NCBI RefSeq assembly: GCF_947387515.1 | Contig: NZ_CANDOB010000001.1 | Span: forward strand, 124,001-188,000 | Origin: Alkalihalobacillus sp. CinArs1 | Lineage (GTDB): Bacteria; Bacillota; Bacilli; Bacillales; Guptibacillaceae | Length of the DNA stretch: 64,000 bases | Reading direction: 5' to 3' | Part shown: positions 1 to 64,000 of the stretch, one piece after another | Position numbering within the stretch: the first letter of the stretch is position 1 | Layout: every line of letters begins with the position of its first letter | Made by a program: the position numbers and the translations under genes | The notes under the pieces: model-generated | What the model saw: the letters and a program-made list of their open reading frames with translations, nothing else | Database searches by the model: none | What the model was told of the DNA's origin: nothing

Positions 1-935
1 TCACTCAGACGTGCATCGTATTCCTCAAGGGCTTCTCCGTACCCTTGTGGATCTCTTCTGTGTCCAAAGAGTGCGTCGAAATCAACAAGATTCAGGAAGC
101 TCAACCCTTCGAATTCCATTTTTTGGGTATCGATAAGCTTGTCCATACCATCCATGTTCGATTTCGTTCTTAGAGATTCTGTGACACCTTCTTCATCATA
201 GATGTCGGAAATTTTCCCGATAGCGATGACATCTTTTCCATTATCCTGAAGCTCGTTCATCACGGTATGGCCGAATGGTTTTAAAGCGTAGTCGTGACGA
301 TTGGAAGTGCGTTTGAATTCGCCTTCTTTACCAACAAATGGTCGAGCGATAACTCTTCCTACCATGTACTCTTCTGCTTTCGTCATCTCTCTTGCGATTT
401 CACAAATATGATATAGCTCATCGAGTGGTACTACTTCTTCATGAGCTGCAATTTGCAGTACGGAATCTGCAGATGTATAGACGATCAAAGCACCTGTTTC
501 CACATGTTCTTGACCGAGCTCTTTAATGATCTCTGTTCCAGAAGCTGGCTTGTTACCGATGATTTTTCGACCTGTTCTTTCTTCTAATTCATTCAATAGC
601 TTATCAGGAAATCCATCAGGGAATGTACGGAAAGGCTGTTCGATATGAAGGCCCATTATTTCCCAATGGCCAGTCATCGTATCTTTCCCATTTGATGCTT
701 CCTGCATTTTTGTGAAGTGCGCCATCGGTTTCTCCACTTTGGAAATGCCTTTGACTTCTCTAATGTTACCGAGACCTAACTTTTCCATGTTTGGCATCTT
801 TAGTCCACCCATGTGTTCAGCAATATGTCCAAGCGTATCTGCACCTTTATCATTAAATTGCTCAGCATCAGGAGCTTCACCGATACCAACAGAGTCCATT
901 ACTACTAAAAATACTCGTTTAAATTTATTTGACAT
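1..935 (-). CDS. deoB: Phosphopentomutase DeoB (3' end beyond window)
   Basis: Phosphopentomutase interconverts ribose 1-phosphate and ribose 5-phosphate (also the deoxy forms) in nucleoside salvage. The visible part is about 311 residues of a protein usually near 390, so the C-terminus is cut by the left window edge. The N-terminus reads [17 protein letters not shown], the alkaline-phosphatase-superfamily metal motif, with the catalytic-threonine region DTMTGHW near residue 85. The ATG at 935 has a strong AAGGAGG ribosome binding site. It follows xerD on the same strand, as in B. subtilis (drm), but a terminator and a possible own promoter lie between them, so it may start a separate unit. 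Confidence 0.95.
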
Positions 936-966
936 TCCTAGTCCTCCTTGTATGAATAACACTCAT

Positions 967-995
967 ATTTTACTATTCCCTTCAGAAAATATAAA
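967..995 (-). promoter_or_regulatory. Possible SigA promoter for deoB
   Basis: On the minus strand a TTTATA hexamer (990-995) and TAAAAT (967-972) are separated by 17 bases, just upstream of the deoB start. The -35 is weak, so this is an inference from spacing and position. Confidence 0.4.
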
Positions 996-1035
996 AACAC
1001 ACTTATGTACAATCGGTCCAATAAAACAAAAAAGA

Positions 1036-1056
1036 AACCTGGTCAACGACCAGATT
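1036..1056 (-). terminator. Rho-independent terminator after xerD
   Basis: A hairpin with a CTGGTC / GACCAG core and a 3-base loop is followed on the minus strand by a T-rich tract, directly after the xerD stop codon. Confidence 0.7.
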
Positions 1057-1074
1057 GATCTCTGGAAAAGCGAA

Positions 1075-1965
1075 TTAAGCTCTTGGGTGGTATGTTGAGT
1101 AAATATCTTTCAACCTGGCCTTCGTTACATGTGTGTATATCTGTGTTGTCGAAATATCAGCATGACCTAACAATTCCTGAACCGCTCTTAAATCTGCTCC
1201 GTTTTCAAGTAGATGTGTAGCGAAAGAATGCCTTAGTGTATGCGGAGTAAGAGGCTTTACAATATTCGAATGCAGCGCAAGCTTTTTGAGGATTTTCCAG
1301 AATCCTTGCCTAGAAAGTCTCTCACCATGATGATTTAGGAAAAGCGCATCTGATTTTTTTCGTTTTAATAGCGCACTTCTTCCCTCATCTAAATAGAGCT
1401 GCAATGCATCACGTGCCATCTTACCTAAAGGAACGATCCTCTCCTTATTGCCTTTGCCTATCGTGCGTATAAATCCCATCGTTAAGTGGATATCCTCCAA
1501 GTTTAAATCCACTAACTCAGAAACACGAAGTCCTGTAGCGTAGAGTACTTCAAGCATCGCACGGTCCCGTTTACCGAACGGAGTTGAATGATCAGGTGCT
1601 TCAAGCAGCTGTTCGACTTCTGATGTAGAAAGGATTTTCGGTAATTTTCTTTCAGCTTTCGGCGTTTCAATATGTACGGAAGGATCTTGATCGGTCTCTT
1701 TTTCTCTTAAGAGAAATTGATGAAAGGATCGTATCGAAGCAATGTTACGCGCTATGGTCGTTGAGGCTCTACCGTTATCCTTTAATTCGTATAAGTAATT
1801 GACGATGTGCACACGCCTTACATCCTGCAATGAAGTAAGTGATTCTTGTTCTGTTAAGTGCTTTATATATTGAGCCAGATCTCGCCTATAAGCATCGAGA
1901 GTATTTTTTGATAGGCTCCGCTCAACGATTAAATAATGTAAAAAATCCTGTACCTGGTCCTCCAT
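1075..1965 (-). CDS. xerD: Site-specific tyrosine recombinase XerD
   Basis: Tyrosine recombinase that, with XerC/CodV, resolves chromosome dimers at dif. The 296 residues match the family length. A SAM-like N-terminal core-binding domain (about 1-90) precedes the catalytic domain. The catalytic residues are visible: R147 (ATGLRVSEL), K171, H242 and R245 ([12 protein letters not shown]), H268 (LLGHADI) and nucleophile Y277 (TTQIYTHV). The gene lies between yqzK and deoB, where the B. subtilis orthologue ripX/xerD is found, which supports XerD over XerC or a phage integrase. Confidence 0.95.
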
Positions 1966-1979
1966 AAGCGAAAACTCCC

Positions 1980-2222
1980 TTATTCACCAGTTTGGAAAAA
2001 CAAACCGAGCCTCTCAAGGAAAATCTGCTGAGGTACTGACTCCATCTGCACCACTTTGACTGCCTTTCCCTCTGGCTCATCATACCGGTGGTAATTTTGA
2101 TACTCTTGATTTACCCAGAGAATTCCAAAGTAAAACAGCAGCGTGCAGCCTGTGAATAACAAGAATACCTTCATAGTATCTAAAACAAGCAATAGACCCC
2201 TAACCATCATATGCACCTCCAT
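1980..2222 (-). CDS. yqzK: YqzK-like small membrane protein (DUF4227)
   Basis: An 80-residue protein with one strongly hydrophobic segment (about residues 15-36) after a short N-terminus, then a polar tail. I recognise it as the DUF4227/YqzK family from its sequence and its fixed position between fur and xerD. Function is unknown. It is 14 bases upstream of the xerD start, so the two are probably co-transcribed. A second ATG (MMVRG) five codons downstream of the first, after the GGTG of the first codons, could also be the start. Confidence 0.8.
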
Positions 2223-2304
2223 CTCTAGTAAAAGATATGCCAGATAAGGAGATTTTTATACATAGCATGTTTGATAAGGGGCTCTTTTGCGTTCATTATA
2301 ATTG

Positions 2305-2787
2305 TTAGGAACGATTCGCTGTTTCCTCTTCAGGCTGCTCAGCTTGTTCTTGGCTTTGACAGCGGTAGCAAATCCCATGAAATGTTAAACGATGATCTTT
2401 GATTTTAAAGTTCCAATCTTTCTCGACAACTTCTTCTACGTCTCCAAGTAGATCTTCTTGTATTTCGTCTACTGCTCCACACTCAATACATACGAGGTGA
2501 TGATGAAAATGGGCAGCGCCTTCTTGTCTTAGATCAAATCTGGATACGCCATCACCGAAATTAATTTTGTCAACGATTTTCAATTCCGCTAGTAACTCTA
2601 GCGTTCTGTATACTGTAGCCAGTCCAATTTCTGGAGACTTTTCTTTAACGAGAAGGTAAACGTCTTCAGCACTCAAATGATCTTCCTCATTCTCAAGAAG
2701 TACTCTAACGGTTGCTTCACGTTGAGGTGTCAGCTTATAGCTTTGAGAATGAAGCTGTTTCTTAATTCGATCGATTCTGCTTTCCAT
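2305..2787 (-). CDS. fur: Ferric uptake regulator Fur
   Basis: Iron-responsive repressor of siderophore and iron-uptake genes, 160 residues. The N-terminal winged helix (about 1-85; SYKLTPQREATVRVLLE, ATVYRTLELL) is followed by the dimerisation and metal domain. That domain has the histidine cluster AAHFHHHLVCIECG and a second CysXXCys pair in GICYRCQ, which together form the structural zinc site. Its position after spoIIM and before yqzK/xerD separates it from the paralogues PerR and Zur. It has its own near-consensus SigA promoter and PerR/Fur-like boxes upstream. Confidence 0.93.
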   Translation of the reverse strand: MESRIDRIKKQLHSQSYKLTPQREATVRVLLENEEDHLSAEDVYLLVKEKSPEIGLATVYRTLELLAELKIVDKINFGDGVSRFDLRQEGAAHFHHHLVCIECGAVDEIQEDLLGDVEEVVEKDWNFKIKDHRLTFHGICYRCQSQEQAEQPEEETANRS

Positions 2788-2822
2788 ATCCCTTATTCCC
2801 TCCCTCGATCGATGCCAATTTC

Positions 2823-2851
2823 ATTATAAGCAGTAGAAAAAAAGGTGTCAA
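2823..2851 (-). promoter_or_regulatory. SigA promoter of fur
   Basis: On the minus strand a perfect TTGACA -35 (2846-2851) and a perfect TATAAT -10 (2823-2828) are separated by 17 bases, about 36 bases upstream of the fur start codon. Confidence 0.85.
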
Positions 2852-2852
2852 A

Positions 2853-2890
2853 CTAAAATAATTATCAATAGCACTTTATAATCATTATTA
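2853..2890 (-). promoter_or_regulatory. PerR/Fur-like operator boxes upstream of the fur promoter
   Basis: Two AT-rich boxes sit immediately upstream of the -35. Bases 2876-2890 read TTATAATCATTATTA, 14 of 15 matches to the PerR consensus TTATAATNATTATAA. Bases 2853-2869 contain, on the minus strand, TGATAATTATTTTAG, a partial Fur/PerR box. In B. subtilis fur is repressed by PerR, so the placement is consistent, but binding by Fur itself cannot be excluded. Confidence 0.65.
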
Positions 2891-2898
2891 TATAATAA

Positions 2899-3540
2899 TT
2901 ACTGAATATCAACTACAGCTTTAATTAATGAAGGGGATAAGTAAGCTTCAAACCATGATGCTAGAAAAAGCACGCACAGGGAACCAAGAACTAATAAAGA
3001 AAACCGAATGAATGGGGGAAAGATCAACTCTGTTTTCCGTTTCATGAACAGCTGTCTAACAAGTCGAAGAGAAAATGTTAGAGAAGCTGTTCCGATCACG
3101 ATAAATACAGGAACTGCCAATACATTCTGAGGAAAAACAGATACAAACGCCAATAAAAAACCTTTCCAACTCATTTGATTCACTAGAAAGCCTACTGTGA
3201 AACCGACTACGATCCCCTTTAAAAACAACATTACTAAAATAATCGGTAGACCGATCACTGTCAATCCTAGTAGCCACATCAATCCGATATATTTCACATA
3301 ATGTGTAAAGCTTTGCTGAAACATCTCTGAGGAAGTCGCAAACTGTCCCTCTGACACTTGTCCAAAAAATCGGCTTAAATAGAGAGCGAGGTCTTCTTTT
3401 TGGGTTAGACTTAAGCTGTTAACAATGACTGCCCCGAAAACGATCCCCATGAGAAATAACACAGCGATGAATGTATAAATCGAAAGATGGTCAGTAATAT
3501 GTGACGAAATGATCTGCTTCAACTGTCGACTCCGATTCAT
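2899..3540 (-). CDS. spoIIM: Stage II sporulation protein M
   Basis: Membrane component of the SpoIID-SpoIIM-SpoIIP machine that remodels peptidoglycan during engulfment of the forespore. The 213 residues carry about five hydrophobic segments (near 20-42, 80-110, 115-130, 135-155 and 180-205) and the family phrases KGIVVGFTVGFLV and FPQNVLAVPVF. It is in the usual place between endoQ and fur. A SigE-like promoter is visible upstream, which fits mother-cell expression. Confidence 0.93.
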   Translation of the reverse strand: MNRSRQLKQIISSHITDHLSIYTFIAVLFLMGIVFGAVIVNSLSLTQKEDLALYLSRFFGQVSEGQFATSSEMFQQSFTHYVKYIGLMWLLGLTVIGLPIILVMLFLKGIVVGFTVGFLVNQMSWKGFLLAFVSVFPQNVLAVPVFIVIGTASLTFSLRLVRQLFMKRKTELIFPPFIRFSLLVLGSLCVLFLASWFEAYLSPSLIKAVVDIQ

Positions 3541-3571
3541 AAGAACTCCCCCTCCAAACTGCTCTTGGTAA

Positions 3572-3601
3572 AGTCTATGAATCGAATACTAGGCGTATGA
3601 C
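3572..3601 (-). promoter_or_regulatory. SigE-type promoter of spoIIM
   Basis: On the minus strand GTCATACG (3594-3601) is followed after 14 bases by CATAGACT (3572-3579). These resemble the SigE -35 (GTCATATT-like) and -10 (CATACAMT) with the expected spacing, about 30 bases upstream of the spoIIM ATG. Confidence 0.55.
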
Positions 3602-3614
3602 AGTTGCTAGATTG

Positions 3615-4775
3615 TCACTCTTCTGTTCTTACTTTGCCGTATTTTCCTCCCCCACCTTTTTCGATCGTGAGTTCTCCGTTTCTTGCAAGGTTAATAAGTC
3701 TCGCTATCTTAGAAGACACTACTGTCGCAAGTTCCTTTTCCTTAGCTCGGTGTAAAATATTCATTTCATTTCCGAAATGATCTAACAGTCGACTTAACGT
3801 CTTTGGTCCGATACCAGGTATATATTCAAGAGGAACATGATGGATATATTCTGGCCTCATGGGCTTAGTAGTTGTAGAACGTAATTCTTTAATTCGATTC
3901 GAGACACCCTTGATCAATTTCGTGCCCTTACAGGTTTGACATTCTCTCCCGTGAACGCTTGTTTCACACTTTGCACAAACTGTTTCGAAATACTTACCTA
4001 GTTCAGGGTCTAACCCATAGTTTCTAACAATGTGTCTCTCGTCCACGTTCATTAATGCTTTCTTCCATTCCTGAAAACTAGGAGTTTTCACCTTCAATTG
4101 CTGATACTCTCGTGCGATTTTTGGCGTCGAATGGGCATCAGAATTCGTAAGAAATGGTAAAGCATGGAGTTCTGCTATCTCATCTGCCATCATTGTGTTC
4201 GATGATAATCCCAATTCTACAGCATCGATTAAACTGATATCGAACACTTCTTTTAACGAGTATGAAACGCCTCTACCAAACAAACTTTTAAAAGGAGTAA
4301 AAATATGAGCGGGGATAAACAATCCGCCGAGTTCTTTAACTTTACGCTGCAACGTTTGTGCATCTTCATAAATTCGTTGCGAGCTCAAATGAATATTAGT
4401 CATCCGGCCTATCAACCACTCTGAAAAATGTTTCATAGTAATCAAATCAGGCAAATAAACTAATACGTGAATAGGACCTTTGCAATTTTCGTCATAGATC
4501 TCGATCTCACTACCTAGAATTAACGTAAGATCTCCAAACCTAATACCACCGTCATCCAATTCATAACCATTCCCTACTCTGACCTCATTTTCTAAATCAG
4601 CGATCACTTCAGGAACATGACAATCAATTATACCGATCATGTCCAATCCTTTACGATTTGAAGCTTCATCTAAGATCGAAGAAAGTGTTAGAGAGTCAGA
4701 TGCAGTGATTTTCACCGGTTTATAAGAAGAAGTTCTTCCAATATGTATGTGAAAATCTGCATAACAATCAATCAT
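3615..4775 (-). CDS. Endonuclease Q family protein (YqxK)
   Basis: EndoQ-type nuclease; characterised family members cut DNA 5' of deaminated bases such as uracil and hypoxanthine. Three parts are visible in 386 residues: a PHP metal-dependent domain starting DFHIHIG with further ligands (IPAHIFTP, TNSDAHS); a zinc ribbon with four cysteines (CAKCETSVHGRECQTCKG, about 267-284); and a C-terminal helix-hairpin-helix (IPGIGPKTLSRLL). It is 9 bases downstream of nudF, so the two form an operon of DNA- and nucleotide-damage functions. The enzymatic role is taken from the family, not shown here. Confidence 0.85.
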   Translation of the reverse strand: MIDCYADFHIHIGRTSSYKPVKITASDSLTLSSILDEASNRKGLDMIGIIDCHVPEVIADLENEVRVGNGYELDDGGIRFGDLTLILGSEIEIYDENCKGPIHVLVYLPDLITMKHFSEWLIGRMTNIHLSSQRIYEDAQTLQRKVKELGGLFIPAHIFTPFKSLFGRGVSYSLKEVFDISLIDAVELGLSSNTMMADEIAELHALPFLTNSDAHSTPKIAREYQQLKVKTPSFQEWKKALMNVDERHIVRNYGLDPELGKYFETVCAKCETSVHGRECQTCKGTKLIKGVSNRIKELRSTTTKPMRPEYIHHVPLEYIPGIGPKTLSRLLDHFGNEMNILHRAKEKELATVVSSKIARLINLARNGELTIEKGGGGKYGKVRTEE

Positions 4776-4784
4776 AGCGCAACG

Positions 4785-5324
4785 TCACCTTTGGTTCATT
4801 TTCAAATAAAGCAAAGCATAAGCCGTTTTTGCATCATGCACTTCTTTTGTGTTGACCATTTCTTCTAATTCATCTAACGATAGATAAAGGACATCAAGGA
4901 ACTCATCTTCATCGGCAGACTGTTCTCCCTTTTTCACTAGCCCCTCTGCAACATAAAGATGAACTAATTCGTTCGCAAATCCAGGGGAAGTATAAAATGA
5001 TATTACTTCTTTTAACGATTGACATGTATAGCCCGTTTCTTCTTCAAGCTCTCTAACAGCAGTAATTTCAGGCTCTTCTCCAACTTCTAATTTTCCTGCT
5101 GGAATTTCAACGATCGATTTGCCTAGCGCCTTCCTATATTGCCTTACAGCAAGAATTTTATTATCAGGCGTTATTGCGATAACTGCAACAGCTCCAGGAT
5201 GGTCGATGAGTTCTCGCTTACTCTTCTTTCCGTTCGGGAGTTCTACATCTTCAACTCTTAAATTAATTATTCGACCCTCATAGAGTGTTTCTGAACGAAG
5301 GGTCTTTTCATATAGATGATCCAT
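4785..5324 (-). CDS. nudF: ADP-ribose pyrophosphatase NudF (Nudix)
   Basis: Nudix hydrolase that cleaves ADP-ribose to AMP and ribose 5-phosphate. The 179 residues contain the Nudix box from about residue 77 (GKLEVGEEPEITAVRELEEE then TGY), matching GX5EX7REUXEEXGU. The YTSPGFANELVHLYVA phrase is typical of ADP-ribose-specific members. It heads the block nudF - endoQ - spoIIM, in the B. subtilis order. Confidence 0.92.
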   Translation of the reverse strand: MDHLYEKTLRSETLYEGRIINLRVEDVELPNGKKSKRELIDHPGAVAVIAITPDNKILAVRQYRKALGKSIVEIPAGKLEVGEEPEITAVRELEEETGYTCQSLKEVISFYTSPGFANELVHLYVAEGLVKKGEQSADEDEFLDVLYLSLDELEEMVNTKEVHDAKTAYALLYLKMNQR

Positions 5325-5439
5325 GTCCTCTCATCTCCTGGTTCTAAGATTTCTATCCGATACATAAAGTCTATCACAACAGACAGATAATAGGGGCAGA
5401 TCAGATGATTATGTATCGATCAAGTAGGAGGGTAAACGA

Positions 5440-5598
5440 GTGAAAATTTATATACAATCTAACGGAGTTACAATGGTAGGGAAACCGAAGCAGATCCAAT
5501 TAATGATCAAGCACTATATGAAACACTACGACACGATTGAAGAGTGGATCCAAGCACCTCCATCAAAATCAAAATCACATTTAAAATTGATTCAATAA
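5440..5598 (+). CDS. mciZ: MciZ-like inhibitor of FtsZ
   Basis: A 52-residue protein with a GTG start behind a good ribosome binding site (AGGAGG). The first 40 residues follow the pattern of B. subtilis MciZ: MK at the N-terminus, GV-x-x-VGK at 9-15, an amphipathic helix, and W-I-x-x-P at 37-41. MciZ is made in the mother cell and caps FtsZ filaments to block Z-ring formation during sporulation. The position next to nudF is as in B. subtilis. The 12-residue lysine/serine-rich tail beyond the 40-residue B. subtilis length is extra. I did not find a convincing SigE promoter upstream. Confidence 0.8.
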   Translation: MKIYIQSNGVTMVGKPKQIQLMIKHYMKHYDTIEEWIQAPPSKSKSHLKLIQ

Positions 5599-5599
5599 A

Positions 5600-5623
5600 A
5601 AGCTGCCCGATATGGGGCAGCTT
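5600..5623. terminator. Bidirectional terminator between mciZ and the nicotinamidase gene
   Basis: AAGCTGCCC (5600-5608) pairs with GGGCAGCTT (5615-5623). A and T runs flank the hairpin, so it can serve mciZ on the plus strand and the converging hydrolase gene on the minus strand. Confidence 0.8.
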
Positions 5624-5670
5624 CTTTAGTGGTTGTTTGAAATAAATAGCCATTGCGTCTAACGAGTTTA

Positions 5671-6216
5671 TCAATCCCTTATTTCTGTATGAAAGATGGT
5701 TTTCATCTGTTCGAGAAAAACGTCATGATGATCTGTGAATGTGGCCATCGCACGTTTGTGTGCAACGGTTTTGAAGCCTCTTGCATAAGCGCCATAAGCG
5801 GTAAGAAAATCACATATGTCTGTACAAACACCTGTTAAATGAACAGTTTCTACTCCTTTTGACCGCAATAGCTCTTCGAGGTTCGTGTTGTAGAAAGCAT
5901 CATATTCTGGCTTTGGTACATACTCTACACAACTATGGTCTTGATGCTCCTCATACCAGTCTTGGAGCTCTCCATACAATTCTTGTCCCCAAGATCCTAT
6001 AACATTATGGACGGGCCATAAATCAAAATGTGAATCTTGTTCATGATGTGCGTCCATACAGATGATCACTTCATTCCCTTCTGCTATAAACGAGCTAGCA
6101 ATCGAGAGGATATGAGGTACGATTTCTTGACCCTTTAATCCTACTGTTAAATTCCCTTTGTCGTGAATAAAATCATTACTCATATCGATTATTAACAGAG
6201 CTTCTTTCCCCATCAA
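5671..6216 (-). CDS. Nicotinamidase-like cysteine hydrolase (isochorismatase family)
   Basis: An isochorismatase-fold hydrolase of 181 residues, probably deamidating nicotinamide to nicotinate for NAD salvage. The catalytic triad is readable as D11 (LLIIDMSNDF), K102 (VPKPEYDAF) and C131 (LTGVCTDIC). The metal-ligand pattern of nicotinamidases is suggested by D55, H57 and H70 (CMDAHHEQDSHFDLWPVH). The family also includes other amidases, so substrate is an inference. The gene stands alone on the minus strand, divergent from the aldo/keto reductase. The second ATG (MGKEALLIIDM) is an equally good start. Confidence 0.82.
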   Translation of the reverse strand: MMGKEALLIIDMSNDFIHDKGNLTVGLKGQEIVPHILSIASSFIAEGNEVIICMDAHHEQDSHFDLWPVHNVIGSWGQELYGELQDWYEEHQDHSCVEYVPKPEYDAFYNTNLEELLRSKGVETVHLTGVCTDICDFLTAYGAYARGFKTVAHKRAMATFTDHHDVFLEQMKTIFHTEIRD

Positions 6217-6250
6217 AACGCCTCCTCAACCATTAACTATACCAGTCGAT

Positions 6251-6278
6251 TTGACAAGTGACAAGACACTCATATCAT
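6251..6278 (+). promoter_or_regulatory. SigA promoter of the aldo/keto reductase gene
   Basis: TTGACA (6251-6256) and TATCAT (6273-6278) are separated by 16 bases, about 65 bases upstream of the start codon. The -10 lies inside an inverted repeat described separately. Confidence 0.65.
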
Positions 6279-6300
6279 TAGCGTTAAGTGCTCTTGTCAC
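6258..6300. promoter_or_regulatory. Operator-like inverted repeat over the promoter
   Basis: GTGACAAGACACT (6258-6270) is nearly the reverse complement of AGTGCTCTTGTCAC (6287-6300), differing by one inserted base. The arms bracket the -10 element, an arrangement expected of a repressor site. The cognate regulator is not visible in the window. Confidence 0.55.
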
Positions 6301-6342
6301 GATACACTAGTAGTAGTTATTTTAATGGGAGGTAGGTATAAG

Positions 6343-7254
6343 ATGAAGAAGAATCAATTAGGCAAATCCAACCTTCAAGTGAGTGAAATCGGATTCGGCA
6401 CGATGTCTATCGGCACGGATCGCGAAAAAGGGATCTCACTCATTCGTGAAGCGATTGATAACGGCGTTAACTTTATTGATACTGCCGATCTTTATGATTT
6501 TGGGTTGAACGAAGAAATTGTTGGGGAAGCACTTCAAGGCAGAAGAGAATCCGTCATCCTCTCGACAAAAGGTGGAAATCACTGGGAGGAAGGAAAAGAA
6601 GGTTGGTATTGGGACCCTTCAAAAGAACATATCAAAAATGCATGTAAGCAAAGTTTAAAACGGTTGAAGACCGACTATATCGATCTTTACCAACTGCATG
6701 GTGGTACGATTGACGACCCGATTGATGAGACGATCGAGGCTTTTGAAGAATTAAAACAAGAAGGTCTCATCCGTGAATATGGAATCTCGAGTATTCGCCC
6801 GAATGTGATTCGAGAGTATGTTAATCGCTCATCTATTGCATCCGTCATGATGCAGTACAGCATTCTTGATCGCCGCCCTGAAGAAGAAATACTAGATTTG
6901 CTACACAAAAATAACATCAGTGTGATTGCAAGAGGACCACTCGCTAAAGGCATGCTAACAGACCGATTCGAACATAAAGTAAAAGATGACGGATTTCTAA
7001 CGCATTCTAAAGATGACGTACTTGAAATAGCGAGAAAACTATCCGATATGCAAGGAAACGAACGGAATATGACGCAAACTGCTTTACGATATACCCTTGC
7101 TCACCCAGCAGTAGCAACTGCAATACCTGGAGCAAGTAAGAGCGAACAGCTGCTTTCTAACCTCACAGCGCAAAATGCGCCTGAATTAACCCAAAATGAG
7201 ATTAACGAGATACGATCGATCTCAACAGCCAATACTTATGATAAGCACCGGTAA
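6343..7254 (+). CDS. Aldo/keto reductase
   Basis: NADPH-dependent aldo/keto reductase of 303 residues. The AKR tetrad is visible: D46 (NFIDTADLYD), Y51, K76 (LSTKGGNHW) and H119 (YQLHG), on a complete TIM barrel with a C-terminal cofactor-binding region (IPGASKSEQL). I chose the ATG at 6343, 10 bases after GGAGG, instead of an ATG at 6325 that precedes the ribosome binding site. The promoter carries a likely operator, suggesting induction by a stress or substrate. The physiological substrate is unknown. Confidence 0.88.
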   Translation: MKKNQLGKSNLQVSEIGFGTMSIGTDREKGISLIREAIDNGVNFIDTADLYDFGLNEEIVGEALQGRRESVILSTKGGNHWEEGKEGWYWDPSKEHIKNACKQSLKRLKTDYIDLYQLHGGTIDDPIDETIEAFEELKQEGLIREYGISSIRPNVIREYVNRSSIASVMMQYSILDRRPEEEILDLLHKNNISVIARGPLAKGMLTDRFEHKVKDDGFLTHSKDDVLEIARKLSDMQGNERNMTQTALRYTLAHPAVATAIPGASKSEQLLSNLTAQNAPELTQNEINEIRSISTANTYDKHR

Positions 7255-7260
7255 GTAAAA

Positions 7261-7283
7261 ACGCAGTCTCACGGAGACTGCGT
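7261..7283. terminator. Bidirectional terminator
   Basis: ACGCAGTCTC (7261-7270) pairs perfectly with GAGACTGCGT (7274-7283) around a 3-base loop. It is flanked by A and T runs, between the converging reductase and scoB genes. Confidence 0.85.
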
Positions 7284-7290
7284 TTCTCTA

Positions 7291-7959
7291 TTAATATGCG
7301 TCCATTATGACGTCTTTCACAATAATTTCTGGCTCAGTAGAGGCTTTAATTTCATCAACAGTATATCCTTCAGCAACTTCCCTGAGGACCAACCCTTCAT
7401 CGGCTACATCGAATACAGCTCGGTCTGTGATGATTCGATTGACCACACCTTTCCCAGTTAAAGGTAATGAACATTCATTTAGTATTTTCGGATCACCGCT
7501 CTTATTAACGTGATCCATGATCACGACGATACGTTTAGCACCATGTACTAAATCCATTGCACCGCCCATACCTTTAATCATCTTACCTGGAATCATCCAA
7601 TTCGCAAGGTCACCATTCTTCGAAACTTCCATACCTCCAAGAATTGCAACATCTATATGACCTCCACGAATCATAGCGAACGATTCAGCACTATCAAAGT
7701 AAGCTGCTCCTTGCATCGCTGTTACCGTTTCCTTACCAGCGTTGATCAAGTCTGGATCCACTTCACCTTCCGATGGATAAGGTCCAATACCTAGAAGACC
7801 GTTTTCGGATTGAAGTACGATCTTTTTGCCATCAGGGATATGGTTCGCAACCATCGTTGGCATTCCGATTCCTAGATTCACATAAAAGCCATCGCTGATT
7901 TCTTTTTCTGCACGTCTCGCAATTTTCTCTCTAACTGCTGCTTTATCCACTTTTGTCAT
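7291..7959 (-). CDS. scoB: 3-oxoacid CoA-transferase subunit B
   Basis: Beta subunit of a 3-oxoacid CoA-transferase, which moves CoA from a donor such as succinyl-CoA to acetoacetate. The 222 residues include the active-site glutamate E52 in the signature [10 protein letters not shown]. The gene follows scoA by 11 bases and the thiolase gene upstream, forming a three-gene operon that would turn acetoacetate into two acetyl-CoA. Butyrate/acetoacetate transferases are close relatives, so the preferred acyl donor is uncertain. Confidence 0.9.
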
Positions 7960-7970
7960 AGTTAGCCTCC

Positions 7971-8657
7971 TTACCTAGTCGTTAGTCTTTCGATTCTCTT
8001 TTCTTGTTCACCAACAATCACTTTTTGAACATAGATACTAGGGGTATGAATTTGATCAGGCTCAAGCGCTCCGTTTTCAACGAGCTCTTCAACTTCTGCA
8101 ATCGTCACTTCACCTGCTGCTGCAATCATAGGGTTAAAGTTTCTAGCCGTTTTGTTGTAGATAAGGTTTCCCATCAAGTCTGCTTTGGCAGCTCGAACGA
8201 GTGAAAAGTCTGCTTTAATCGCAGGTTCAAGCAAGTATTCCTTTCCATCAAAACTCCTTACCTCTTTTCCTTCAGCAATCGGAGTGCCTACTCCTGCTGG
8301 TGTATAGAATGCTGGAATACCGGCTCCTCCAGCACGAATTCGTTCAGCTAGTGTACCTTGAGGAATCAATTCTACTTCTAATTCACCTGATAGAACTTGC
8401 CTTTCAAACTCTTTGTTTTCACCTACGTAGGAACCTACCATCTTCTTAATCTGCTTATTCTTCAACAAAAGACCAAGACCCCAGTCGTCTACACCACAAT
8501 TGTTTGATATGACGGTCAGATCTTTCACACCTTTGTCTCGGATAGCCATAATTAAATTTTCAGGAATACCAACAAGACCAAATCCACCTACTAAGAGCGT
8601 TGCACCATCTTGAATATCCTTCACTGCTTCGTCGAATGAGTTAAGTATCGGTTTCAT
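7971..8657 (-). CDS. scoA: 3-oxoacid CoA-transferase subunit A
   Basis: Alpha subunit partner of the downstream ScoB, 228 residues. The glycine-rich N-terminal CoA-transferase phrase is visible ([15 protein letters not shown], about 22-36), as are the later [16 protein letters not shown] and family-typical [19 protein letters not shown] segments. It is 22 bases downstream of the thiolase gene. The two subunits are separate polypeptides here, as usual in Bacillaceae and unlike the fused mitochondrial enzyme. Confidence 0.9.
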
Positions 8658-8679
8658 ATCGAATATGCCTCCTTCATTT

Positions 8680-9864
8680 TTACGGTCGTTCTACAATTGT
8701 CGCTACTCCTTGTCCGCCTCCAATACAGAGGGTAGCAAGTCCATAGCGATTGTTTCTTCGCTTCATTTCGTGAAGTAGTGTTACGAAGACCCTCGTTCCA
8801 CTTGCTCCGATTGGGTGTCCAAGTGCAATCGCACCACCATTTACATTAAGAATCTCACGATTAAAGTCTAAATCTCTTCCGACAGCGAGCGACTGTGCAG
8901 CAAATGCCTCGTTTGCTTCTACTAAGTCCATATCGCTCATGGATAGATTTGCTTTCTCAAGAACTTTCTTCGTTGCAGGAACAGGACCAAGTCCCATTAC
9001 ACTAGGGTCTACTCCACCACTCGCATTCGCTTTTATAATCGCCAGATATTCAACACCTAGTTCTTCTGCTTTCTTACGACTCATCAAAACAACAGCTGCT
9101 GCTCCATCATTTATTCCTGAGGCATTACCTGCTGTTACGCGTCCGTCTTTTCTAAAAGCTGGTTTTAATTTCCCAAGCTTTTCAGCAGTTGTGCCCGGTT
9201 TTACATATTCATCTGTATCAAAGACTACTGGATCACCTTTTCGCTTTGGAATCGAAACGGGTATGATCTCGTCTGTAAAACGTCCTGCTTCAATTGCAGC
9301 CTGTGCTTTTTGCTGACTTTGAGCTGCGAATTCATCCATTTCTTCTCGGCTGAGGTTGTAATGGTCACATAAATTTTCTGCTGTTACACCCATGTGGTAA
9401 TCATTGAACGCACACCATAGGCCATCATGAACCATGCTGTCGATCATCTTTTGATCACCCATTCTTAAGCCGTCCCTAGCTCCATTCAAGAGATAAGGTG
9501 CCTGGCTCATGTTTTCCATTCCACCAGCAACGACGATGTCCTGTTCACCAAGCATGATCGATTGCGCACCAAGGTGAACAGTTTTCAAGCCTGAGCCGCA
9601 CACTTTATTAATTGTCATCGCAGGAGTAGTGACTGGAATCTCAGCTTTTATAGCTGCTTGTCTAGCTGGATTTTGACCTAGCCCTGCTTGAAGTACATTT
9701 CCCATGATGACTTCTTGTATTTGATCAGGCGTTATGCCGGCTCGTCGTATCGATTCTTGAATCGCTAGTGCCCCAAGCTCTGGTGCTGAAACACTCTTTA
9801 GGGCACCATTAAAAGATCCGATTGGCGTTCTGACAGCGCTTACAATTACTACATCTTGATTCAT
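8680..9864 (-). CDS. Acetyl-CoA acetyltransferase (thiolase)
   Basis: Type II thiolase that splits acetoacetyl-CoA into two acetyl-CoA, or runs in reverse. The 394 residues have the acyl-enzyme cysteine C89 (NKVCGSGLK), H350 in GHPIGASG and the general-base C380 in LCIGGGQG. It is the first gene of the operon with scoA and scoB, divergent from the HMG-CoA lyase gene. Several paralogous thiolases exist in Bacillus (mmgA, yhfS), so I give no symbol. Confidence 0.92.
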
Positions 9865-9963
9865 GTCATTTTCCTCCTTAAAGTGACTCTCTTCTACATA
9901 ATTCTTAATTTAATCAGAAAACTCCTTCAAACAAAAAGAATTCCCATTATTCTAACGATTTCC

Positions 9964-9992
9964 TTGCAACTGTCTATAAGCTCTGTTTTAAT
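9964..9992 (+). promoter_or_regulatory. SigA promoter of the HMG-CoA lyase gene
   Basis: TTGCAA (9964-9969), 17 bases, TTTAAT (9987-9992). The expected transcription start, near 9999, falls at the edge of a cre site. Confidence 0.6.
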
Positions 9993-9997
9993 AAAAA

Positions 9998-10011
9998 AGA
10001 TAACGCTTACA
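9998..10011. promoter_or_regulatory. Catabolite responsive element (cre)
   Basis: AGATAACGCTTACA matches the CcpA consensus TGWNANCGNTNWCA at every position except the first. Centred just downstream of the predicted start of transcription, it should make CcpA a repressor of the HMG-CoA lyase gene when preferred sugars are present. Confidence 0.7.
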
Positions 10012-10030
10012 AATAAAGGGGCTGATCTTG

Positions 10031-10939
10031 ATGATACCAAATCAAGCTACGATAATCGAAGTAGGTCCAAGAGATGGACTTCAAAATGAAGCAAATTACG
10101 TTCCTACAGAAAATAAAATATCATTCATAAAAGCATTGAAAGATTCGGGCGTGCGTGAGATGGAGCTTACTTCTTTTGTTTCCCCAAAATGGGTTCCACA
10201 AATGAAAGATGCAAAAGAAATTGTCAACTCATGTCTAGATGAGTCAAGAAATTTTGTGCTTGCCCCAAATAGAAAAGGAATTGAACGAGTAAAAGAAACT
10301 TCTGTTTCAGCCGTTGCGCTGTTCGCAGGTGTAAGTAATTCATTCAATAAAAAGAACAGCAACAAAGAGACGATTCAATTATTAGAAGAATTGGTTGCGT
10401 TAGTAGATGAACTAAAGCGTGACGGTTTCTTTGTTCGAGCCTGTATCTCAACAGCTTTCTACTGCCCGTATGAGGGAAAGATGACCTTAAAGGATACGTT
10501 AGGTGTTTGTAGAACATTCGTTGAAGCAGGGGTCGACGAGCTTAGTGTAGCAGATACGATTGGCATGGCAACCCCAGAGGAGTCCTACAACCTCTTTCAT
10601 ACACTAAAAAGTGAATTTCCAAACACTCTTTTAACAGCACATTTTCATGATACGAGAGGAATGGCGCTTGCAAACATTTACGCTTGCCTTACTGCAGGCA
10701 TATCAAGGTTTGACACGTCAGCAGGCGGGCTAGGCGGGTGTCCTTTTGCGAAAGGAGCAACGGGTAATGTCGCAACAGAGAGTGTCGTTTATATGCTAGA
10801 ACGAATGGGGGTCGAAACTGGTATCGACTTAGAAAAACTTATGAAAGCGATCGATGAAATCGAACCGCACCTCTCTCGTTCCATTCACACACCATACCGC
10901 TCTCTCCATCAAAAAGAAGCGTCTGCTGAACTAAACTAA
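10031..10939 (+). CDS. Hydroxymethylglutaryl-CoA lyase
   Basis: Cleaves HMG-CoA to acetyl-CoA and acetoacetate, the last step of leucine catabolism. The 302 residues have the N-terminal metal/substrate motif EVGPRDGLQNE, the HFHDTRGMALAN histidine motif and the cysteine-loop signature GGLGGCPFAKGATGN, characteristic of true HMG-CoA lyases in this DRE-TIM family. A TTG codon directly before the ATG at 10031 is an alternative start; the GGGG ribosome binding site fits either. The divergent thiolase-scoA-scoB operon would consume the acetoacetate produced. B. subtilis YngG is the likely counterpart. Confidence 0.9.
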   Translation: MIPNQATIIEVGPRDGLQNEANYVPTENKISFIKALKDSGVREMELTSFVSPKWVPQMKDAKEIVNSCLDESRNFVLAPNRKGIERVKETSVSAVALFAGVSNSFNKKNSNKETIQLLEELVALVDELKRDGFFVRACISTAFYCPYEGKMTLKDTLGVCRTFVEAGVDELSVADTIGMATPEESYNLFHTLKSEFPNTLLTAHFHDTRGMALANIYACLTAGISRFDTSAGGLGGCPFAKGATGNVATESVVYMLERMGVETGIDLEKLMKAIDEIEPHLSRSIHTPYRSLHQKEASAELN

Positions 10940-10962
10940 CATATTACGATTTTGGTAAATTA

Positions 10963-10990
10963 AAAAGGAGCACTTTTTTGTGCTCCTTTT
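10963..10990 (+). terminator. Terminator after HMG-CoA lyase
   Basis: AAAAGGAGCAC (10963-10973) pairs with GTGCTCCTTTT (10980-10990) around a T6 loop, followed by T residues. Confidence 0.75.
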
Positions 10991-11150
10991 ATCCTTTGAA
11001 AATCGTAAGGATCGTGCTATAGATTAAAGCTAAAATAATTCCTCCAATGAATGAAATCCGATCCATTTTCTTTTCTTTAATAAAATTTGAGATTCCTTTC
11101 ACAATCATATAAACAACAAAAAACATAAGAAAATACATAAAAAATGACAC
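10989..11150 (-). CDS. Small two-segment membrane protein, hypothetical
   Basis: A 53-residue protein not recognised as a known family. It has two hydrophobic segments (about residues 3-17 and 32-50) joined by a basic, polar stretch (FIKEKKMDR), so both termini probably face the same side of the membrane. The GTG start is 8 bases after a strong AGGAGG. An ATG nearer the site is followed at once by a stop. The gene sits just downstream of the yqkB-like gene and may be co-transcribed with it. The reading frame, ribosome binding site and placement argue for a real gene. Confidence 0.6.
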   Translation of the reverse strand: MSFFMYFLMFFVVYMIVKGISNFIKEKKMDRISFIGGIILALIYSTILTIFKG

Positions 11151-11167
11151 GTTACATGCCTCCTAAA

Positions 11168-11485
11168 TTATGAAATACGATTGATGTATCGCATTCTTGG
11201 GTTCAATATCTCATTGTCGCTTTTAAGCATGAAACAATGGTATTTTGGTAAATAGTCCAGCTTCATGTTTTCATCAAAAAACACCTTATATTGTTTCTGC
11301 ACAAGAACAGGTCTGAAATTCGTTTCTAGCTCTAGATCATAATCCCCAACCTCTGAATCTAATACTAGCTGTGTTACACCGTTGACGACACATCCACAAT
11401 CCTCAATATCATAGTTCAATTTAAGAAAACCGTTTTGTTCTTTTTCTAGTCTTTCAATCGCTCTATCTGTAAAATGTAAATTCAT
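11168..11485 (-). CDS. yqkB: HesB/IscA-like protein YqkB
   Basis: A 105-residue protein of the iron-sulfur cluster biosynthesis (HesB/YadR/YfhF-like) family, resembling B. subtilis YqkB. The fold is suggested by the FTDRAIERL start and the NYDIEDCGCVVNG segment. Only the CysGlyCys pair is present, and the C-terminal CGCG-type cysteines of A-type carriers are missing, so cluster binding should not be assumed. I chose the ATG at 11485 (MNLHFTDR), 8 bases after AGGAG, over an upstream in-frame codon that lacks a site. Confidence 0.75.
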   Translation of the reverse strand: MNLHFTDRAIERLEKEQNGFLKLNYDIEDCGCVVNGVTQLVLDSEVGDYDLELETNFRPVLVQKQYKVFFDENMKLDYLPKYHCFMLKSDNEILNPRMRYINRIS

Positions 11486-11688
11486 CTTTTCACTCCTTTT
11501 CTCCTCACAATCGCAAGGCAAAAATTAACCTCACGAAACTCACTTAATACGCTTGGCTTAAGATATATCGCTTAACTAAATTGTTCAAGCCTCAATTTAG
11601 CTACTAAGCTTTCACTTTTATTATAAACGCGAACGCCATGAAATTGCACATCCTGTGATGAAGTGAACCTAAGAAAGCAGGCTTCGGT

Positions 11689-12768
11689 TTATTTGTAAGT
11701 TTCAACAAACTTCCGATCGATTTTATTTTTTAACTTCCATGAAAGATGGTGGTGAAAACTTAAGTTACTATATAATAATAGACCTTCACGGTTTCCCGTG
11801 GAAAGGATAGAGAGATAACTTTGCTTCGGTTGAAAACGGGTTCCGTCTTCTCCTTTTATAAAGGATTTAATGTTATCCCAAAGCACTTTTGACTGCCTAA
11901 CAGCGATGACTCCTGACTTTGGAAGTTTCGGAAACCCTTTTATTGAAGCGCAATCTCCCGCAGCAAAAATAGCAGGGTATTCCCTTACTTGTAGTGTATC
12001 TTCGACTAGCAAATAACCTTGAGGATCAACTGGCAATTTTGACGTTTGAAAAATGCCAGGCGCTTTAGGACCCGTCAACCATAATAGTTCATCATAAGCG
12101 ATTTGCTTACCTCCAGCAGTGATAACATGGGAGGAAGTAACGTTCGATACTTTTTCATGTTCATATACTCTTAACCCTTTTTCCTTTGCAATCTCTTGAA
12201 TCTTAGACGTTGCCTTTTCAGTTTCTCCTGCTAAAAGCGTAGATTGGGTTACTAACGTTACTGGAGCATCTTCTGAACGTCTTTTTGCATGTAAAGAGAG
12301 CGCCATTTCGATTCCTGCTGCACCTCCACCTACAACAACCGGCTCATCTGCGTCCCACAACTTACTTACTACTTCTTCAATTCGATAAGTAGGTTTAATT
12401 CGTAACGCATGTTGCCTTACACCAGGCACATCGATCCCACCCGTGTAGGATCCGATATCAATTGATAACACATCGTAAGGAACGATATCACCCTTTTCAG
12501 TCAGCACCACTTTCGCTTCTGCATCGATCGACAATGCTGCGCCTTTAATAAAAGTGACATTTGCTTTTTTAGCGAGGGTCGGTATGTGAATACGAATCTT
12601 TTCGAATTCATATAACCCCTCCATAAATCCTGAAAACATTCCTGAATAATATTGGTGCTCAGACGGTGAAATGACTGATACCTCGGCATCTATTGCTTCT
12701 TCTTGTAGTTTTTTTATCACATAAAGGTGAGCATGACCTCCACCGATCAATAATAACTTCTTTTTCAA
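11689..12768 (-). CDS. NAD(P)/FAD-dependent oxidoreductase, SelD-N-terminal-domain type
   Basis: A 359-residue flavoprotein of the pyridine nucleotide-disulfide oxidoreductase / NDH-2-like superfamily. It resembles the flavoprotein domain found fused N-terminally to selenophosphate synthetase (SelD) in some bacteria, but there is no SelD domain here. It has an N-terminal FAD motif with the tell-tale GGGHAHL (8-14), a second nucleotide motif (VVGGGAAGIEMAL) and the late FAD-contact motif IFAAGDCA. No redox-active CysX4Cys is visible, which separates it from its neighbour. It is the last gene of an eight-gene operon, 18 bases after the MerA-like gene. Electron acceptor and partner are unknown. 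Confidence 0.78.
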   Translation of the reverse strand: MKKKLLLIGGGHAHLYVIKKLQEEAIDAEVSVISPSEHQYYSGMFSGFMEGLYEFEKIRIHIPTLAKKANVTFIKGAALSIDAEAKVVLTEKGDIVPYDVLSIDIGSYTGGIDVPGVRQHALRIKPTYRIEEVVSKLWDADEPVVVGGGAAGIEMALSLHAKRRSEDAPVTLVTQSTLLAGETEKATSKIQEIAKEKGLRVYEHEKVSNVTSSHVITAGGKQIAYDELLWLTGPKAPGIFQTSKLPVDPQGYLLVEDTLQVREYPAIFAAGDCASIKGFPKLPKSGVIAVRQSKVLWDNIKSFIKGEDGTRFQPKQSYLSILSTGNREGLLLYSNLSFHHHLSWKLKNKIDRKFVETYK

Positions 12769-12786
12769 TCAAATCATCCTTTTCTC

Positions 12787-14223
12787 TTACCGAACCCACT
12801 TAATGTACTTTTCAGCAACCTTTGGAATGACACCATCGAAGAGTTTTTCACGCCAATATAAATCTGAAGCTTGATTCAGAATTGCTCCTTTGGTCGGGTA
12901 CGGATGTATAACCGTCGATAGATCTCCTAGCTTATGTCCATGTTCTTTTGCAAACACGATTTCCTGCATCCAGCTCGAAGCATCTTCGCCTACGGCATGG
13001 GCCCCTAACACTTTCCCTTTCGAATCAGTGATTACCTTCACTAGACCGTCTTTCTTACGTTCTGCAATAAAACGGTCGACATCGCTAATATCAACTTTAA
13101 ATATACGCACATCCTCACCGTGTTTTTCTCTTGCCTCGCTCTCAGTTAAACCAAGATGAAAGATTTCAGGATCAGTGTACGTCACCCATGGTACATTATC
13201 ATACTTCACTTTTCTTCTTAAACCGAACACAGCATTTTGTACGATCAATTTCCCTTCCATTCCGGCTCCATGCGTGAATGGAAAAGCTCCATTGACGTCA
13301 CCGATCGCATAAATATGAGACTTCGATGTTTGAAGCTGCTCATTTACTGTAATGTAGCCTTTGTTGGATTCCACACCAGCCGCTTCAAGGTTTAACTTGT
13401 CGGTATTAGGCTTTCGTCCCGTCGACATCATAATCTCATGAACGACGAGTTCTTCTTCTTTGCCATCAACTTTATATGTGACAACTTTTCTTCCTTCACG
13501 TGTGAATACTCCTGTTACCTCTGCATTATAGATAAAGGACAGTTCTTTTTCTAGAATCTCTCGAGCTACTGGAATAATGTCACTATCTTCTTTTTTTAAG
13601 ATAGTATCTGACGTTTCGATAACAGTAACATTCGATCCAAACCTTGCTAATGATTGAGCAAGTTCGAGACCAACGACTCCCCCACCTATAAATACAATAC
13701 TCTCAGGTAGGTGATCTAAATTGAAGATGGATTCATTCGTTAAGAAAGAGACGTTATCTACTCCTTCAAGAGGAGGAACGTTCGGGCTGGACCCTGTTGA
13801 AATGACGATCCGCTTACCTGAAATGGAGGTTTGTCCATCGATCGACACAGTATGTTCATCGACAAAAGATCCTTTTCCCCGATAGATTGTTACGCCTAGT
13901 TCCTCAAAACGTTCATCGCTATCTACTTCTTGTATTTCTTCGATCGCTTCATGAACGCGTTCGATCGCGCGTTGGAATCGAACCTCTCCATTTACTGTTA
14001 AGCCAAATTCTTTAGCACCTTTATAGACAGCATGAACCTCTTTTGCTGCAGTAATAAAGGCTTTTGAAGGAACGCATCCAAAATGCAAACAATCTCCGCC
14101 AAGTCCTGGCTGGTCATCAATCAACGCTACACTCGCGCCCATGTTAGCGGCACCTGCTGCAGCAGTTAACCCTCCTGAACCTCCTCCTATTACGATCAGA
14201 TCATATTTTTCCAATCTAAACAC
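12787..14223 (-). CDS. MerA/dihydrolipoamide dehydrogenase-like flavoprotein
   Basis: A 478-residue FAD-dependent disulfide oxidoreductase related to mercuric reductase but without its N-terminal metal-binding domain or C-terminal vicinal cysteines, so mercury reduction is unlikely. It has an FAD motif (VIGGGSGGL, 11-19), the redox-active disulfide C45-C50 (GGDCLHFGC), an NAD(P) motif (FIGGGVVGLELAQ) and a C-terminal dimerisation domain. The catalytic histidine is in HPYPTKGAIL; the glutamate that usually follows three residues later is not there. It starts 4 bases after the CDP-alcohol phosphatidyltransferase gene. Such proteins are often neighbours of, or fused to, TVP38/TMEM64 proteins, as in this operon. 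Confidence 0.8.
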   Translation of the reverse strand: MFRLEKYDLIVIGGGSGGLTAAAGAANMGASVALIDDQPGLGGDCLHFGCVPSKAFITAAKEVHAVYKGAKEFGLTVNGEVRFQRAIERVHEAIEEIQEVDSDERFEELGVTIYRGKGSFVDEHTVSIDGQTSISGKRIVISTGSSPNVPPLEGVDNVSFLTNESIFNLDHLPESIVFIGGGVVGLELAQSLARFGSNVTVIETSDTILKKEDSDIIPVAREILEKELSFIYNAEVTGVFTREGRKVVTYKVDGKEEELVVHEIMMSTGRKPNTDKLNLEAAGVESNKGYITVNEQLQTSKSHIYAIGDVNGAFPFTHGAGMEGKLIVQNAVFGLRRKVKYDNVPWVTYTDPEIFHLGLTESEAREKHGEDVRIFKVDISDVDRFIAERKKDGLVKVITDSKGKVLGAHAVGEDASSWMQEIVFAKEHGHKLGDLSTVIHPYPTKGAILNQASDLYWREKLFDGVIPKVAEKYIKWVR

Positions 14224-14227
14224 CTCT

Positions 14228-14809
14228 CTATCCGAGTATTCTTTTTGCTTCAGTAAGTCTTTGTATGCTTGTAAATAGTTCGATTGCTAAGAACAATAGA
14301 GTAAGTAGCGTTAAGTACCCAGGAAAGAGAATCATAGCAGTAAACAATAAAAAACCTTCTGTCCGTTCAGCTGCACCTGCTTGGTAATAAAATGATTTGA
14401 TTCCTTGTTTTTCTGAAACAGCTCCTACCGTTAAGAAAATCGTCATTGCGAATATGATCGAGGTACTCAATAATAACAATGCCCACATCGATTCAGGGAA
14501 TGCAAAGGCAAGTCCTAAAATCACACTTATCTCTACAACTCGATCAAAACTTACGTCTAATACTGTTCCAAATGCTGAGGGCTTCGTTTTCCTTGCCATC
14601 GTCCCATCCACAGCATCTAAATATCCAGAAACCCATAATACAATGATCGCTAGAACAGGATGATCTAGATAAATAAACAACCCGGATGTGACCCCGATAA
14701 TAAACGATATGATCGTTACCTGGTTCGCACTAAGACCTATCTTAAGTAACCAGCCTGCGGTTCTATCCATAACAGGCTGTACATATTTCCTGCCATGAGT
14801 ATCGAGCAC
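14228..14809 (-). CDS. CDP-alcohol phosphatidyltransferase family protein
   Basis: A 193-residue integral membrane enzyme of the family that joins a CDP-diacylglycerol (or CDP-alcohol) to an alcohol. The full catalytic motif D-x2-DG-x2-AR-x8-G-x3-D-x3-D is visible, beginning DAVDGTMARKT near residue 65, with several membrane segments around it. It resembles E. coli YnjF, which also sits with a YnjB-YnjC-YnjD transporter. It is 17 bases downstream of the TVP38 gene. The alcohol substrate is not predictable from context. Confidence 0.85.
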   Translation of the reverse strand: MLDTHGRKYVQPVMDRTAGWLLKIGLSANQVTIISFIIGVTSGLFIYLDHPVLAIIVLWVSGYLDAVDGTMARKTKPSAFGTVLDVSFDRVVEISVILGLAFAFPESMWALLLLSTSIIFAMTIFLTVGAVSEKQGIKSFYYQAGAAERTEGFLLFTAMILFPGYLTLLTLLFLAIELFTSIQRLTEAKRILG

Positions 14810-14826
14810 AGTACACCATCCTTCGA

Positions 14827-15495
14827 TTAAATTTCTTCTTCTAATTCTGATCCGAATGCCTTTTTACGTATATACAACGTGATTAATAGGAGAACCAATA
14901 AAATAACCGATACAATTGCAACCGATTTGATATTGTTTGATAAAAAACTCGCACCTAAAAAGTTCAGAACAAGCGCACCAGGAAGCATACCTACTAACGT
15001 TGCAAAATAATATTTCTTCTTATCAACATTAGAAACACCGCACACGTAACTGACGAGGTCAAAATGCAGAAAGGGGACCAACCTTAATAGCAACACGTAT
15101 GCGAATCCTTGCTCTGAGAGCCCTTTTTCTAATTTCTCTCCTCGCTTGCGCAAAGCTTCTGGTAGAGCCTTGAAGCCTAGTTTTCGAGCAGCAAGAAAGA
15201 AAAGAAGTGCTCCAGTCGATCCCCCTACTACAGCTAAGAGCGTTCCAATATACGGACCAAAAACCAAGCCACCCGCTATAGAAAGTACCGATGTTGGAAA
15301 TAAAATGAACGGCCTGCCTATACAAGCTATAAGGAAGATCACAGGCGCATAAAGTCCAAAAGACGAAATCCACGAACGAATTTGGGAAGGGCGCAGGTTG
15401 AACACATTCTCATTAAGCAAGTAAATGCCTATCACAAGACATATCACAACGATCCCTTTTACTAGCGCTCTCATCGTCATGGGGTATTGCTCCAT
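14827..15495 (-). CDS. TVP38/TMEM64 (DedA-like) membrane protein
   Basis: A 222-residue VTT-domain protein with several membrane segments and the re-entrant-loop motifs typical of the superfamily (RPFILFPTSVLSIAGGLVFGP, split around residues 61-81, and RLVPFLHFDLVSYVCG). DedA/VTT proteins act as lipid scramblases or flippases, or ion-coupled transporters, in the few cases studied. Its start overlaps the end of the ATPase gene by 19 bases, showing translational coupling with the importer. E. coli YdjX and YdjZ, upstream of ynjABCDEF, belong to the same family. Confidence 0.85.
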   Translation of the reverse strand: MEQYPMTMRALVKGIVVICLVIGIYLLNENVFNLRPSQIRSWISSFGLYAPVIFLIACIGRPFILFPTSVLSIAGGLVFGPYIGTLLAVVGGSTGALLFFLAARKLGFKALPEALRKRGEKLEKGLSEQGFAYVLLLRLVPFLHFDLVSYVCGVSNVDKKKYYFATLVGMLPGALVLNFLGASFLSNNIKSVAIVSVILLVLLLITLYIRKKAFGSELEEEI

Positions 15496-16466
15496 TCACG
15501 TCCGTTTCGATCATACGGGTATACGTGCGCTGCTTTTAACACAACATCTTGACCAGGTTCTAATTTGTCTTCAGAAGGAACGAGAATGGTTCCACCCTCC
15601 CAAGATACACGGTAACAAACTGAATTGTTCTTCACTGTAAGCGCGGTTACCTTTCCAGGAATAGAAACCAGCTCCTGATCATTTTGAACTCTATTATGTG
15701 GATCTATAGCAGTTATATGATGTTGAGGTACAAATCCTTTTTCTAAAGGAAGACCTTCCCCTATGATTCTTGCACTTTCTGTAGAGGAAGGGTACGTTAC
15801 AACATCATAAGGAGTCCCCTGTTGTATCAATCGACCCTCATTCATGACCGCAAGCATGTCTGCCAACTCGATTGCTTCATCCCTGTCGTGCGTAATAAAT
15901 AAAGATGTAATGTTTTCCTCCCGTAATATTTCCTTTACTTCACCCCTTAAAGATTCTCGAAGCGAAGCGTCTAAAGAACTGAATGGTTCGTCAAGTAATA
16001 GTAAATCTGGCTTTAACACAAGTGCTCTTGCTAGAGAAACCCGCTGCTTCTGGCCACCAGAAAGTTCATGCGGATAGGCATCCTTCCAAGGTGAAAGCTT
16101 AACCTTTTGTATCATGTCTAGTGCTTCTGAGATCCGCTCTTTTTTAGGAACCTTTTTCCTTTTCAATCCATACGTGATGTTCTCGAGCACGGATAGATGG
16201 GGAAATAATAAGGAATCTTGGAACATCAGAACGATCGAACGTTTTTCAGGTTTGGTTTTTGTCACCGACTTTCCATTGAGCATAATATCTCCACTGTCGA
16301 TCGACTCAAGTCCTGCTAGGCAGCGTAGTAACGTTGATTTTCCACACCCTGAAGGTCCAACAATCGTTGCATGTTCTCCCTTTTTCAGAGAAAAAGATAC
16401 ACCTTTTAAGATCGGCTCTCCCGAATAGTTTTTGGTTAACTGGTTACATTGAATAAGGTCATTCAT
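15477..16466 (-). CDS. ABC transporter ATP-binding protein (YnjD/PotA-like)
   Basis: The 329-residue ATPase of the importer encoded here. Walker A GPSGCGKST (38-46), signature LSGGQKQR, Walker B LLLLDEPFSSLD and the switch histidine (FITHDRDEA) are intact. After about residue 235 there is a C-terminal extension with a TOBE-like fold, as in PotA/CysA/FbpC, which E. coli YnjD (217 residues, from memory) lacks. It is 16 bases downstream of the second permease gene and overlaps the TVP38 gene by 19 bases. Confidence 0.88.
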   Translation of the reverse strand: MNDLIQCNQLTKNYSGEPILKGVSFSLKKGEHATIVGPSGCGKSTLLRCLAGLESIDSGDIMLNGKSVTKTKPEKRSIVLMFQDSLLFPHLSVLENITYGLKRKKVPKKERISEALDMIQKVKLSPWKDAYPHELSGGQKQRVSLARALVLKPDLLLLDEPFSSLDASLRESLRGEVKEILREENITSLFITHDRDEAIELADMLAVMNEGRLIQQGTPYDVVTYPSSTESARIIGEGLPLEKGFVPQHHITAIDPHNRVQNDQELVSIPGKVTALTVKNNSVCYRVSWEGGTILVPSEDKLEPGQDVVLKAAHVYPYDRNGREWSNTP

Positions 16467-16482
16467 ACCTATAAACTTCCTT

Positions 16483-17304
16483 TCAAATTCGATTGACTAC
16501 CCGAATGACCGCTCTTAATGCTATTTCTGCAACTCCTACAAATAGGAGTGGAAGTAAAGCAAATAATAATGAGAATCCAGCGATAACTGCTTCATTGGAG
16601 CTTGAAAAATAAGGATAGTATAGCAAAGGCAGTGTTGTTACAACCCCTCCACCGATAATTGCTGTTAGGGCATATTGCCCAAGAGATATCACAAATGTTA
16701 ATAGCATTAAGCTTCTAATGCTTGGAATCAGTAAAGGTAGAGAAACTGTAAAAAAACGTGCGACTGCCCCTGAACCGAGCACTGCCGCTTGTTCAATCAA
16801 GCCTTTTCCAAGTCGTTCATACCCTGCCCTCATGATACGAATCGAGTACGGCAAGGTTGGTATTAAATGAACGAGTAAGACCCCGCTTAGACGATCTGCC
16901 AATCCAAACTGAATCAAGGTATACTGTAAGCCCATTGCTAATAAGATGCCTGGAATCAAAATAGGTGACAATAAGAATGCCTCGATAAGGAACTTTCCTT
17001 TAAACGAATACATCGCTAATGCTCTTGCTGCCGGCATCGCTATGATTAAATTTAACAGTACTACCATTATTCCCAGTTTTAACGTTGTAATGAGAGAATC
17101 TACCAGTGCAGGATCACTAAAAATAACCTCCCACCCATCAAGGCCAAGTTCTCTTGGGAACAGAATCGGCCACTTCCAATCAGAAGCAAAACTTTTTACT
17201 ACGATCGTAATGAGAGGAAGAATGAACAACATCATAAAAACAAACAACGTGATAAGAACGATCACCTTTCTTCTCTTCCCTGAAATAATTTCATTTAACC
17301 TCAT
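16483..17304 (-). CDS. ABC transporter permease (second half of YnjC-type pair)
   Basis: A 273-residue inner-membrane permease with about six membrane segments and the EAA-loop region (RAGYERLGKGLIEQAAVLGSG then AVARFFTVSLPLLIPSI, about 160-198) that contacts the ATPase. Together with the gene at 17301 it corresponds to the two halves of the single E. coli YnjC permease. The start overlaps the preceding permease stop by 4 bases, a tight coupling expected of two subunits made in equal amounts. Confidence 0.87.
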   Translation of the reverse strand: MRLNEIISGKRRKVIVLITLFVFMMLFILPLITIVVKSFASDWKWPILFPRELGLDGWEVIFSDPALVDSLITTLKLGIMVVLLNLIIAMPAARALAMYSFKGKFLIEAFLLSPILIPGILLAMGLQYTLIQFGLADRLSGVLLVHLIPTLPYSIRIMRAGYERLGKGLIEQAAVLGSGAVARFFTVSLPLLIPSIRSLMLLTFVISLGQYALTAIIGGGVVTTLPLLYYPYFSSSNEAVIAGFSLLFALLPLLFVGVAEIALRAVIRVVNRI

Positions 17305-18185
17305 CGCACTCTCCCTTTAATTAAGCGTAGCCTATGCTTTTGTATAAGTTTGAATGAGATTCCCGCTAAGAGGAGTGAAACGCCCCCAGGTATGATCATT
17401 GCTGCAAAAGCTAAAGGACGATTGCTCCAATCTCCGCTATAGAACCAATCGAATGCATGAACAGGCAACATTTCAGGCCTTGTTACTCCTAACAAATAGG
17501 GAACCTCAAAAGCAGTCGAAACAAAAGCGATCAAAATGATGGCAACTTCTAATAATATCGGGAGAAGCCATGGCCATTCAACAGTTTTAAACTCATCCCA
17601 TTTGCTCCCCCCTAACGTTCTAACCACCTCTGAATAACGATGATCGATTTCGTAATAAACTGGGAGAAGCATCAGAATAACAAACGGAACTTCTTTCCAG
17701 ACATATGTGAGGATGATTCCCACTCCTCGTGTATCCTGGACGAGTATCGGAAACATCGATCTGTCGTTTATTAATCCAATTTGAAAAAGCAAGGAAGAAA
17801 GTAATCCGCTCTGTGAAAGAAATAGGAAAACGAGATATCCTGCTACAAAGTGAGGAATCAAGATTGGAATCCATACGAGTCCCTTTACAAAAGAGTGCTG
17901 AAATAAACGATACAGTATTCTAGTCAGCACAAGGCCAATAACTAGCGAGAGAATGGTAGAGATGAGGGTAATCCAAAATGTAAACTTTAAGGATCTTAAA
18001 AAGGAATCGCTTCTAAAAAGTTCCTCGTAAAACTCAAACGTCCACTTTCCCCCTATTGTTTGCATACTTTGAATTACAGCAGACCACATCCCATAACCTA
18101 CTAGGAATAAGACGATGATCACTGCAGGCGTTAAGTAAAACCATGCTTTATGCTTATTCTTCAAAAACCTTGTTTCCCCAATCAT
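17301..18185 (-). CDS. ABC transporter permease (first half of YnjC-type pair)
   Basis: A 294-residue binding-protein-dependent permease with six predicted membrane segments and an EAA-like loop (YSEVVRTLGGSKWDEFKTVE then WPWLLPILLE). The start at 18185 lies 32 bases inside the end of the binding-protein gene, with a GGAG about 9 bases upstream, indicating coupled translation. The MIGETRF start was chosen because no later ATG has a better site. Confidence 0.85.
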   Translation of the reverse strand: MIGETRFLKNKHKAWFYLTPAVIIVLFLVGYGMWSAVIQSMQTIGGKWTFEFYEELFRSDSFLRSLKFTFWITLISTILSLVIGLVLTRILYRLFQHSFVKGLVWIPILIPHFVAGYLVFLFLSQSGLLSSLLFQIGLINDRSMFPILVQDTRGVGIILTYVWKEVPFVILMLLPVYYEIDHRYSEVVRTLGGSKWDEFKTVEWPWLLPILLEVAIILIAFVSTAFEVPYLLGVTRPEMLPVHAFDWFYSGDWSNRPLAFAAMIIPGGVSLLLAGISFKLIQKHRLRLIKGRVR

Positions 18186-19392
18186 TCGTAATCCACTCCG
18201 TATAACCTGTATCTAAATCTGGAAGCTTGTACGTATTCAACCTTTCGGAAGAAATTACACTTTCACCGCGATTTAGTGAGTCAACTTTATTCTTTTCTTC
18301 TTCCTCGAGCTTATCATAGTTTAGTACCATCCCTTCTCCCCACATCTTTGGATCCATCTTAGCAATTTGAGCTTCAGGAGACTCTAAGAAGTTAATGACC
18401 GTCATCGCTCCGGAGGGGTTAGGGCTATTAAATGGGATGCTTAAATAATGATTGTTAGAAATAGAGCCAGGTGATTCAAGAACAAACGATTTTGTGCTTT
18501 TAGGAAACGTACCATCTTTAATTAAACTTTCCGCTCTCGCTTCATTGAAACCCATCGTCATCCAGACTTCCCCTTGGCTGTACAACGTATCTAACTTCGT
18601 CAATGACTCAGGATACGTTTCGCCATTTCGCCATAGGTTTGGTTTAATTTCATTTAGGTATGACCACACATACTCTCCGTTCTTCTCAACTAAATCTTGA
18701 TCAAACTCTTTTGCCATCGTATCAACACGATCTGGCGCACTAGCTACCAACAGATGCTTTACAAACGTGTTCCCAGTGAAATCAGAAACGTTAGGATAAG
18801 TGAATTTCCCTGGGTTCTCAGAAATCCAAGCTTTCAATTCATCCAACGTTTTAGGTGGTGTATCAATTTTATTCGAGTCATAGTTAAATACAAATTGAAC
18901 GCTCCCCCATGGTGCTTCTAAACCATCTACTTTCGTTCCTTGATCAAAAGCTGCTGATGGATCATCATTTCCGATATATTTCTTGAAGTTAGGCAATTTA
19001 TTTGTAAAAGAGCCTAGAAGCAAATTAGCGTTTTTTGCATTCTTAAAATTTGCACCGTTGATCCAAATAATATCGATCGTTCCTTTATTCTTACCTGCTT
19101 TCTTTTCTGTTAATAGCTTTTGCATGAACTCTTCTGTATTCATCGGTTGTCTGTTCAATGTAATATTATGTTTCTCTTTTAGCTCAGGAGCAGCCCAATC
19201 ATCGATGTAACGATTGATCCCTTCATCTCCTCCCCACATGAACAGATTAACTTCTGTTCCTTCTGCATCTTTTTCAATTTCCGTCCAATCTTTTGAAAGT
19301 ACTTCTTCGTTACCAGCCTCGCCTTCTGTACTATTGCCACAAGCTGTCAACATAATCAAACCGGCTATAAAGATAAATAATTTCCATTTCAT
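18154..19392 (-). CDS. YnjB-type extracellular substrate-binding lipoprotein
   Basis: Substrate-binding protein of the importer, 412 residues. The N-terminus is a lipoprotein signal (hydrophobic FIFIAGLIML, then lipobox LTAC with C18). The phrases VNLFMWGG, APELKEKHNITLNRQPMN and DIIWINGANFKNAKNANLL are hallmarks of the YnjB family (COG4134), distinct from PotD and Fbp proteins. The ligand of this family is not established. I chose the ATG at 19392, 7 bases after GGAGG, over an upstream in-frame start. It is the first gene of an eight-gene operon. Confidence 0.88.
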   Translation of the reverse strand: MKWKLFIFIAGLIMLTACGNSTEGEAGNEEVLSKDWTEIEKDAEGTEVNLFMWGGDEGINRYIDDWAAPELKEKHNITLNRQPMNTEEFMQKLLTEKKAGKNKGTIDIIWINGANFKNAKNANLLLGSFTNKLPNFKKYIGNDDPSAAFDQGTKVDGLEAPWGSVQFVFNYDSNKIDTPPKTLDELKAWISENPGKFTYPNVSDFTGNTFVKHLLVASAPDRVDTMAKEFDQDLVEKNGEYVWSYLNEIKPNLWRNGETYPESLTKLDTLYSQGEVWMTMGFNEARAESLIKDGTFPKSTKSFVLESPGSISNNHYLSIPFNSPNPSGAMTVINFLESPEAQIAKMDPKMWGEGMVLNYDKLEEEEKNKVDSLNRGESVISSERLNTYKLPDLDTGYTEWITNDWGNKVFEE

Positions 19393-19415
19393 TCTAAAAC
19401 CTCCATTTCGTGAAA

Positions 19416-19463
19416 GTGCGCGCACAAGTTTACCATAATTATTTTATGTTTATAAAAATAAAC
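19416..19463. promoter_or_regulatory. Promoter and palindromes upstream of the ynjB-type operon
   Basis: A perfect palindrome GTGCGCGCAC (19416-19425) lies 24 bases before the operon start codon. Upstream, 19448-19463 is a second inverted repeat (GTTTAT / ATAAAC). Between and across them a minus-strand TTTATA and TAAACT with an 18-base gap and an extended TG could form the promoter, placing the first palindrome right at the start of transcription, as for an operator. Confidence 0.45.
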
Positions 19464-19538
19464 TCCTATCTTAATTATATCTTGTTCAAACAAATTTTGT
19501 TGTAATACACCTTACAGAGTATGTTTTTAGATAAAAAA

Positions 19539-19566
19539 ACAGCAATAGCGCGTGGGCTATTGCTGT
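19539..19566 (-). terminator. Terminator of the repeat-protein gene
   Basis: ACAGCAATAGC (19539-19549) pairs with GCTATTGCTGT (19556-19566), followed on the minus strand by T7. Confidence 0.85.
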
Positions 19567-19588
19567 TCGATGAAGATTATTAGCTGTA

Positions 19589-20968
19589 TTAGCTATCTTT
19601 TTGCAATTTTCTTCTAACCACTACACCTGTCGCTGCCATCGTAGCTAGAACAGCTGCCAATATCCACTCGATCGGCATCTGCTGTTCAGCAGTACCTCCC
19701 ATACCTGTTTTTGGCATGTCCGTTGGCATACTCATTGCAAACTTGTCTGGGAACTGGTCAGTAAACGCTCCTGAAAGTCCTTTAGCAGGCTTGTACATAT
19801 GAGCATAAGCTTCTCTTACAGAATCATAAGCAGCATCATAATCTTCGTTTGTGTAGCTATCAAATGCTCCGACTAATTGGTTCACGTGCATTTGGAGACC
19901 TTCAGCTAATGCATCCGACTTGAGACGGCCTTCTGTCGCTGTTTCTAAGAAGCTAGAGAAGTCAGCACGGTAGTTATCTAGAGCCTCTAATGCTTTTTCC
20001 TTCGCTGCTTCGTCTTCCGCACCTGTTGCTTGTACATATTCTACGAAGTTACCGATATGACCAGACCACATTTCATTAAACTTCATGCCAGCCTCTTCAC
20101 CGTAAACTGATGAAATTGCTGCAGTGAGAGCTTCTGTATTTTTATTTAGAGCTTGCGCTGACGCTTCAAAGTCGTCTGAACCATCGATACCGTTCTGCAT
20201 CGTCATCATTGCCAAACCAGCATGCTCTGAAAGCAGGTGACCAAGAGTTGCACGGAGGTCTGAGGCAGGTGTTACGGCTTTAGTCTCATCGAACTTCTCA
20301 GGGAATTGATCGGTAATCGCACTTGAGAAACCTTTTGCTACTCCATGCATGTGAGCAATCGCTTCACGTTCTTGTGCATAAGCTTTCTCGTAATCTCCTG
20401 CAACATAGCTATCGAATGAACCGATTAGCTGGTCGATGTGCATCTGAAGACCTTTTGTTAAAGATTCTGCTTCTAGACGTTCACCAGTTGCTGTTTCAAG
20501 GAATTTTGAAAACTCTTCTTTATAACCTTCAAGATTGTTAAGCGCTTCTTGCTTTGCTTCTTCATCTTCACTTCCTGTTGCTTTAACATAATCTACGAAG
20601 AATCCGATGTGGTCACTCCAGATTTGGTTGAACTGATTACCAGCTTCTTCACCGTATACTGAAGAAATTGCTCCCGTTAGCGCTTCTGTATTTTCGCTAA
20701 GTGCTCCAGCTGATGCTTCGAAATCATCCGCACCTTCTGCTCCTTTTCTCATCGTTTCAACTGCAAGGTATGCGTGCTCACTAAGTAGATGTCCTAGTGT
20801 AGCTCTAAGATCTGCTGCCGGCGTTTCAACTGTAGGCTTGTCCGCATGGTTACCGTGATCATCTGCAAATGCGCCTGTCGGCATCAATAGAGAAAAACTT
20901 AGTGGGACGATCATGAGTCCTTTCTTCCAGTCGATTACTCTTTTCTTCAAATTATTTTCCGTATTCAT
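19589..20968 (-). CDS. Secreted, probably wall-anchored protein with two histidine-bearing repeats
   Basis: A 459-residue protein whose family function I do not know. A signal peptide ends near GAFA (35). Two repeats of about 177 residues follow (50-226 and 234-410, offset 184) and are very similar. Each begins TPA(A/S)DLRATLGHLLSEHA and looks all-helical. Histidines are kept between copies: H60/H244, H65/H249, H120/H304, H177/H361, H206/H390, suggesting metal or haem binding. The C-terminus has MPKTG (418-422), a hydrophobic stretch and VRRKLQKDS, resembling an LPXTG sortase signal with M in the first place. No cysteines are present. It is monocistronic, with its own terminator and an ECF-type promoter shared with the sigma factor gene at 32305. 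Confidence 0.75.
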   Translation of the reverse strand: MNTENNLKKRVIDWKKGLMIVPLSFSLLMPTGAFADDHGNHADKPTVETPAADLRATLGHLLSEHAYLAVETMRKGAEGADDFEASAGALSENTEALTGAISSVYGEEAGNQFNQIWSDHIGFFVDYVKATGSEDEEAKQEALNNLEGYKEEFSKFLETATGERLEAESLTKGLQMHIDQLIGSFDSYVAGDYEKAYAQEREAIAHMHGVAKGFSSAITDQFPEKFDETKAVTPASDLRATLGHLLSEHAGLAMMTMQNGIDGSDDFEASAQALNKNTEALTAAISSVYGEEAGMKFNEMWSGHIGNFVEYVQATGAEDEAAKEKALEALDNYRADFSSFLETATEGRLKSDALAEGLQMHVNQLVGAFDSYTNEDYDAAYDSVREAYAHMYKPAKGLSGAFTDQFPDKFAMSMPTDMPKTGMGGTAEQQMPIEWILAAVLATMAATGVVVRRKLQKDS

Positions 20969-20995
20969 GTTACATCCACTCCCCTTAAATTTTTA

Positions 20996-21030
20996 TACAT
21001 CTAGCTAACGGAATGGATTAGAAGTTGGAT
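20996..21030 (-). promoter_or_regulatory. ECF-sigma-type promoter of the repeat-protein gene
   Basis: On the minus strand ATCCAA (21025-21030), 14 bases, then CGTTAG (21005-21010) within the 15-base block CGTTAGCTAGATGTA. The same bipartite arrangement with the identical 15-base block precedes the ECF sigma factor gene at 32929-32963. The 14-base spacers differ, as expected of promoter elements. Confidence 0.75.
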
Positions 21031-21140
21031 CATCTTTTTTATTATTTTTTTAAAAATACTCGTGATAATCCTCTAGAACCCTTGATAATAATGGATTTAG
21101 AACGGTTATAGAATTTGGGGTAATTAGTCGTAAAATAAAA

Positions 21141-21175
21141 AAGACCCCTTATGCTACTCAAGCAAAGGGGCCTTT
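21141..21175 (-). terminator. Terminator after the GNAT gene
   Basis: A stem built on CCCCTT / AAGGGG with inner GCT / AGC pairing, followed on the minus strand by six T residues. Confidence 0.75.
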
Positions 21176-21184
21176 CAGTTCTGA

Positions 21185-21616
21185 TTATTTGTAGACCATA
21201 ATGGTTTGCATTTCTTTGAATCCAATATCTTTATAGATATATTTCGCAAAATTAGATGAGTATACATTTAAACGTATTTCCTCAAAACCTTGTTCTTTAA
21301 GATCACGAATACTTGCTTGTACTAATTTTTTTGAATAGCCTTTTCCTCGAAACTCTGGAAATACAAATACATCATAGATGAATCCGTGTTTGATACCCGT
21401 AAAGTAATCCGTGTTTTCTCCAATCAATACCCAACCCGCGATTTGATCGCCATCTCGATATACAAGATGATATCCCCCGCGTTCAAGGATTGAAGTAACG
21501 ATTTCGATCGCTTTGTCTTCTTTTATAATTCCAGGGTTTGTCGTCCCCTCATTTACCGACTGAATTGAATTCGATAAGATGTATTCTTTTTCTTCGGCAC
21601 TTGCACGTTCAATCAA
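21185..21616 (-). CDS. GNAT family N-acetyltransferase
   Basis: A 143-residue acetyltransferase. The GNAT acetyl-CoA site (motif A) is visible as VFPEFRGKGYSKKLVQAS (about 91-108), with the preceding strand FIYDVFV and a C-terminal NFAKYIYKDIGFKEM motif B. Substrate unknown. It has its own terminator. The gap to the next GNAT gene upstream (87 bases) leaves co-transcription open. The start is ATT-free and ordinary, with GGAGGGG upstream. Confidence 0.82.
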   Translation of the reverse strand: MIERASAEEKEYILSNSIQSVNEGTTNPGIIKEDKAIEIVTSILERGGYHLVYRDGDQIAGWVLIGENTDYFTGIKHGFIYDVFVFPEFRGKGYSKKLVQASIRDLKEQGFEEIRLNVYSSNFAKYIYKDIGFKEMQTIMVYK

Positions 21617-21703
21617 CTATGTCCCCTCCTTGCAGTTCTTTTATGGTATTTCTTTATAATGAAGCTTTGTTCCTGCTAGTTTATCTAATTGGGTAACTTT
21701 ACC

Positions 21704-22267
21704 TCACTGCCTTACCTTTGCATAGATTGATGTGTCCCTCAATTGTTCTCCATCTATCGAAACGTCTTCATTCTGTAAAATTCCTTCTAGTGAAAATCCT
21801 AGTCGCTCTATGATTCTCATACTACGATTATTTTTCGTGTCACACCTTACTTCCACTCTTCTCGCATGTAATTCCTTGAACGCAAATTCTGTTATTGCTC
21901 GAACAGCTTCAGTCATATATCCATTACCAGAATGTCGAGTGTCAATCCAATACCCTACTTCAAATTTTCTAACGTTCCAATCAATTCTATGTAAGCCGGA
22001 TGACCCTATAAAATCCCCAGTATCTTTATGATAGATGTGTAACCTTAAATCTTCTCTTTTAAGAAAGGCGGCATGAGCTTCTCTTACGTTTTCTTCTACC
22101 TCTTCCTTAGATTGGTCGTTTTTCGCAAAGGGCATCCATAGCTTTAATTCAGCTCTTGATGCTTGAATCGATTCATGCACGACAAGACCATCTCCAGGGA
22201 GAGGACATCGTATATACAACCGTTCAGTATGAATCTCGCGAGGAAAATCTATTAAAATCGGTTTCAT
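21704..22267 (-). CDS. RimJ/RimL-type GNAT acetyltransferase
   Basis: A 187-residue acetyltransferase of the RimJ/RimL/SpeG-like branch, which acetylates N-terminal or side-chain amines of proteins and small molecules. The N-terminus TERLYIRCPLPGD, the middle WIDTRHSGNGYMTEAVRAI motif A (about 117-135) and the ending NNRSMRIIERLGFSLEG are typical. B. subtilis YdaF and YjcK are similar in layout. The target cannot be stated. Ribosome binding site GGAGG is close to the ATG. Confidence 0.82.
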   Translation of the reverse strand: MKPILIDFPREIHTERLYIRCPLPGDGLVVHESIQASRAELKLWMPFAKNDQSKEEVEENVREAHAAFLKREDLRLHIYHKDTGDFIGSSGLHRIDWNVRKFEVGYWIDTRHSGNGYMTEAVRAITEFAFKELHARRVEVRCDTKNNRSMRIIERLGFSLEGILQNEDVSIDGEQLRDTSIYAKVRQ

Positions 22268-22325
22268 TTAGCAGCCTCCAAAACGTTATAAATGTCAGAA
22301 TTATATCACTAAACCAAATGATTTG

Positions 22326-23111
22326 TCATTTATAGCCCAGCAACACTTTCACTCTGATCTCTTCTTTAAATTTGCCTTCTGAATGAATACTTAATAACTC
22401 ACGTTTTACTTCAGCTTCAAAATCATCAACATTACTTCCCAGGTAGCTCTTCAATCCGTATGAAGTGGAATAATGATGACCTAATAACGTTTCGATTGTC
22501 CAATAATGCTCATAAGGTTCACATTCTACTTTTTCTATAGAAAATGGAGACTTCTCAATCACTTCTTCATGACTTAATGTAGGATGGGAATATGTACCGC
22601 TACCTGCTCGACGCTCCTCGCCATACCACTTCTTAGCAACCTTAGAGAATGCAATCTGCCAATCCTCTAAAACGTTATCTGGTTGATAATCGTCAATAAC
22701 CGCTATTCCACCAGCTTTCTGGATTGTAGGATAAAGCTTTTCTAAAAAATGCGAACGATTCAGCCAGTGAAAAGACTTCCCAATTGTTACTAACTTAAAT
22801 GATTCATGATGTTGAAGGTTAATAAATTTTTCTACATCTGCTAACTTCCACTCGATATTCGAAATTTTTAATAGGTTTGCCATTTTACTTGCTTCCTGTA
22901 ACATTCCTTTATCAACATCTACACCTACGATATGTTTTGACCAATCTGCTAACCTGATCGCAAGCTGACCTGGTCCACAACCTACATCCAACACTCGATC
23001 TTGAGACGACAGATGAAAACGGTCCACTACTAACCGAATGACTTCGGAAGGATAACGTAGCCTATACGCTGCATAAAATGGTGCCGCACCTTTAAATAGA
23101 TCTGTGTAAAT
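22326..23111 (-). CDS. Class I SAM-dependent methyltransferase with apparent ATT start
   Basis: A 261-residue methyltransferase with SAM motif I VLDVGCGPGQLA and an acidic post-motif region (VGVDVDKGML). The first ATG/GTG/TTG codon in frame is a GTG at 23027, but the frame is open for another 28 codons. That extra N-terminus (YTDLFKGAAPFYAAYR) is the segment normally found at the start of this methyltransferase family. A strong GGGAGGAG site (23118-23125) lies 6 bases before an ATT codon at 23109-23111. The true start is therefore probably ATT, or the gene has lost its ATG. Substrate unknown; the gene stands alone. Confidence 0.72.
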   Translation of the reverse strand: MYTDLFKGAAPFYAAYRLRYPSEVIRLVVDRFHLSSQDRVLDVGCGPGQLAIRLADWSKHIVGVDVDKGMLQEASKMANLLKISNIEWKLADVEKFINLQHHESFKLVTIGKSFHWLNRSHFLEKLYPTIQKAGGIAVIDDYQPDNVLEDWQIAFSKVAKKWYGEERRAGSGTYSHPTLSHEEVIEKSPFSIEKVECEPYEHYWTIETLLGHHYSTSYGLKSYLGSNVDDFEAEVKRELLSIHSEGKFKEEIRVKVLLGYK

Positions 23112-23117
23112 TTGAAA

Positions 23118-23125
23118 CTCCTCCC
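23118..23125 (-). promoter_or_regulatory. Ribosome binding site that points to an ATT start
   Basis: GGGAGGAG on the minus strand, six bases upstream of ATT at 23111. No ATG, GTG or TTG lies in frame near it. Confidence 0.65.
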
Positions 23126-23195
23126 AGAATCCCTTTTTGAAAGACGGTTTCTCTTATATACTTAAACAATACCATACTAGAAAGGAAAGAATCTC

Positions 23196-23819
23196 ATGGA
23201 TCTATCCGTATTACTATCATTCTTATTTGCTGCGGTAGTATTAACCCTCATGCCTGGCCCTGACAACTTGTTCGTGCTTGCTCAGAGCATTTCTCAGGAT
23301 AAGCGGGCTGGTATCGCTACTTCTCTCGGATTATGCTCAGGACTTGTTGTACATATAAGTGCTGCCGCAATTGGAATATCTGCAATTCTGTACCAATCAT
23401 CACTTGCCTTTTCAATCGTAAAATATTTGGGAGCAGCTTACTTACTATACCTTGCATTTCAAGCATTTCGCGAAAGGAAGCAATCTACACTCCTAAAAAA
23501 CCAACGAGACCAATCTTATATGGCTCTTTATCGAAAAGGGATTATTATGAATATACTTAACCCTAAGGTTTCTTTATTTTTCCTAGCTCTTCTTCCTCAG
23601 TTTGTTAATCAACATTCTGGATATGCTTCTTTACAAATGGTGTTGTTAGGAATGATATTTATCGTCCAAGCTTTTCTTATCTTCACCTCAATCAGCTTGT
23701 TCGCTAGCAGTATCAAAGGACTTCTCCTAAAAAATTCAGCGGTCCTTGGGAAAATAAATGTAATCAAAGGTGTCTTGCTTGGGATTATCGGTATCCAGAT
23801 CGCATTTAGCAGCAAGTAA
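23196..23819 (+). CDS. LysE/RhtB family amino acid exporter
   Basis: A 207-residue membrane protein of the LysE translocator family, with six hydrophobic segments. The N-terminal signature MPGPDNLFVLAQSI (about 21-34) and GLCSGLVVHISAAAIGI are typical. Members export amino acids such as lysine, threonine or homoserine lactone; the substrate here cannot be assigned. It is transcribed away from the methyltransferase gene and followed by a terminator. Confidence 0.88.
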   Translation: MDLSVLLSFLFAAVVLTLMPGPDNLFVLAQSISQDKRAGIATSLGLCSGLVVHISAAAIGISAILYQSSLAFSIVKYLGAAYLLYLAFQAFRERKQSTLLKNQRDQSYMALYRKGIIMNILNPKVSLFFLALLPQFVNQHSGYASLQMVLLGMIFIVQAFLIFTSISLFASSIKGLLLKNSAVLGKINVIKGVLLGIIGIQIAFSSK

Positions 23820-23867
23820 CATTTTCTGTTTAAGAAGTGCACATGACTAAAGCTCATAATGTCGAGT

Positions 23868-23899
23868 AAAGCCACGCGAATCCAATTCGTGTGGCTTTT
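23868..23899 (+). terminator. Terminator after the LysE-family gene
   Basis: GCCACGCGAA pairs with TTCGTGTGGC around a short loop, followed by T5. Confidence 0.8.
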
Positions 23900-23974
23900 T
23901 GAGTGCGCTGTTTCAAATAAATGGGTATTGGGTAATGGAGATTGTTAGTCACTTATATAGAGAGGAGAGCCTTC

Positions 23975-24679
23975 ATGAGAAGTTTATACATTATCGGAAC
24001 CGCTTTCTTTCTGTCAGGTTGTTCTTCCATCGCTGTATTAAATCCAAAAGGAACAGCGGGCGAAAAGCAATTGGACCTTCTCTTATTAAGTCTTTTACTG
24101 ATGAGTATCGTACTAGCAGTTGTTTTTACTCTTTTTGTGAGATTTTTAGTAAAGTACCGCGAAAAGCCTGGACAGGAAGATGACTTCCCAACTCAAAAAG
24201 CTGGCAATAAAAAGCTCGAAATAAGTTGGATCGTCATCCCTTTTATTATCATCATCGTTCTTGCTGTACCTACTTTTGCAACAACTTATCAGCTTGATGA
24301 GCCTTTTAACAATGACCAAGATCCTTTAACGATTAAAGTGACAGGAGAACAGTTTCAGTGGTCGTTTTACTATCCTGAATATAACATTACCTCAAGAGAC
24401 GAATTACGCATCCCTGTAGATCGCCCCATTACATTCAAGCTCTCATCAAAAGATGTTATCCATTCATTTTGGATTCCGCAACTAGGCGGAAAAAGGGATG
24501 CTCTTCCTGGAAAGGAAAACACTTTACGGATGACCGCCATCGAAACAGGTACATATAGCGGGAAGTGTGCTGAACTCTGTGGAGCGGAGCATGCTTTGAT
24601 GACGTTTGATACGATCGTTTTAGACAAAGATGACTTTTCAACTTGGATAGAGAAAATGAAGGACGGTGAGAACAACTGA
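23975..24679 (+). CDS. Haem-copper oxidase subunit II with intact CuA site (QoxA-like N-terminus)
   Basis: A 234-residue membrane-anchored lipoprotein (lipobox LSGC, C16) with two membrane segments (about 34-58 and 83-103) and a cupredoxin domain. The N-terminus (SSIAVLNPKG) resembles quinol oxidase subunit QoxA. All six CuA ligands are present: H163, C198, E200, C202, H206 and M209. QoxA of B. subtilis lacks these. There is no fused cytochrome c domain like that of B. subtilis CtaC. It is thus more likely a cytochrome c oxidase subunit fed by a separate cytochrome c. ATG at 23975 has GAGGAG upstream; its stop overlaps the next start. Confidence 0.85.
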   Translation: MRSLYIIGTAFFLSGCSSIAVLNPKGTAGEKQLDLLLLSLLLMSIVLAVVFTLFVRFLVKYREKPGQEDDFPTQKAGNKKLEISWIVIPFIIIIVLAVPTFATTYQLDEPFNNDQDPLTIKVTGEQFQWSFYYPEYNITSRDELRIPVDRPITFKLSSKDVIHSFWIPQLGGKRDALPGKENTLRMTAIETGTYSGKCAELCGAEHALMTFDTIVLDKDDFSTWIEKMKDGENN

Positions 24680-26628
24680 TGAATAGCATCTATCATTATT
24701 TTCGTACATTACCATCAGACATCATTTTAGCTGACATATCTTTTGTGATCATCATCATCGCAACGACCTTCTTACTTACGAGATACCATAAATGGAAGTG
24801 GCTCTGGAGTTGGATCACGTCAACAGATCATAAGAAGATTGGCATCATGTATTTGGTTGTATCTTTCTTATTTTTTCTTAGAGCAGGGTTAGAAGCTTTA
24901 TTGATCCGAATGCAACTTGCTTTTCCTGAAAATGAATTCTGGGTATTTCAAGGAGAACGATTCAACCAACTTACAAGTACACACGGAACAGTCATGATCT
25001 TTCTTGTTGCTACGCCGCTATTAATCGGATTGATGAATGTGATCGTACCATTGCAAATCGGTGCAAGAGACGTTGCTTTTCCATTCATGAACTCATTGAG
25101 CCTCTGGCTGTTTATTTCAGGGGGAATCTTAATAAACGTCAGCTTTATAGCTGGAGGTTCACCAAATGCTGGCTGGACTACATACGCTCCTCTATCACTC
25201 AACGAATTTACCCCGGGACCTTCGAACAGCTATTATCCGATCGGACTACAAGTCGCAGGACTCGGAACAATTATGGGTGCGATCAACTTTATCGTAACGA
25301 TTATAAAAATGAGGGCACCTGGGATGAAGTTTATGAGGATGCCGCTATCAACTTGGTCGATGCTCATTACTTCGGTACTCATCGTGTATGCATTTTCCGC
25401 TCTTGCGGTAGCTTTGCTGTTATTAACGTTCGAACGACTTTTCGGAACAATCATCTTATCAGGATCTGAAGGAAATCCACTGATCTGGCAACATTTGTTC
25501 TGGATATTCGGTCACCCTGAAGTGTATATCATCGCACTACCTGCTTTTGGGATATTCTCAGATGTTATCAGTACTTTTTCGAAGAAGAAATTATTCGGGT
25601 ATACTTCAATGGTGTTTGCAATCATTTTGATCGGATTCTTAGGGTTTATGGTTTGGGTCCACCACATGTTTACAGTTGGACTAAATGCAAATATCAACGT
25701 TTTCTTCGCCTTGACCACAATGTTGATCGCGATCCCTACTGGTATCAAAATCTTCAATTGGTTGTTTACGATGCGTGGTGGACGAATAAGATTCGATACC
25801 CCTATGCTTTATGCTCTCGGCTTTATCGTAACGTTCGTAATGGGCGGAGTTACTGGCGTCATGCTTGGCTCAGTTCCAGCAGATTATCAATATCATGACA
25901 GCTATTTTGTTGTTGCACATCTACACTATGTCATTATAGGCGCAACGATTTTCGGAGTGCTTTCAGGGGTTTATTATTGGTGGCCAAAGATGTTCGGTAA
26001 GATGTTAAACGAAAAACTTGGTAAATGGAATTTTTGGACGTTTGTGATCGGATTTCATTTCACTTTCTTTCCGATGCATATTTTAGGATTGATGGGGATG
26101 CCGAGACGAGTCTTTACATATCCAGAAGGAGAAGGACTTGGTTGGCTTAATTTTGTGAGTACATGCGGTGCATTTTTAATGGGAATAGGCGTATTGTTTT
26201 TTATGCTAAACATCTATCTCACGACTCGGTACGGAAAATTTGTTCAGCAACACGACCCATGGATGAAGCGAGGACGAACGTTAGAGTGGACGGTTCCTAG
26301 TCCTCCCCCACCCTATAACTTCGCACGAGTTCCAGTCGTAACTTCCGGTGAGCCGTTATGGACTGCCTATGAAGCACAGAAACACAACATCGATTTCGAA
26401 GGCGATTATGATGAGATCCACATGCCTTCTTCAAGTTCATTGCCGTTCTTTATGGGAATGGCATTTCTAATCGCTTCCTTTGGCTTTGTTTTCGAAATTT
26501 GGTCTGTAGCAATTCTAGGTATGGCTGGTGTCTTCACTACTATGACAATTCGGTCTTTCCAGAATAAGAATGGCTATTTCATACCGAAAAACAAAGTGAT
26601 CTATAACGACAAGGGAGTGGGTTACTAA
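24679..26628 (+). CDS. Haem-copper oxidase subunit I (A1 type)
   Basis: The 649-residue catalytic subunit that reduces oxygen and pumps protons. Haem ligands H in STHGTVM and in the VAHLHYV pair, the CuB ligands HPEVY and VHHMF, the D-channel glutamate of GHPEVY and the K-channel lysine of TGIKIFNW are all visible, so it is a complete A1-type enzyme. There are 14 to 15 hydrophobic segments, as in QoxB/CyoB. It overlaps the subunit II stop and the subunit III start by one base each, showing coupled translation. Confidence 0.93.
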   Translation: MNSIYHYFRTLPSDIILADISFVIIIIATTFLLTRYHKWKWLWSWITSTDHKKIGIMYLVVSFLFFLRAGLEALLIRMQLAFPENEFWVFQGERFNQLTSTHGTVMIFLVATPLLIGLMNVIVPLQIGARDVAFPFMNSLSLWLFISGGILINVSFIAGGSPNAGWTTYAPLSLNEFTPGPSNSYYPIGLQVAGLGTIMGAINFIVTIIKMRAPGMKFMRMPLSTWSMLITSVLIVYAFSALAVALLLLTFERLFGTIILSGSEGNPLIWQHLFWIFGHPEVYIIALPAFGIFSDVISTFSKKKLFGYTSMVFAIILIGFLGFMVWVHHMFTVGLNANINVFFALTTMLIAIPTGIKIFNWLFTMRGGRIRFDTPMLYALGFIVTFVMGGVTGVMLGSVPADYQYHDSYFVVAHLHYVIIGATIFGVLSGVYYWWPKMFGKMLNEKLGKWNFWTFVIGFHFTFFPMHILGLMGMPRRVFTYPEGEGLGWLNFVSTCGAFLMGIGVLFFMLNIYLTTRYGKFVQQHDPWMKRGRTLEWTVPSPPPPYNFARVPVVTSGEPLWTAYEAQKHNIDFEGDYDEIHMPSSSSLPFFMGMAFLIASFGFVFEIWSVAILGMAGVFTTMTIRSFQNKNGYFIPKNKVIYNDKGVGY

Positions 26629-27221
26629 TGCCATCTCTAGCTGAAAAAAACCTATTTAGCGACCACCATGCGCAAATGAATATTTTAGCTTTCTGGTTTT
26701 TGATCGGTGCAGAGGTAGTGGTATTTGGTTGCTTATTCGGTATTTATGTATCAGTACAGGAGTTAACCAACAACGGACCAGGAGCAAAGGAACTCTTCAA
26801 CCTTTCTGAGATTATCGTAAGTACGATCGTGCTGTTGTCTAGTAGCTTTACATGTGCACTAGGTGTTTATACGTTAAAACTTGGTAAAAAAACGATGACC
26901 TTAGTTTGGTTTCTTCTTACAATCAGTTTGGGATTAGGATTCGTCATTCTTGAAGGAATTGAATTTATGGCTTATGTCGCGGAAGGCGCAACGATTAGTA
27001 GTAGTCCTTTCCTCGGTGCTTTTTATATGCTTTTAGGTACTCATGGAGCACATGTCCTCTTTGGGATCGTATGGATCTTTATGTTGCTCATTCAATTGAT
27101 GATGTATGGGATCACTAAAGAAACTGCACCAAAGCTGTTTATTGCTAGCTTATACTGGCACTTTATAGATGTAGTCTGGGTCTTTATCTTTACAGTAGTC
27201 TATCTACTCGGAAAGGTGTGA
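26628..27221 (+). CDS. Haem-copper oxidase subunit III
   Basis: A 197-residue subunit with five membrane segments, as in QoxC/CyoC and five-helix CtaE forms. Typical phrases are FWFLIGAEVVVFG, LGAFYMLLGTHGAHVLFGI and the final SLYWHFIDVVWVFIF. It stabilises subunit I and its proton uptake path. Third of four overlapping genes. Confidence 0.92.
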   Translation: MPSLAEKNLFSDHHAQMNILAFWFLIGAEVVVFGCLFGIYVSVQELTNNGPGAKELFNLSEIIVSTIVLLSSSFTCALGVYTLKLGKKTMTLVWFLLTISLGLGFVILEGIEFMAYVAEGATISSSPFLGAFYMLLGTHGAHVLFGIVWIFMLLIQLMMYGITKETAPKLFIASLYWHFIDVVWVFIFTVVYLLGKV

Positions 27222-27499
27222 GTGAAATGAAGAAAGAGAACGACCACCTTATAAAAATTTCGGTTATGTTCGTTACGATGATTCTTCTAACGCTTATTGC
27301 TTTCTACATCGTATACAGTGAATGGATCTCTAATGAATTTCTACCATATGTACTTATCTTCTTAGCGATGATTCAAGTGGTCATTCAATTGATCTTATTT
27401 ATGGATATTAAAGAAAAGGAGGGAAGGTATCGAATTACATCTGTTGCGGCAGGTGGGTTCATCGCAGTTCTAACGATTTTCTTTCTAGCTATATTATAA
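27218..27499 (+). CDS. Haem-copper oxidase subunit IV
   Basis: A 93-residue protein with three hydrophobic segments, typical of the CyoD/QoxD/CtaF subunit IV family. It begins with a GTG that overlaps the subunit III stop (GTGTGAGTG); an ATG three codons later (27227), preceded by AAAGG, is a reasonable alternative. Last gene of the oxidase operon, followed by a strong hairpin. Confidence 0.85.
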   Translation: MSEMKKENDHLIKISVMFVTMILLTLIAFYIVYSEWISNEFLPYVLIFLAMIQVVIQLILFMDIKEKEGRYRITSVAAGGFIAVLTIFFLAIL

Positions 27500-27501
27500 A
27501 A

Positions 27502-27529
27502 AGAACCAGGGGTGAAGTCCCCTGGTTCT
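27502..27529. terminator. Bidirectional terminator after the oxidase operon
   Basis: AGAACCAGGGG (27502-27512) pairs perfectly with CCCCTGGTTCT (27519-27529), between converging genes. Confidence 0.85.
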
Positions 27530-27530
27530 C

Positions 27531-29693
27531 CTATTTTTCTCGCATACCGAAACTCTTACTTAGTAACAATAAAGACTCGTTAATCTTCCAAACATAATAG
27601 AGATCATTGATTCGACCTTTGAGTTCTTTATTATCTTTCCCCGCATCCAACTTTTCTACTTTGTCACGAATCGAATCCAAACTATACATGACGGTTTTCG
27701 TATTCCCGTGTATGCCCTTCGATAACGCTTCGATATTGTAATTGATAATATGATAAGTTTTCTTTAGCTCTTCTTCCAACTCCGGTACAGAGAGTATCGC
27801 TCTGTTTCGATTTGAAGAAGCAAGGAGGTGCTTAGCGTAGTAATTTATTGCAGTAACAACTGTAATCCACTGCTCAATGTTTGATTTCTGCATAATGGAT
27901 ACTTTATTTCTTAAGGGCTTCGCATCGTTAAGAACATTCTGGTATTTCTCATCTAACTCAAACGCCATGTTAATAAACTGGTGATGGGAGTTCGTTTCCG
28001 TATAAGAATGGAGGTAATCCGATACATACGTTCGCAACTTCACAAAGAATTCAGTTGCTGCGACAGCTACTTTTTCTTTTGTTTTTCTAGGATAGATTAT
28101 AGCTGCGGCAAGGGAACCGATCGCCGCACCAACTAACGTATCGATAACACGCGACATAATAAGTTCACTCGTTATCCCACCCATTATGAAGTCATACATA
28201 ATTGCAATGAGCGTAGTCATCCAGAACATCATGATTCCATATGATATAGGCATCAAATAAAAGGCAAGAAACACACAGCAAAACAATGTGATCAACTCAA
28301 ATACCGGTTGTCCAGATAAGGAAAGCGCAATTCCAAATCCTGCTATAGCCCCAAAAATTGTACCGATGGATCTCTCGGTTGCTTTCTGAAACGTCATACC
28401 AACCGTATCTGTTCCTAACAATACGATAAAGGTTGATAAAAGCACCCAGTATTGATGTGTAGGCGATAAGAAATAGCCGACTACAATCGCCACACTACCA
28501 GCCACGATTGCTTGTAACGCTTTATTCTTTGCTAGCCTAGCATCTTCTGATGTGTTGTCAGCTACCTCATCTGCCTGAACTTCCTTAACTGATTCCAGAT
28601 TTACATCCCTTCGCTTCCCTAATTGCCTGGAGCTCTCTACTAAGTGATTCGATATCGCTTCGATTCTCCTAATTAACCAAAGCCAGTCCTTATCGACCTC
28701 ATGATTTTTTTGCATGGCTTTTATCATTGAACTAAGTTCGCTAATAACCGATTCAGTTTTTTTAAGATTACCAACCACGTCATGAGTACGCAGTACTTCG
28801 GCATCACGTATCGATTCTACAACTTTGTACAACAGTACTCTTATGTTCGTATGTTGTAATACGTGTAGATCCTTTAAACGGTCTACAACATAATATAGAG
28901 ACTGAATTAACATCTCTGCATCAAATATATAGAACCTCAATTGCTCAGCATCGATACCAGGCCAAATTTCCTCAGGCTCTGTGTTATTAAGAGAGCTTGA
29001 AATGACTTGAGAATAAGAATTGATCTTTTTAATATCTTTTCGAAGCTGAGAAGGTACAGACTGATTAGTAGTAGGGTTTGCAATCGCCTCTAACACCAGA
29101 TCAAGGGTCATATTCGTTTGAGTGTGAAATGAGCGGACGCTATTAATCAACTCAACTTTCGGTCGGTTTTTAATGAGATAAAACCGATATACATATGAAT
29201 AGCCTCCTCCAATGATGATACCAAGAAGATACCACCCAATATCTTCTATCTTCAATTGTAGTAAAGTAGAAAAATATGTTGATAAAAATGCAACGGTGAA
29301 CATCGCGAAATACCGGAACCCAAATTGCTGTAAATAATATGCTAGAAAAATGACGATTAAAAATAAGAAATCTATCGCAAATGGAATAACGCTTAAGGAT
29401 GTGCTCACCGTTAACGCAACTGCACTTGAAACAACTAAAATCAGCGTAGAGAATTTCTGCTTTTTCTCTGTATCATCATTCACTAAAAATAATGTCAGTA
29501 AGCTAACGACTCCAGCTAATATAGAAGCAGGAAATGAAGCACCTAATGTAAAGGCAAAGATGAGCATAGTGAGTGACGAAGACAGAACGCTAATCGTAAT
29601 ACGTAAAGCCTGGTGTAATCTCGATCTTCCTGGATCTGCAGGAGTTACACGAATAAGTGAATGAAGAAGCGACCTATGCATTGTTTTTTTCAT
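27531..29693 (-). CDS. FUSC family membrane protein (aromatic acid exporter-like)
   Basis: A 720-residue protein with two blocks of hydrophobic segments (about 28-180 and 390-540), each followed by a long soluble helical region. This is the architecture of the fusaric acid resistance / AaeB / YccS superfamily. The second block has the FUSC phrase HQYWVLLSTFIVLLGTDTVG with EATERS-like KATERSIGTIFGAIAG. Family members export aromatic carboxylic acids or are of unknown function. No adapter or outer-membrane partner is near, as expected in a Gram-positive. Function remains an inference. Confidence 0.8.
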   Translation of the reverse strand: MKKTMHRSLLHSLIRVTPADPGRSRLHQALRITISVLSSSLTMLIFAFTLGASFPASILAGVVSLLTLFLVNDDTEKKQKFSTLILVVSSAVALTVSTSLSVIPFAIDFLFLIVIFLAYYLQQFGFRYFAMFTVAFLSTYFSTLLQLKIEDIGWYLLGIIIGGGYSYVYRFYLIKNRPKVELINSVRSFHTQTNMTLDLVLEAIANPTTNQSVPSQLRKDIKKINSYSQVISSSLNNTEPEEIWPGIDAEQLRFYIFDAEMLIQSLYYVVDRLKDLHVLQHTNIRVLLYKVVESIRDAEVLRTHDVVGNLKKTESVISELSSMIKAMQKNHEVDKDWLWLIRRIEAISNHLVESSRQLGKRRDVNLESVKEVQADEVADNTSEDARLAKNKALQAIVAGSVAIVVGYFLSPTHQYWVLLSTFIVLLGTDTVGMTFQKATERSIGTIFGAIAGFGIALSLSGQPVFELITLFCCVFLAFYLMPISYGIMMFWMTTLIAIMYDFIMGGITSELIMSRVIDTLVGAAIGSLAAAIIYPRKTKEKVAVAATEFFVKLRTYVSDYLHSYTETNSHHQFINMAFELDEKYQNVLNDAKPLRNKVSIMQKSNIEQWITVVTAINYYAKHLLASSNRNRAILSVPELEEELKKTYHIINYNIEALSKGIHGNTKTVMYSLDSIRDKVEKLDAGKDNKELKGRINDLYYVWKINESLLLLSKSFGMREK

Positions 29694-29787
29694 AATTCTA
29701 TCTTAGCTAAATTAACTTGTATGTTCCACACGTCGATTCGCTCCCCTTCTTTAGCACTTCCGGTGTTGTTTTTCTAATGAAATAAAA

Positions 29788-29817
29788 AGCCTTTGAAGAC
29801 TATTATCTTCAAAGGCT
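29788..29817 (-). terminator. Terminator after the BCCT gene
   Basis: AGCCTTTGAAGA pairs with TCTTCAAAGGCT around a 6-base loop, followed on the minus strand by T5. Confidence 0.85.
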
Positions 29818-29826
29818 GAATAGCTA

Positions 29827-31359
29827 TTAAACAGTTTTCGGATCTTTTGGTGCTTTTGTCTTCTTCTCTGTACTACGTTGTTTTCTAGGTACTTCCGCAC
29901 TGAAAGACTTAATCATTCCCCAACATGTAAACAATAGAATGATCGTTAGTGGGAACGCACTCACGATGATAGCAGTCTGCATGCTTTGTAGACCACCTGT
30001 AATCATCAGAACAACTGCAGATGCAGCCAACACAAAGCCCCAGCTGAACTTAACGAAGTTCGGTGGGTTTAAGCTACCGTTTGTTGTTTGCATACCGAGA
30101 ACAAATGTAGCAGAGTCAGCTGATGTAATAAAGAAAGTAGAGATTAATAACAGAGTCACGACCGTTAGGATACCTCCAAGAGGAACCTGCTCATAGAGAT
30201 AAAACAATGCTGTTTCAAGTCCCTGTCCTGCAATATCTGTACCTTGGTTAAAGTCGAAGAAAATAGCTGAACCGCCAAACACTCCGAACCAGAATGCACA
30301 AACAACTGTAGGTACTACGGTAACAGCAATCATAAACTCTCTGATCGTTCTCCCCCTAGAAACTCGGGCGATAAACGTTCCTACGAACGGAGACCAAGCG
30401 ATCCACCAAGCCCAATAGAAAATTGTCCAACCTTGAACCCATGACTCATTTTCTGGATTCATAGGTGCAAGACGCATCCCCATTCCAAAAATGTTTTGTA
30501 CATATTCACCAAAAGTAGTTACGAATAGATCCAGAATGAATTTCGTTGGACCTAGGAAGATAAATAGTCCAAGTAAAAGAACAGCAAGAATCATGTTCGT
30601 GTTACTTAAATATTTGATTCCTTTTTTGATTCCTGTTCCAGCGGAAATTGTAAACAGCACTGTGATGACAGCGATGATGATCAACTGCACCGTGAAGTTG
30701 TTAGGTATATCCGTGAGGTAAGCTAAGCCACCATTAATCTGCTGAGCACCAAGACCAAGGGATGCTGCAACACCAAAGATCGTTGCAAATACTGCAATGA
30801 TATCGATAGTGATCCCAATCGGCCCTTTCACACGATCTCCAAGCAACGGATATAGCGTTGCACTGATAAGACCTGGTGCCCCTTTTCTAAATTTATAGTA
30901 AGCAAGAGCAAGAGCAATAGTAGCGTAGATTGCCCACGCATGAAATCCCCAGTGAAGATATGTATATCTTAAAGACTGGTGAGCTGCATCAACAGTTCCA
31001 CCTTCTCCTCCAAGTGGGGGTGTAGAAAAGTGAGACATTGGTTCTGATACTCCAAAGAATAAAAGTCCAATTCCCATTCCTGCACTAAACAGCATTGCGA
31101 ACCAAGTTAACCTGTTATACTCTGGCTTATCTGAGTCTTTACCTAGCTTAATGTTACCGAATCTACTAAAAATCAAATAAATGGCAAAAATCAGGAAAAA
31201 TGTTGCTGCTAATTGATAGAACCATCCAAACTGATTTAAAAAGAAACTTTTCGATGTGGTCATAACCTGGTCAAGATTCCCAGGCATAATCACGCCCCAT
31301 CCTACGAAGACGATCGCGATTGCGATGCCTATCCAGAATACTTTTGTTACTTTATCCAT
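29827..31359 (-). CDS. BCCT family glycine betaine/choline/carnitine transporter
   Basis: A 510-residue sodium-coupled secondary transporter for quaternary ammonium compounds, like OpuD, used for osmoprotection. It has twelve hydrophobic segments and the BCCT signature around FYWAWWIAWSPFVGTFIA (about 318-335) with the following RVSRGRTIREF. The charged C-terminal tail (KQRSTEKKTKAPKD) could sense osmotic strength, as in BetP/OpuD, though this is inferred. The ATG at 31359, 8 bases after GAGGAG, is preferred over a GTG that overlaps the ribosome binding site. Confidence 0.88.
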   Translation of the reverse strand: MDKVTKVFWIGIAIAIVFVGWGVIMPGNLDQVMTTSKSFFLNQFGWFYQLAATFFLIFAIYLIFSRFGNIKLGKDSDKPEYNRLTWFAMLFSAGMGIGLLFFGVSEPMSHFSTPPLGGEGGTVDAAHQSLRYTYLHWGFHAWAIYATIALALAYYKFRKGAPGLISATLYPLLGDRVKGPIGITIDIIAVFATIFGVAASLGLGAQQINGGLAYLTDIPNNFTVQLIIIAVITVLFTISAGTGIKKGIKYLSNTNMILAVLLLGLFIFLGPTKFILDLFVTTFGEYVQNIFGMGMRLAPMNPENESWVQGWTIFYWAWWIAWSPFVGTFIARVSRGRTIREFMIAVTVVPTVVCAFWFGVFGGSAIFFDFNQGTDIAGQGLETALFYLYEQVPLGGILTVVTLLLISTFFITSADSATFVLGMQTTNGSLNPPNFVKFSWGFVLAASAVVLMITGGLQSMQTAIIVSAFPLTIILLFTCWGMIKSFSAEVPRKQRSTEKKTKAPKDPKTV

Positions 31360-31539
31360 TCCATCCACTCCTCATTTTATTATGTAGCTAACTTATATAT
31401 CTAGTAAATAGTAACCACATAGTTACTAATCATAATAAATTTTCTGGAATTATTCAAATCGGTTTTCATGTTTAGTACAATATACCCCGTTCTTATCGAC
31501 TAGAAACCACTGCTCCCACTCCTGAAATTAACCAAAAAT

Positions 31540-31573
31540 AAAAGCAGGGAACTCATAAAGTAGCCCTGCTTTT
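31540..31573 (-). terminator. Terminator of the sigma/anti-sigma operon
   Basis: AAAAGCAGGG (31540-31549) pairs with CCCTGCTTTT (31564-31573), followed on the minus strand by ATTTTT. Confidence 0.75.
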
Positions 31574-31583
31574 ATCATCACTT

Positions 31584-32321
31584 TTACAAATCTGAACTCA
31601 TGACGATTTCACCTTTAGGAGTTTTACTCTTCGCATTCGGTTCTAGGGTGATTGCCACTGTGGTCCAATCATGATCTCCTTCGTAATTAATTTCGAAGGA
31701 AACGGCACCTTTTCCATTTTCACCGGGGACAAATGAACCTGCTCTATAAGGCTTTTCACCTTCTAATAACCAAACTTGATACACCTGATCTTCCTCTACA
31801 CCTTCAAGGTCATCTGCTTGAACGACTAGATTGGTTTTGCCATTGTCAGATACTAAAGCTGCCGCTCCTTTAGATGTCGAAGCTCCCGAAGGTTCTAACT
31901 GTACTGCTTTTAACAATGACGATACTTCTGTTTCAGAGGTTGCTCCTTCATCTGTGATATACGTATAAGCATTTCCAGCTAGCGATAGAAATAATGCAGC
32001 TGCTAGTGCTGGAGCTAACCATTTGGGAGATCGTTTGGTCTCATTCATATGAGTTACATTGGATCTCGTTTCTTCTGTGTCTACTTCCTCCACATCATCT
32101 GACGCACTTTCAAATACATTTTGAAGCACCCGTTCTTTCATTCCTGAAGGAGGCTCTTCTGGTGTTGAGAGATAAGGAAGGTCACTCGTTAAGTCTTCCA
32201 GCTCTTGCAACTCCTCTCTACAGTCTGAGCAAGATTCAAGGTGAGCCTCGAACGTTTTCTTTTCTTCATCGGTTAACGTTCCATTGAAATAGTCAAGTAG
32301 CTGATCACAATTGTTTTTCAT
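31584..32321 (-). CDS. RskA-type anti-sigma factor
   Basis: A 245-residue membrane anti-sigma factor. The N-terminal zinc-type anti-sigma domain has AHLESCSDCREEL (H-x3-C-x2-C, about residues 27-34). A single membrane segment (about 105-125; WLAPALAAALFLSLAGNAY) separates it from an extracytoplasmic RskA domain (QVYQVWLLEGEKPYRAG then EPNAKSKTPKGEIVMSS). It would hold the co-encoded ECF sigma factor until an envelope signal releases it. The gene overlaps the sigma gene by 17 bases. Confidence 0.87.
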   Translation of the reverse strand: MKNNCDQLLDYFNGTLTDEEKKTFEAHLESCSDCREELQELEDLTSDLPYLSTPEEPPSGMKERVLQNVFESASDDVEEVDTEETRSNVTHMNETKRSPKWLAPALAAALFLSLAGNAYTYITDEGATSETEVSSLLKAVQLEPSGASTSKGAAALVSDNGKTNLVVQADDLEGVEEDQVYQVWLLEGEKPYRAGSFVPGENGKGAVSFEINYEGDHDWTTVAITLEPNAKSKTPKGEIVMSSDL

Positions 32322-32877
32322 CTGAGACCCCTCCTTTCTCTGCCAGATTAGTTTTAAGATGTTTGAGTGCGAGTCGAATCCGGCCTTTTACTGTACCGAG
32401 TGGGAGGTCAAATTCTTGGGAAATTTTTTTATGCGTCATTCCTTTAAAATAAAACATCTCGATAATCCTTTTTTGTTCCTCTTTCAATTTAGAAACGGCG
32501 GCTCTTAGTACGACGCCTCTTTCTTTCCACTCGACTTGGTCTTCTACAGAAGCTTCATCACTATGAAGAGCATCTCGCTCATCTAGTTCAAAATCTGGCT
32601 CTCTCGATTGTTTACGAAGATGATCGATAGCAGTATGACGCGTCATTGTCAATATCCAGGAAGAGAACTTCCCCTTTTCTTCACTATATTGAGCTCGACC
32701 TTTCCAGAGTTTTATGAACACTTCTTGTAGTACTTCTTCTGACAGCCCTCCGTCCTTTACGATGCGATAAGAAAATGAATACAGTAATTTTTCATACCGA
32801 TCATAAAGGATTTCTAAGGCTTCCTTGTCCTTTGCCTGCACCCTCTCGTAAAGGGCAGCATCGCTCAATTCTCTCAT
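32305..32877 (-). CDS. ECF RNA polymerase sigma factor, SigK-like
   Basis: A 190-residue extracytoplasmic-function sigma factor. Region 2 (YDRYEKLLYSFSYRIVKD... EVFIKLWKG, about 22-65) and region 4 (IEMFYFKGMTHKKISQEF with LGTVKGRI, about 135-170) are clear, with no region 3 between. The RskA-type partner places it with the SigK-like ECF group. ATG at 32877, six bases after GGAG, was chosen over an in-frame start 7 codons upstream. It is preceded by the bipartite motif it shares with the repeat-protein gene at 19589, suggesting autoregulation. Confidence 0.88.
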   Translation of the reverse strand: MRELSDAALYERVQAKDKEALEILYDRYEKLLYSFSYRIVKDGGLSEEVLQEVFIKLWKGRAQYSEEKGKFSSWILTMTRHTAIDHLRKQSREPDFELDERDALHSDEASVEDQVEWKERGVVLRAAVSKLKEEQKRIIEMFYFKGMTHKKISQEFDLPLGTVKGRIRLALKHLKTNLAEKGGVSDEKQL

Positions 32878-32928
32878 ACCATTCTCCTTTATTCTCACAA
32901 GTGATCTCCACCAGAAGAGTAGAATGTC

Positions 32929-32963
32929 TACATCTAGCTAACGTCTACCTCTCCTATTTGGAT
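32929..32963 (-). promoter_or_regulatory. ECF-type autoregulatory promoter of the sigma operon
   Basis: On the minus strand ATCCAA (32958-32963), 14 bases, CGTTAG (32938-32943), inside the 15-base block CGTTAGCTAGATGTA identical to that at 20996-21010. The rest of the 330-base gap 32878-33207 holds only a perfect 7-base inverted repeat, GACTGAC / GTCAGTC (33038-33054), with no T-run, and the fabL leader. Confidence 0.75.
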
Positions 32964-33174
32964 GTGTTTTTCAATGAAAATATATGGTTTTAACGAAAGA
33001 GAGCCCTTAATTAAACAGGACGCACTCTACGAAAAGCGACTGACATCGTCAGTCTAATAAGCTTCTTGTTTTCTGTCGTTTAGTATATCATACTGTTTTC
33101 ACTGATACCGCAATCGACCTTAGCACTCATGGAATGCCTGCAGAACTTTTCACACACCTTTTGTTCATGTATGA

Positions 33175-33963
<789 letters not shown>

Positions 33964-34001
33964 CGCAGACGCTGCAATTATCCTATTTGATACAAAATAA
34001 G

Positions 34002-34020
34002 AGACAGCAACCTTGCTGTC
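34002..34020 (+). terminator. Hairpin, first copy, after fabL
   Basis: GACAGCAA / TTGCTGTC with a CC loop. It lacks a T-run, but is identical over 19 bases to the terminator at 34178-34196. Confidence 0.5.
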
Positions 34021-34063
34021 ATTAGACTGTTGAGAAAGCTTTAAAGCTCCCTGCTTATAGTGA

Positions 34064-34091
34064 GATTTCCGCTTTAGGATGCTCGCATTTC
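34064..34091. repeat. Remnant resembling a common Bacillaceae intergenic repeat
   Basis: On the minus strand the 28 bases read as GCGAGCATCCTAAAGCGG with short flanks. I recognise this as the tail of an interspersed repeat frequent between genes in Bacillus-like genomes. Only this fragment is present. The segment 33964-34203 between genes holds this, two copies of one hairpin and no coding frame I would support. Confidence 0.4.
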
Positions 34092-34177
34092 TCAGAGAAT
34101 CGTTCGGAAAGTTTCATATGGGATGAATGTTTTCTAGTAGGAGGGACCAGAACATTCTAGTTTTCACAACAAGTTAA

Positions 34178-34196
34178 AGACAGCAACCTTGCTGTC
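34178..34196. terminator. Hairpin, second copy, with T-run
   Basis: The same 19 bases as at 34002-34020, here flanked by AAAG and CTTTTTT, so a working terminator for either flanking gene. Confidence 0.75.
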
Positions 34197-34203
34197 TTTT
34201 TTC

Positions 34204-35142
34204 TTACATAAAATCAAAAAAGTATCTGATCACATGGAGGTAGACTGGTGAGGTATAAGCCAAGCTATCTACACGACTTAGGTAGCTTTTATTATGATCA
34301 TACTGTACTCCCCCATCTCCAAGAAGCAAATCACGCTTTAACACCGATATAGTCAAACTCCCTAATCCACCGGCAACACTGATTAAGATGCCTGATAATA
34401 TGCCAAAAGTTGAGACGAATGGCGTTAAGTAAGAATACGTAAAGAAGGCTGTTCCTGCCGTTATTAGTAGCGCACCTAGCACACCTTCAACGGTAATGTA
34501 TGGGTTTGAAGAGGGTACGATCTTTCTTTTACCCACATATGCCGAAATTAAAAATTGGGCGACATCGTTCACCTGAGTAAGCAGAACAAGAAAGAGGACT
34601 AAATTCGCTCCATACGTCGGACTTGCGACCTGGAAATAAGCAAGATGACTCAAACCGAACACCATCAGCATCAACCCCCATTGTGTTGAGCTAACAGATC
34701 TTAAAAAGCCTAAAGTACCTTTTCCTATTATTCTAGGTAAAGGGAGGAGCAGAAAGACATAAACAGGTATAAAAACAATAAACATACCGTACCACTCGAT
34801 AAATATCCAATAGAATTGTATGGGTATCACGAGATACGCCCATAGGAAGATTCTTCGATCCGCCCTTCTCGTCTTCATCATGGAAAAGTACTCCTTTAAT
34901 GCAAAGAAGCATAAAAACATCAATGAGAGTAAAGATACGATTGGATTGAATAAGGTCGCGAAGCAAAACACTCCAAACATACCCCACCACGTTTTAATCC
35001 GGACTGACAATATAGAATAATCCTTGTATGGATACTTTCTTTTAATAACTAGGAATAGCGAGTGTGTTATGGTAAGAATTACTAGTATAATAGATAAGGT
35101 CCAAATTGTGTTTTGCAGGGAAAACCACCCTTTCTGTAACAC
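34204..35142 (-). CDS. Phosphatidate cytidylyltransferase family protein (CdsA-like)
   Basis: A 312-residue membrane protein with about eight hydrophobic segments. The C-terminal CDP-diglyceride synthetase region is visible: the DVAQFLISAYVGKRKIVPSS segment, TVEG, and SVLKRDLLLGDGG ... RVDSL, a variant of the S-x-x-KR-x4-KD ... D-R-x-D signature. The strict lysine-aspartate pair is altered, so it belongs with the divergent CdsA paralogues (E. coli YnbB type) and not the housekeeping enzyme. It is divergent from the gene at 35171. Confidence 0.75.
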   Translation of the reverse strand: MLQKGWFSLQNTIWTLSIILVILTITHSLFLVIKRKYPYKDYSILSVRIKTWWGMFGVFCFATLFNPIVSLLSLMFLCFFALKEYFSMMKTRRADRRIFLWAYLVIPIQFYWIFIEWYGMFIVFIPVYVFLLLPLPRIIGKGTLGFLRSVSSTQWGLMLMVFGLSHLAYFQVASPTYGANLVLFLVLLTQVNDVAQFLISAYVGKRKIVPSSNPYITVEGVLGALLITAGTAFFTYSYLTPFVSTFGILSGILISVAGGLGSLTISVLKRDLLLGDGGVQYDHNKSYLSRVDSLAYTSPVYLHVIRYFFDFM

Positions 35143-35170
35143 GCAAATTATATGTTGATCGGGGGACAGT

Positions 35171-35725
35171 ATGGATCATACAGTCTATATCCTTTTATCT
35201 GATACGGGAACGTTATTTACTAAATCTATAAAAAGATACACCAAAGCTCCTTATAATCACGCTTCTTTAGCGTTTGATATCGAACTGAGAGATATGTATA
35301 GCTTTGGTCGCAAAAATCCTAACAATCCTCTACATGGAGGCTTTGTAAAAGAGGATGTGTTGACAGGTACTTACAGCAAATATCCCGAGACGACGTGCGT
35401 CATCTACGGTCTACAAGTAACGGAAAGAGAGGTTACTAAAATGAAGCGCGTGCTGGAGATTTTCATTAGAAATAAACAAAAGTTTCTATATAATATTCTT
35501 GGAGTACTTGGTGTATCGATTAACGAACCAGTCGAGTTCAGTAACTCCTATTTCTGTTCTCAATTTGTTGCTGAAGTGTTAGAACGCTCGGGCATAACCC
35601 TTTGGGATAAACTCCCCGCCTTAATCACTCCAGAAGATTTCAGAACGTGTGACAAATTGAACCTGGTATATGAAGGCAAGCTCACTGAATATCCACCGAT
35701 TAAAGAACGAAAAACTCGTCCCTAA
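35171..35725 (+). CDS. Permuted NlpC/P60-like (YiiX/DUF830-type) protein
   Basis: A 184-residue protein that I assign by pattern to the circularly permuted papain-like (YiiX/LRAT-like) group: an early histidine (APYNHASLAF, H30) and a later cysteine (SYFCSQFVAEVLERSG, about residue 136), in the order His then Cys. No signal peptide or membrane segment is visible, so it is probably cytoplasmic. Members hydrolyse amide or ester bonds in lipids or peptides, but no substrate can be named. Confidence 0.6.
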   Translation: MDHTVYILLSDTGTLFTKSIKRYTKAPYNHASLAFDIELRDMYSFGRKNPNNPLHGGFVKEDVLTGTYSKYPETTCVIYGLQVTEREVTKMKRVLEIFIRNKQKFLYNILGVLGVSINEPVEFSNSYFCSQFVAEVLERSGITLWDKLPALITPEDFRTCDKLNLVYEGKLTEYPPIKERKTRP

Positions 35726-35758
35726 TCGATTGTTACCGTGCATTTCTTATGTATAGAA

Positions 35759-35792
35759 AACCCGAACGCGAATAGAAGATTCGGTTCGGGTT
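35759..35792. terminator. Bidirectional terminator
   Basis: AACCCGAA pairs with TTCGGGTT, with an inner CGAAT / ATTCG extension, between converging genes. Confidence 0.75.
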
Positions 35793-35799
35793 CGTCACT

Positions 35800-36729
35800 C
35801 TATGAAGTGAACGTTTCCTGTAAAGCTGGAACGATTTGTTTCTTTCTAGAAACGACACCTTCGAGAACTGCTAGTCTGTTGATCAGTTCTACATCAAATG
35901 CTTTCTCAACGTTTTCAGCATCCTTACCTAGTGCTAAGACGGTTGAGTTGTTGTTTAAGATGTCCGTTACAACAAGTACGAATAGATCAAGGTTTTTCTC
36001 TTCTATTGTCTTATTGATTTCTTCTTCAACAGTATCCTGACGAGATAGTACATCAAGCGGATCTACAACGTTGACCTGAGCAACCTCAACTTTAGATGAT
36101 CCCATACCAAATTCCTTGGCATCTAGGCTGATTAGCTCAGACGGAGTCTTGCTACTCATATCTGCTCCTGCTTTCAGCATTTCAAGTCCGTATGTTTCTG
36201 CGTCCACACCTGCGATCTCTGCTAATTCACGTGCGGCTGCAGTATCTTCTTCTGTACACGTCGGAGATTTAAAAAGTAACGAATCAGAAATGATTGCGGA
36301 CAACATCAAGCCAGCTATCGGCTTATCGATCTGTACGTTATTTTCTTTATAAAGCTTCTTTAGAATCGTAGCTGTACAGCCTACAGGCTCAGCTCTATAG
36401 TAAACAGGATCAGCTGTTTCAAAGTTTGCGATTCGATGATGGTCGATGACTTCAAGAACGCGTACCTTTTCAATATCCTCTACACTTTGCTGGCGTTCGT
36501 TATGGTCAACGAGGATGACATGATTCGTTTCGTTCGCAACCGTTTGGACCATTCTTGGTGCTTCAACATTGAATTTATCTAATGCATATTGTGTTTCAGC
36601 ATTAACAGCTCCAAGGCGAACAGGTTCAACATCCTTGCCGAGCTTTCTCTTCAAATCTGCATAAACGAGCGCAGATGTAATCGTGTCTGTATCTGGGTTT
36701 TTATGTCCAAAAATCAATACTTTTTCCAT
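35800..36729 (-). CDS. ppaC: Manganese-dependent inorganic pyrophosphatase
   Basis: Family II (DHH) pyrophosphatase, which hydrolyses pyrophosphate to pull biosynthetic reactions forward. The 309 residues carry [14 protein letters not shown] (7-20), VDHNERQQS, the DHH motif [11 protein letters not shown] (about 96-106) and the C-terminal DHHA2 domain. The length and lack of a CBS insert indicate the unregulated form (B. subtilis YybQ/PpaC). Monocistronic, with a shared terminator downstream. Confidence 0.93.
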
Positions 36730-36903
36730 TGTTCGACTCCTTTAATAAGAGAATTTATGTACACATTACATATTGTAAAGATGTAGACTCCTAAACTCAA
36801 CATCAATTTCATATTTAGAATACCTTGATTAGACTACCATTAAACATACTTCAATAAAAGCAATCATCCTTTCTATCTTTTTTATCTCACCGTCCTCAAA
36901 AAA

Positions 36904-36929
36904 AGACTGTCGATAGATCTCGACAGTCT
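36904..36929 (-). terminator. Terminator after the yhfK homologue
   Basis: AGACTGTCGA (36904-36913) pairs with TCGACAGTCT (36920-36929), followed on the minus strand by T7. Confidence 0.85.
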
Positions 36930-36949
36930 GTTCCTTATAAGCTTCTCGT

Positions 36950-37594
36950 TTATAAACTTTGCAACGCCTCTTTAATAGAAGTATCTCCAGATGTTAAATC
37001 AAACGCACGTTTCTTTAAGTTTGGGTTCGTTAATGCCTCAACAACTACTCGCGCAACGTCTTCACGAGGCACAGATCCTCGTTCAAGTTGTTCTCCAACC
37101 GCTACATTGCCAGTTCCATTTTCATTCAGAAGCCCACCCGGTCTTACAATCGTATAAGATAAGGAACTTGCTTCTAACGCTTTGTCTGCATAATGCTTTG
37201 CTGCATAATATGGGAGAAGAGCGTCGTTCCAGTTTTCACGATTATTAGCTTGGAACGCACTTACCATCACGTAGCGTTCGATACCGTTTCGCTCTGCAGC
37301 TTCAACCGATTTGACAGCTCCGTCCAGGTCTACTAACAGCGTTTTATCAGCACCTGTTTTTCCGCCAGATCCCGCAGTAAAAATGACCGCATCCGTTCCA
37401 CTCATCGCTTTTTCGATTTCATCAACTGAATCTTCTAAGCTCGCTACGACTGCTTCTACACCTTTATCCGCTAGAGTTTCCGCCTGTTCTTCTTTACGAA
37501 CCATCGCTTTCACCGTGTGTTCTTCACTACTATGAAGTAAATCCACAACTTTTTGACCGATTTGACCATTAGCTCCGATAACTAGTACGTGCAT
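36950..37594 (-). CDS. yhfK: NAD(P)-binding atypical SDR, YhfK-like
   Basis: A 214-residue Rossmann protein with an N-terminal cofactor motif (VIGANGQIGQK, 5-15). Long stretches resemble B. subtilis YhfK: FTAGSGGKTGADKTLLVDLD (around residue 73), NRENWNDALLPYYAAKHYAD and TIVRPGGLLNE. The catalytic YxxxK is in the YAAKHYADK area. Substrate unknown; flavin reductase/NmrA-like relatives exist. 59 bases separate it from the MFS gene upstream. Confidence 0.82.
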   Translation of the reverse strand: MHVLVIGANGQIGQKVVDLLHSSEEHTVKAMVRKEEQAETLADKGVEAVVASLEDSVDEIEKAMSGTDAVIFTAGSGGKTGADKTLLVDLDGAVKSVEAAERNGIERYVMVSAFQANNRENWNDALLPYYAAKHYADKALEASSLSYTIVRPGGLLNENGTGNVAVGEQLERGSVPREDVARVVVEALTNPNLKKRAFDLTSGDTSIKEALQSL

Positions 37595-37653
37595 TGTGAT
37601 GCTCCTTTCACGTTTAATATGGACATTATTCCATATTTATGAATGAGCTTCAA

Positions 37654-38829
37654 TTAACCTGCTTTTCTATTTGATAGAGAAGAAATACTCGAATCTTTCC
37701 CTTTCATCGAAACGACAGAACTAACGAGAGCGAGAATGATGAACATCCCTCCAACCGTCGCATTCATTTCAACTGTGCCCTTCTCGATCACGAAAGCACC
37801 GACAGTTGAGCCAAGTGCGATACCTAGATGCAATGCAGAGTTATTTAAACTTTGCTGTATATCAGATGATTCTGGCGCAATTTCAATCAAATAACTTTGT
37901 TGTGCTGGCGTAATCCCCCAGCTAAGCATGCTCCACACGACCATTACGACTAGGAATAAAGGAAAGGCAAACGTTGTATATGGAATAAGGAACATCGAAA
38001 CTCCAAAAACAACGATAATAGAGATTATAGTTGGCTTTGTTCCGAATCGATCAGAAGCGACACCACCTAATCCCCCTCCTGCTACAGCAGCGACTCCAAA
38101 GATCAAATATACAATGCTCACCCATGTTCCTGATAACCCGAGTGAGGATTTCAAAAACGGAGTTAAATATCCATAAAGTGTAAGGTGTCCTGTTAAAAAT
38201 AGAAATGAGGTCAACTGTGCTGAAAAGACCTTGCTATTCTTTAGCGTCAGCAATTGCTTTCTCATCGGAATCGCGGGCTTCGGTTGAATACTCTCCATGA
38301 AAAAGTGAACGCCTGCAATTGACAAAATCGTTAATACGATGATGAGTACAAATGGTGCCTTCCAACCGAAAGCATTTCCTAGCATAAGACCTATCGGTAC
38401 TCCAAGAACAAGTGACGCACTTATTCCCATAAACACGACGCCGATCGCGCGAGCTCGGTATTTACTTTCTACGATGTTTGATGCGATCGTGACGCAAAGC
38501 ACAACGAGAAGTGATCCACTAGCTGCTGATATCACCCTCGCCGCCATTAGAACTGCGAAAGTATTGCTGAGAACGGCCAAAGCATTCCCAAGCAAAAATA
38601 CGATTAGCGAGAGTATCGTAAGTTTCTTTCGCTCTACTTTTGCTGTCAAGGATAATAAAATGGGTGCAGCGAGTGCAAATACGATTGAAAATACGCTGAT
38701 CAATAGACCTGTCTTCCCTAGACTAGCACCTAAATCTTCCGCTACAAGATCAAGAATACCTCCGATAATCAGTTCTACCATCCCGACAACGAACGAAACG
38801 ATTGTCAGTAAATATACTTTTTTATTCAT
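37654..38829 (-). CDS. MFS transporter (DHA1 type)
   Basis: A 391-residue transporter with twelve hydrophobic segments and no large loops, of the drug:H+ antiporter 1 family. The signature between segments 2 and 3 is degenerate (SLTAKVERKKLTI) and motif C-like glycines are in segment 5 (VFMGISASLVLGVPIGLMLG). It is divergent from a TrmB-family regulator gene, with an inverted repeat at 38852-38873 in the shared intergenic space. It is probably controlled by that regulator. Substrate unknown. Confidence 0.85.
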   Translation of the reverse strand: MNKKVYLLTIVSFVVGMVELIIGGILDLVAEDLGASLGKTGLLISVFSIVFALAAPILLSLTAKVERKKLTILSLIVFLLGNALAVLSNTFAVLMAARVISAASGSLLVVLCVTIASNIVESKYRARAIGVVFMGISASLVLGVPIGLMLGNAFGWKAPFVLIIVLTILSIAGVHFFMESIQPKPAIPMRKQLLTLKNSKVFSAQLTSFLFLTGHLTLYGYLTPFLKSSLGLSGTWVSIVYLIFGVAAVAGGGLGGVASDRFGTKPTIISIIVVFGVSMFLIPYTTFAFPLFLVVMVVWSMLSWGITPAQQSYLIEIAPESSDIQQSLNNSALHLGIALGSTVGAFVIEKGTVEMNATVGGMFIILALVSSVVSMKGKDSSISSLSNRKAG

Positions 38830-38851
38830 TATAATCCGCCTTTTCTCATTA

Positions 38852-38873
38852 AGTTACCACTAAAAGGGTAACT
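38852..38873. promoter_or_regulatory. Operator-like inverted repeat between MFS and TrmB genes
   Basis: AGTTACC (38852-38858) and GGTAACT (38867-38873) are perfect inverted arms with an 8-base spacer, 23 bases upstream of the MFS start codon. Confidence 0.5.
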
Positions 38874-38964
38874 CCCATTCAACAAAAAGGCAATAGTTAA
38901 TTTCAGGAACGTTAGTTGTTATGCTAAGATGTAGGAAAGTGCGAAAAGCAAGGAGAGCATAGTG

Positions 38965-39723
38965 ATGTTGCAGCAGTTTGGATTCACACAGTATGAAAGT
39001 CAAATTTATGAAGCGTTGATTACGACAGAGGAAGCGCTTGACGCATCTGCGATCGTAAAACAATCTGGCGTCCCTCGCTCGAAAGTATATGAAGTCCTTT
39101 ATAAAATGGGGGAAAAAGGAATGGTTTTGGAATCTACAGTCGAAAAAAAGAGATTATATAGACCACTTCCGCTAAACTCAGCCATCGAAAAATTACAACG
39201 TGATTTTAATCGAAATATCGACCAATTAAAATCGTATGAAGCTAGGAAAAAACCTTTGGATGACCGCGTTTGGAGTCTTAAAGATAACCAATCGATCGAC
39301 TCACTTGTAGCTGACCTTCTGAAACAGGCAACCTCTTCCATCGTCTATTCTGGTTGGTCAGACGATCTCTCACAGCACATTTCAACTATTGAAGAAAAGC
39401 AAATGAATGGAATTTCAGTTGAACTTCATTCGATCGGGGAGCTCGATACAAAAATAGATACGATCACAACTTTGATACCTGATGTTCAACATGAAGCGCT
39501 GCAGCGAAGCCGCATCCTCATTGTTGATAATAAGGAACTCGTATTTGCTGGTTACGAAGAAACAGGCTGGCAAGCGATTCATACGAGCTCTCGTCCCCTA
39601 GTGACGTTCTTTACTGAGTTCTTCTATCATGATGTAGCTTTGACTGAAATCACTCGCAAATTCGGAGCATTAATGATGGAGGATGAGGATATTAAAAACG
39701 TCCTGTTAAAATTACGATACTGA
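38965..39723 (+). CDS. TrmB family transcriptional regulator
   Basis: A 252-residue regulator. The N-terminal winged helix (FGFTQYESQIYEALI ... SGVPRSKVYEVLYKMGEKGMV, about 3-54) is the TrmB DNA-binding domain. It is followed by a linker helix and a PLD-like effector-binding domain (TSSIVYSGWS, RILIVDNKELVFAG). TrmB proteins usually sense sugars; whether this one does is not shown. A GTG directly upstream of the ATG is an alternative start; AAGGAG fits both. Divergent from the MFS gene it probably regulates. Confidence 0.85.
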   Translation: MLQQFGFTQYESQIYEALITTEEALDASAIVKQSGVPRSKVYEVLYKMGEKGMVLESTVEKKRLYRPLPLNSAIEKLQRDFNRNIDQLKSYEARKKPLDDRVWSLKDNQSIDSLVADLLKQATSSIVYSGWSDDLSQHISTIEEKQMNGISVELHSIGELDTKIDTITTLIPDVQHEALQRSRILIVDNKELVFAGYEETGWQAIHTSSRPLVTFFTEFFYHDVALTEITRKFGALMMEDEDIKNVLLKLRY

Positions 39724-39736
39724 GGAAATGAAAAAA

Positions 39737-39764
39737 AAAAGCATGCCGCACCAGGCATGCTTTT
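39737..39764. terminator. Bidirectional terminator
   Basis: GCATGCC (39741-39747) and GGCATGC (39754-39760) with A and T runs on the two sides, between converging genes. Confidence 0.8.
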
Positions 39765-39779
39765 CTCTCCTTCATCACT

Positions 39780-40064
39780 CTATGCTTTTACTTCTAGTGT
39801 CTTCTCTATTTCTTCTCTTAAAATAGCCATTCCCTCTGGACTCAATATGATGTTTCCATTGCCAAAGTACTTATTCTCATTTAAGACTTCTCCAGTAATC
39901 ATACACGCCATCTCCGGTTGGTACTTTTTTAAAACAATTCGATCTTCACTCGTAAAGATCTCCATTGGGTCTTTCACCTGGATATCAAGTGTGCGGCGCA
40001 GTTCTTTTGGAATGACGATACGGCCCAGTTCATCAATTTTTCTAACGACACCTGTGCTCTTCAT
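39780..40064 (-). CDS. AbrB/Abh family transition-state regulator
   Basis: A 94-residue regulator with the swapped-hairpin AbrB DNA-binding domain at the N-terminus (MKSTGVVRKIDELGRIVIPK then ELRRTLDI). AbrB proteins repress post-exponential functions in Bacillus. The C-terminal part (NENKYFGNGNIILSPEGMAI) looks closer to the paralogue Abh than to AbrB, so I do not give a symbol. ATG at 40064 has a good GGAGTG site. It has a clear SigA promoter. Confidence 0.85.
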   Translation of the reverse strand: MKSTGVVRKIDELGRIVIPKELRRTLDIQVKDPMEIFTSEDRIVLKKYQPEMACMITGEVLNENKYFGNGNIILSPEGMAILREEIEKTLEVKA

Positions 40065-40109
40065 GCTTATCACTCCTTCTTTTTAGCGAACGAAAACGTT
40101 CTTTATTTA

Positions 40110-40138
40110 ATTTTAATAGTTTACTTGTCTACTAGCAA
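40110..40138 (-). promoter_or_regulatory. SigA promoter of the AbrB/Abh-family gene
   Basis: On the minus strand TTGCTA (40133-40138), 17 bases, TAAAAT (40110-40115). A palindrome GAACG-AAAA-CGTTC (40088-40101) lies in the leader. Confidence 0.65.
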
Positions 40139-40222
40139 GCAAAAATGCTAATTTTTTTATAATTTTCCAAAATTATTCTAATTGCTTCTAACTATTGATA
40201 CCCGCTTAGATCAAAAAAAAAA

Positions 40223-40243
40223 CCGCCCGGTTAAACCGGACGG
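40223..40243 (-). terminator. Strong terminator after the nucleotidyltransferase gene
   Basis: CCGCCCGGTT pairs with AACCGGACGG (one mismatch or wobble), followed on the minus strand by T10. The rest of the 250-base gap 40065-40314 is AT-rich leader. Confidence 0.85.
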
Positions 40244-40314
40244 AAAAAAGGGGGAATTTTTAAGCTAGTTTAAAGTTACCCCCTTATAATCAAAACTAAA
40301 CCACTTTTTTAAAA

Positions 40315-41028
40315 TTAATTTTTTCCGATTGAAAACCCCTCAAACAAGCGCCCTCCATACGGTGACATCTGATCATCTACGAACTTGATCACATCGCCCT
40401 TTCTTCCGATTTTGAAATAATTATCAAAAACCTCTTCAAATTCACTAGCTAGCTCACTATCAAATTGTTTGAGCGCTCTCATAATCCATTTCGAAGAACC
40501 TGTCCAGTGGTTATTCATTCTAAGGATAAACTCATGCAGCTGCTCTAAGAGTGCTAGAGCGCAGCACAATTCTTCTCCCCTCTCTGTTGCACCAATAAAA
40601 TCTTCTAGCACATCTGTCAAAAAATATCGCTTCAAACGAATTGTATCTTCATCCCAACTTTTAGGCCCCGCCTCTAAAATTCGCTTCGCTTCTTCTTTTA
40701 ATTCTTTACAGCTTCCTTCATCAATCAGAATGATTCCTTCTGCAACCATTCGAGGCATCGAAGGTTTACCACGCTCACAGTCGCTATTATAAAAGGATTG
40801 ATAGGTATTAAAATTATGTACGTATAATTCTACCGGCCACTTTTTGTAATATAAGTTTTCCCTGTAAGAATTCGTAACCGATGGATCGAAAACAACAAGA
40901 TCAAGATCTGACGTTTTCGTACCTTCTCCTCTAACAATACTTCCAGCTAAAAGTGCTACATTACAGTGAGGAAAGTGACTCTTTACAAGTTCCTTCGCAT
41001 CACGTTTGGCAAGCTCTAATCGTTTCAT
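40315..41028 (-). CDS. Nucleotidyltransferase domain protein
   Basis: A 237-residue protein with a pol-beta-type nucleotidyltransferase motif AGSIVRGEGTKTSDLDLVVF (about 28-47), giving GS and DxD metal ligands. The C-terminal half is helical (about 125-225) and lacks a second known domain. The layout is like aminoglycoside or streptomycin adenylyltransferase relatives, but the third carboxylate and substrate site are not certain (WPVELYVHNF could supply it). Resistance should not be inferred. Monocistronic. Confidence 0.7.
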   Translation of the reverse strand: MKRLELAKRDAKELVKSHFPHCNVALLAGSIVRGEGTKTSDLDLVVFDPSVTNSYRENLYYKKWPVELYVHNFNTYQSFYNSDCERGKPSMPRMVAEGIILIDEGSCKELKEEAKRILEAGPKSWDEDTIRLKRYFLTDVLEDFIGATERGEELCCALALLEQLHEFILRMNNHWTGSSKWIMRALKQFDSELASEFEEVFDNYFKIGRKGDVIKFVDDQMSPYGGRLFEGFSIGKN

Positions 41029-41199
41029 GGTCTTCCCCTCGGCTTTTTATTTTATTTTACATTGAGAAGACGAAGAACCATACCTTCCACATTGATTAAC
41101 ATTTTGATACACTCTTATAGTACAAGATGAAGAAGAGTTGAATACACGTTTGGTCGTAAGCACAGACTTACTATACAAATGTTATTAACAGGAGGCACT

Positions 41200-41661
41200 A
41201 TGCTAACTTTTGAAGAAAAGCTACACATTATAGAATCTACTTTCCCTGAATTAACGCGTAAAGATGTATCGATGGGAAGAGTTAACTTTCATTTTGAAGA
41301 AAGTGTTATGGATAAAAAGAACGTCGTCTATCATCTGCACCCGAATGGGAACGGATTTGTCTATGGCGAGCTACTTGAAGAGTACCCAGTAGACGATAGA
41401 GGAATGGTGAACATTCGTGACTTCTCAAGTAATGATCTTCGAAAAATAATCGGAGAAGCGATTCACTCTCTTTCTGTTTTGCCAGGAGAAGATATTGAAG
41501 AAGAAATCTGGATGAACGAAGAAGATCAAACGCTGCACCTCGCGTATGAGCCTGAGCTAGAGCTTTGGAATGTGTATGCCGGTGACATGCTTGATGGCAC
41601 TTTCCCTTCTTATAACGAAGCGATCCAGTACCTTGATGAAGAAGGCTTCATCCGTCAATAA
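41200..41661 (+). CDS. Conserved hypothetical protein
   Basis: A 153-residue acidic, soluble protein that I do not recognise. It has no signal peptide, membrane segment or cysteine. The N-terminal half is a mixed alpha/beta region (NFHFEESVMDKKNVVYHLHP, about 24-43), and the C-terminal half is rich in glutamate (EDIEEEIWMNEEDQTLHLAYE-like segment). ATG at 41200 directly follows AGGAGGCACT, so expression is likely. A strong terminator follows. It stands alone, so context gives no hint of function. Confidence 0.65.
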   Translation: MLTFEEKLHIIESTFPELTRKDVSMGRVNFHFEESVMDKKNVVYHLHPNGNGFVYGELLEEYPVDDRGMVNIRDFSSNDLRKIIGEAIHSLSVLPGEDIEEEIWMNEEDQTLHLAYEPELELWNVYAGDMLDGTFPSYNEAIQYLDEEGFIRQ

Positions 41662-41699
41662 AAATACCCCCAGCAACCTTTTGTTGCTGGGGGTATTTT
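41661..41699 (+). terminator. Strong terminator
   Basis: A perfect 17-base stem, AATACCCCCAGCAAC with its complement, around a 5-base loop, followed by T residues. Confidence 0.88.
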
Positions 41700-41761
41700 C
41701 TATCTGAAGCGATTCCGATAAAATAACATTAACGATAGTATAACAAGAAGGAATGAGTGTT

Positions 41762-41959
41762 CTAGCGTATGAGGCGTTTTTCTCTTGAATTAGCAGGGAT
41801 TGCAGGTTGATGTGAAGAAGCGAATGTTAATCGTACTTTTGCTCTTCGGTGTTTTAACCATACTTGTTCACAGGCTTGATTTGTTGTCAATTTTGTTTTA
41901 GAAAACAGGATTACATAGAGGCTTTTGTCTCGAATCAACACAAATCTTTTATTCTCCAC
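41762..41959 (-). CDS. Possible small basic protein, uncertain
   Basis: A 65-codon frame starting with GTG 7 bases after GGGGG. The product is basic (many arginines and lysines) with a short hydrophobic patch (SLYVILF) and is not recognised. It fills an otherwise empty 450-base gap (41662-42112). The weak start and lack of homology I can recall leave it doubtful. Confidence 0.25.
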   Translation of the reverse strand: MENKRFVLIRDKSLYVILFSKTKLTTNQACEQVWLKHRRAKVRLTFASSHQPAIPANSREKRLIR

Positions 41960-42112
41960 AATGCGCCCCCTTAAATTACCAATCGGGGCGAATAATGTAA
42001 GTTGATAAGATAAAATGTTATAATATTCTTACTACTACATCCACCTTATTCTCAACACCCGTATCAATAAGAGATCAAAGATTAAGCTCAAAATCGATTC
42101 AGGGGGTATTAG

Positions 42113-42790
42113 ATGAGAAAAATACAACAAACGACAATTAATTCTGTTGTAAAATACGGACAAACAAAACTACCAAAGTCCGCCAATACAGAATGTCCAG
42201 AGTGCGGAAACACCGCTTCTTTTCATTTGAAATTCGATTACCAGATCAACCAAACGGTCTTTTCAACCTTTTCAAGATGTTCGGTATGTAAAGAATCCAT
42301 ACTCTTTGTATTGATTAAAACGTCTACAAGCGATCAAGGTGAAGAAGTAGAGCTCTTTGTTCACCAAACTTCTTTCACTAGAGAACCTCTTGGTAGATTG
42401 GTTGGCACTGCGAGGCTGCCAGATGACCTCGAGCGGGTCTATCGTTCAGCAGTTAACGTACATAATATGAAAGACTGGACTGCTACAGCCGTTATGGCAA
42501 ACCGCGTTTTAGAGAGCATCACTAGAAGCTTTTTAGCTGAAAACGAACTTTCTCAACCTCTATCAAAACAGCTCGAAAGCCTGGCCAAACAAGTTGATCT
42601 TGAAGAGCCAATCGTACGGCTCGGGCAGCTGTTAGGAAAAGGAAGTAACCTCCACAACCTTTTATGCCTTGAAAATTCTGCAAGTGAAGAAACTGCTAAT
42701 TTAATTATTGATTTATTGGACTCATTGATTGAATTTCTTTATATATTGCCTCAAAAAATTGTAAACCTACAAAAGCAGATCGAAGAATAA
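42113..42790 (+). CDS. Zinc-ribbon plus DUF4145-like protein
   Basis: A 225-residue protein. The N-terminal region has two CysXXCys pairs (TECPECGN, about 28-34, and SRCSVCKES, about 55-61), a probable zinc ribbon. The C-terminal region (about 102-210), from LPDDLERVYRSAVNVHN through ANRVLESITRSFL, looks like DUF4145, a helical HEPN-related domain. DUF4145 proteins appear with restriction and other defence systems, but nothing of that kind is adjacent here. Function unknown. GGGGG ribosome binding site, terminator downstream. Confidence 0.6.
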   Translation: MRKIQQTTINSVVKYGQTKLPKSANTECPECGNTASFHLKFDYQINQTVFSTFSRCSVCKESILFVLIKTSTSDQGEEVELFVHQTSFTREPLGRLVGTARLPDDLERVYRSAVNVHNMKDWTATAVMANRVLESITRSFLAENELSQPLSKQLESLAKQVDLEEPIVRLGQLLGKGSNLHNLLCLENSASEETANLIIDLLDSLIEFLYILPQKIVNLQKQIEE

Positions 42791-42794
42791 ACAA

Positions 42795-42824
42795 AACCAG
42801 GCCGTCATTTTGACAGGCCTGGTT
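42795..42824. terminator. Bidirectional terminator
   Basis: AACCAGGCC (42795-42803) pairs with GGCCTGGTT (42816-42824), between converging genes. Confidence 0.8.
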
Positions 42825-42830
42825 GTTTCG

Positions 42831-44135
42831 TTATTCTACTGCTTCTTCTTTTCGAAATGAAGGATAATTGATGGTAATTGCCACAATACCAGCGACCGCT
42901 GTAAGAATTGGATAGATTGAATATGGTATGAGTGCTAAAGGCGAGATCGAAGCTAGTCCAGCCGCTGCTAACAACTGTGCGCCGTATGGCAGCATGCCCT
43001 GAACACTTCCAGAAAATATATCAAGAATACTTGCGGACTTTCGAGCATCAACTTGATACTCTTCTGAGATGTTCTTCGCGAGTGGTCCACCCATTATGAT
43101 TGATATCGTGTTATTTGCCGTTGATAAGTCTAAAACCGTAGCGAGCCCAGCGATACCAAACTCGGCCCCTCTTCTCGATCTCACTCGATGAAGAATTTTA
43201 TCGAGAACGTACTGAACGCCTCCATTATATCGGATAACCTCGATCATCCCACCAATAATCAATGCGATCATGGCGAGATCTTCCATCCCTTTAATGCCAT
43301 CCGTTACCGTAGAAACGAGCCCACTTAAACCAAACGTCCCGTTAAATAAGCCCACAGCACCTGCGAACAATGTCCCACTAACGAGTACGATCAGTACATT
43401 CACGCCTGCAATCGCTGCGATCAATACGCCAAGGTATGGGAGTACTGTGATAAAATCAAATGATTTACCTCCACTTACTGTCGCGCTTTCCCCTACCGTT
43501 AAGAATCCATATATAATGGCAGTAATAATTGCAGCCGGTAAAACGATGAAAAAGTTCACTTTGAACTTATCTTTCATTTTCGTGTTTTGCGTCCGAACAG
43601 CTGCAATCGTCGTATCCGAAATCATCGAGAGGTTATCTCCAAACATCGCTCCTCCGATGACCGCTGACAATGTCAAAGCTACAGGAATCCCTGATTGCTC
43701 TGCAATTCCAATTCCAATCGGAGCCAATGCTACGATCGTTCCCATCGACGTCCCCATCGATATCGAAATAAAGCATCCGATTAAAAATAAACCAACAACG
43801 AGAAGGCTTGCTGGTAATATCGAGATGCCGAGATTCACAATCGAATCTACTGCACCTATCTTCTTGGCTGTTTCAGCGAATGCTCCCGCTAATAAAAAAA
43901 CAAGAATCATTAAGATGATATTGGAGTTCCCTGCTCCTCTACAAAACACCTCGACCTTTGTCATGAAGCTTTCTTTCCTATTCATCGCAAGTGCAACGCC
44001 TGCAGCGATCAGTGAAGCAAGCACAACAGGCATGCTATAAAAATCTTTTGTTACAACTGCCGTTCCAATAAAAAGTAAAATAAATATACCGAGTGGAAGC
44101 AGCGCAAAGCCGTTCCCTTTTATGTCTTTGTCCAT
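42831..44135 (-). CDS. metT: MetT-type methionine transporter (NhaC family)
   Basis: A 434-residue secondary transporter of the Na+/H+ antiporter NhaC superfamily with about eleven hydrophobic segments and the family phrases SMGTSMGTIVALAPIG and GGAMFGDNLSMISDTTIAA. By sequence alone it would be called an antiporter. However, its leader is a SAM-I riboswitch, and NhaC-family genes under S-box control have been predicted to be methionine transporters (MetT). The methionine role is therefore an inference from regulation. ATG at 44135 has AAGGAG 7 bases upstream. Confidence 0.78.
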   Translation of the reverse strand: MDKDIKGNGFALLPLGIFILLFIGTAVVTKDFYSMPVVLASLIAAGVALAMNRKESFMTKVEVFCRGAGNSNIILMILVFLLAGAFAETAKKIGAVDSIVNLGISILPASLLVVGLFLIGCFISISMGTSMGTIVALAPIGIGIAEQSGIPVALTLSAVIGGAMFGDNLSMISDTTIAAVRTQNTKMKDKFKVNFFIVLPAAIITAIIYGFLTVGESATVSGGKSFDFITVLPYLGVLIAAIAGVNVLIVLVSGTLFAGAVGLFNGTFGLSGLVSTVTDGIKGMEDLAMIALIIGGMIEVIRYNGGVQYVLDKILHRVRSRRGAEFGIAGLATVLDLSTANNTISIIMGGPLAKNISEEYQVDARKSASILDIFSGSVQGMLPYGAQLLAAAGLASISPLALIPYSIYPILTAVAGIVAITINYPSFRKEEAVE

Positions 44136-44170
44136 GATGTTTCTCCTTGTTCGTAAAGTTTGTAGCAATC

Positions 44171-44201
44171 AAAAAAGCCCACTTCAAGAGAAGAGGGCTT
44201 T
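44171..44201 (-). terminator. Riboswitch-controlled terminator before metT
   Basis: AAAGCCC (44174-44180) pairs with GGGCTTT (44195-44201), with inner TTC / GAA pairing. It is followed on the minus strand by T6, between the aptamer and the metT start. Confidence 0.85.
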
Positions 44202-44203
44202 CA

Positions 44204-44308
44204 CTCTTATCTCTCAAGATCTCTCTTGCTGGAAGCAGCACCTTTCTGACATATCAGAGGTTGCTGAAGCTTCTCAGGGCCAGTTCCCTCCACTTCTCTT
44301 GATAAGAA
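44204..44308 (-). ncRNA. SAM-I (S-box) riboswitch
   Basis: Minus-strand leader of metT. It begins and ends with the P1 arms CTTATCAAGAG and AGAGATAAG. Inside are the conserved GGAGGGAACTGGCCC, GAAGCTTCAGCAACC and GGTGCTGCTTCCAGC segments of the S-box aptamer, in the right order. A terminator follows. High S-adenosylmethionine should stop transcription of the transporter. Confidence 0.95.
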
Positions 44309-44329
44309 CTATTCGATTTAGTGTTATGA

Positions 44330-44359
44330 AGTTTATCACGCATTATTCTTTTTCGTCAA
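44330..44359 (-). promoter_or_regulatory. SigA promoter of metT
   Basis: On the minus strand TTGACG (44354-44359), 18 bases, TAAACT (44330-44335), just upstream of the riboswitch. Confidence 0.65.
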
Positions 44360-44364
44360 GAAAA

Positions 44365-44391
44365 AAGTCGAATCGTGTCGCTCTTCGACTT
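44365..44391 (-). terminator. Terminator overlapping the hydrolase stop codon
   Basis: AAGTCGAA and TTCGACTT form an 8-base stem, followed on the minus strand by T6. The upstream arm includes part of the stop codon of the gene at 44390. Confidence 0.7.
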
Positions 44392-45229
44392 ATGCCTGAA
44401 TAAATTTCTGAATGTCTCTTAAAATCGAACGAGGCTGCTCTTCCGGAAGAAGGTGACCCGTCTTTTCGTATACGATCAGCTCTGAATTCGGCAGATCTTC
44501 TGCCAACCGTTTTCCAATTTGAAGCGGTACAACTCGATCATGCTCCCCCCATATCAGTAAACTCGGCGTATGAATTCTTCTCAATTCTTCTTGTGATAAA
44601 TCCCCTTCACGATCTCGAATCATTCGTACGAGAGAACGGAAAATCCCTTCATGAAAGAAAGGCTGAACATACCCATCCACCATCTCTTCATCGATTAAAT
44701 TCGGATCGTAAACGCAGTTCACCAAATTCCCTTTTGCTCCTTTTCGCGAAAGCCAGCGCTTTAAATACATTGAGAAAAAGGGCAAATAAGAGGAATACAC
44801 TAAACTCTGCCTCGCTTTTTCAAGGTAGCCTGAACTACTGAGCAAAATGTTTTTCTTAACTAGGTCTTCATCGATACTTGCGGCTCTTAATGCCACTTGC
44901 CCTCCCATCGAATGACCGATCATAACGGTTTCGTCAATACTTAGCCGCTCGAGTAGTTCGATCACGACTTCCGCAAAGTTTTGATAAGAATGAACAAACC
45001 GACTCGATTTTTCACTTCTTCCAAACGGCGGGAGATCAACGGCTACAATCGTGTAATGCTTTGAAAGCAAGGGAATCAACCGTCGATAACTAAAAGTCGA
45101 AGATAAAAACCCATGCAGTAATGTTAGTACAGGACGGTCGGACGTCACTTCGTTCTCATGATATTCATAGTGAATATCGATTCCTTTTATGTTTTCCTTA
45201 TAATGTTTGAGACTCTCTACAGATAGCAT
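44390..45229 (-). CDS. Alpha/beta hydrolase
   Basis: A 279-residue alpha/beta-hydrolase-fold enzyme. The nucleophile elbow GHSMGG (about residue 103), the acid in WGEHDRVVP and the histidine in KTGHLLPEEQP give a complete triad. The oxyanion-hole segment LLHGFLSS precedes them. The substrate range (esters, epoxides, lactones) cannot be read from sequence. ATG at 45229 was chosen because the upstream GTG overlaps the ribosome binding site. Monocistronic. Confidence 0.83.
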   Translation of the reverse strand: MLSVESLKHYKENIKGIDIHYEYHENEVTSDRPVLTLLHGFLSSTFSYRRLIPLLSKHYTIVAVDLPPFGRSEKSSRFVHSYQNFAEVVIELLERLSIDETVMIGHSMGGQVALRAASIDEDLVKKNILLSSSGYLEKARQSLVYSSYLPFFSMYLKRWLSRKGAKGNLVNCVYDPNLIDEEMVDGYVQPFFHEGIFRSLVRMIRDREGDLSQEELRRIHTPSLLIWGEHDRVVPLQIGKRLAEDLPNSELIVYEKTGHLLPEEQPRSILRDIQKFIQA

Positions 45230-45318
45230 CTGACAGTTCACTCCGTATACTAGTTTGTACGTATTTTACCCCTTTTCGCTGAGGAAAAACGTCTTCAGTT
45301 GTGGGGAGTGTTACCATC

Positions 45319-45651
45319 TTAGTCGCCTTCACCGATATGCACGAGGCTTGCAAACGGAATGTTCTGCCTCTTCTCATCTAGGTCAACAATTCGCAATTCT
45401 TTATTGAGCTGGTCGATATAATGAACATATCCTGTCAACACATTCTTCGTACCGTTCTTGAAGTAGTGAAATGTAAGCGGCTGGTGAAAGGCCATCGCTT
45501 CGCAAATGGTGTCGTTCATCTCCTCCATCTTCTGCTCATCAAGCTCAGGCTGTTCTCTTCTCCGATCTTCTTCTTTCCATTCTCTTAACTCTTTAACATG
45601 CTCTGGTAACATCATCGATGTCCATTTGATATTTCCTCGGTCACGAATCAT
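45319..45651 (-). CDS. YolD-like protein
   Basis: A 110-residue protein of the YolD family (RDRGNIKWTSMMLPEHV at the start, GYVHYIDQLNKELRIVD near the end), which typically accompanies Y-family polymerases of the UvrX/YqjW group. It lies 15 bases after the polymerase gene, so it should be SOS-induced with it. Molecular role not established. Confidence 0.85.
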   Translation of the reverse strand: MIRDRGNIKWTSMMLPEHVKELREWKEEDRRREQPELDEQKMEEMNDTICEAMAFHQPLTFHYFKNGTKNVLTGYVHYIDQLNKELRIVDLDEKRQNIPFASLVHIGEGD

Positions 45652-45666
45652 CTTATCAACCCCTTT

Positions 45667-46923
45667 CTATGCTTTGTGACCTCCGACAAGCTTACTTCGA
45701 TGCAATGCTGTACCGGCTTTCGTATAGGAAACAGCGCGAAGCAGAGAATCGGATCCGTATTTCTCCCGTATCGAATCCATTACGTATCCAAGGTCTCGTT
45801 GCTTCGGCCGTTTCATATTGAAAAGGTCGAGCTGCACTTCCTCGTCATCACAAATATTTGAAAGAGCGATTGAAATTTTCCGAACCGTTTGCCCTCTATA
45901 AAATTCCTGAAAAAGCTGCAAGCACACGTTATAGATTTCAAGTGTGATGGAAGTGGGGCTATCGATGCTTTTCGACCTGTGAAAACCACCGCCTCCTTCG
46001 TCTTTACTATAGCCGATCCCGAGGCTGATCGTACGCCCCGCTTTCCCGGCTCTCCTCGCACGCCTCGCTACTTCTTCACTCATTTCCAAAATAACGTGTT
46101 TGATTTCTTTTTGTTCGTGATAATCCCGCAGTAGAATCTGACTTTTACCAAAGCTAATCTGTCCCTGCATAATCGGAGCTCCAATGTCGGAAAGGTCTAC
46201 TCCCCATGCATGGTGATAGAGCTGATTACCCATCACTCCGAATTTTTGTTCAAGAAGATGTAGCGGGTATTTTGCGAGCTGCTCAACATTCATAATTCCC
46301 ATCCGATTTAAAGTGTGCTCGAGACGCGGACCGATCCCCCACATCTTACTTAGAGGCGAAATGGACCAGAGCTTCTCAGGAATATCCTCATACGTCCATT
46401 CAGCAACGCCATACTTCTTGGCCTCTAAATCCAGACAAAGCTTCGCCATCAGCATATTAGGACCTATACCGATCGCACATGGTAAACCGAACGTTTCACT
46501 GATTTCTTTCCTGATTTTATTAGCCGTCTCAAAGCGTCCTCCCCAAAGACGCTCAGTCCCGTCGATTTGAAGAAAAGATTCATCCACGCTGTACGTATGG
46601 ATACACTCTTTTGGAACATACCGATGAAATAACCTTGTGATCTCCATCGATTGCTTCAAATAGGATGACATTCTTGCATTCACGATATGAATACGGGGAT
46701 CATCAGGAATTTCAAAAAGCCTGTTTCCTGTTCGGATATTAAAATCTTTTTTTAGTGCAGGCGAGGCCGCTAAAACAACACTACCCTGACGCTCCGTATC
46801 TCCCACGACAGCAAGATGACACGTTAAGGGATCGAGCCCCATCTCGACCGCAGAACAGCTCGCATAAAAACTTTTCATATCAACACACAAAATGGTTTTC
46901 TTTTTTAACGTTGAATAATCCAC
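45667..46923 (-). CDS. Y-family DNA polymerase (UvrX/YqjW type)
   Basis: A 418-residue lesion-bypass polymerase. The catalytic acidic residues D15 (LCVDMKSFYASC) and D114-E115 (YSVDESFLQID) are intact, followed by the thumb and little-finger regions. The HhH-like IGPRLEHTLNRMGI motif is present, as is the QLDLF phrase near the C-terminus (VQLDLFNM), a beta-clamp-binding motif. The GTG at 46923, 8 bases after GGAG, fits better than upstream in-frame codons. It is transcribed with the yolD-like gene from a promoter bearing LexA boxes. UvrX and YqjW are paralogues, so no symbol is given. Confidence 0.88.
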   Translation of the reverse strand: MDYSTLKKKTILCVDMKSFYASCSAVEMGLDPLTCHLAVVGDTERQGSVVLAASPALKKDFNIRTGNRLFEIPDDPRIHIVNARMSSYLKQSMEITRLFHRYVPKECIHTYSVDESFLQIDGTERLWGGRFETANKIRKEISETFGLPCAIGIGPNMLMAKLCLDLEAKKYGVAEWTYEDIPEKLWSISPLSKMWGIGPRLEHTLNRMGIMNVEQLAKYPLHLLEQKFGVMGNQLYHHAWGVDLSDIGAPIMQGQISFGKSQILLRDYHEQKEIKHVILEMSEEVARRARRAGKAGRTISLGIGYSKDEGGGGFHRSKSIDSPTSITLEIYNVCLQLFQEFYRGQTVRKISIALSNICDDEEVQLDLFNMKRPKQRDLGYVMDSIREKYGSDSLLRAVSYTKAGTALHRSKLVGGHKA

Positions 46924-46955
46924 CTTCACCACTCCTTTCAAATAATCGAAAACAA

Positions 46956-46969
46956 GAACACTAGTTCTG
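46956..46969. promoter_or_regulatory. LexA (SOS) box, downstream site
   Basis: AGAACACTAGTTCT keeps the core GAAC-N4-GTTC of the Bacillus LexA consensus CGAACN4GTTCG. It is located between the promoter and the polymerase start. Confidence 0.75.
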
Positions 46970-46984
46970 TATATCTATACCCGT

Positions 46985-47014
46985 ATTTTACCCGAATATA
47001 CGTTCGTATATCAA
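46985..47014 (-). promoter_or_regulatory. Promoter of the polymerase operon with LexA box in the spacer
   Basis: On the minus strand TTGATA (47009-47014), 18 bases, TAAAAT (46985-46990). The spacer contains CGAATATACGTTCG (46993-47006), one mismatch from the LexA consensus. The gap 46924-47263 holds this promoter, the LexA boxes and, farther on, the protease promoter. Confidence 0.75.
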
Positions 47015-47176
47015 TAAGTACTTTCTTCCAACCAAAAGATGTAGAGGTGACCAACCCAAGAGAATTAGCGATTTCTTCCGATTCGCATCATCCCTGCCTA
47101 ACATCAAGGACTGATACATTAGTCCTAAAAGCTTCATTGCCTAGGTCTATAGATTCACAACCAATTAACTTAAAGT

Positions 47177-48907
<1,731 letters not shown>

Positions 48908-48915
48908 GGCATTTT

Positions 48916-48941
48916 CAGGTAGCTTTTCTTAAAGCTACCTG
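48916..48941 (+). terminator. Terminator of the protease gene
   Basis: CAGGTAGCTTT (48916-48926) pairs with AAAGCTACCTG (48931-48941), followed by TTTTC. Confidence 0.8.
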
Positions 48942-49007
48942 TTTTCATGTTTTAGTAAAGAGATAGCGGGAATGATGACGTTAAATTATTTGCAAGGAGG
49001 ATAACAC

Positions 49008-49811
49008 ATGCAGCTATTCAAGGAAGACGCTTTAAATAACCAACATATCTTGATCACTGGAGCTACCGGTGGAATCGGATATGTGACAGCGAAAGTAGCG
49101 GTACAAACAGGTGCAGCCGTAACGATTACAGGACGTAATGAAAAAAAGCTTTCAGAATTACAAAAAGAATGCGAGGAACTAGTGGAGAGTACAAACGTCA
49201 CGAGTATTGTTGCTGACCTAACGAACGCAGAAGATCGTTCGCATCTTATCAAGAAAGCTGCAAAGGAAAACGGACCGATCACTGGACTCGTAAATTCAGC
49301 AGGTATTGGCGGTGGAGATACGCTAGATCACTTACAGGAAGAAGATTTACGTAACGTGATGGAGCTGAACTACACTGCTACAGTGCTTCTTACGCAGCTC
49401 GTTTATAACCACATGCGTAACGAGGGTAAAAAAGGTGGAATCGTGAACCTCTCTTCACTTTCAGGATTAAGAGGTACATACGGAAACACAGCATACAGCG
49501 CATCAAAATTCGCAATAACTGGATTCACACAATCATTCGCCCACGAAGCGATCAAGCACGGCATTCGCGTTAACGCCGTATGCCCTGGATTTGTCGACAC
49601 CGAAATGGGAAGAAATGCAATAGAAGCTAAAGGAAAGCGGGAAGGTAAAAGTTACGAAGAAGAATTACAAGCGGTTGAAGAAGGATTACCTTCTGGACGA
49701 ATCACGCAGCCAGAAGAAGTAGCAAACAGCATCATCTACCTCTTATCGAGCGCATCCGAAAACATTATTGGAGAGTCATTAAAGATCTCTGGTGGTAGTG
49801 TGATGAGATAA
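49008..49811 (+). CDS. Short-chain dehydrogenase/reductase
   Basis: A 267-residue classical SDR. Cofactor motif TGATGGIGY (17-25), NSAG (about 95), catalytic serine in NLSSLSG, and YSASK (Y-x3-K) near residue 165 are present. The C-terminal RITQPEEVANSIIYLLS and GGSV ending resemble 3-oxoacyl-ACP reductases and general dehydrogenases. The extra segment NAIEAKGKREGKSYEEELQ suggests a substrate loop. No neighbour indicates the substrate. AAGGAGG before the ATG. Confidence 0.85.
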   Translation: MQLFKEDALNNQHILITGATGGIGYVTAKVAVQTGAAVTITGRNEKKLSELQKECEELVESTNVTSIVADLTNAEDRSHLIKKAAKENGPITGLVNSAGIGGGDTLDHLQEEDLRNVMELNYTATVLLTQLVYNHMRNEGKKGGIVNLSSLSGLRGTYGNTAYSASKFAITGFTQSFAHEAIKHGIRVNAVCPGFVDTEMGRNAIEAKGKREGKSYEEELQAVEEGLPSGRITQPEEVANSIIYLLSSASENIIGESLKISGGSVMR

Positions 49812-49815
49812 AACA

Positions 49816-49854
49816 AAACAAGGAAGCATCAAAAGGATTGATGCTTCCTTGTTT
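49816..49854. terminator. Bidirectional terminator
   Basis: AACAAGGAAGCATCAA pairs with TTGATGCTTCCTTGTT around a 5-base loop, between converging SDR genes. Confidence 0.88.
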
Positions 49855-50644
49855 ATTTCTGATTAAAAAATCGTCCGCCCACTTTTTCAATTAGACCAGG
49901 GGCTGCGTGATAAATCTTCGCTCCGGCATTCATCCACCCAGGAAGGTTCACTTCTCGTTTGCCTTTTTCAATAGCTGATAAGATCTCACCCGAAACCTTT
50001 TCAGGAGTCAGCATCATTTTTTCTACGTTCTTTGTATAATTGCCACTGCTGTCAGCCACTTCAAAGAAATTAGTCTTAATCGGCCCAGGATTGACGGTCA
50101 TTACGTTGATTCCATAAGGCTTCATCTCTAACCTTAAGCTATTTGAAAACCCAAGGACCGCATGCTTTGTAGCGGAGTAAGCAGCTGATTTAGGTGTCGC
50201 GATTTTTCCAGCTTGTGAAGCAACATTGATGACTAGGCCTTTTTTCGCTTCTACCATGCCTGGTAAAACATTCGCGCAAAATCTCATCAATCCTATGACG
50301 TTCACATCGAACATCGTCTCGATTTCTTTCATATCGGCATCGACGAAATTGTCAAACTTACCGAAGCCAGCGTTATTGATCAGAATGTCGATCGGAGGCA
50401 TTTCTTTTAATAATTGAGGAAGGAGTTGATCAACTCTCTCCCCATCTCCAACATCCATCGGCCATACGGCAGGAGGATAGCCACCTTCCGATTCAATTTG
50501 CTCTTTCAACCTAAGCAACGTTTCCTCGGTTCGCGCGACGAGGATAAGTCTTGCGCCTTCTTTAGCTAAATCCAGAGCTAACTGGCGGCCTATTCCACTT
50601 GAAGCCCCGGTTATAAGTATAACTTTGTTCTTAATATTCTTCAT
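49853..50644 (-). CDS. yqjQ: SDR family oxidoreductase YqjQ-like
   Basis: A 263-residue SDR. Cofactor motif TGASSGIGR (about 12-20), NNAG (about 90), catalytic YSATKHA and the PGPIKTNFF region are intact. The position, 16 bases after the YqjP-like hydrolase and near proI, matches B. subtilis yqjQ. The HAV-type ending (KIYHAAPGLIEKVGGRFF) suggests possible membrane association. Substrate unknown. Confidence 0.8.
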   Translation of the reverse strand: MKNIKNKVILITGASSGIGRQLALDLAKEGARLILVARTEETLLRLKEQIESEGGYPPAVWPMDVGDGERVDQLLPQLLKEMPPIDILINNAGFGKFDNFVDADMKEIETMFDVNVIGLMRFCANVLPGMVEAKKGLVINVASQAGKIATPKSAAYSATKHAVLGFSNSLRLEMKPYGINVMTVNPGPIKTNFFEVADSSGNYTKNVEKMMLTPEKVSGEILSAIEKGKREVNLPGWMNAGAKIYHAAPGLIEKVGGRFFNQK

Positions 50645-50660
50645 GACTCTCTCCTAACGA

Positions 50661-51629
50661 TTATTGATGTCTATAGAGATCGACTTCTCCACTTTTAACT
50701 TGAGTTATCATCCCTTCAGATTGTAAGTAATCTAACTGACCGATGGTCTCAGAAAGAGTAAGACCAATCTGCTTCTTATAAATACCTGGAAACAGCTTTT
50801 GACAAACTTGAAAAGCGGTTAGCGGCTCTTGTTTTAATAACGCTCCAACTTTCTTGGCTCGTTCTTCCTGCTGTCGCAGACGATCCTTGATTAACACCTC
50901 GACATCTTCAATCGGATCACCGTGGCCTGTATAAACAAAAGACGGTGCTAATTCTAGCGTTTTGTAATACGATTCGCGCTGTTGCAGCAGTGGCTTCGGA
51001 CGATTTGGCTCCCCGTTGTACGGAGGCTCCAGTATAGGATTCGATGAGATATTCTTAATGAGGTGATCCCCTGCTATCATCGTTCCAGTCTGTTCATGGA
51101 GAAGAGAAATATGACTCTGTGCATGACCAGGAGTTTCGATTACCTTCCATCCCTTACAGCCAGGAACCTCATCGCCTTCAGTAAGGTGGACATCACACGT
51201 AGCCCGATCTGTAAAGGAGAGATATTCTTTTACATCATGGACATGATGTAAAAAACGATCATGGACGCCCGCACTTTGATAGATGCCTCTCATAAACATC
51301 TCGTGCTCTTGCAAAAAGCTATCTTTCATTTCAAGCCAACGATCATTTTTCCAGTGACCAAGCACGTTCTTACCCATCTCTCTCATCAATCCCGCTAACC
51401 CGATATGATCAGGGTGATGATGTGTTAAAATCACTTGATCAACGTCTTCCAAAGAAAACCCATGGTCCTTCAGCTGCGATACAAGAACTTCTTTCGCTCG
51501 TGATGTTCTGGGACCTGTATCAACCAGTGTTACCGCATCACCCTTGATTAAAAAACAATTCACAGGCCCGACTAAAAATGGCGTCGGTACTGTGAAGGAG
51601 AGTATTTCATCTGCCATCGTCGCATTCAT
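50661..51629 (-). CDS. yqjP: Metallo-beta-lactamase-fold hydrolase YqjP-like
   Basis: A 322-residue MBL-fold hydrolase. The metal motif THHHPDHIG (HxHxDH, about 70-78) and later ligands H (ETPGHAQSH), D (IAGDHLI) and H (TGHGDPI) are present. A C-terminal winged-helix-like domain (TAFQVCQKLFPGIYKKQIGLT) is as in B. subtilis YqjP and LACTB2-like enzymes. It is co-transcribed with yqjQ and divergent from proI, the B. subtilis neighbourhood. Substrate unknown. Confidence 0.82.
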   Translation of the reverse strand: MNATMADEILSFTVPTPFLVGPVNCFLIKGDAVTLVDTGPRTSRAKEVLVSQLKDHGFSLEDVDQVILTHHHPDHIGLAGLMREMGKNVLGHWKNDRWLEMKDSFLQEHEMFMRGIYQSAGVHDRFLHHVHDVKEYLSFTDRATCDVHLTEGDEVPGCKGWKVIETPGHAQSHISLLHEQTGTMIAGDHLIKNISSNPILEPPYNGEPNRPKPLLQQRESYYKTLELAPSFVYTGHGDPIEDVEVLIKDRLRQQEERAKKVGALLKQEPLTAFQVCQKLFPGIYKKQIGLTLSETIGQLDYLQSEGMITQVKSGEVDLYRHQ

Positions 51630-51730
51630 CGCTCCACCGCCTATCCTTGATTTCCTAACTCCATTCTACTCTTCATCCTACTTTTTGTCATTATATCAGT
51701 ATAATTAAGTCAGAAAATTATAAAAACTCA

Positions 51731-51759
51731 TTGACAATTTTTTTAATTCGTAGCATACT
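51731..51759 (+). promoter_or_regulatory. SigA promoter of the proI T-box transcript
   Basis: TTGACA (51731-51736), 17 bases, CATACT (51754-51759), directly upstream of the T-box leader. Confidence 0.8.
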
Positions 51760-51769
51760 ATGTAAAACT

Positions 51770-52012
51770 AAACGACCTTTAGCTACGAACGGGAATAGTA
51801 GAAGTAAAAGCATAGTTCAGAGAGAGGAATCCAAGGGCTGAAAGATTCCTTACTACCTGCAAACTTTGAACCTACCCATGAGCTAGCTGTGGAAACACGG
51901 CCGTCCCCCCACGTTATAGGGGTTTTGAGGATATCTTAGATATCAAATGAAGGTGGTACCACGGATTACGCCCATTCGTCCTTTAACTATAGGATGAGTG
52001 GGCGTTTTAGAT
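51770..52012 (+). ncRNA. T-box leader, proline specifier
   Basis: A tRNA-sensing leader upstream of proI. The T-box antiterminator sequence AAGGTGGTACCACGG is at 51950-51964 and the terminator hairpin (ACGCCCA ... TGGGCGT) at 51968-52005. In Stem I the specifier loop is framed by GGG / CCC and by AGTA opposite GAA. The bases after GAA are CCU, then A, reading as a proline codon, which fits the downstream proline gene. The gap 51630-52034 holds this leader and its promoter. Confidence 0.9.
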
Positions 52013-52034
52013 TGAAAGGAGAGGAAAGGGTATC

Positions 52035-52871
52035 ATGAACTCGCTGCACATAGGTTTTCTCGGAGCCGGATCGATGGCCGAATCGATGATCGAAGGTATG
52101 ATTGCAAAAACATTCATTACGCCAGAGCAAATCATACTGCTAAACCGCATCGATATCAAAAGACTTGAAGATTTACAAGTCAAATATAACGTTGAGACGA
52201 CGCAGGACTATGAAAACATCGTAACGAAGTCGGACGTTATCATTCTGGCTATGAAACCAAAAGATGCCGAGAATGCACTTATGAGCTTAAAGCCTTATGT
52301 TACGGAAAATCACCTGATCATATCTGTTATTGCCGGGATTACAACAACCTATATTGAAGCGTGCATTGGACCGAACATACCAGTGATAAGAGCGATGCCA
52401 AATACATCTGCAGCAATCGGCCTTTCTGCTACAGCTATTTCATCTGGACACTATAGCAACACTGAACAGGAGAGTTTTGCTGCGAGTCTATTCGAAACGA
52501 TCGGCACCATCGTTCATGTGTCAGAAGATCAACTAGACACGGTGACAGGTTTATCTGGAAGCGGCCCTGCATATTTTTACTACATGGTCGAATGTATGGA
52601 GAGAGCAGCGAACCTGAATGGATTAGATAAAGAAACCGCTCGTGACTTAATTATCCAAACGATGACAGGTGCTGCAATGATGTTGAGCCAAACGAAGCAA
52701 TCCCCTTCTCTTCTTAGGGAGAAAGTGACCAGCCCTGGTGGAACTACTCATGCCGGACTGTCGATTTTAAAAAACTATAAGTTCGACGAAGCCGTTCTAG
52801 AAAGCATCACAGGTGCTAGAAAACGTTCAGAAGAACTCGGTCACTCACTCATTAAAGAAAAGAGAGTGTAA
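52035..52871 (+). CDS. proI: Pyrroline-5-carboxylate reductase ProI
   Basis: Reduces pyrroline-5-carboxylate to proline with NADPH, the last step of proline synthesis. The 278 residues have the Rossmann motif GFLGAGSMAE (8-17) and the C-terminal P5CR signature (VTSPGGTTHAGLSIL, about 235-249). The gene sits next to yqjP/yqjQ, as B. subtilis proI (yqjO) does, and is controlled by a proline-type T-box, so it belongs to the anabolic route. Confidence 0.93.
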   Translation: MNSLHIGFLGAGSMAESMIEGMIAKTFITPEQIILLNRIDIKRLEDLQVKYNVETTQDYENIVTKSDVIILAMKPKDAENALMSLKPYVTENHLIISVIAGITTTYIEACIGPNIPVIRAMPNTSAAIGLSATAISSGHYSNTEQESFAASLFETIGTIVHVSEDQLDTVTGLSGSGPAYFYYMVECMERAANLNGLDKETARDLIIQTMTGAAMMLSQTKQSPSLLREKVTSPGGTTHAGLSILKNYKFDEAVLESITGARKRSEELGHSLIKEKRV

Positions 52872-52885
52872 GCACGACTGCCATG

Positions 52886-53149
52886 TTATATCGTTCTTTT
52901 TTGAAGTTCTAAGAAATAATTACTTAACGTCTCTAATGCCTCTTTACTATCTGTACCGACAGCGATAACAACTAGTGATCCTCTGTAACCATTCAAAGCA
53001 CTCATGCTCAATAAGCTCTTAACATTTAAAGTGGTATTAGAGATTTCAACAACGATGTAGCTTGAAAAAAGGTTTGCAGTCTTTACCACATGCATCAAAA
53101 AGGCTGTCGTTATCTTTTCAGTTAATAGAAAGGTTTGTTGAGACTTCAA
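52886..53149 (-). CDS. HPr-like protein lacking the active histidine
   Basis: An 87-residue protein that aligns with HPr without gaps: NVKSLLSMSALNGYRGS matches the Ser46 helix region, and ITTAFLMHVVKTA falls on the His15 loop. In that alignment His15 becomes T14, Arg17 becomes A16 and Pro18 becomes F17, while the regulatory Ser46 is kept (S45). It therefore cannot act as a PTS phosphocarrier, but could be phosphorylated by HPr kinase, like Crh. Crh itself carries glutamine at position 15. No PTS genes are near; it lies convergent to proI. The role is inferred. Confidence 0.65.
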   Translation of the reverse strand: MKSQQTFLLTEKITTAFLMHVVKTANLFSSYIVVEISNTTLNVKSLLSMSALNGYRGSLVVIAVGTDSKEALETLSNYFLELQKRTI

Positions 53150-53274
53150 TTAGCCACCTCCTAATAAAAATCCGTACAACCGTTTGCACAATTTTATTCT
53201 CCCACCTTTGTGACTGTTTCTCAAGGTGCATGACACCTTTTCTGACACACTCTTTCAAACCAACTCATACAATA

Positions 53275-53291
53275 TGTTAGATATTCTAACA
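53275..53291. promoter_or_regulatory. TnrA box
   Basis: TGTTAGATATTCTAACA is a perfect palindrome and a perfect match to the TnrA/GlnR consensus TGTNANAWWWTMTNACA. It is centred about 50 bases upstream of the predicted tnrA transcription start, the usual position for TnrA activation. Confidence 0.88.
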
Positions 53292-53317
53292 CCCTTCTGA
53301 CGAATCGTTGTCGTGTA

Positions 53318-53326
53318 TGCTATACT
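53318..53326 (+). promoter_or_regulatory. Extended -10 promoter of tnrA
   Basis: TGC directly before TATACT (53321-53326). No good -35 is present, which fits a promoter that depends on an activator bound at 53275-53291. Confidence 0.6.
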
Positions 53327-53414
53327 AAATAGAAGATTATGAGTTTGATAGATGAATTTTATAGTATATGAAACCATTACAACAATATGAACGAGAGCGT
53401 GGGAGTGAATAATA

Positions 53415-53723
53415 ATGTCTTACAAAGAGAAAAAAGTTCTTCCGATCGGATCAGTCAGTGAATTAACAGGTTTATCACTCCGCAAAATCCGGTATTACGA
53501 AGAAAGAGGATTAATTCTTCCTGAACGATCAGGCGGAGGCACGAGAAAGTTTTCATTTAACGATGTGGAAAAACTCATGGACATCGCAAACCAAATTGAA
53601 GATGGCATGCAAACGTTCGAAATAAAGAAAATGTACAAAAAAGATAAGCAAAAGGATAAAGGTAAGATTAGAGATGAGATGATTCGCGGACAGCTTAATG
53701 CTGCGTTTAAAATGTCTAAATAA
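53415..53723 (+). CDS. tnrA: Nitrogen regulator TnrA
   Basis: MerR-family global regulator that activates or represses nitrogen genes when nitrogen is limiting and is held by feedback-inhibited glutamine synthetase. The 102 residues have the MerR helix-turn-helix (IGSVSELTGLSLRKIRYYEE then RGLILPER, about 11-38) and TRKFSFNDVEKLMDIANQIEDG. The C-terminal tail (RDEMIRGQLNAAFK) has the pattern of the TnrA segment that binds glutamine synthetase. GlnR is similar but its gene normally precedes glnA, which is not here. Confidence 0.88.
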   Translation: MSYKEKKVLPIGSVSELTGLSLRKIRYYEERGLILPERSGGGTRKFSFNDVEKLMDIANQIEDGMQTFEIKKMYKKDKQKDKGKIRDEMIRGQLNAAFKMSK

Positions 53724-53763
53724 GTTCATTTAAGTAGTCGTGTCATTTCTTTTAATATTGTCC

Positions 53764-53788
53764 GTTTAATCTATACGTTACAGGGTAT
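53764..53788 (+). promoter_or_regulatory. SigB general-stress promoter
   Basis: GTTTAA (53764-53769), 13 bases, GGGTAT (53783-53788): both hexamers match the SigB consensus exactly, upstream of the DUF302 gene. Confidence 0.85.
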
Positions 53789-53830
53789 AGAACGAGTAGA
53801 TGCAAAACGTACAAGAAGGGAGATTTCATA

Positions 53831-54217
53831 GTGAGTTTTCATTACACAATTGACACGACGAAGACGATTGATAAAGCAGTGGAGGATTTAAGTGCTTCAT
53901 TACAAGAAGAAAGTTTCGGGGTGCTTTGGGACTTTGATTTAACTTCAAAGCTCCAGGAAAAAGGAATGGAATTCAATACACCTTTTCGCGTATTAGAGGT
54001 ATGTAACCCGAAGGAAGCTGATCGTGTTCTTAAAGAAAATAAAACCGTAGGGTATTTTCTTCCATGTAAAATCGTCGTTTATGAAGATAATGGCCTAACA
54101 AAAATAGGCATGCCGAAACCAACCACCTTGCTCGATCTAACTGAAGATGATCGACTTAAAGGCATCGGTCTAGACATTGAAGACCGATTGATCTCTTGTA
54201 TCGAAAACAGTAAATAG
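53831..54217 (+). CDS. DUF302 domain protein
   Basis: A 128-residue protein of the DUF302 family, with the typical early phrase FGVLWDFDL (29-37), a two-layer alpha/beta pattern and no signal peptide. Function unknown. A GTG start 8 bases after AAGGGAG was chosen. The perfect SigB promoter upstream suggests it belongs to the general stress regulon. It ends at a hairpin shared with the converging gene. Confidence 0.78.
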   Translation: MSFHYTIDTTKTIDKAVEDLSASLQEESFGVLWDFDLTSKLQEKGMEFNTPFRVLEVCNPKEADRVLKENKTVGYFLPCKIVVYEDNGLTKIGMPKPTTLLDLTEDDRLKGIGLDIEDRLISCIENSK

Positions 54218-54224
54218 CTAATAG

Positions 54225-54252
54225 AAATGACTCCCTACCAAGGGAGTCATTT
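54225..54252. terminator. Bidirectional terminator
   Basis: AAATGACTCCCT (54225-54236) pairs with AGGGAGTCATTT (54241-54252). The second arm overlaps the stop of the converging gene. Confidence 0.8.
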
Positions 54253-54573
54253 TTCATGTGCTTCTTCATCCGGGTGATGCTGGTATTTATTCAAGCTCAC
54301 CTTATTATTCTCAGAAAACGTTATTCCTTCGTCTTCTAAAGCTACTCGTTGTATGAACACGCCTTCTTCTTCACGTAAACCGATTTCCCCTTTTGCATTG
54401 ATCACTCGATGCCATGGTAACCCATGCTTCTTACTCATAGAATGTAGGATCCGAACGACTTGTCTTGCACCTCTCGGACTCCCCGCTATCCTGGCGATTT
54501 GACCGTATGTCATCACACGTCCTCGCGGAATTTCTTTTATAATGCGAACTGCGTTTTCAGTAAACCTTTCCAC
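54247..54573 (-). CDS. Alkyltransferase-like protein (Atl)
   Basis: A 108-residue MGMT-domain protein. The usual PCHRV active site of O6-alkylguanine-DNA alkyltransferase is PWHRV here (about residues 53-57): the acceptor cysteine is tryptophan, as in Atl proteins. Atl binds alkylated guanine and directs it to nucleotide excision repair without removing the alkyl group. The helix-turn-helix MTYGQIARIAGSPRGARQV is intact. The start is a GTG; the site upstream is weak (GGGAG). Confidence 0.82.
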   Translation of the reverse strand: MERFTENAVRIIKEIPRGRVMTYGQIARIAGSPRGARQVVRILHSMSKKHGLPWHRVINAKGEIGLREEEGVFIQRVALEDEGITFSENNKVSLNKYQHHPDEEAHEK

Positions 54574-54719
54574 AAAGCTCCCTCACTTTAACCTAACGAT
54601 TTCTTCTCCATCATAACAAATATCTCTTCATTTCACCGCTCTCCCACTCACCTGCGAATAAAATGCACAAGTTAACTAAAACTAAAACGGCACAAGTTCT
54701 CGTAAAGGAGTTAAAGTTG

Positions 54720-56381
54720 ATGAACAAACGGTTAATCGATTGGCCTACGTTTTTCGGAGCGCTATTCTTGTTGTTACTAGTAACTGTTCCACTCGTTCTT
54801 TTTCCTGAAGCTGGTAAAGTGGTCGTTGATAAAGCAAATACATTTATGACGACAAGGTTTGGTGTCCTCTATTTACTTGTTGGACTCGGAATATTTTTAT
54901 TCTTGATATATGTTGCATTTAGTGAGAATGGCCGGGTACGACTCGGAGACGAAGGTGAACGCCCGGAATTTAATAACTTTTCATGGGCGGGGATGCTTTT
55001 TTGTGCAGGTATAGGTTCGAGTATTCTTTACTGGGCAACGATTGAATGGGCTTATTACTTTCAAGGGCCACCATTTGGACTTGAACCAGGTACGAAGGAC
55101 GCCATACTGTGGGCTAGTACATACGGTATCTTTCACTGGGGACCGATCGCATGGGCAATCTATACATTACCAGCTCTACCCATCGCGTATTTCTATTACG
55201 TTAGAAAAAAGCCTGTCCTTAAAATAAGCGAGGCGACGAGACCTTTAATCGGAAATCTTGCTGACGGACCTTTAGGTACAATCATCGATGTATTATTCAT
55301 GTTTGGACTACTAGGTGGTGCGGGAACTACTCTCGCTCTTGGGACGCCGATGATTGCTGAAGGGATCAATATGTTGACAGGACTCCCTGTAAACATGGTC
55401 TTAAAGACAATGATACTCGTTCTCGTCACTTTAATCTTTGCAATAAGCGCCTATTCTGGCCTTAGAAAAGGAATAAAAGTTCTTTCTGACTTGAACCTCG
55501 TTTTAGCCATATTCCTATTGCTATTCGTATTGATCTTCGGACCAACACGATTTCTCGTTGAGACAACAACGAATAGTATCGGTCTCTTGATGGATAACTT
55601 CTTTCATATGAGCACGTGGACAGAGCCGTATAATACTCTTGGTCCATATGAAAAGACCGGTTTCCCTGAAAGCTGGACAGTGTTTTACTGGGCATGGTGG
55701 CTCGTTTACGCTCCGTTTGTTGGGCTTTTCGTAGCAAAGATCTCTAGAGGACGTTCAATTAAACAGATGATTCTTGGTACGATTTCATACGGAACTTTCG
55801 GAAGCTTGTTGTTTTTCGGTATCCTTGGAAACTACGGGCTTCACATGCAACTTACAGGTAAATTCGATGTGATCAGCGTATTGAACGATGAAGGAGCACC
55901 AAGAGCAATTCTAGAAACGATCGGACAGCTCCCATTACCGTGGCTGATGATCTTTGTATTTACGGTGCTAGCGATTATCTTTCTTGCGACAACATTTGAT
56001 TCGAGTTCCTATATTCTCGCTTCGGTAGTACAAAAAGAAGTGGAAGATGAGCCGATACGTTGGAACAGACTATTCTGGGCATTCGCATTATGTTTGATGC
56101 CACTCACGTTAATGTTCATAGGCGGCCTCGGTACACTTCAAACCGCAAGTATCGTTGGAGGGTTTCCACTACTCTTTATCATGATTATGCTCGGCTGGTC
56201 ATTTATGAGAGCATCTTCTCAAGACATTAGAGCTTCTGAGCACTATGAGCCAAAAGTGTATTCATTAAATTACAAAAAAATATTACAAACGCTAAGAAGA
56301 AAAAAGAAAGACAGAAAGCAAAAAGGACCTGTGGACGCTCATTTCGAGGAAGAAGATCACAACAAGGATGAACAGGATTAA
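54720..56381 (+). CDS. BCCT family transporter (second copy)
   Basis: A 553-residue betaine/choline/carnitine transporter with twelve hydrophobic segments, the conserved FYWAWWLVYAPFVGLFVA (about 325-342) and following ISRGRSIKQM. It differs from the copy at 29827: it is longer, with a highly charged C-terminal tail of about 40 residues (KKKDRKQKGP ... EEEDHNKDEQD) that could be an osmosensing extension. ATG at 54720 is 9 bases after AAAGGAG; an ATG 19 codons earlier lacks a site. Substrate uncertain. Confidence 0.85.
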   Translation: MNKRLIDWPTFFGALFLLLLVTVPLVLFPEAGKVVVDKANTFMTTRFGVLYLLVGLGIFLFLIYVAFSENGRVRLGDEGERPEFNNFSWAGMLFCAGIGSSILYWATIEWAYYFQGPPFGLEPGTKDAILWASTYGIFHWGPIAWAIYTLPALPIAYFYYVRKKPVLKISEATRPLIGNLADGPLGTIIDVLFMFGLLGGAGTTLALGTPMIAEGINMLTGLPVNMVLKTMILVLVTLIFAISAYSGLRKGIKVLSDLNLVLAIFLLLFVLIFGPTRFLVETTTNSIGLLMDNFFHMSTWTEPYNTLGPYEKTGFPESWTVFYWAWWLVYAPFVGLFVAKISRGRSIKQMILGTISYGTFGSLLFFGILGNYGLHMQLTGKFDVISVLNDEGAPRAILETIGQLPLPWLMIFVFTVLAIIFLATTFDSSSYILASVVQKEVEDEPIRWNRLFWAFALCLMPLTLMFIGGLGTLQTASIVGGFPLLFIMIMLGWSFMRASSQDIRASEHYEPKVYSLNYKKILQTLRRKKKDRKQKGPVDAHFEEEDHNKDEQD

Positions 56382-56413
56382 GCGAAATATAAGAGATTTA
56401 AGAAAAAACATGA

Positions 56414-56442
56414 TTGACACTCCCTCTTGTTCATGATAAAAA
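56414..56442 (+). promoter_or_regulatory. Promoter of the T-box/NSS transcript
   Basis: TTGACA (56414-56419), 17 bases, TAAAAA (56437-56442), just before the leader RNA. Confidence 0.6.
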
Positions 56443-56461
56443 TTGTATAACCAACTACACA

Positions 56462-56692
56462 TGAAATTGCTTTGAAGGAAACTTAGTAGCCTCCCTTTCC
56501 CTGGAAAAGAGAGCCGATGGTCGCTGCGAATCGGTGCATAAAGGAACGGTGAATTTCATTTCTGGAGCTTCTTTTGCTTCGGCAAAAGACGGTGAAGATC
56601 GTTAAACATACAAAGTGGTGAGATTTTTCTCACAACCAGGGTGGTACCGCGATATTCAATCGTCCCTACGGATTCCGTAGGGACGATTTTTT
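56462..56692 (+). ncRNA. T-box leader, phenylalanine specifier likely
   Basis: A tRNA-sensing leader upstream of the NSS transporter. The T-box sequence AACCAGGGTGGTACCGCG is at 56634-56651 and a strong terminator (CGTCCCTACGGA with its complement) at 56659-56687. In Stem I, AGTA (56488-56491 area) faces GAA, with GAAA / TTTC pairing below. The bases after GAA are UUUCA, so the specifier is UUU or UUC depending on register; both encode phenylalanine. The gap 56382-56732 holds the promoter and this leader. Confidence 0.88.
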
Positions 56693-56732
56693 ATTGCAGC
56701 GAGTCTTTACCCATGAATGAAAGGAGAAAAGT

Positions 56733-58076
56733 ATGAGTCAGAAAGAACAATGGTCATCAAGACTGAGCTTTATTTTAGCTGCTGCAGGATCCGCAATCGG
56801 CCTCGGCGCAATTTGGAAATTCCCTTATACAGCTGGACAAAACGGAGGAGGCGCATTTTTCCTCATCTTTATTTTATTTACTTTAATACTAGGACTACCT
56901 CTTCTTCTTGCTGAGTTCTCGATTGGTCGAACCGCTCAAAGCAATGCGGTAGATTCCTACAAGACGATCGCCCCTCAGTCAAAATGGTATCGCGTCGGTA
57001 TTCTAGGTATGGTTACTTCGTTTATTTTACTTTCTTTCTATAGCGTTGTTGGCGGATGGATCATCGTTTATCTCTATAAGGCGATAACCGGGCAAATGTA
57101 TGGACTATCCTCTGATGAATACATGCAGATTTTTGGATCAACGATCGCAAATCCACTTATCAGTGTTGGTGTCCAGCTCCTCTTTATTTTGATGACGATA
57201 TTCGTCGTTTCAAGAGGAGTAGAGAAAGGGATTGAAAAGGCAAGCAAAATCATGATGCCAGCACTTTTCATTCTTTTTATCATTTTAGTGCTAAGAGCTG
57301 TCACACTCGATGGAGCAATGGAAGGCATACAATTTTTACTACAGCCTGACTTCACGAAAGTAACGTCTCAAACCATCCTAGAAGCAATGGGACAATCGTT
57401 CTTTACACTGAGCGTCGGCGTCTCTGTTATGGTGACGTACAGCTCTTATTTACCAAAAACTCAAAGTTTACCACGTTCAGCGATGTCGATCGTGTCTTTG
57501 AATATTCTTATCGTGCTACTAGCCGGGCTCGCAATTTTCCCAGCAGTCTTTTCGTTTGGACTTGAACCAGGTGCTGGTCCCGTACTGTTGTTCAATGTAT
57601 TACCGACTGTCTTCAGTCAACTGCCGTTCGGCATGCTGTTTTTCATTGCGTTTTTAGTACTTTTCTTATTTGCAGCACTGACATCTGCATTTTCAATGCT
57701 TGAAATTATCGTATCTGTTATTTCAAAAGGAGATTTAGAAAAGCGTAAAAAATGGGCGTGGATCATCGGTCTTGCTATCTTTGTTGTAGGAGTTCCTTCC
57801 GCCCTCTCATACGGTGTACTAGGAGATGTAACGCTATTTGGAAAAACCATTTTTGACCTTGCTGATTATACAGTCAGCAACATCTTACTCCCTCTAGGCT
57901 CATTATTGATCGCAATTTTCGTTCCACTAAAAATGAAAAAGACGGATTTATATGAGGAGCTTAAACGTGGAGGAGGACTTAAAAAAGGACTGTTCGAAAC
58001 GTGGTATTATCTTATCCGTTTCGGTGCGCCACTCTTAATCCTTGCCGTTATGCTTGATGCATTAGGACTTATTTAA
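56733..58076 (+). CDS. NSS (SNF) family sodium-dependent amino acid transporter
   Basis: A 447-residue transporter of the LeuT-fold neurotransmitter:sodium symporter family. The unwound segment in helix 1 is typical ([20 protein letters not shown], about 14-33), with GGGAFFLIF next; about eleven to twelve hydrophobic segments follow. MhsT of Bacillus halodurans, which imports hydrophobic amino acids, is a characterised relative. The Phe-type T-box upstream suggests phenylalanine or other aromatic amino acids as substrate, an inference from regulation. AAAGGAG precedes the ATG. Confidence 0.88.
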
Positions 58077-58078
58077 CA

Positions 58079-58111
58079 AACAACCCCTCACCACGTTGGT
58101 GAGGGGTTGTT
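58079..58111. terminator. Bidirectional terminator
   Basis: AACAACCCCTCACC (58079-58092) pairs perfectly with GGTGAGGGGTTGTT (58098-58111), between converging genes. Confidence 0.88.
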
Positions 58112-58115
58112 AATT

Positions 58116-60146
58116 TCACTCTTCCTCTTCAGCATTACTTTCAGGGGCTGAAGGCTTAGGCTTATCTTTCAGATCAAAATATGCGTCAAAAAGTTGTCTT
58201 CCGATACGTGTATTCACATGATTACCATCATCGTTCATGTTCGGAACGATGACAGAGATGGCGATCTCAGGATTATCGTATGGCGCAAAACCAACAAATG
58301 AGAGATTATAGCGATCATCCTTCACCTGTGCAGTCCCAGTTTTCCCCGCATGTGAATAACTTGTACCACTAAATTCATTTCTTGCCGTTCCTCTGTTCCC
58401 ATTCGTTACAAGCCGTAAGCCATTTCGGACTCTATCGATATCGCTGTTGCTCATCTGTATGGTGTTTAACACATTCGTATCGAACTGCTCAACAACAATG
58501 TTTGAAAGTCCACTCACGTTTGATGGCTCATGAACTTCTTTTAGAAAGTGTGGCTGAATTCGGTTTCCACCATTGGCGATTGTGGAAATGTATTGAGCCA
58601 TTTGCAAAGGCGTATACGTATCGAACTGTCCAATCATCAAGTCCATAAGTTTACCAAGAACATTATATCCACCGTTGATTCCAGACGTTTCGATCGGCAT
58701 ATCGATTCCTGTTTTCTTTCCAAGCCCAAACTGATTAAAATTGTACCTGACCGTGTCATAAGCACTGGGATTCCATGGAATTCCACCCGTATTCGGCTGA
58801 TAGTCGTAGCCCGCAATCATCATCGCGATCCGGAACATGTACACGTTAGAAGAGCGTTCGAGTGCGGTTAAATCGTTAACGTATCCCATGTTCGTGTAAG
58901 AAGCTTTTGTTGGTGTCATAGGGATTTGGATGGGTGTATCGTATAGAACCGTTCCATGCCCGATAACTCCAGTCTCATACCCCGTTAAAACAGATGCACC
59001 TTTGACAGCAGACCCCATTTCGTACGCTTCTGAAAGCGTGCCATAGGAATACTCGATATAGTCATTTTCACTCGAGTCGTATTTCGTTCCACCAAATGCT
59101 AAGATGTCGCCTGTCATCGGGTCCATCGCTATGGCATAAGCGCGATCAGCGCTAGGATTGCCACTCGCTCTCGCCCCTCGTAGCTCGTTTGCAAGAATAG
59201 ATTCAAGCTCCTTCTGCAAATCAATATCCACCGTTAGTACAAGATCGTTTCCTCGCTTACCAGGTGTTACGACCGGTTCGCCAATCGGTTTACCAGATTT
59301 GTCGGTAATATATTTTTTTTTTGCTTTTTGACCTTTTAATAATTCTTCATATTCTTTTTCAAGGTAACTGACCCCTACAAGATCGTTATGATCGTAACCT
59401 CTCATTTTATAGGTATCGATATTTTCTTGAGGAATCTGCCCAAGGTTTCCGAACATCGTTTCAAGGGTGTTGCCATAAGGATAAATACGCTCAGCGTCCG
59501 CTTGGATGTCTACACCTGGAAGGATATCTAGATTTTCACTCACAGTCGCGATTTCTTCACGTGTAAGACCCTTTTTTATCGATTGAGAAGACAGCGCATA
59601 GCCTGTGTCCATCTCACGTTTGATCGCAGCAACCTTCATTTCTTCTGGATCTTCGGTTATTTCCTTCAAATCTTTCTCATCGATGCGATCAATTTGTAGC
59701 TGGTAGGCGTCTTTCGGTTGGAGCTCGCCCCATTCCTTGTCAGAGAGCTTTGCCTTCGCTTTGTCAGGCTGCGTTAAAATCCAGTAGTCTTTCAGGTCTC
59801 GTTCCGTAACGTTGTCCGTTTCTACTTCAATAAAGTTCGCTAGCTTTCTCGCTACCTCTAACCTTTCGTTCGATTTGGTATTCTGAGTACGAATATATGT
59901 AAGGGTAAACGTAGGTTCATTATCTACAAGGACTCTACCATAACGATCAAACATCTTCCCTCTTGGCGCAGATGATTTCGCCGTCACGTTCTCTGTTTGT
60001 TCCGTCAGTCGCTCAAAATCTTCACCCTGTACGATTTGAATGACACCTAACCGCAACACAAGAGCAGAAAACAAAAGAAAAACACAGAGGAATAGTATAT
60101 TTAATCGAAAAGGCACATGTGTCTTTTTTATGTTTTTCTTTATCAA
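58116..60146 (-). CDS. Class B penicillin-binding protein 2 (PbpA/PbpH type)
   Basis: A 676-residue transpeptidase that cross-links peptidoglycan during wall elongation. One N-terminal membrane anchor (about 14-36), a dimerisation/pedestal domain with SAPRGKMFDRYGRVLVDN (about 58-75), then the transpeptidase domain. The active-site motifs are visible: SAVK (in EMGSAVKGAS), SSN (LERSSNVYM) and KTG (HAGKTGTAQ). Length and sequence fit B. subtilis PBP2A (PbpA) and its redundant partner PbpH; I cannot separate these. The acidic tail (SAPESNAEEEE) is unusual. Confidence 0.9.
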   Translation of the reverse strand: MIKKNIKKTHVPFRLNILFLCVFLLFSALVLRLGVIQIVQGEDFERLTEQTENVTAKSSAPRGKMFDRYGRVLVDNEPTFTLTYIRTQNTKSNERLEVARKLANFIEVETDNVTERDLKDYWILTQPDKAKAKLSDKEWGELQPKDAYQLQIDRIDEKDLKEITEDPEEMKVAAIKREMDTGYALSSQSIKKGLTREEIATVSENLDILPGVDIQADAERIYPYGNTLETMFGNLGQIPQENIDTYKMRGYDHNDLVGVSYLEKEYEELLKGQKAKKKYITDKSGKPIGEPVVTPGKRGNDLVLTVDIDLQKELESILANELRGARASGNPSADRAYAIAMDPMTGDILAFGGTKYDSSENDYIEYSYGTLSEAYEMGSAVKGASVLTGYETGVIGHGTVLYDTPIQIPMTPTKASYTNMGYVNDLTALERSSNVYMFRIAMMIAGYDYQPNTGGIPWNPSAYDTVRYNFNQFGLGKKTGIDMPIETSGINGGYNVLGKLMDLMIGQFDTYTPLQMAQYISTIANGGNRIQPHFLKEVHEPSNVSGLSNIVVEQFDTNVLNTIQMSNSDIDRVRNGLRLVTNGNRGTARNEFSGTSYSHAGKTGTAQVKDDRYNLSFVGFAPYDNPEIAISVIVPNMNDDGNHVNTRIGRQLFDAYFDLKDKPKPSAPESNAEEEE

Positions 60147-60267
60147 TTCGTGCCTCTCCCTTCAATATTTTCCTTATCTTCCCAATCATTTTAACACATC
60201 ATCTTGTCATGTTGTTCTACAGAGTTTGAATTATTTAAATTTTTCATGAACATTTTTTGTATAAAAA

Positions 60268-60291
60268 AGAGGCACCATAAATGGTACCTCT
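60268..60291 (-). terminator. Terminator after the cardiolipin synthase gene
   Basis: AGAGG-C-ACCAT pairs with ATGGT-A-CCTCT, followed on the minus strand by T6. Confidence 0.8.
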
Positions 60292-60302
60292 CATACGGCT
60301 TA

Positions 60303-61748
60303 CTATAGAATTGGAGAAAGCAATCTTGATATAGATTCTTTAAACCTTATCCACGTTGAGCGATCGTAATATCCTTCCGCTGTCAATTCATCACTTTTAC
60401 TCATATCTTCTAAGAACGTTTTTTCTAGCTGCTTGGCGATATGTTCATTATAAATAAAGGCGTTCACTTCAAAATTCAGCTTAAAGCTTCTTACGTCGAT
60501 ATTCGCTGTCCCTACGGATGATATTTCACCATCTACCGAAATGGTCTTTGCATGGATAAAACCGTTTTGGTAAATGTAGATCCTTGCTCCTGCTTTTAAG
60601 AGCTCACCAACATATGAATACGTTGCCCAGTAAACAAACATATGATCAGGCTTATTCGGTATCATGAGTCTGACATCAACTCCACTTAGAGCCGCAATCC
60701 GAAGCGCATCGAGCAAACTTGCATCAGGAATAAAATACGGTGTCTGAATGTAAACCGTTCTTTTGGCTGAGGAGATTAATTTGATATAGCCGTTTTTGAT
60801 CTGCTCCCATTCTGAGTCTGGACCACAGCTTACGATCTGTACGCCAGCGTCTCCAATCGTCGGTAAAACAGGAAAGTAATTTGCTTCGTATCCCACTTTA
60901 TTACGCGCTGCATGGTTCCAATCAAGAAGGAACCTCGTCTGCATGGCATGAGTTGCACTTCCTTCCATTCGAAGATGCGTGTCTCTCCAATAGCCAAACT
61001 TCTTGTTAAGGCCAAGGTATTCATCACCAACGTTAAACCCACCTACATAGCCGATACGGCCATCTATAATAACAAGTTTTCTATGATTGCGATAGTTCAA
61101 ACGTGGGTTTACATATGGTATTCGTGAAGGGAAGAACACTTCGACTTCTCCGCCAGCCTCAATCAGCTCTCGGAAAAAACGTTTCCTTGTTCTTCTTGAG
61201 CCCATCTCATCGTAAAGAACCCTGACTTTAACACCTTCTCGTGCTTTTTCGGTTAGCTTTTGAGCAATTTTTCTTCCAAGATTATCTTTGCGAAAGATAT
61301 AATACTGAAAATGGATATGATCTTTCGCATTCTCAATATCACGTAAGACAGCTTCAAACTTTTCTTCACCATCCGTAAACACTTTTATATCGTTATCTTG
61401 TGTAAGCACAGCATCATCGTTAACAAGGTGCATGTAGATAATGTCCTTGTGCCTCGCAATTTCTTCGTGGCGAAAAGGGTAGATGCCTTCTTTAATCTCA
61501 CTGACCTGTTCTTGGATAAGGTCTTCGATGCCTACTTTTTTAATGTTCTCCCAATCAAAGAGCCTCCGTCTACTTAAGTTTTGTCCAAAAATTAAGTACA
61601 TAATAAAGCCTAGGAGAGGGATAAAAAGTAATACCATCAACCAGGCCCATGTTGCACCAGCATCTTTTCGCTCAAGAAAAATAACGACGGCTGCTAACAC
61701 TAAGTTAAGAACAAACAGAATTCCAAGTAAAATAGATATGATATTCAT
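60303..61748 (-). CDS. cls: Cardiolipin synthase
   Basis: Makes cardiolipin from phosphatidylglycerol in the membrane. The 481 residues have two N-terminal membrane segments (about 3-23 and 32-52) and two phospholipase-D HKD motifs: HRKLVIIDGRIGYVGG (about 225-240) and HAKTISVDGEISSVG (about 403-417). This is the ClsA/B. subtilis ClsA (YwnE) architecture. ATG at 61748 is 8 bases after AAAGGAG; an in-frame start 7 codons upstream was rejected. Monocistronic. Confidence 0.93.
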   Translation of the reverse strand: MNIISILLGILFVLNLVLAAVVIFLERKDAGATWAWLMVLLFIPLLGFIMYLIFGQNLSRRRLFDWENIKKVGIEDLIQEQVSEIKEGIYPFRHEEIARHKDIIYMHLVNDDAVLTQDNDIKVFTDGEEKFEAVLRDIENAKDHIHFQYYIFRKDNLGRKIAQKLTEKAREGVKVRVLYDEMGSRRTRKRFFRELIEAGGEVEVFFPSRIPYVNPRLNYRNHRKLVIIDGRIGYVGGFNVGDEYLGLNKKFGYWRDTHLRMEGSATHAMQTRFLLDWNHAARNKVGYEANYFPVLPTIGDAGVQIVSCGPDSEWEQIKNGYIKLISSAKRTVYIQTPYFIPDASLLDALRIAALSGVDVRLMIPNKPDHMFVYWATYSYVGELLKAGARIYIYQNGFIHAKTISVDGEISSVGTANIDVRSFKLNFEVNAFIYNEHIAKQLEKTFLEDMSKSDELTAEGYYDRSTWIRFKESISRLLSPIL

Positions 61749-61906
61749 AACGGTATCTCCTTTGAACAACCACTTAACGAAAGGCGGTTGGAAACATCAT
61801 CTTACAGTTTACATGAATTACCTGTTTATTTTAAGACATATTTAATCCACTTTTATAAATAAACCGGAACCATCCAGCTTAGTTAACGCAGATGACGTCT
61901 CAAAAA

Positions 61907-61928
61907 AACCAGCCAAACCTCAGCTGGT
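61907..61928 (-). terminator. Terminator after the HMA-domain gene
   Basis: ACCAGC (61908-61913) pairs with GCTGGT (61923-61928), followed on the minus strand by T7. Confidence 0.7.
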
Positions 61929-61953
61929 CGATCGACACTATTGAGTTGGAGCT

Positions 61954-62160
61954 TTAATTCACTTCATACCCTCTCTTTTTGATGGTAGAAGTGAGCTCAT
62001 TTACGCTTACTTCCTTTTCATCATATGCTACGACGCCTTTCCCTTCATCAAGGTAAACTTCAACAGCAACCACGCCGGTTAAGTCGAGTAATGCACTTCG
62101 AATAGAAGACTTACATTGATGACTGGTCATTCCCTTAATGACAAATGTCGTTTCCTTCAC
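61954..62160 (-). CDS. HMA-domain protein with incomplete metal site (CopZ-like)
   Basis: A 68-residue protein with the ferredoxin-like heavy-metal-associated fold of CopZ copper chaperones. The metal loop GM-x-C-x-x-C reads GMTSHQC here: the first cysteine is serine and only C16 remains. Classic two-cysteine copper(I) binding is therefore not expected, though Ser-His-Gln-Cys could bind another way. The GTG at 62160 gives the normal family length and has AGAGAGG upstream; an earlier ATG at 62202 would add 14 basic residues. No CopA ATPase or CsoR gene is near. Confidence 0.7.
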   Translation of the reverse strand: MKETTFVIKGMTSHQCKSSIRSALLDLTGVVAVEVYLDEGKGVVAYDEKEVSVNELTSTIKKRGYEVN

Positions 62161-62208
62161 CCTCTTCACACCTCTCTTATTAAAACGATACTCCCTTTTC
62201 ATTAAAGT

Positions 62209-62233
62209 ATACCCATACGTTTGTTAATAAGAC
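62209..62233 (-). promoter_or_regulatory. Possible SigB promoter of the HMA-domain gene
   Basis: On the minus strand GTCTTA (62228-62233), 13 bases, GGGTAT (62209-62214). The -10 is perfect, but the -35 matches GTTTAA at only four of six positions. Confidence 0.35.
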
Positions 62234-62245
62234 AGTCGTGTGACA

Positions 62246-63862
62246 TTACCGCAGCAATTGTTTAATCGTGAATGGAAGCATATCTAATAGTGTTTCGAAT
62301 GAGTATGTTAATTCTAACCTTTCAGTCCATTTGTGTGCATCTTTCCCTTTAGGTCCAAGGTTCATGACAGGCACTTTTAATTGCTCGAGTGCTTCCAATG
62401 GAAGGTTATATGATTGTCCAAACAACGGCATGTTATCACTCAATGGTTTAATTGTTTCTTTTGTCCTTTCAAGGCCAACGAAGCTAAGATCAGATAGTCC
62501 CGGGAAATAGTTCTGATGCTTCAATACAACATTGTGCTTGTTCGCGCTATATGAGATGACCTCTTTGATCGTTTCTTGGATAAACGTATCATTACGCGAA
62601 GAGACTGCAGGATAGAAAGGCGGATTGTAAAATAGGATGATCATCGGCCCATCCTCCTTGCATAGAGAAGCGAGGTCAAACACCATTCTCGTTGATAAAT
62701 CTCGGTCACCTAGATCTTTATAGTTCGCCATGATATAGTCCTGTCGCCTTTTAATTTCAGGCTCTCCGAAAAGTTCTACTGCTCTATTAAGCAATTGATG
62801 GTAGGAGAGGACGCGTACGTGGAATGGTTCAGGTCGAAAGGACTGAAGCTTAGAGAATGAACGAGCTCGATCTAAATAGTGGGTCTCGATTCGCTTAGCT
62901 GCTTTTTCTGCAGACTTAAATAATTTATCGGTTATCTCCTGAATACTGCTCTCCATTCCAAGCACATTAAAAAGCGTGACACCTACATGGGGAATCTGTA
63001 CAGAATACTCTTCCTTCAAATCTTTTTGCATCAAATTTGTAGGAGGCGGCGTGACTTCCCCTTCAACAATTTCACTAAAATCCTGATTTAGCTCGAGCTC
63101 CCTTGTAACTTCTGCAGCCATATAATTTGCATTCAATCCAGAAAATGGCTCACCTACATGCGTTTCTTGCCCAAAACAGAAGAATCCCGGAAGCAATTTT
63201 CCGATCGATCCTGAGTAGACATACATATTCTGGTCGCCCGGATATTTAGTGAACACCGGCTCTGAGTTTAAGCAGGCTGTATACTTCAAATCATATTGTT
63301 CTGCAAGTTCGACAAGAATAGGAACAGCTTCGATCATGCCAATCGAATTCGCTTCTTCATCTGGTACAGTCAAGAGTAGAATATTGCCATCGAATTCTCC
63401 AAGGCTGGCTTTTTCTAACATACTCATTTGTAGAGCTAAACCAGATTTCATATCCATGACTCCACGTCCGAACAACCATTCTCCATGATTGAGGTCTTGT
63501 TGGACATCAAGTGGCAGCTTATCGCTATTTTTATAAAATTCTTCAGTTAGATCATACGGGCTGAACGCAAGGTTCTTCCACTGTCCATAATCTTCAACGT
63601 CGACAACATCAAAGTGGCTGATCAAGATAACAGTTTTCCTCGATGTTCCATTCTTTACTAGACCAGTTACAAAAAAACGGCCATCACTTGTTGGGTGAAG
63701 AGCAAGCTGCTCGGGATTTTTCTTAAAGTAAGGGAGGTCTTGCAGCTGTAGATGGATATATTCGGCAAGTGCTATTTCAGGATAAGATCCTGTGACGCTT
63801 TGGTGATCAACTAGTCTTGTTAACAAGTAAAGTAGCGTCTCTTTTGTTTGCCATTTTCCCAT
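62246..63862 (-). CDS. rocB: M20 family peptidase, arginine utilisation protein RocB
   Basis: A 538-residue zinc-peptidase-like protein of the M20/M25/M40 family, longer than usual, resembling B. subtilis RocB, which is linked to arginine use. Metal ligands are visible in ISHFDVVD, GRGVMDMKSG (aspartate), VPDEEANSIG (glutamate pair) and the late PKGKDAHKWTE histidine. Its biochemical activity is not established. ATG at 63862 is 8 bases after AAGGAGG; 12 upstream in-frame codons were rejected. No other roc gene is in the window and no SigL promoter is visible in the 138 bases upstream. Confidence 0.85.
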   Translation of the reverse strand: MGKWQTKETLLYLLTRLVDHQSVTGSYPEIALAEYIHLQLQDLPYFKKNPEQLALHPTSDGRFFVTGLVKNGTSRKTVILISHFDVVDVEDYGQWKNLAFSPYDLTEEFYKNSDKLPLDVQQDLNHGEWLFGRGVMDMKSGLALQMSMLEKASLGEFDGNILLLTVPDEEANSIGMIEAVPILVELAEQYDLKYTACLNSEPVFTKYPGDQNMYVYSGSIGKLLPGFFCFGQETHVGEPFSGLNANYMAAEVTRELELNQDFSEIVEGEVTPPPTNLMQKDLKEEYSVQIPHVGVTLFNVLGMESSIQEITDKLFKSAEKAAKRIETHYLDRARSFSKLQSFRPEPFHVRVLSYHQLLNRAVELFGEPEIKRRQDYIMANYKDLGDRDLSTRMVFDLASLCKEDGPMIILFYNPPFYPAVSSRNDTFIQETIKEVISYSANKHNVVLKHQNYFPGLSDLSFVGLERTKETIKPLSDNMPLFGQSYNLPLEALEQLKVPVMNLGPKGKDAHKWTERLELTYSFETLLDMLPFTIKQLLR

Positions 63863-64000
63863 GAGAATGCCCTCCTTCATCTCTCTATCGTTTTGCAAAT
63901 GAAACCCGTTTTTGGTAGGTTATATGAGAATCGAAAGACTTTTTAAAACATTTAAACTGTATATAATATTTTATACATACTGCTCTCGAAAAGACCAGCA

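What the first reader, a model, noticed from the sequence alone, without database searches (positions are those of the whole stretch)
20996..32963. An ECF sigma factor and a distant surface-protein gene share one bipartite promoter
Seen: ATCCAA, 14 bases, then the identical 15-base block CGTTAGCTAGATGTA lies upstream of the ECF sigma/RskA operon (32929-32963) and of the secreted repeat-protein gene (20996-21030), about 12 kb apart, in the same orientation and distance class. The spacers differ in sequence, so it is not a simple duplication. Known: ECF sigma factors usually control their own promoter, and M. tuberculosis SigK, whose anti-sigma is RskA, has a CCATCC-like -35 at a similar spacing. 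Inference: the repeat protein is a target of this sigma factor and the 15-base block includes an unusually long -10 region.
Basis: partly seen in the sequence, partly recalled or inferred. Interest (0 to 1): 0.8.

Follow-up and report, generated by a model that had tools for sequence, protein, structure and literature searches.

The report
Sigma factor regulon anchoring surface proteins
The two matching DNA signals are very probably promoters read by one envelope-sensing sigma factor, which in many relatives of Bacillus appears to switch on together a surface protein and the enzyme that would anchor it to the cell wall.

Summary
The repeat protein ends in a sortase-type signal, MPKTGMGG. The full element is TGATCC(A)-N16-CG(T/A)TAGCT (counted from TGATCC), a normal ECF layout. 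Its exact form occurs in 71 of 397 genomes of the order, reversed control 0 of 397. Of 80 repeat genes found by protein alone, 70 carry it upstream at <=3 mismatches; 53 have sigma plus RskA nearby, 59 a sortase. In 150 genomes, 50 of 51 with the full repeat protein have RskA, versus 4 of 99 without. A -10 variant (CGA) appears in both promoters together, though as one evolutionary switch. Likely further members: DoxX, a YtkA-like lipoprotein, CHRD proteins, tandem micropeptides. No transcript was measured; signal and surface-protein function are unknown. It resembles, but is not, the M. tuberculosis SigK-RskA-MPT83 cassette.

The parts
21003..21032 (-). Predicted ECF promoter of the repeat-protein gene: -35 TGATCCAA (21032-21025), N14, -10 CGTTAGCT (21010-21003)
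   Evidence: exact match to the extended motif
19589..20968 (-). Secreted two-repeat surface protein (459 aa) with C-terminal sorting signal; two plasmid homologues are labelled 'copper amine oxidase' in public annotation, without Pfam support
19694..19717 (-). Sortase-type motif MPKTGMGG, followed by a hydrophobic stretch and RRK
   Evidence: one of two DNA matches in the genome to a PxTG(x)GG-coding pattern, control 1; NCBIfam GVDTG sorting domain E 5e-5, 23.4 bits, below its cut-off of 29
32936..32965 (-). Predicted autoregulatory promoter of the sigma/RskA operon: ACATCCAA, N14, CGTTAGCT (2 mismatches to the extended motif)
32305..32877 (-). ECF sigma factor, likely start ATG 32877 (open frame from GTG 32898); SigK-like, no cysteine
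31584..32321 (-). Membrane anti-sigma factor: zf-HC2 domain, one hydrophobic stretch (by eye), RskA_C domain

Best explanation
The two elements are promoters of one ECF sigma factor held by its membrane anti-sigma RskA. When an envelope signal releases the sigma factor, it transcribes its own operon (from an ACATCC variant here, perhaps more weakly), the repeat surface protein, and a class F-like sortase encoded elsewhere in this genome; the sortase would link the surface protein to the wall through MPKTGMGG. DoxX and a YtkA-like lipoprotein are probable further targets. Shown by sequence: the shared promoter, its conservation, gene clustering, co-occurrence. Inferred: that this sigma factor reads it, RskA release, sortase-substrate pairing. 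Unknown: the signal, and what the repeat domain does.
For: Short motif three times in the genome, before these gene types. Extended exact motif in 71 of 397 genomes and 24 of 135 genera of the order, reversed control 0 of 397; 14 of 14 genomes of the genus at <=1 mismatch, control 0. Of 119 unique exact sites (my reading of its rows and): 69 sorting-signal proteins, 4 broken or truncated repeat genes, 19 sigma, 13 a QWLNAPP secreted family, 2 sortase, 2 DoxX, 2 YtkA-like, 2 a weakly Fn3-like protein, 4 before micropeptide arrays, 2 unexplained. Protein-selected test: 66 of 80 repeat genes at <=2 mismatches and 70 of 80 at <=3; shuffles 0 and 1 of 1600. 104 of 105 sites at <=2 mismatches in those loci lie before a repeat, sigma, QWLNAPP or sortase frame. 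Order sigma-rskA-repeat in 51 of 80 loci, 33 of them exactly sigma-rskA-repeat-sortase. Co-occurrence 50 of 51 versus 4 of 99. 12 of 12 further two-repeat genes that I picked from RskA-bearing genomes have the motif at <=3 mismatches; 5 of 5 single-domain homologues do not (best 5-6). Third -10 base agrees in 49 of 49 loci where both promoters were readable (42 CGT, 7 CGA).
Against: No transcription data. Ten of 80 repeat genes lack the N14 motif at <=3 mismatches: two have it at N15 (L312, L321), eight do not (three Planococcus, three Exiguobacterium, one Paenibacillus, Bacillus sp. SG-1). The sigma gene's own site is weaker: <=2 mismatches in 28 of 54, <=3 in 39 of 54. Only 1 of 59 sortase genes in those loci has its own motif at <=3 mismatches; the rest would depend on the repeat-gene promoter. 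The CGA/CGT change is one event on the sigma tree, so not statistically independent, and 5 of 54 loci were dropped for lack of a readable sigma site. In extra CGA genomes several sigma sites are at chance level. G056 has repeat gene and motif but no RskA match; G059 has the motif but no RskA, with only a repeat-gene remnant. Another ECF factor lies beside the second class F-like sortase, so cross-reading is possible. Co-occurrence is not corrected for phylogeny, and the cut between full and weak repeat matches was set after seeing them.
Confidence: 0.88

Rival explanations
1. The element is a promoter, but of another ECF sigma factor in the genome (for example the one beside the second class F-like sortase); the SigK-like factor is merely another target.
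For: A second ECF sigma gene lies divergent from a MPQTGMGG protein and a second class F-like sortase.
Against: The genome scan at <=3 mismatches lists no site in that second module. The repeat protein tracks RskA in 50 of 51 genomes, and sigma-rskA precede the repeat gene in 51 of 80 loci.
Confidence: 0.07
2. The element is a binding site for a classical regulator, not a sigma-factor promoter.
For: It is bipartite and there are no transcription-start data.
Against: No inverted symmetry by eye; -35/-10-like halves with fixed spacing and an A-rich stretch upstream; in 62 of 71 sorting-signal genes the chosen start codon lies 30-49 nt after the -10. That this is ECF-promoter layout is recalled.
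Confidence: 0.03
3. Chance similarity or a simple duplication of upstream DNA.
For: The two 15-base blocks in the window are identical, and the short six-plus-six pattern is common by chance in relatives.
Against: Spacers and flanks differ; 0 of 397 genomes match the reversed extended motif; the halves stay conserved over many genera while spacers diverge.
Confidence: 0.01

Closest known systems
SigK-RskA-MPT83/MPT70 cassette of Mycobacterium and Yersinia (ECF18/ECF19; PMC7509140, passages seen)
   Same: ECF sigma beside an RskA-type membrane anti-sigma; a surface protein next door under a sigma-specific promoter; best solved-structure match of the sigma is SigK 4NQW.
   Different: The surface protein is an unrelated two-repeat protein with a sorting signal, not the lipid-anchored MPT83; a sortase belongs to the regulon; the anti-sigma has a zf-HC2 domain, while M. 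tuberculosis RskA does not rely on a zinc motif (PMC7406223, passage seen); the sigma has no cysteines, whereas SigK has a conserved pair.
Class F sortases (NCBIfam NF033748)
   Same: Best NCBIfam match of the sortase, E 1e-41; a homologue beside a repeat gene on a Planococcus lenghuensis plasmid is annotated class F sortase.
   Different: 142 bits, below the curated cut-off of 166. Physiological roles of class F sortases are said to be unknown, and deleting all four in Actinoplanes missouriensis gave no phenotype (PMC13251363, passages seen); here one is tied to a regulon and a probable substrate.
SigW-type ECF regulons of Bacillus subtilis (recalled, not searched)
   Same: Promoter geometry with about 16-nt spacing and a CGT-type -10 (recalled).
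   Different: -35 is TGATCC rather than TGAAAC (recalled); anti-sigma is RskA-like; targets are a surface protein and a sortase.

Membership tests
SigK/RskA (ECF18/ECF19) | ECF sigma with regions 2 and 4 only, SigK as nearest relative | tested here: met
   Pfam Sigma70_r2 and r4_2; NCBIfam SigK model second best, below cut-off; best PDB match SigK 4NQW
SigK/RskA (ECF18/ECF19) | Adjacent membrane anti-sigma with RskA_C domain | tested here: met
   RskA_C E 5e-17, zf-HC2 E 7e-8; the genes overlap
SigK/RskA (ECF18/ECF19) | Cysteine pair of SigK (94% of ECF18, 56% of ECF19 in a PMC7509140 passage) | tested here: not met
   The window sigma factor contains no cysteine
SigK/RskA (ECF18/ECF19) | Neighbouring MPT83-type protein (fasciclin domain: recalled) | tested here: not met
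   The neighbouring surface protein has no fasciclin match in Pfam
SigK/RskA (ECF18/ECF19) | Assignment to an ECF group by the published group models | not testable with these tools
   Those models are not held here
Class F sortase | NCBIfam class F model above cut-off | tested here: not met
   142 of 166 bits, but best of the sortase models
Class F sortase | Sortase domain | tested here: met
   PF04203 E 1e-23; one of 3 sortases in the genome
Sortase substrate (LPXTG-like) | Signal peptide, PxTG motif, hydrophobic stretch, positive tail | tested here: met
   By eye on the sequence; MPxTG invariant in 19 of 19 aligned homologues; anchoring itself not tested

The most novel reading that the evidence does not exclude
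One SigK-like sigma factor across Bacillales runs a complete private surface-display programme: a wall-anchored protein whose repeat domains may bind metal or heme through conserved histidines, its own class F-like sortase, redox or metal accessories (DoxX, YtkA-like), and in some genera tandem arrays of 21-30-residue leaderless peptides, in one case beside an exporter-like gene. It would give class F sortases their first physiological role and RskA signalling a new output.
Probability: 0.3. Interest if true: 0.85.

Novelty: new variant of a known kind. Interest (0 to 1): 0.7.

Why it matters
Class F sortases are described as having unknown physiological roles (PMC13251363, passage seen). Here a class F-like sortase, its probable substrate and a dedicated sigma/anti-sigma switch form one conserved unit with a promoter precise enough to predict targets in other genomes, so substrate, signal and function become directly testable. 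It also extends the SigK-RskA-surface-protein logic of Mycobacterium and Yersinia to Bacillales with different hardware. I saw no account of this regulon in the listings (ECF sigma factor + RskA + sortase: 0 papers; class F sortase + sigma factor + anti-sigma: 2 papers, both on Actinoplanes); several of these lists were capped (20 of 59, 20 of 1,138, 10 of 54, 8 of 23, 10 of 16), and the library lacks most subscription journals.

Tried and rejected
The label 'copper amine oxidase' has no Pfam support. Sigma residues explaining CGT versus CGA: about 20 positions differ in the CGA group, which is one clade, and the most attractive (Tyr at reference position 101) also occurs in L322, which has CGT promoters, so none is named. 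The short pattern ATCCAA-N14-CGTTAG gives chance hits: its reversed control matched about 25 of 61 genomes, and ten fetched sites with no regulon-like gene (L034, L043, L047, L055, L073, L074, L079, L084, L089, L090) were dropped from the 168 by its filter on the -10; sites kept there with 2-3 mismatches and no regulon-like gene include L031, L083, L087 and L088. The sigma-70 scan was at chance (37 found, 37.0 expected). Region L385 was fetched in error and left out of the counts. Some broken repeat and sortase frames (several in G008) may be sequencing errors.
Full report
Observation. The two elements are in the window as described, on the minus strand, with differing spacers. In the whole 4.03-Mb genome ATCCAA-N14-CGTTAG occurs three times, its reversed control never. 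The third copy, about 0.9 Mb away, lies directly before a sortase gene whose best NCBIfam model is class F (E 1e-41, 142 bits, below the 166-bit cut-off). The repeat protein ends in MPKTGMGG, a hydrophobic stretch and RRK, a sortase-type signal.

The motif. The short pattern is not specific in relatives (31 of 61 genomes, reversed control about 25 of 61). Aligned sites show a longer element, TGATCCAA-N14-CGTTAGCT. With it the own genome has two exact sites (repeat, sortase), two with one mismatch (before a YtkA-like lipoprotein and a DoxX protein) and the sigma operon at two (ACATCCAA). At three mismatches the genome scan is near its control (49 hits against 40), so nothing weaker is claimed there. 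In the genus, 14 of 14 genomes have sites at one mismatch or fewer, control 0. In the order, 71 of 397 genomes and 24 of 135 genera have exact sites, control 0 of 397. In 70 promoters of homologous repeat genes (chosen at <=3 mismatches) TGATCC and the CG of the -10 are invariant, the third -10 base is T in 61 and A in 9, the spacer is weakly conserved and an A-rich stretch lies upstream. TGATCC-N16-CGTTAG is a normal ECF geometry (recalled).

What lies downstream. Searches classified 168 unique sites of mixed stringency after a filter on the -10 that dropped ten chance-like loose sites (listed under Tried and rejected). Of the 119 exact ones, by my reading: 69 sorting-signal proteins (two of them short, CHRD-type; CHRD tested for L082), 4 broken or truncated repeat genes, 19 sigma genes, 13 members of a secreted family ending YYDQWLNAPPxQPP (one cut by a contig end), 2 sortases, 2 DoxX, 2 YtkA-like, 2 weakly Fn3-like, 4 before micropeptide arrays, 2 unexplained (L240, L264). 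Some labels rest on sequence patterns or eye rather than a family search.

A test not selected by motif. A protein search of genome contigs with an alignment of repeat proteins found 261 relatives, the best 80 kept, from Alkalihalobacillus algicola (98% identity) through Rossellomorea, Halobacillus, Fictibacillus, Sporosarcina, Planococcus, Exiguobacterium and Paenibacillus. Upstream of these 80 genes the motif (N14) is present at <=2 mismatches in 66 and <=3 in 70, versus 0 and 1 of 1600 shuffles; 25 of 1092 other ORFs in the loci have it at <=2. Eight of 80 have no site at <=3 mismatches with spacing 13-15. Within the loci 104 of 105 sites at <=2 mismatches (N14 or N15) lie before a repeat, sigma, QWLNAPP or sortase frame. 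Sigma plus RskA lie within the flanks of 53 of 80 and a sortase in 59 of 80 (some loci are cut by contig ends). Among recognised genes the order sigma-rskA-repeat occurs in 51 of 80, 33 of them exactly sigma-rskA-repeat-sortase on one strand. The sigma gene itself has the motif at <=2 mismatches in 28 of 54 and <=3 in 39 of 54. In the window's genome the sortase lies elsewhere but carries its own copy of the promoter.

Co-occurrence. In 150 genomes of the order the repeat protein (E<=1e-10) is found in 57 and RskA in 54. Leaving out six weak or partial repeat matches (E 1e-11 to 1e-21; a cut made after seeing them), 50 of 51 repeat-bearing genomes have RskA and 4 of 99 others (Fisher p 8e-34); with the six included, 50 of 57 and 4 of 93, p 3e-27. 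Phylogeny is not corrected for. Exact-motif genomes have RskA in 21 of 22 (sample membership inferred from handle numbers); the exception, G059, keeps only a remnant of the repeat gene behind an exact motif. G056 has repeat gene and motif (2 mismatches), no RskA match, and a sortase frame split in two. Twelve of 12 two-repeat genes that I picked in further RskA-bearing genomes have the motif at <=3 mismatches; 5 of 5 single-domain homologues do not.

Co-variation. Where both promoters could be read (49 of 54 loci; laxer scoring that ignores the third base), the third -10 base agrees in all: 42 CGT/CGT, 7 CGA/CGA. On the sigma tree each promoter type shows one change, so this illustrates rather than proves; within Halobacillus the promoters follow the lineage of the sigma factor. 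Seven genomes with CGA repeat promoters were looked at. Every repeat-gene site found in the seven is CGA; one repeat copy (G157 second) gave none. Sigma sites: CGA at 0-1 mismatches in G020, G130, G157 and 3 in G119; 4 in G049 and 5 in G088 and G146, which is chance level (in G146 a CGT site ties), and a second sigma copy of G146 gave none. So new support comes from G020 and G119 only.

Mechanism. Best supported: RskA holds the sigma factor at the membrane; on an unknown envelope signal the sigma factor is freed and transcribes its operon, the surface protein and the sortase. The best solved-structure match of the sigma factor is SigK of M. tuberculosis. Histidines 65, 120, 177 and 206 of the first repeat, and their counterparts in the second, are invariant among the 63 close homologues; in the more diverse 19 only 65 and 177 (and 249 and 361) are. 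The single-domain homologues on Nocardioides and Methylocystis plasmids appear to keep all four (my reading) and also sit beside sigma genes.

Known systems. Passages of PMC7509140 describe a minimal mpt83-sigK-rskA cassette with a SigK site before mpt83, also in Yersinia. The present system works like it but fails two features (cysteine pair, MPT83-type neighbour), adds a sortase and uses an unrelated surface protein. Class F sortases are said to have unknown physiological roles (PMC13251363, passages). I therefore call it a new variant of a known kind.

Limits. No transcript or protein data; no structure; the paper library is partial and several search lists were capped; the best 80 of 261 homologues were examined; genome samples are drawn evenly from the order, not complete.

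Noticed in passing
L216 (G204), L253 and L081 (G241, G048), L200 (G155): Exact copies of the promoter motif stand before tandem arrays of near-identical leaderless micro-ORFs with strong ribosome sites: six of a 30-residue type followed by a gene that looks by eye like an ABC exporter (L216), seven of a 29-residue type in the 1.2 kb scanned (L253, L081), and seven of a 21-residue type (L200).
   Followed up: partly
L282 3002-5161 (G000 contig C5): A second module in the same genome: a secreted protein with MPQTGMGG (DUF4397-like by recollection, not searched), a second class F-like sortase behind it, and a different ECF sigma gene divergent from them.
   Followed up: partly
L371 (Nocardioides sp. 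JS614 plasmid), L372 (Methylocystis rosea plasmid): Single-domain homologues of the repeat domain lie next to sigma-70-family genes in Actinomycetota and Alphaproteobacteria, suggesting an old link between this domain and sigma-factor signalling.
   Followed up: partly
L370 (Planococcus lenghuensis plasmid): A 12-kb plasmid carries the repeat gene plus a class F sortase with no sigma/RskA annotated; upstream is a four-mismatch site that keeps TGATC and CGTT.
   Followed up: partly
H1 and H2: Repeat proteins are labelled 'copper amine oxidase' in public annotation although Pfam shows no such domain in the window protein or its 62 aligned homologues among the families listed.
   Followed up: yes
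L078 (G059): Exact motif before a remnant of the repeat gene in a genome with no RskA match at E<=1e-10: target and regulator may have been lost together.
   Followed up: yes
L126, L275 and relatives: In 11 of 14 genomes of the genus the best class F-like sortase match lies in a frame of 328-355 residues, with an extra C-terminal stretch (weak RGI_lyase match in the two tested), against 222-250 in the window's genome and G003.
   Followed up: no
window 23942-27221: Cytochrome oxidase-type subunit genes (II, I, III by appearance) lie between the repeat gene and the sigma operon on the opposite strand; no link was tested.
   Followed up: no
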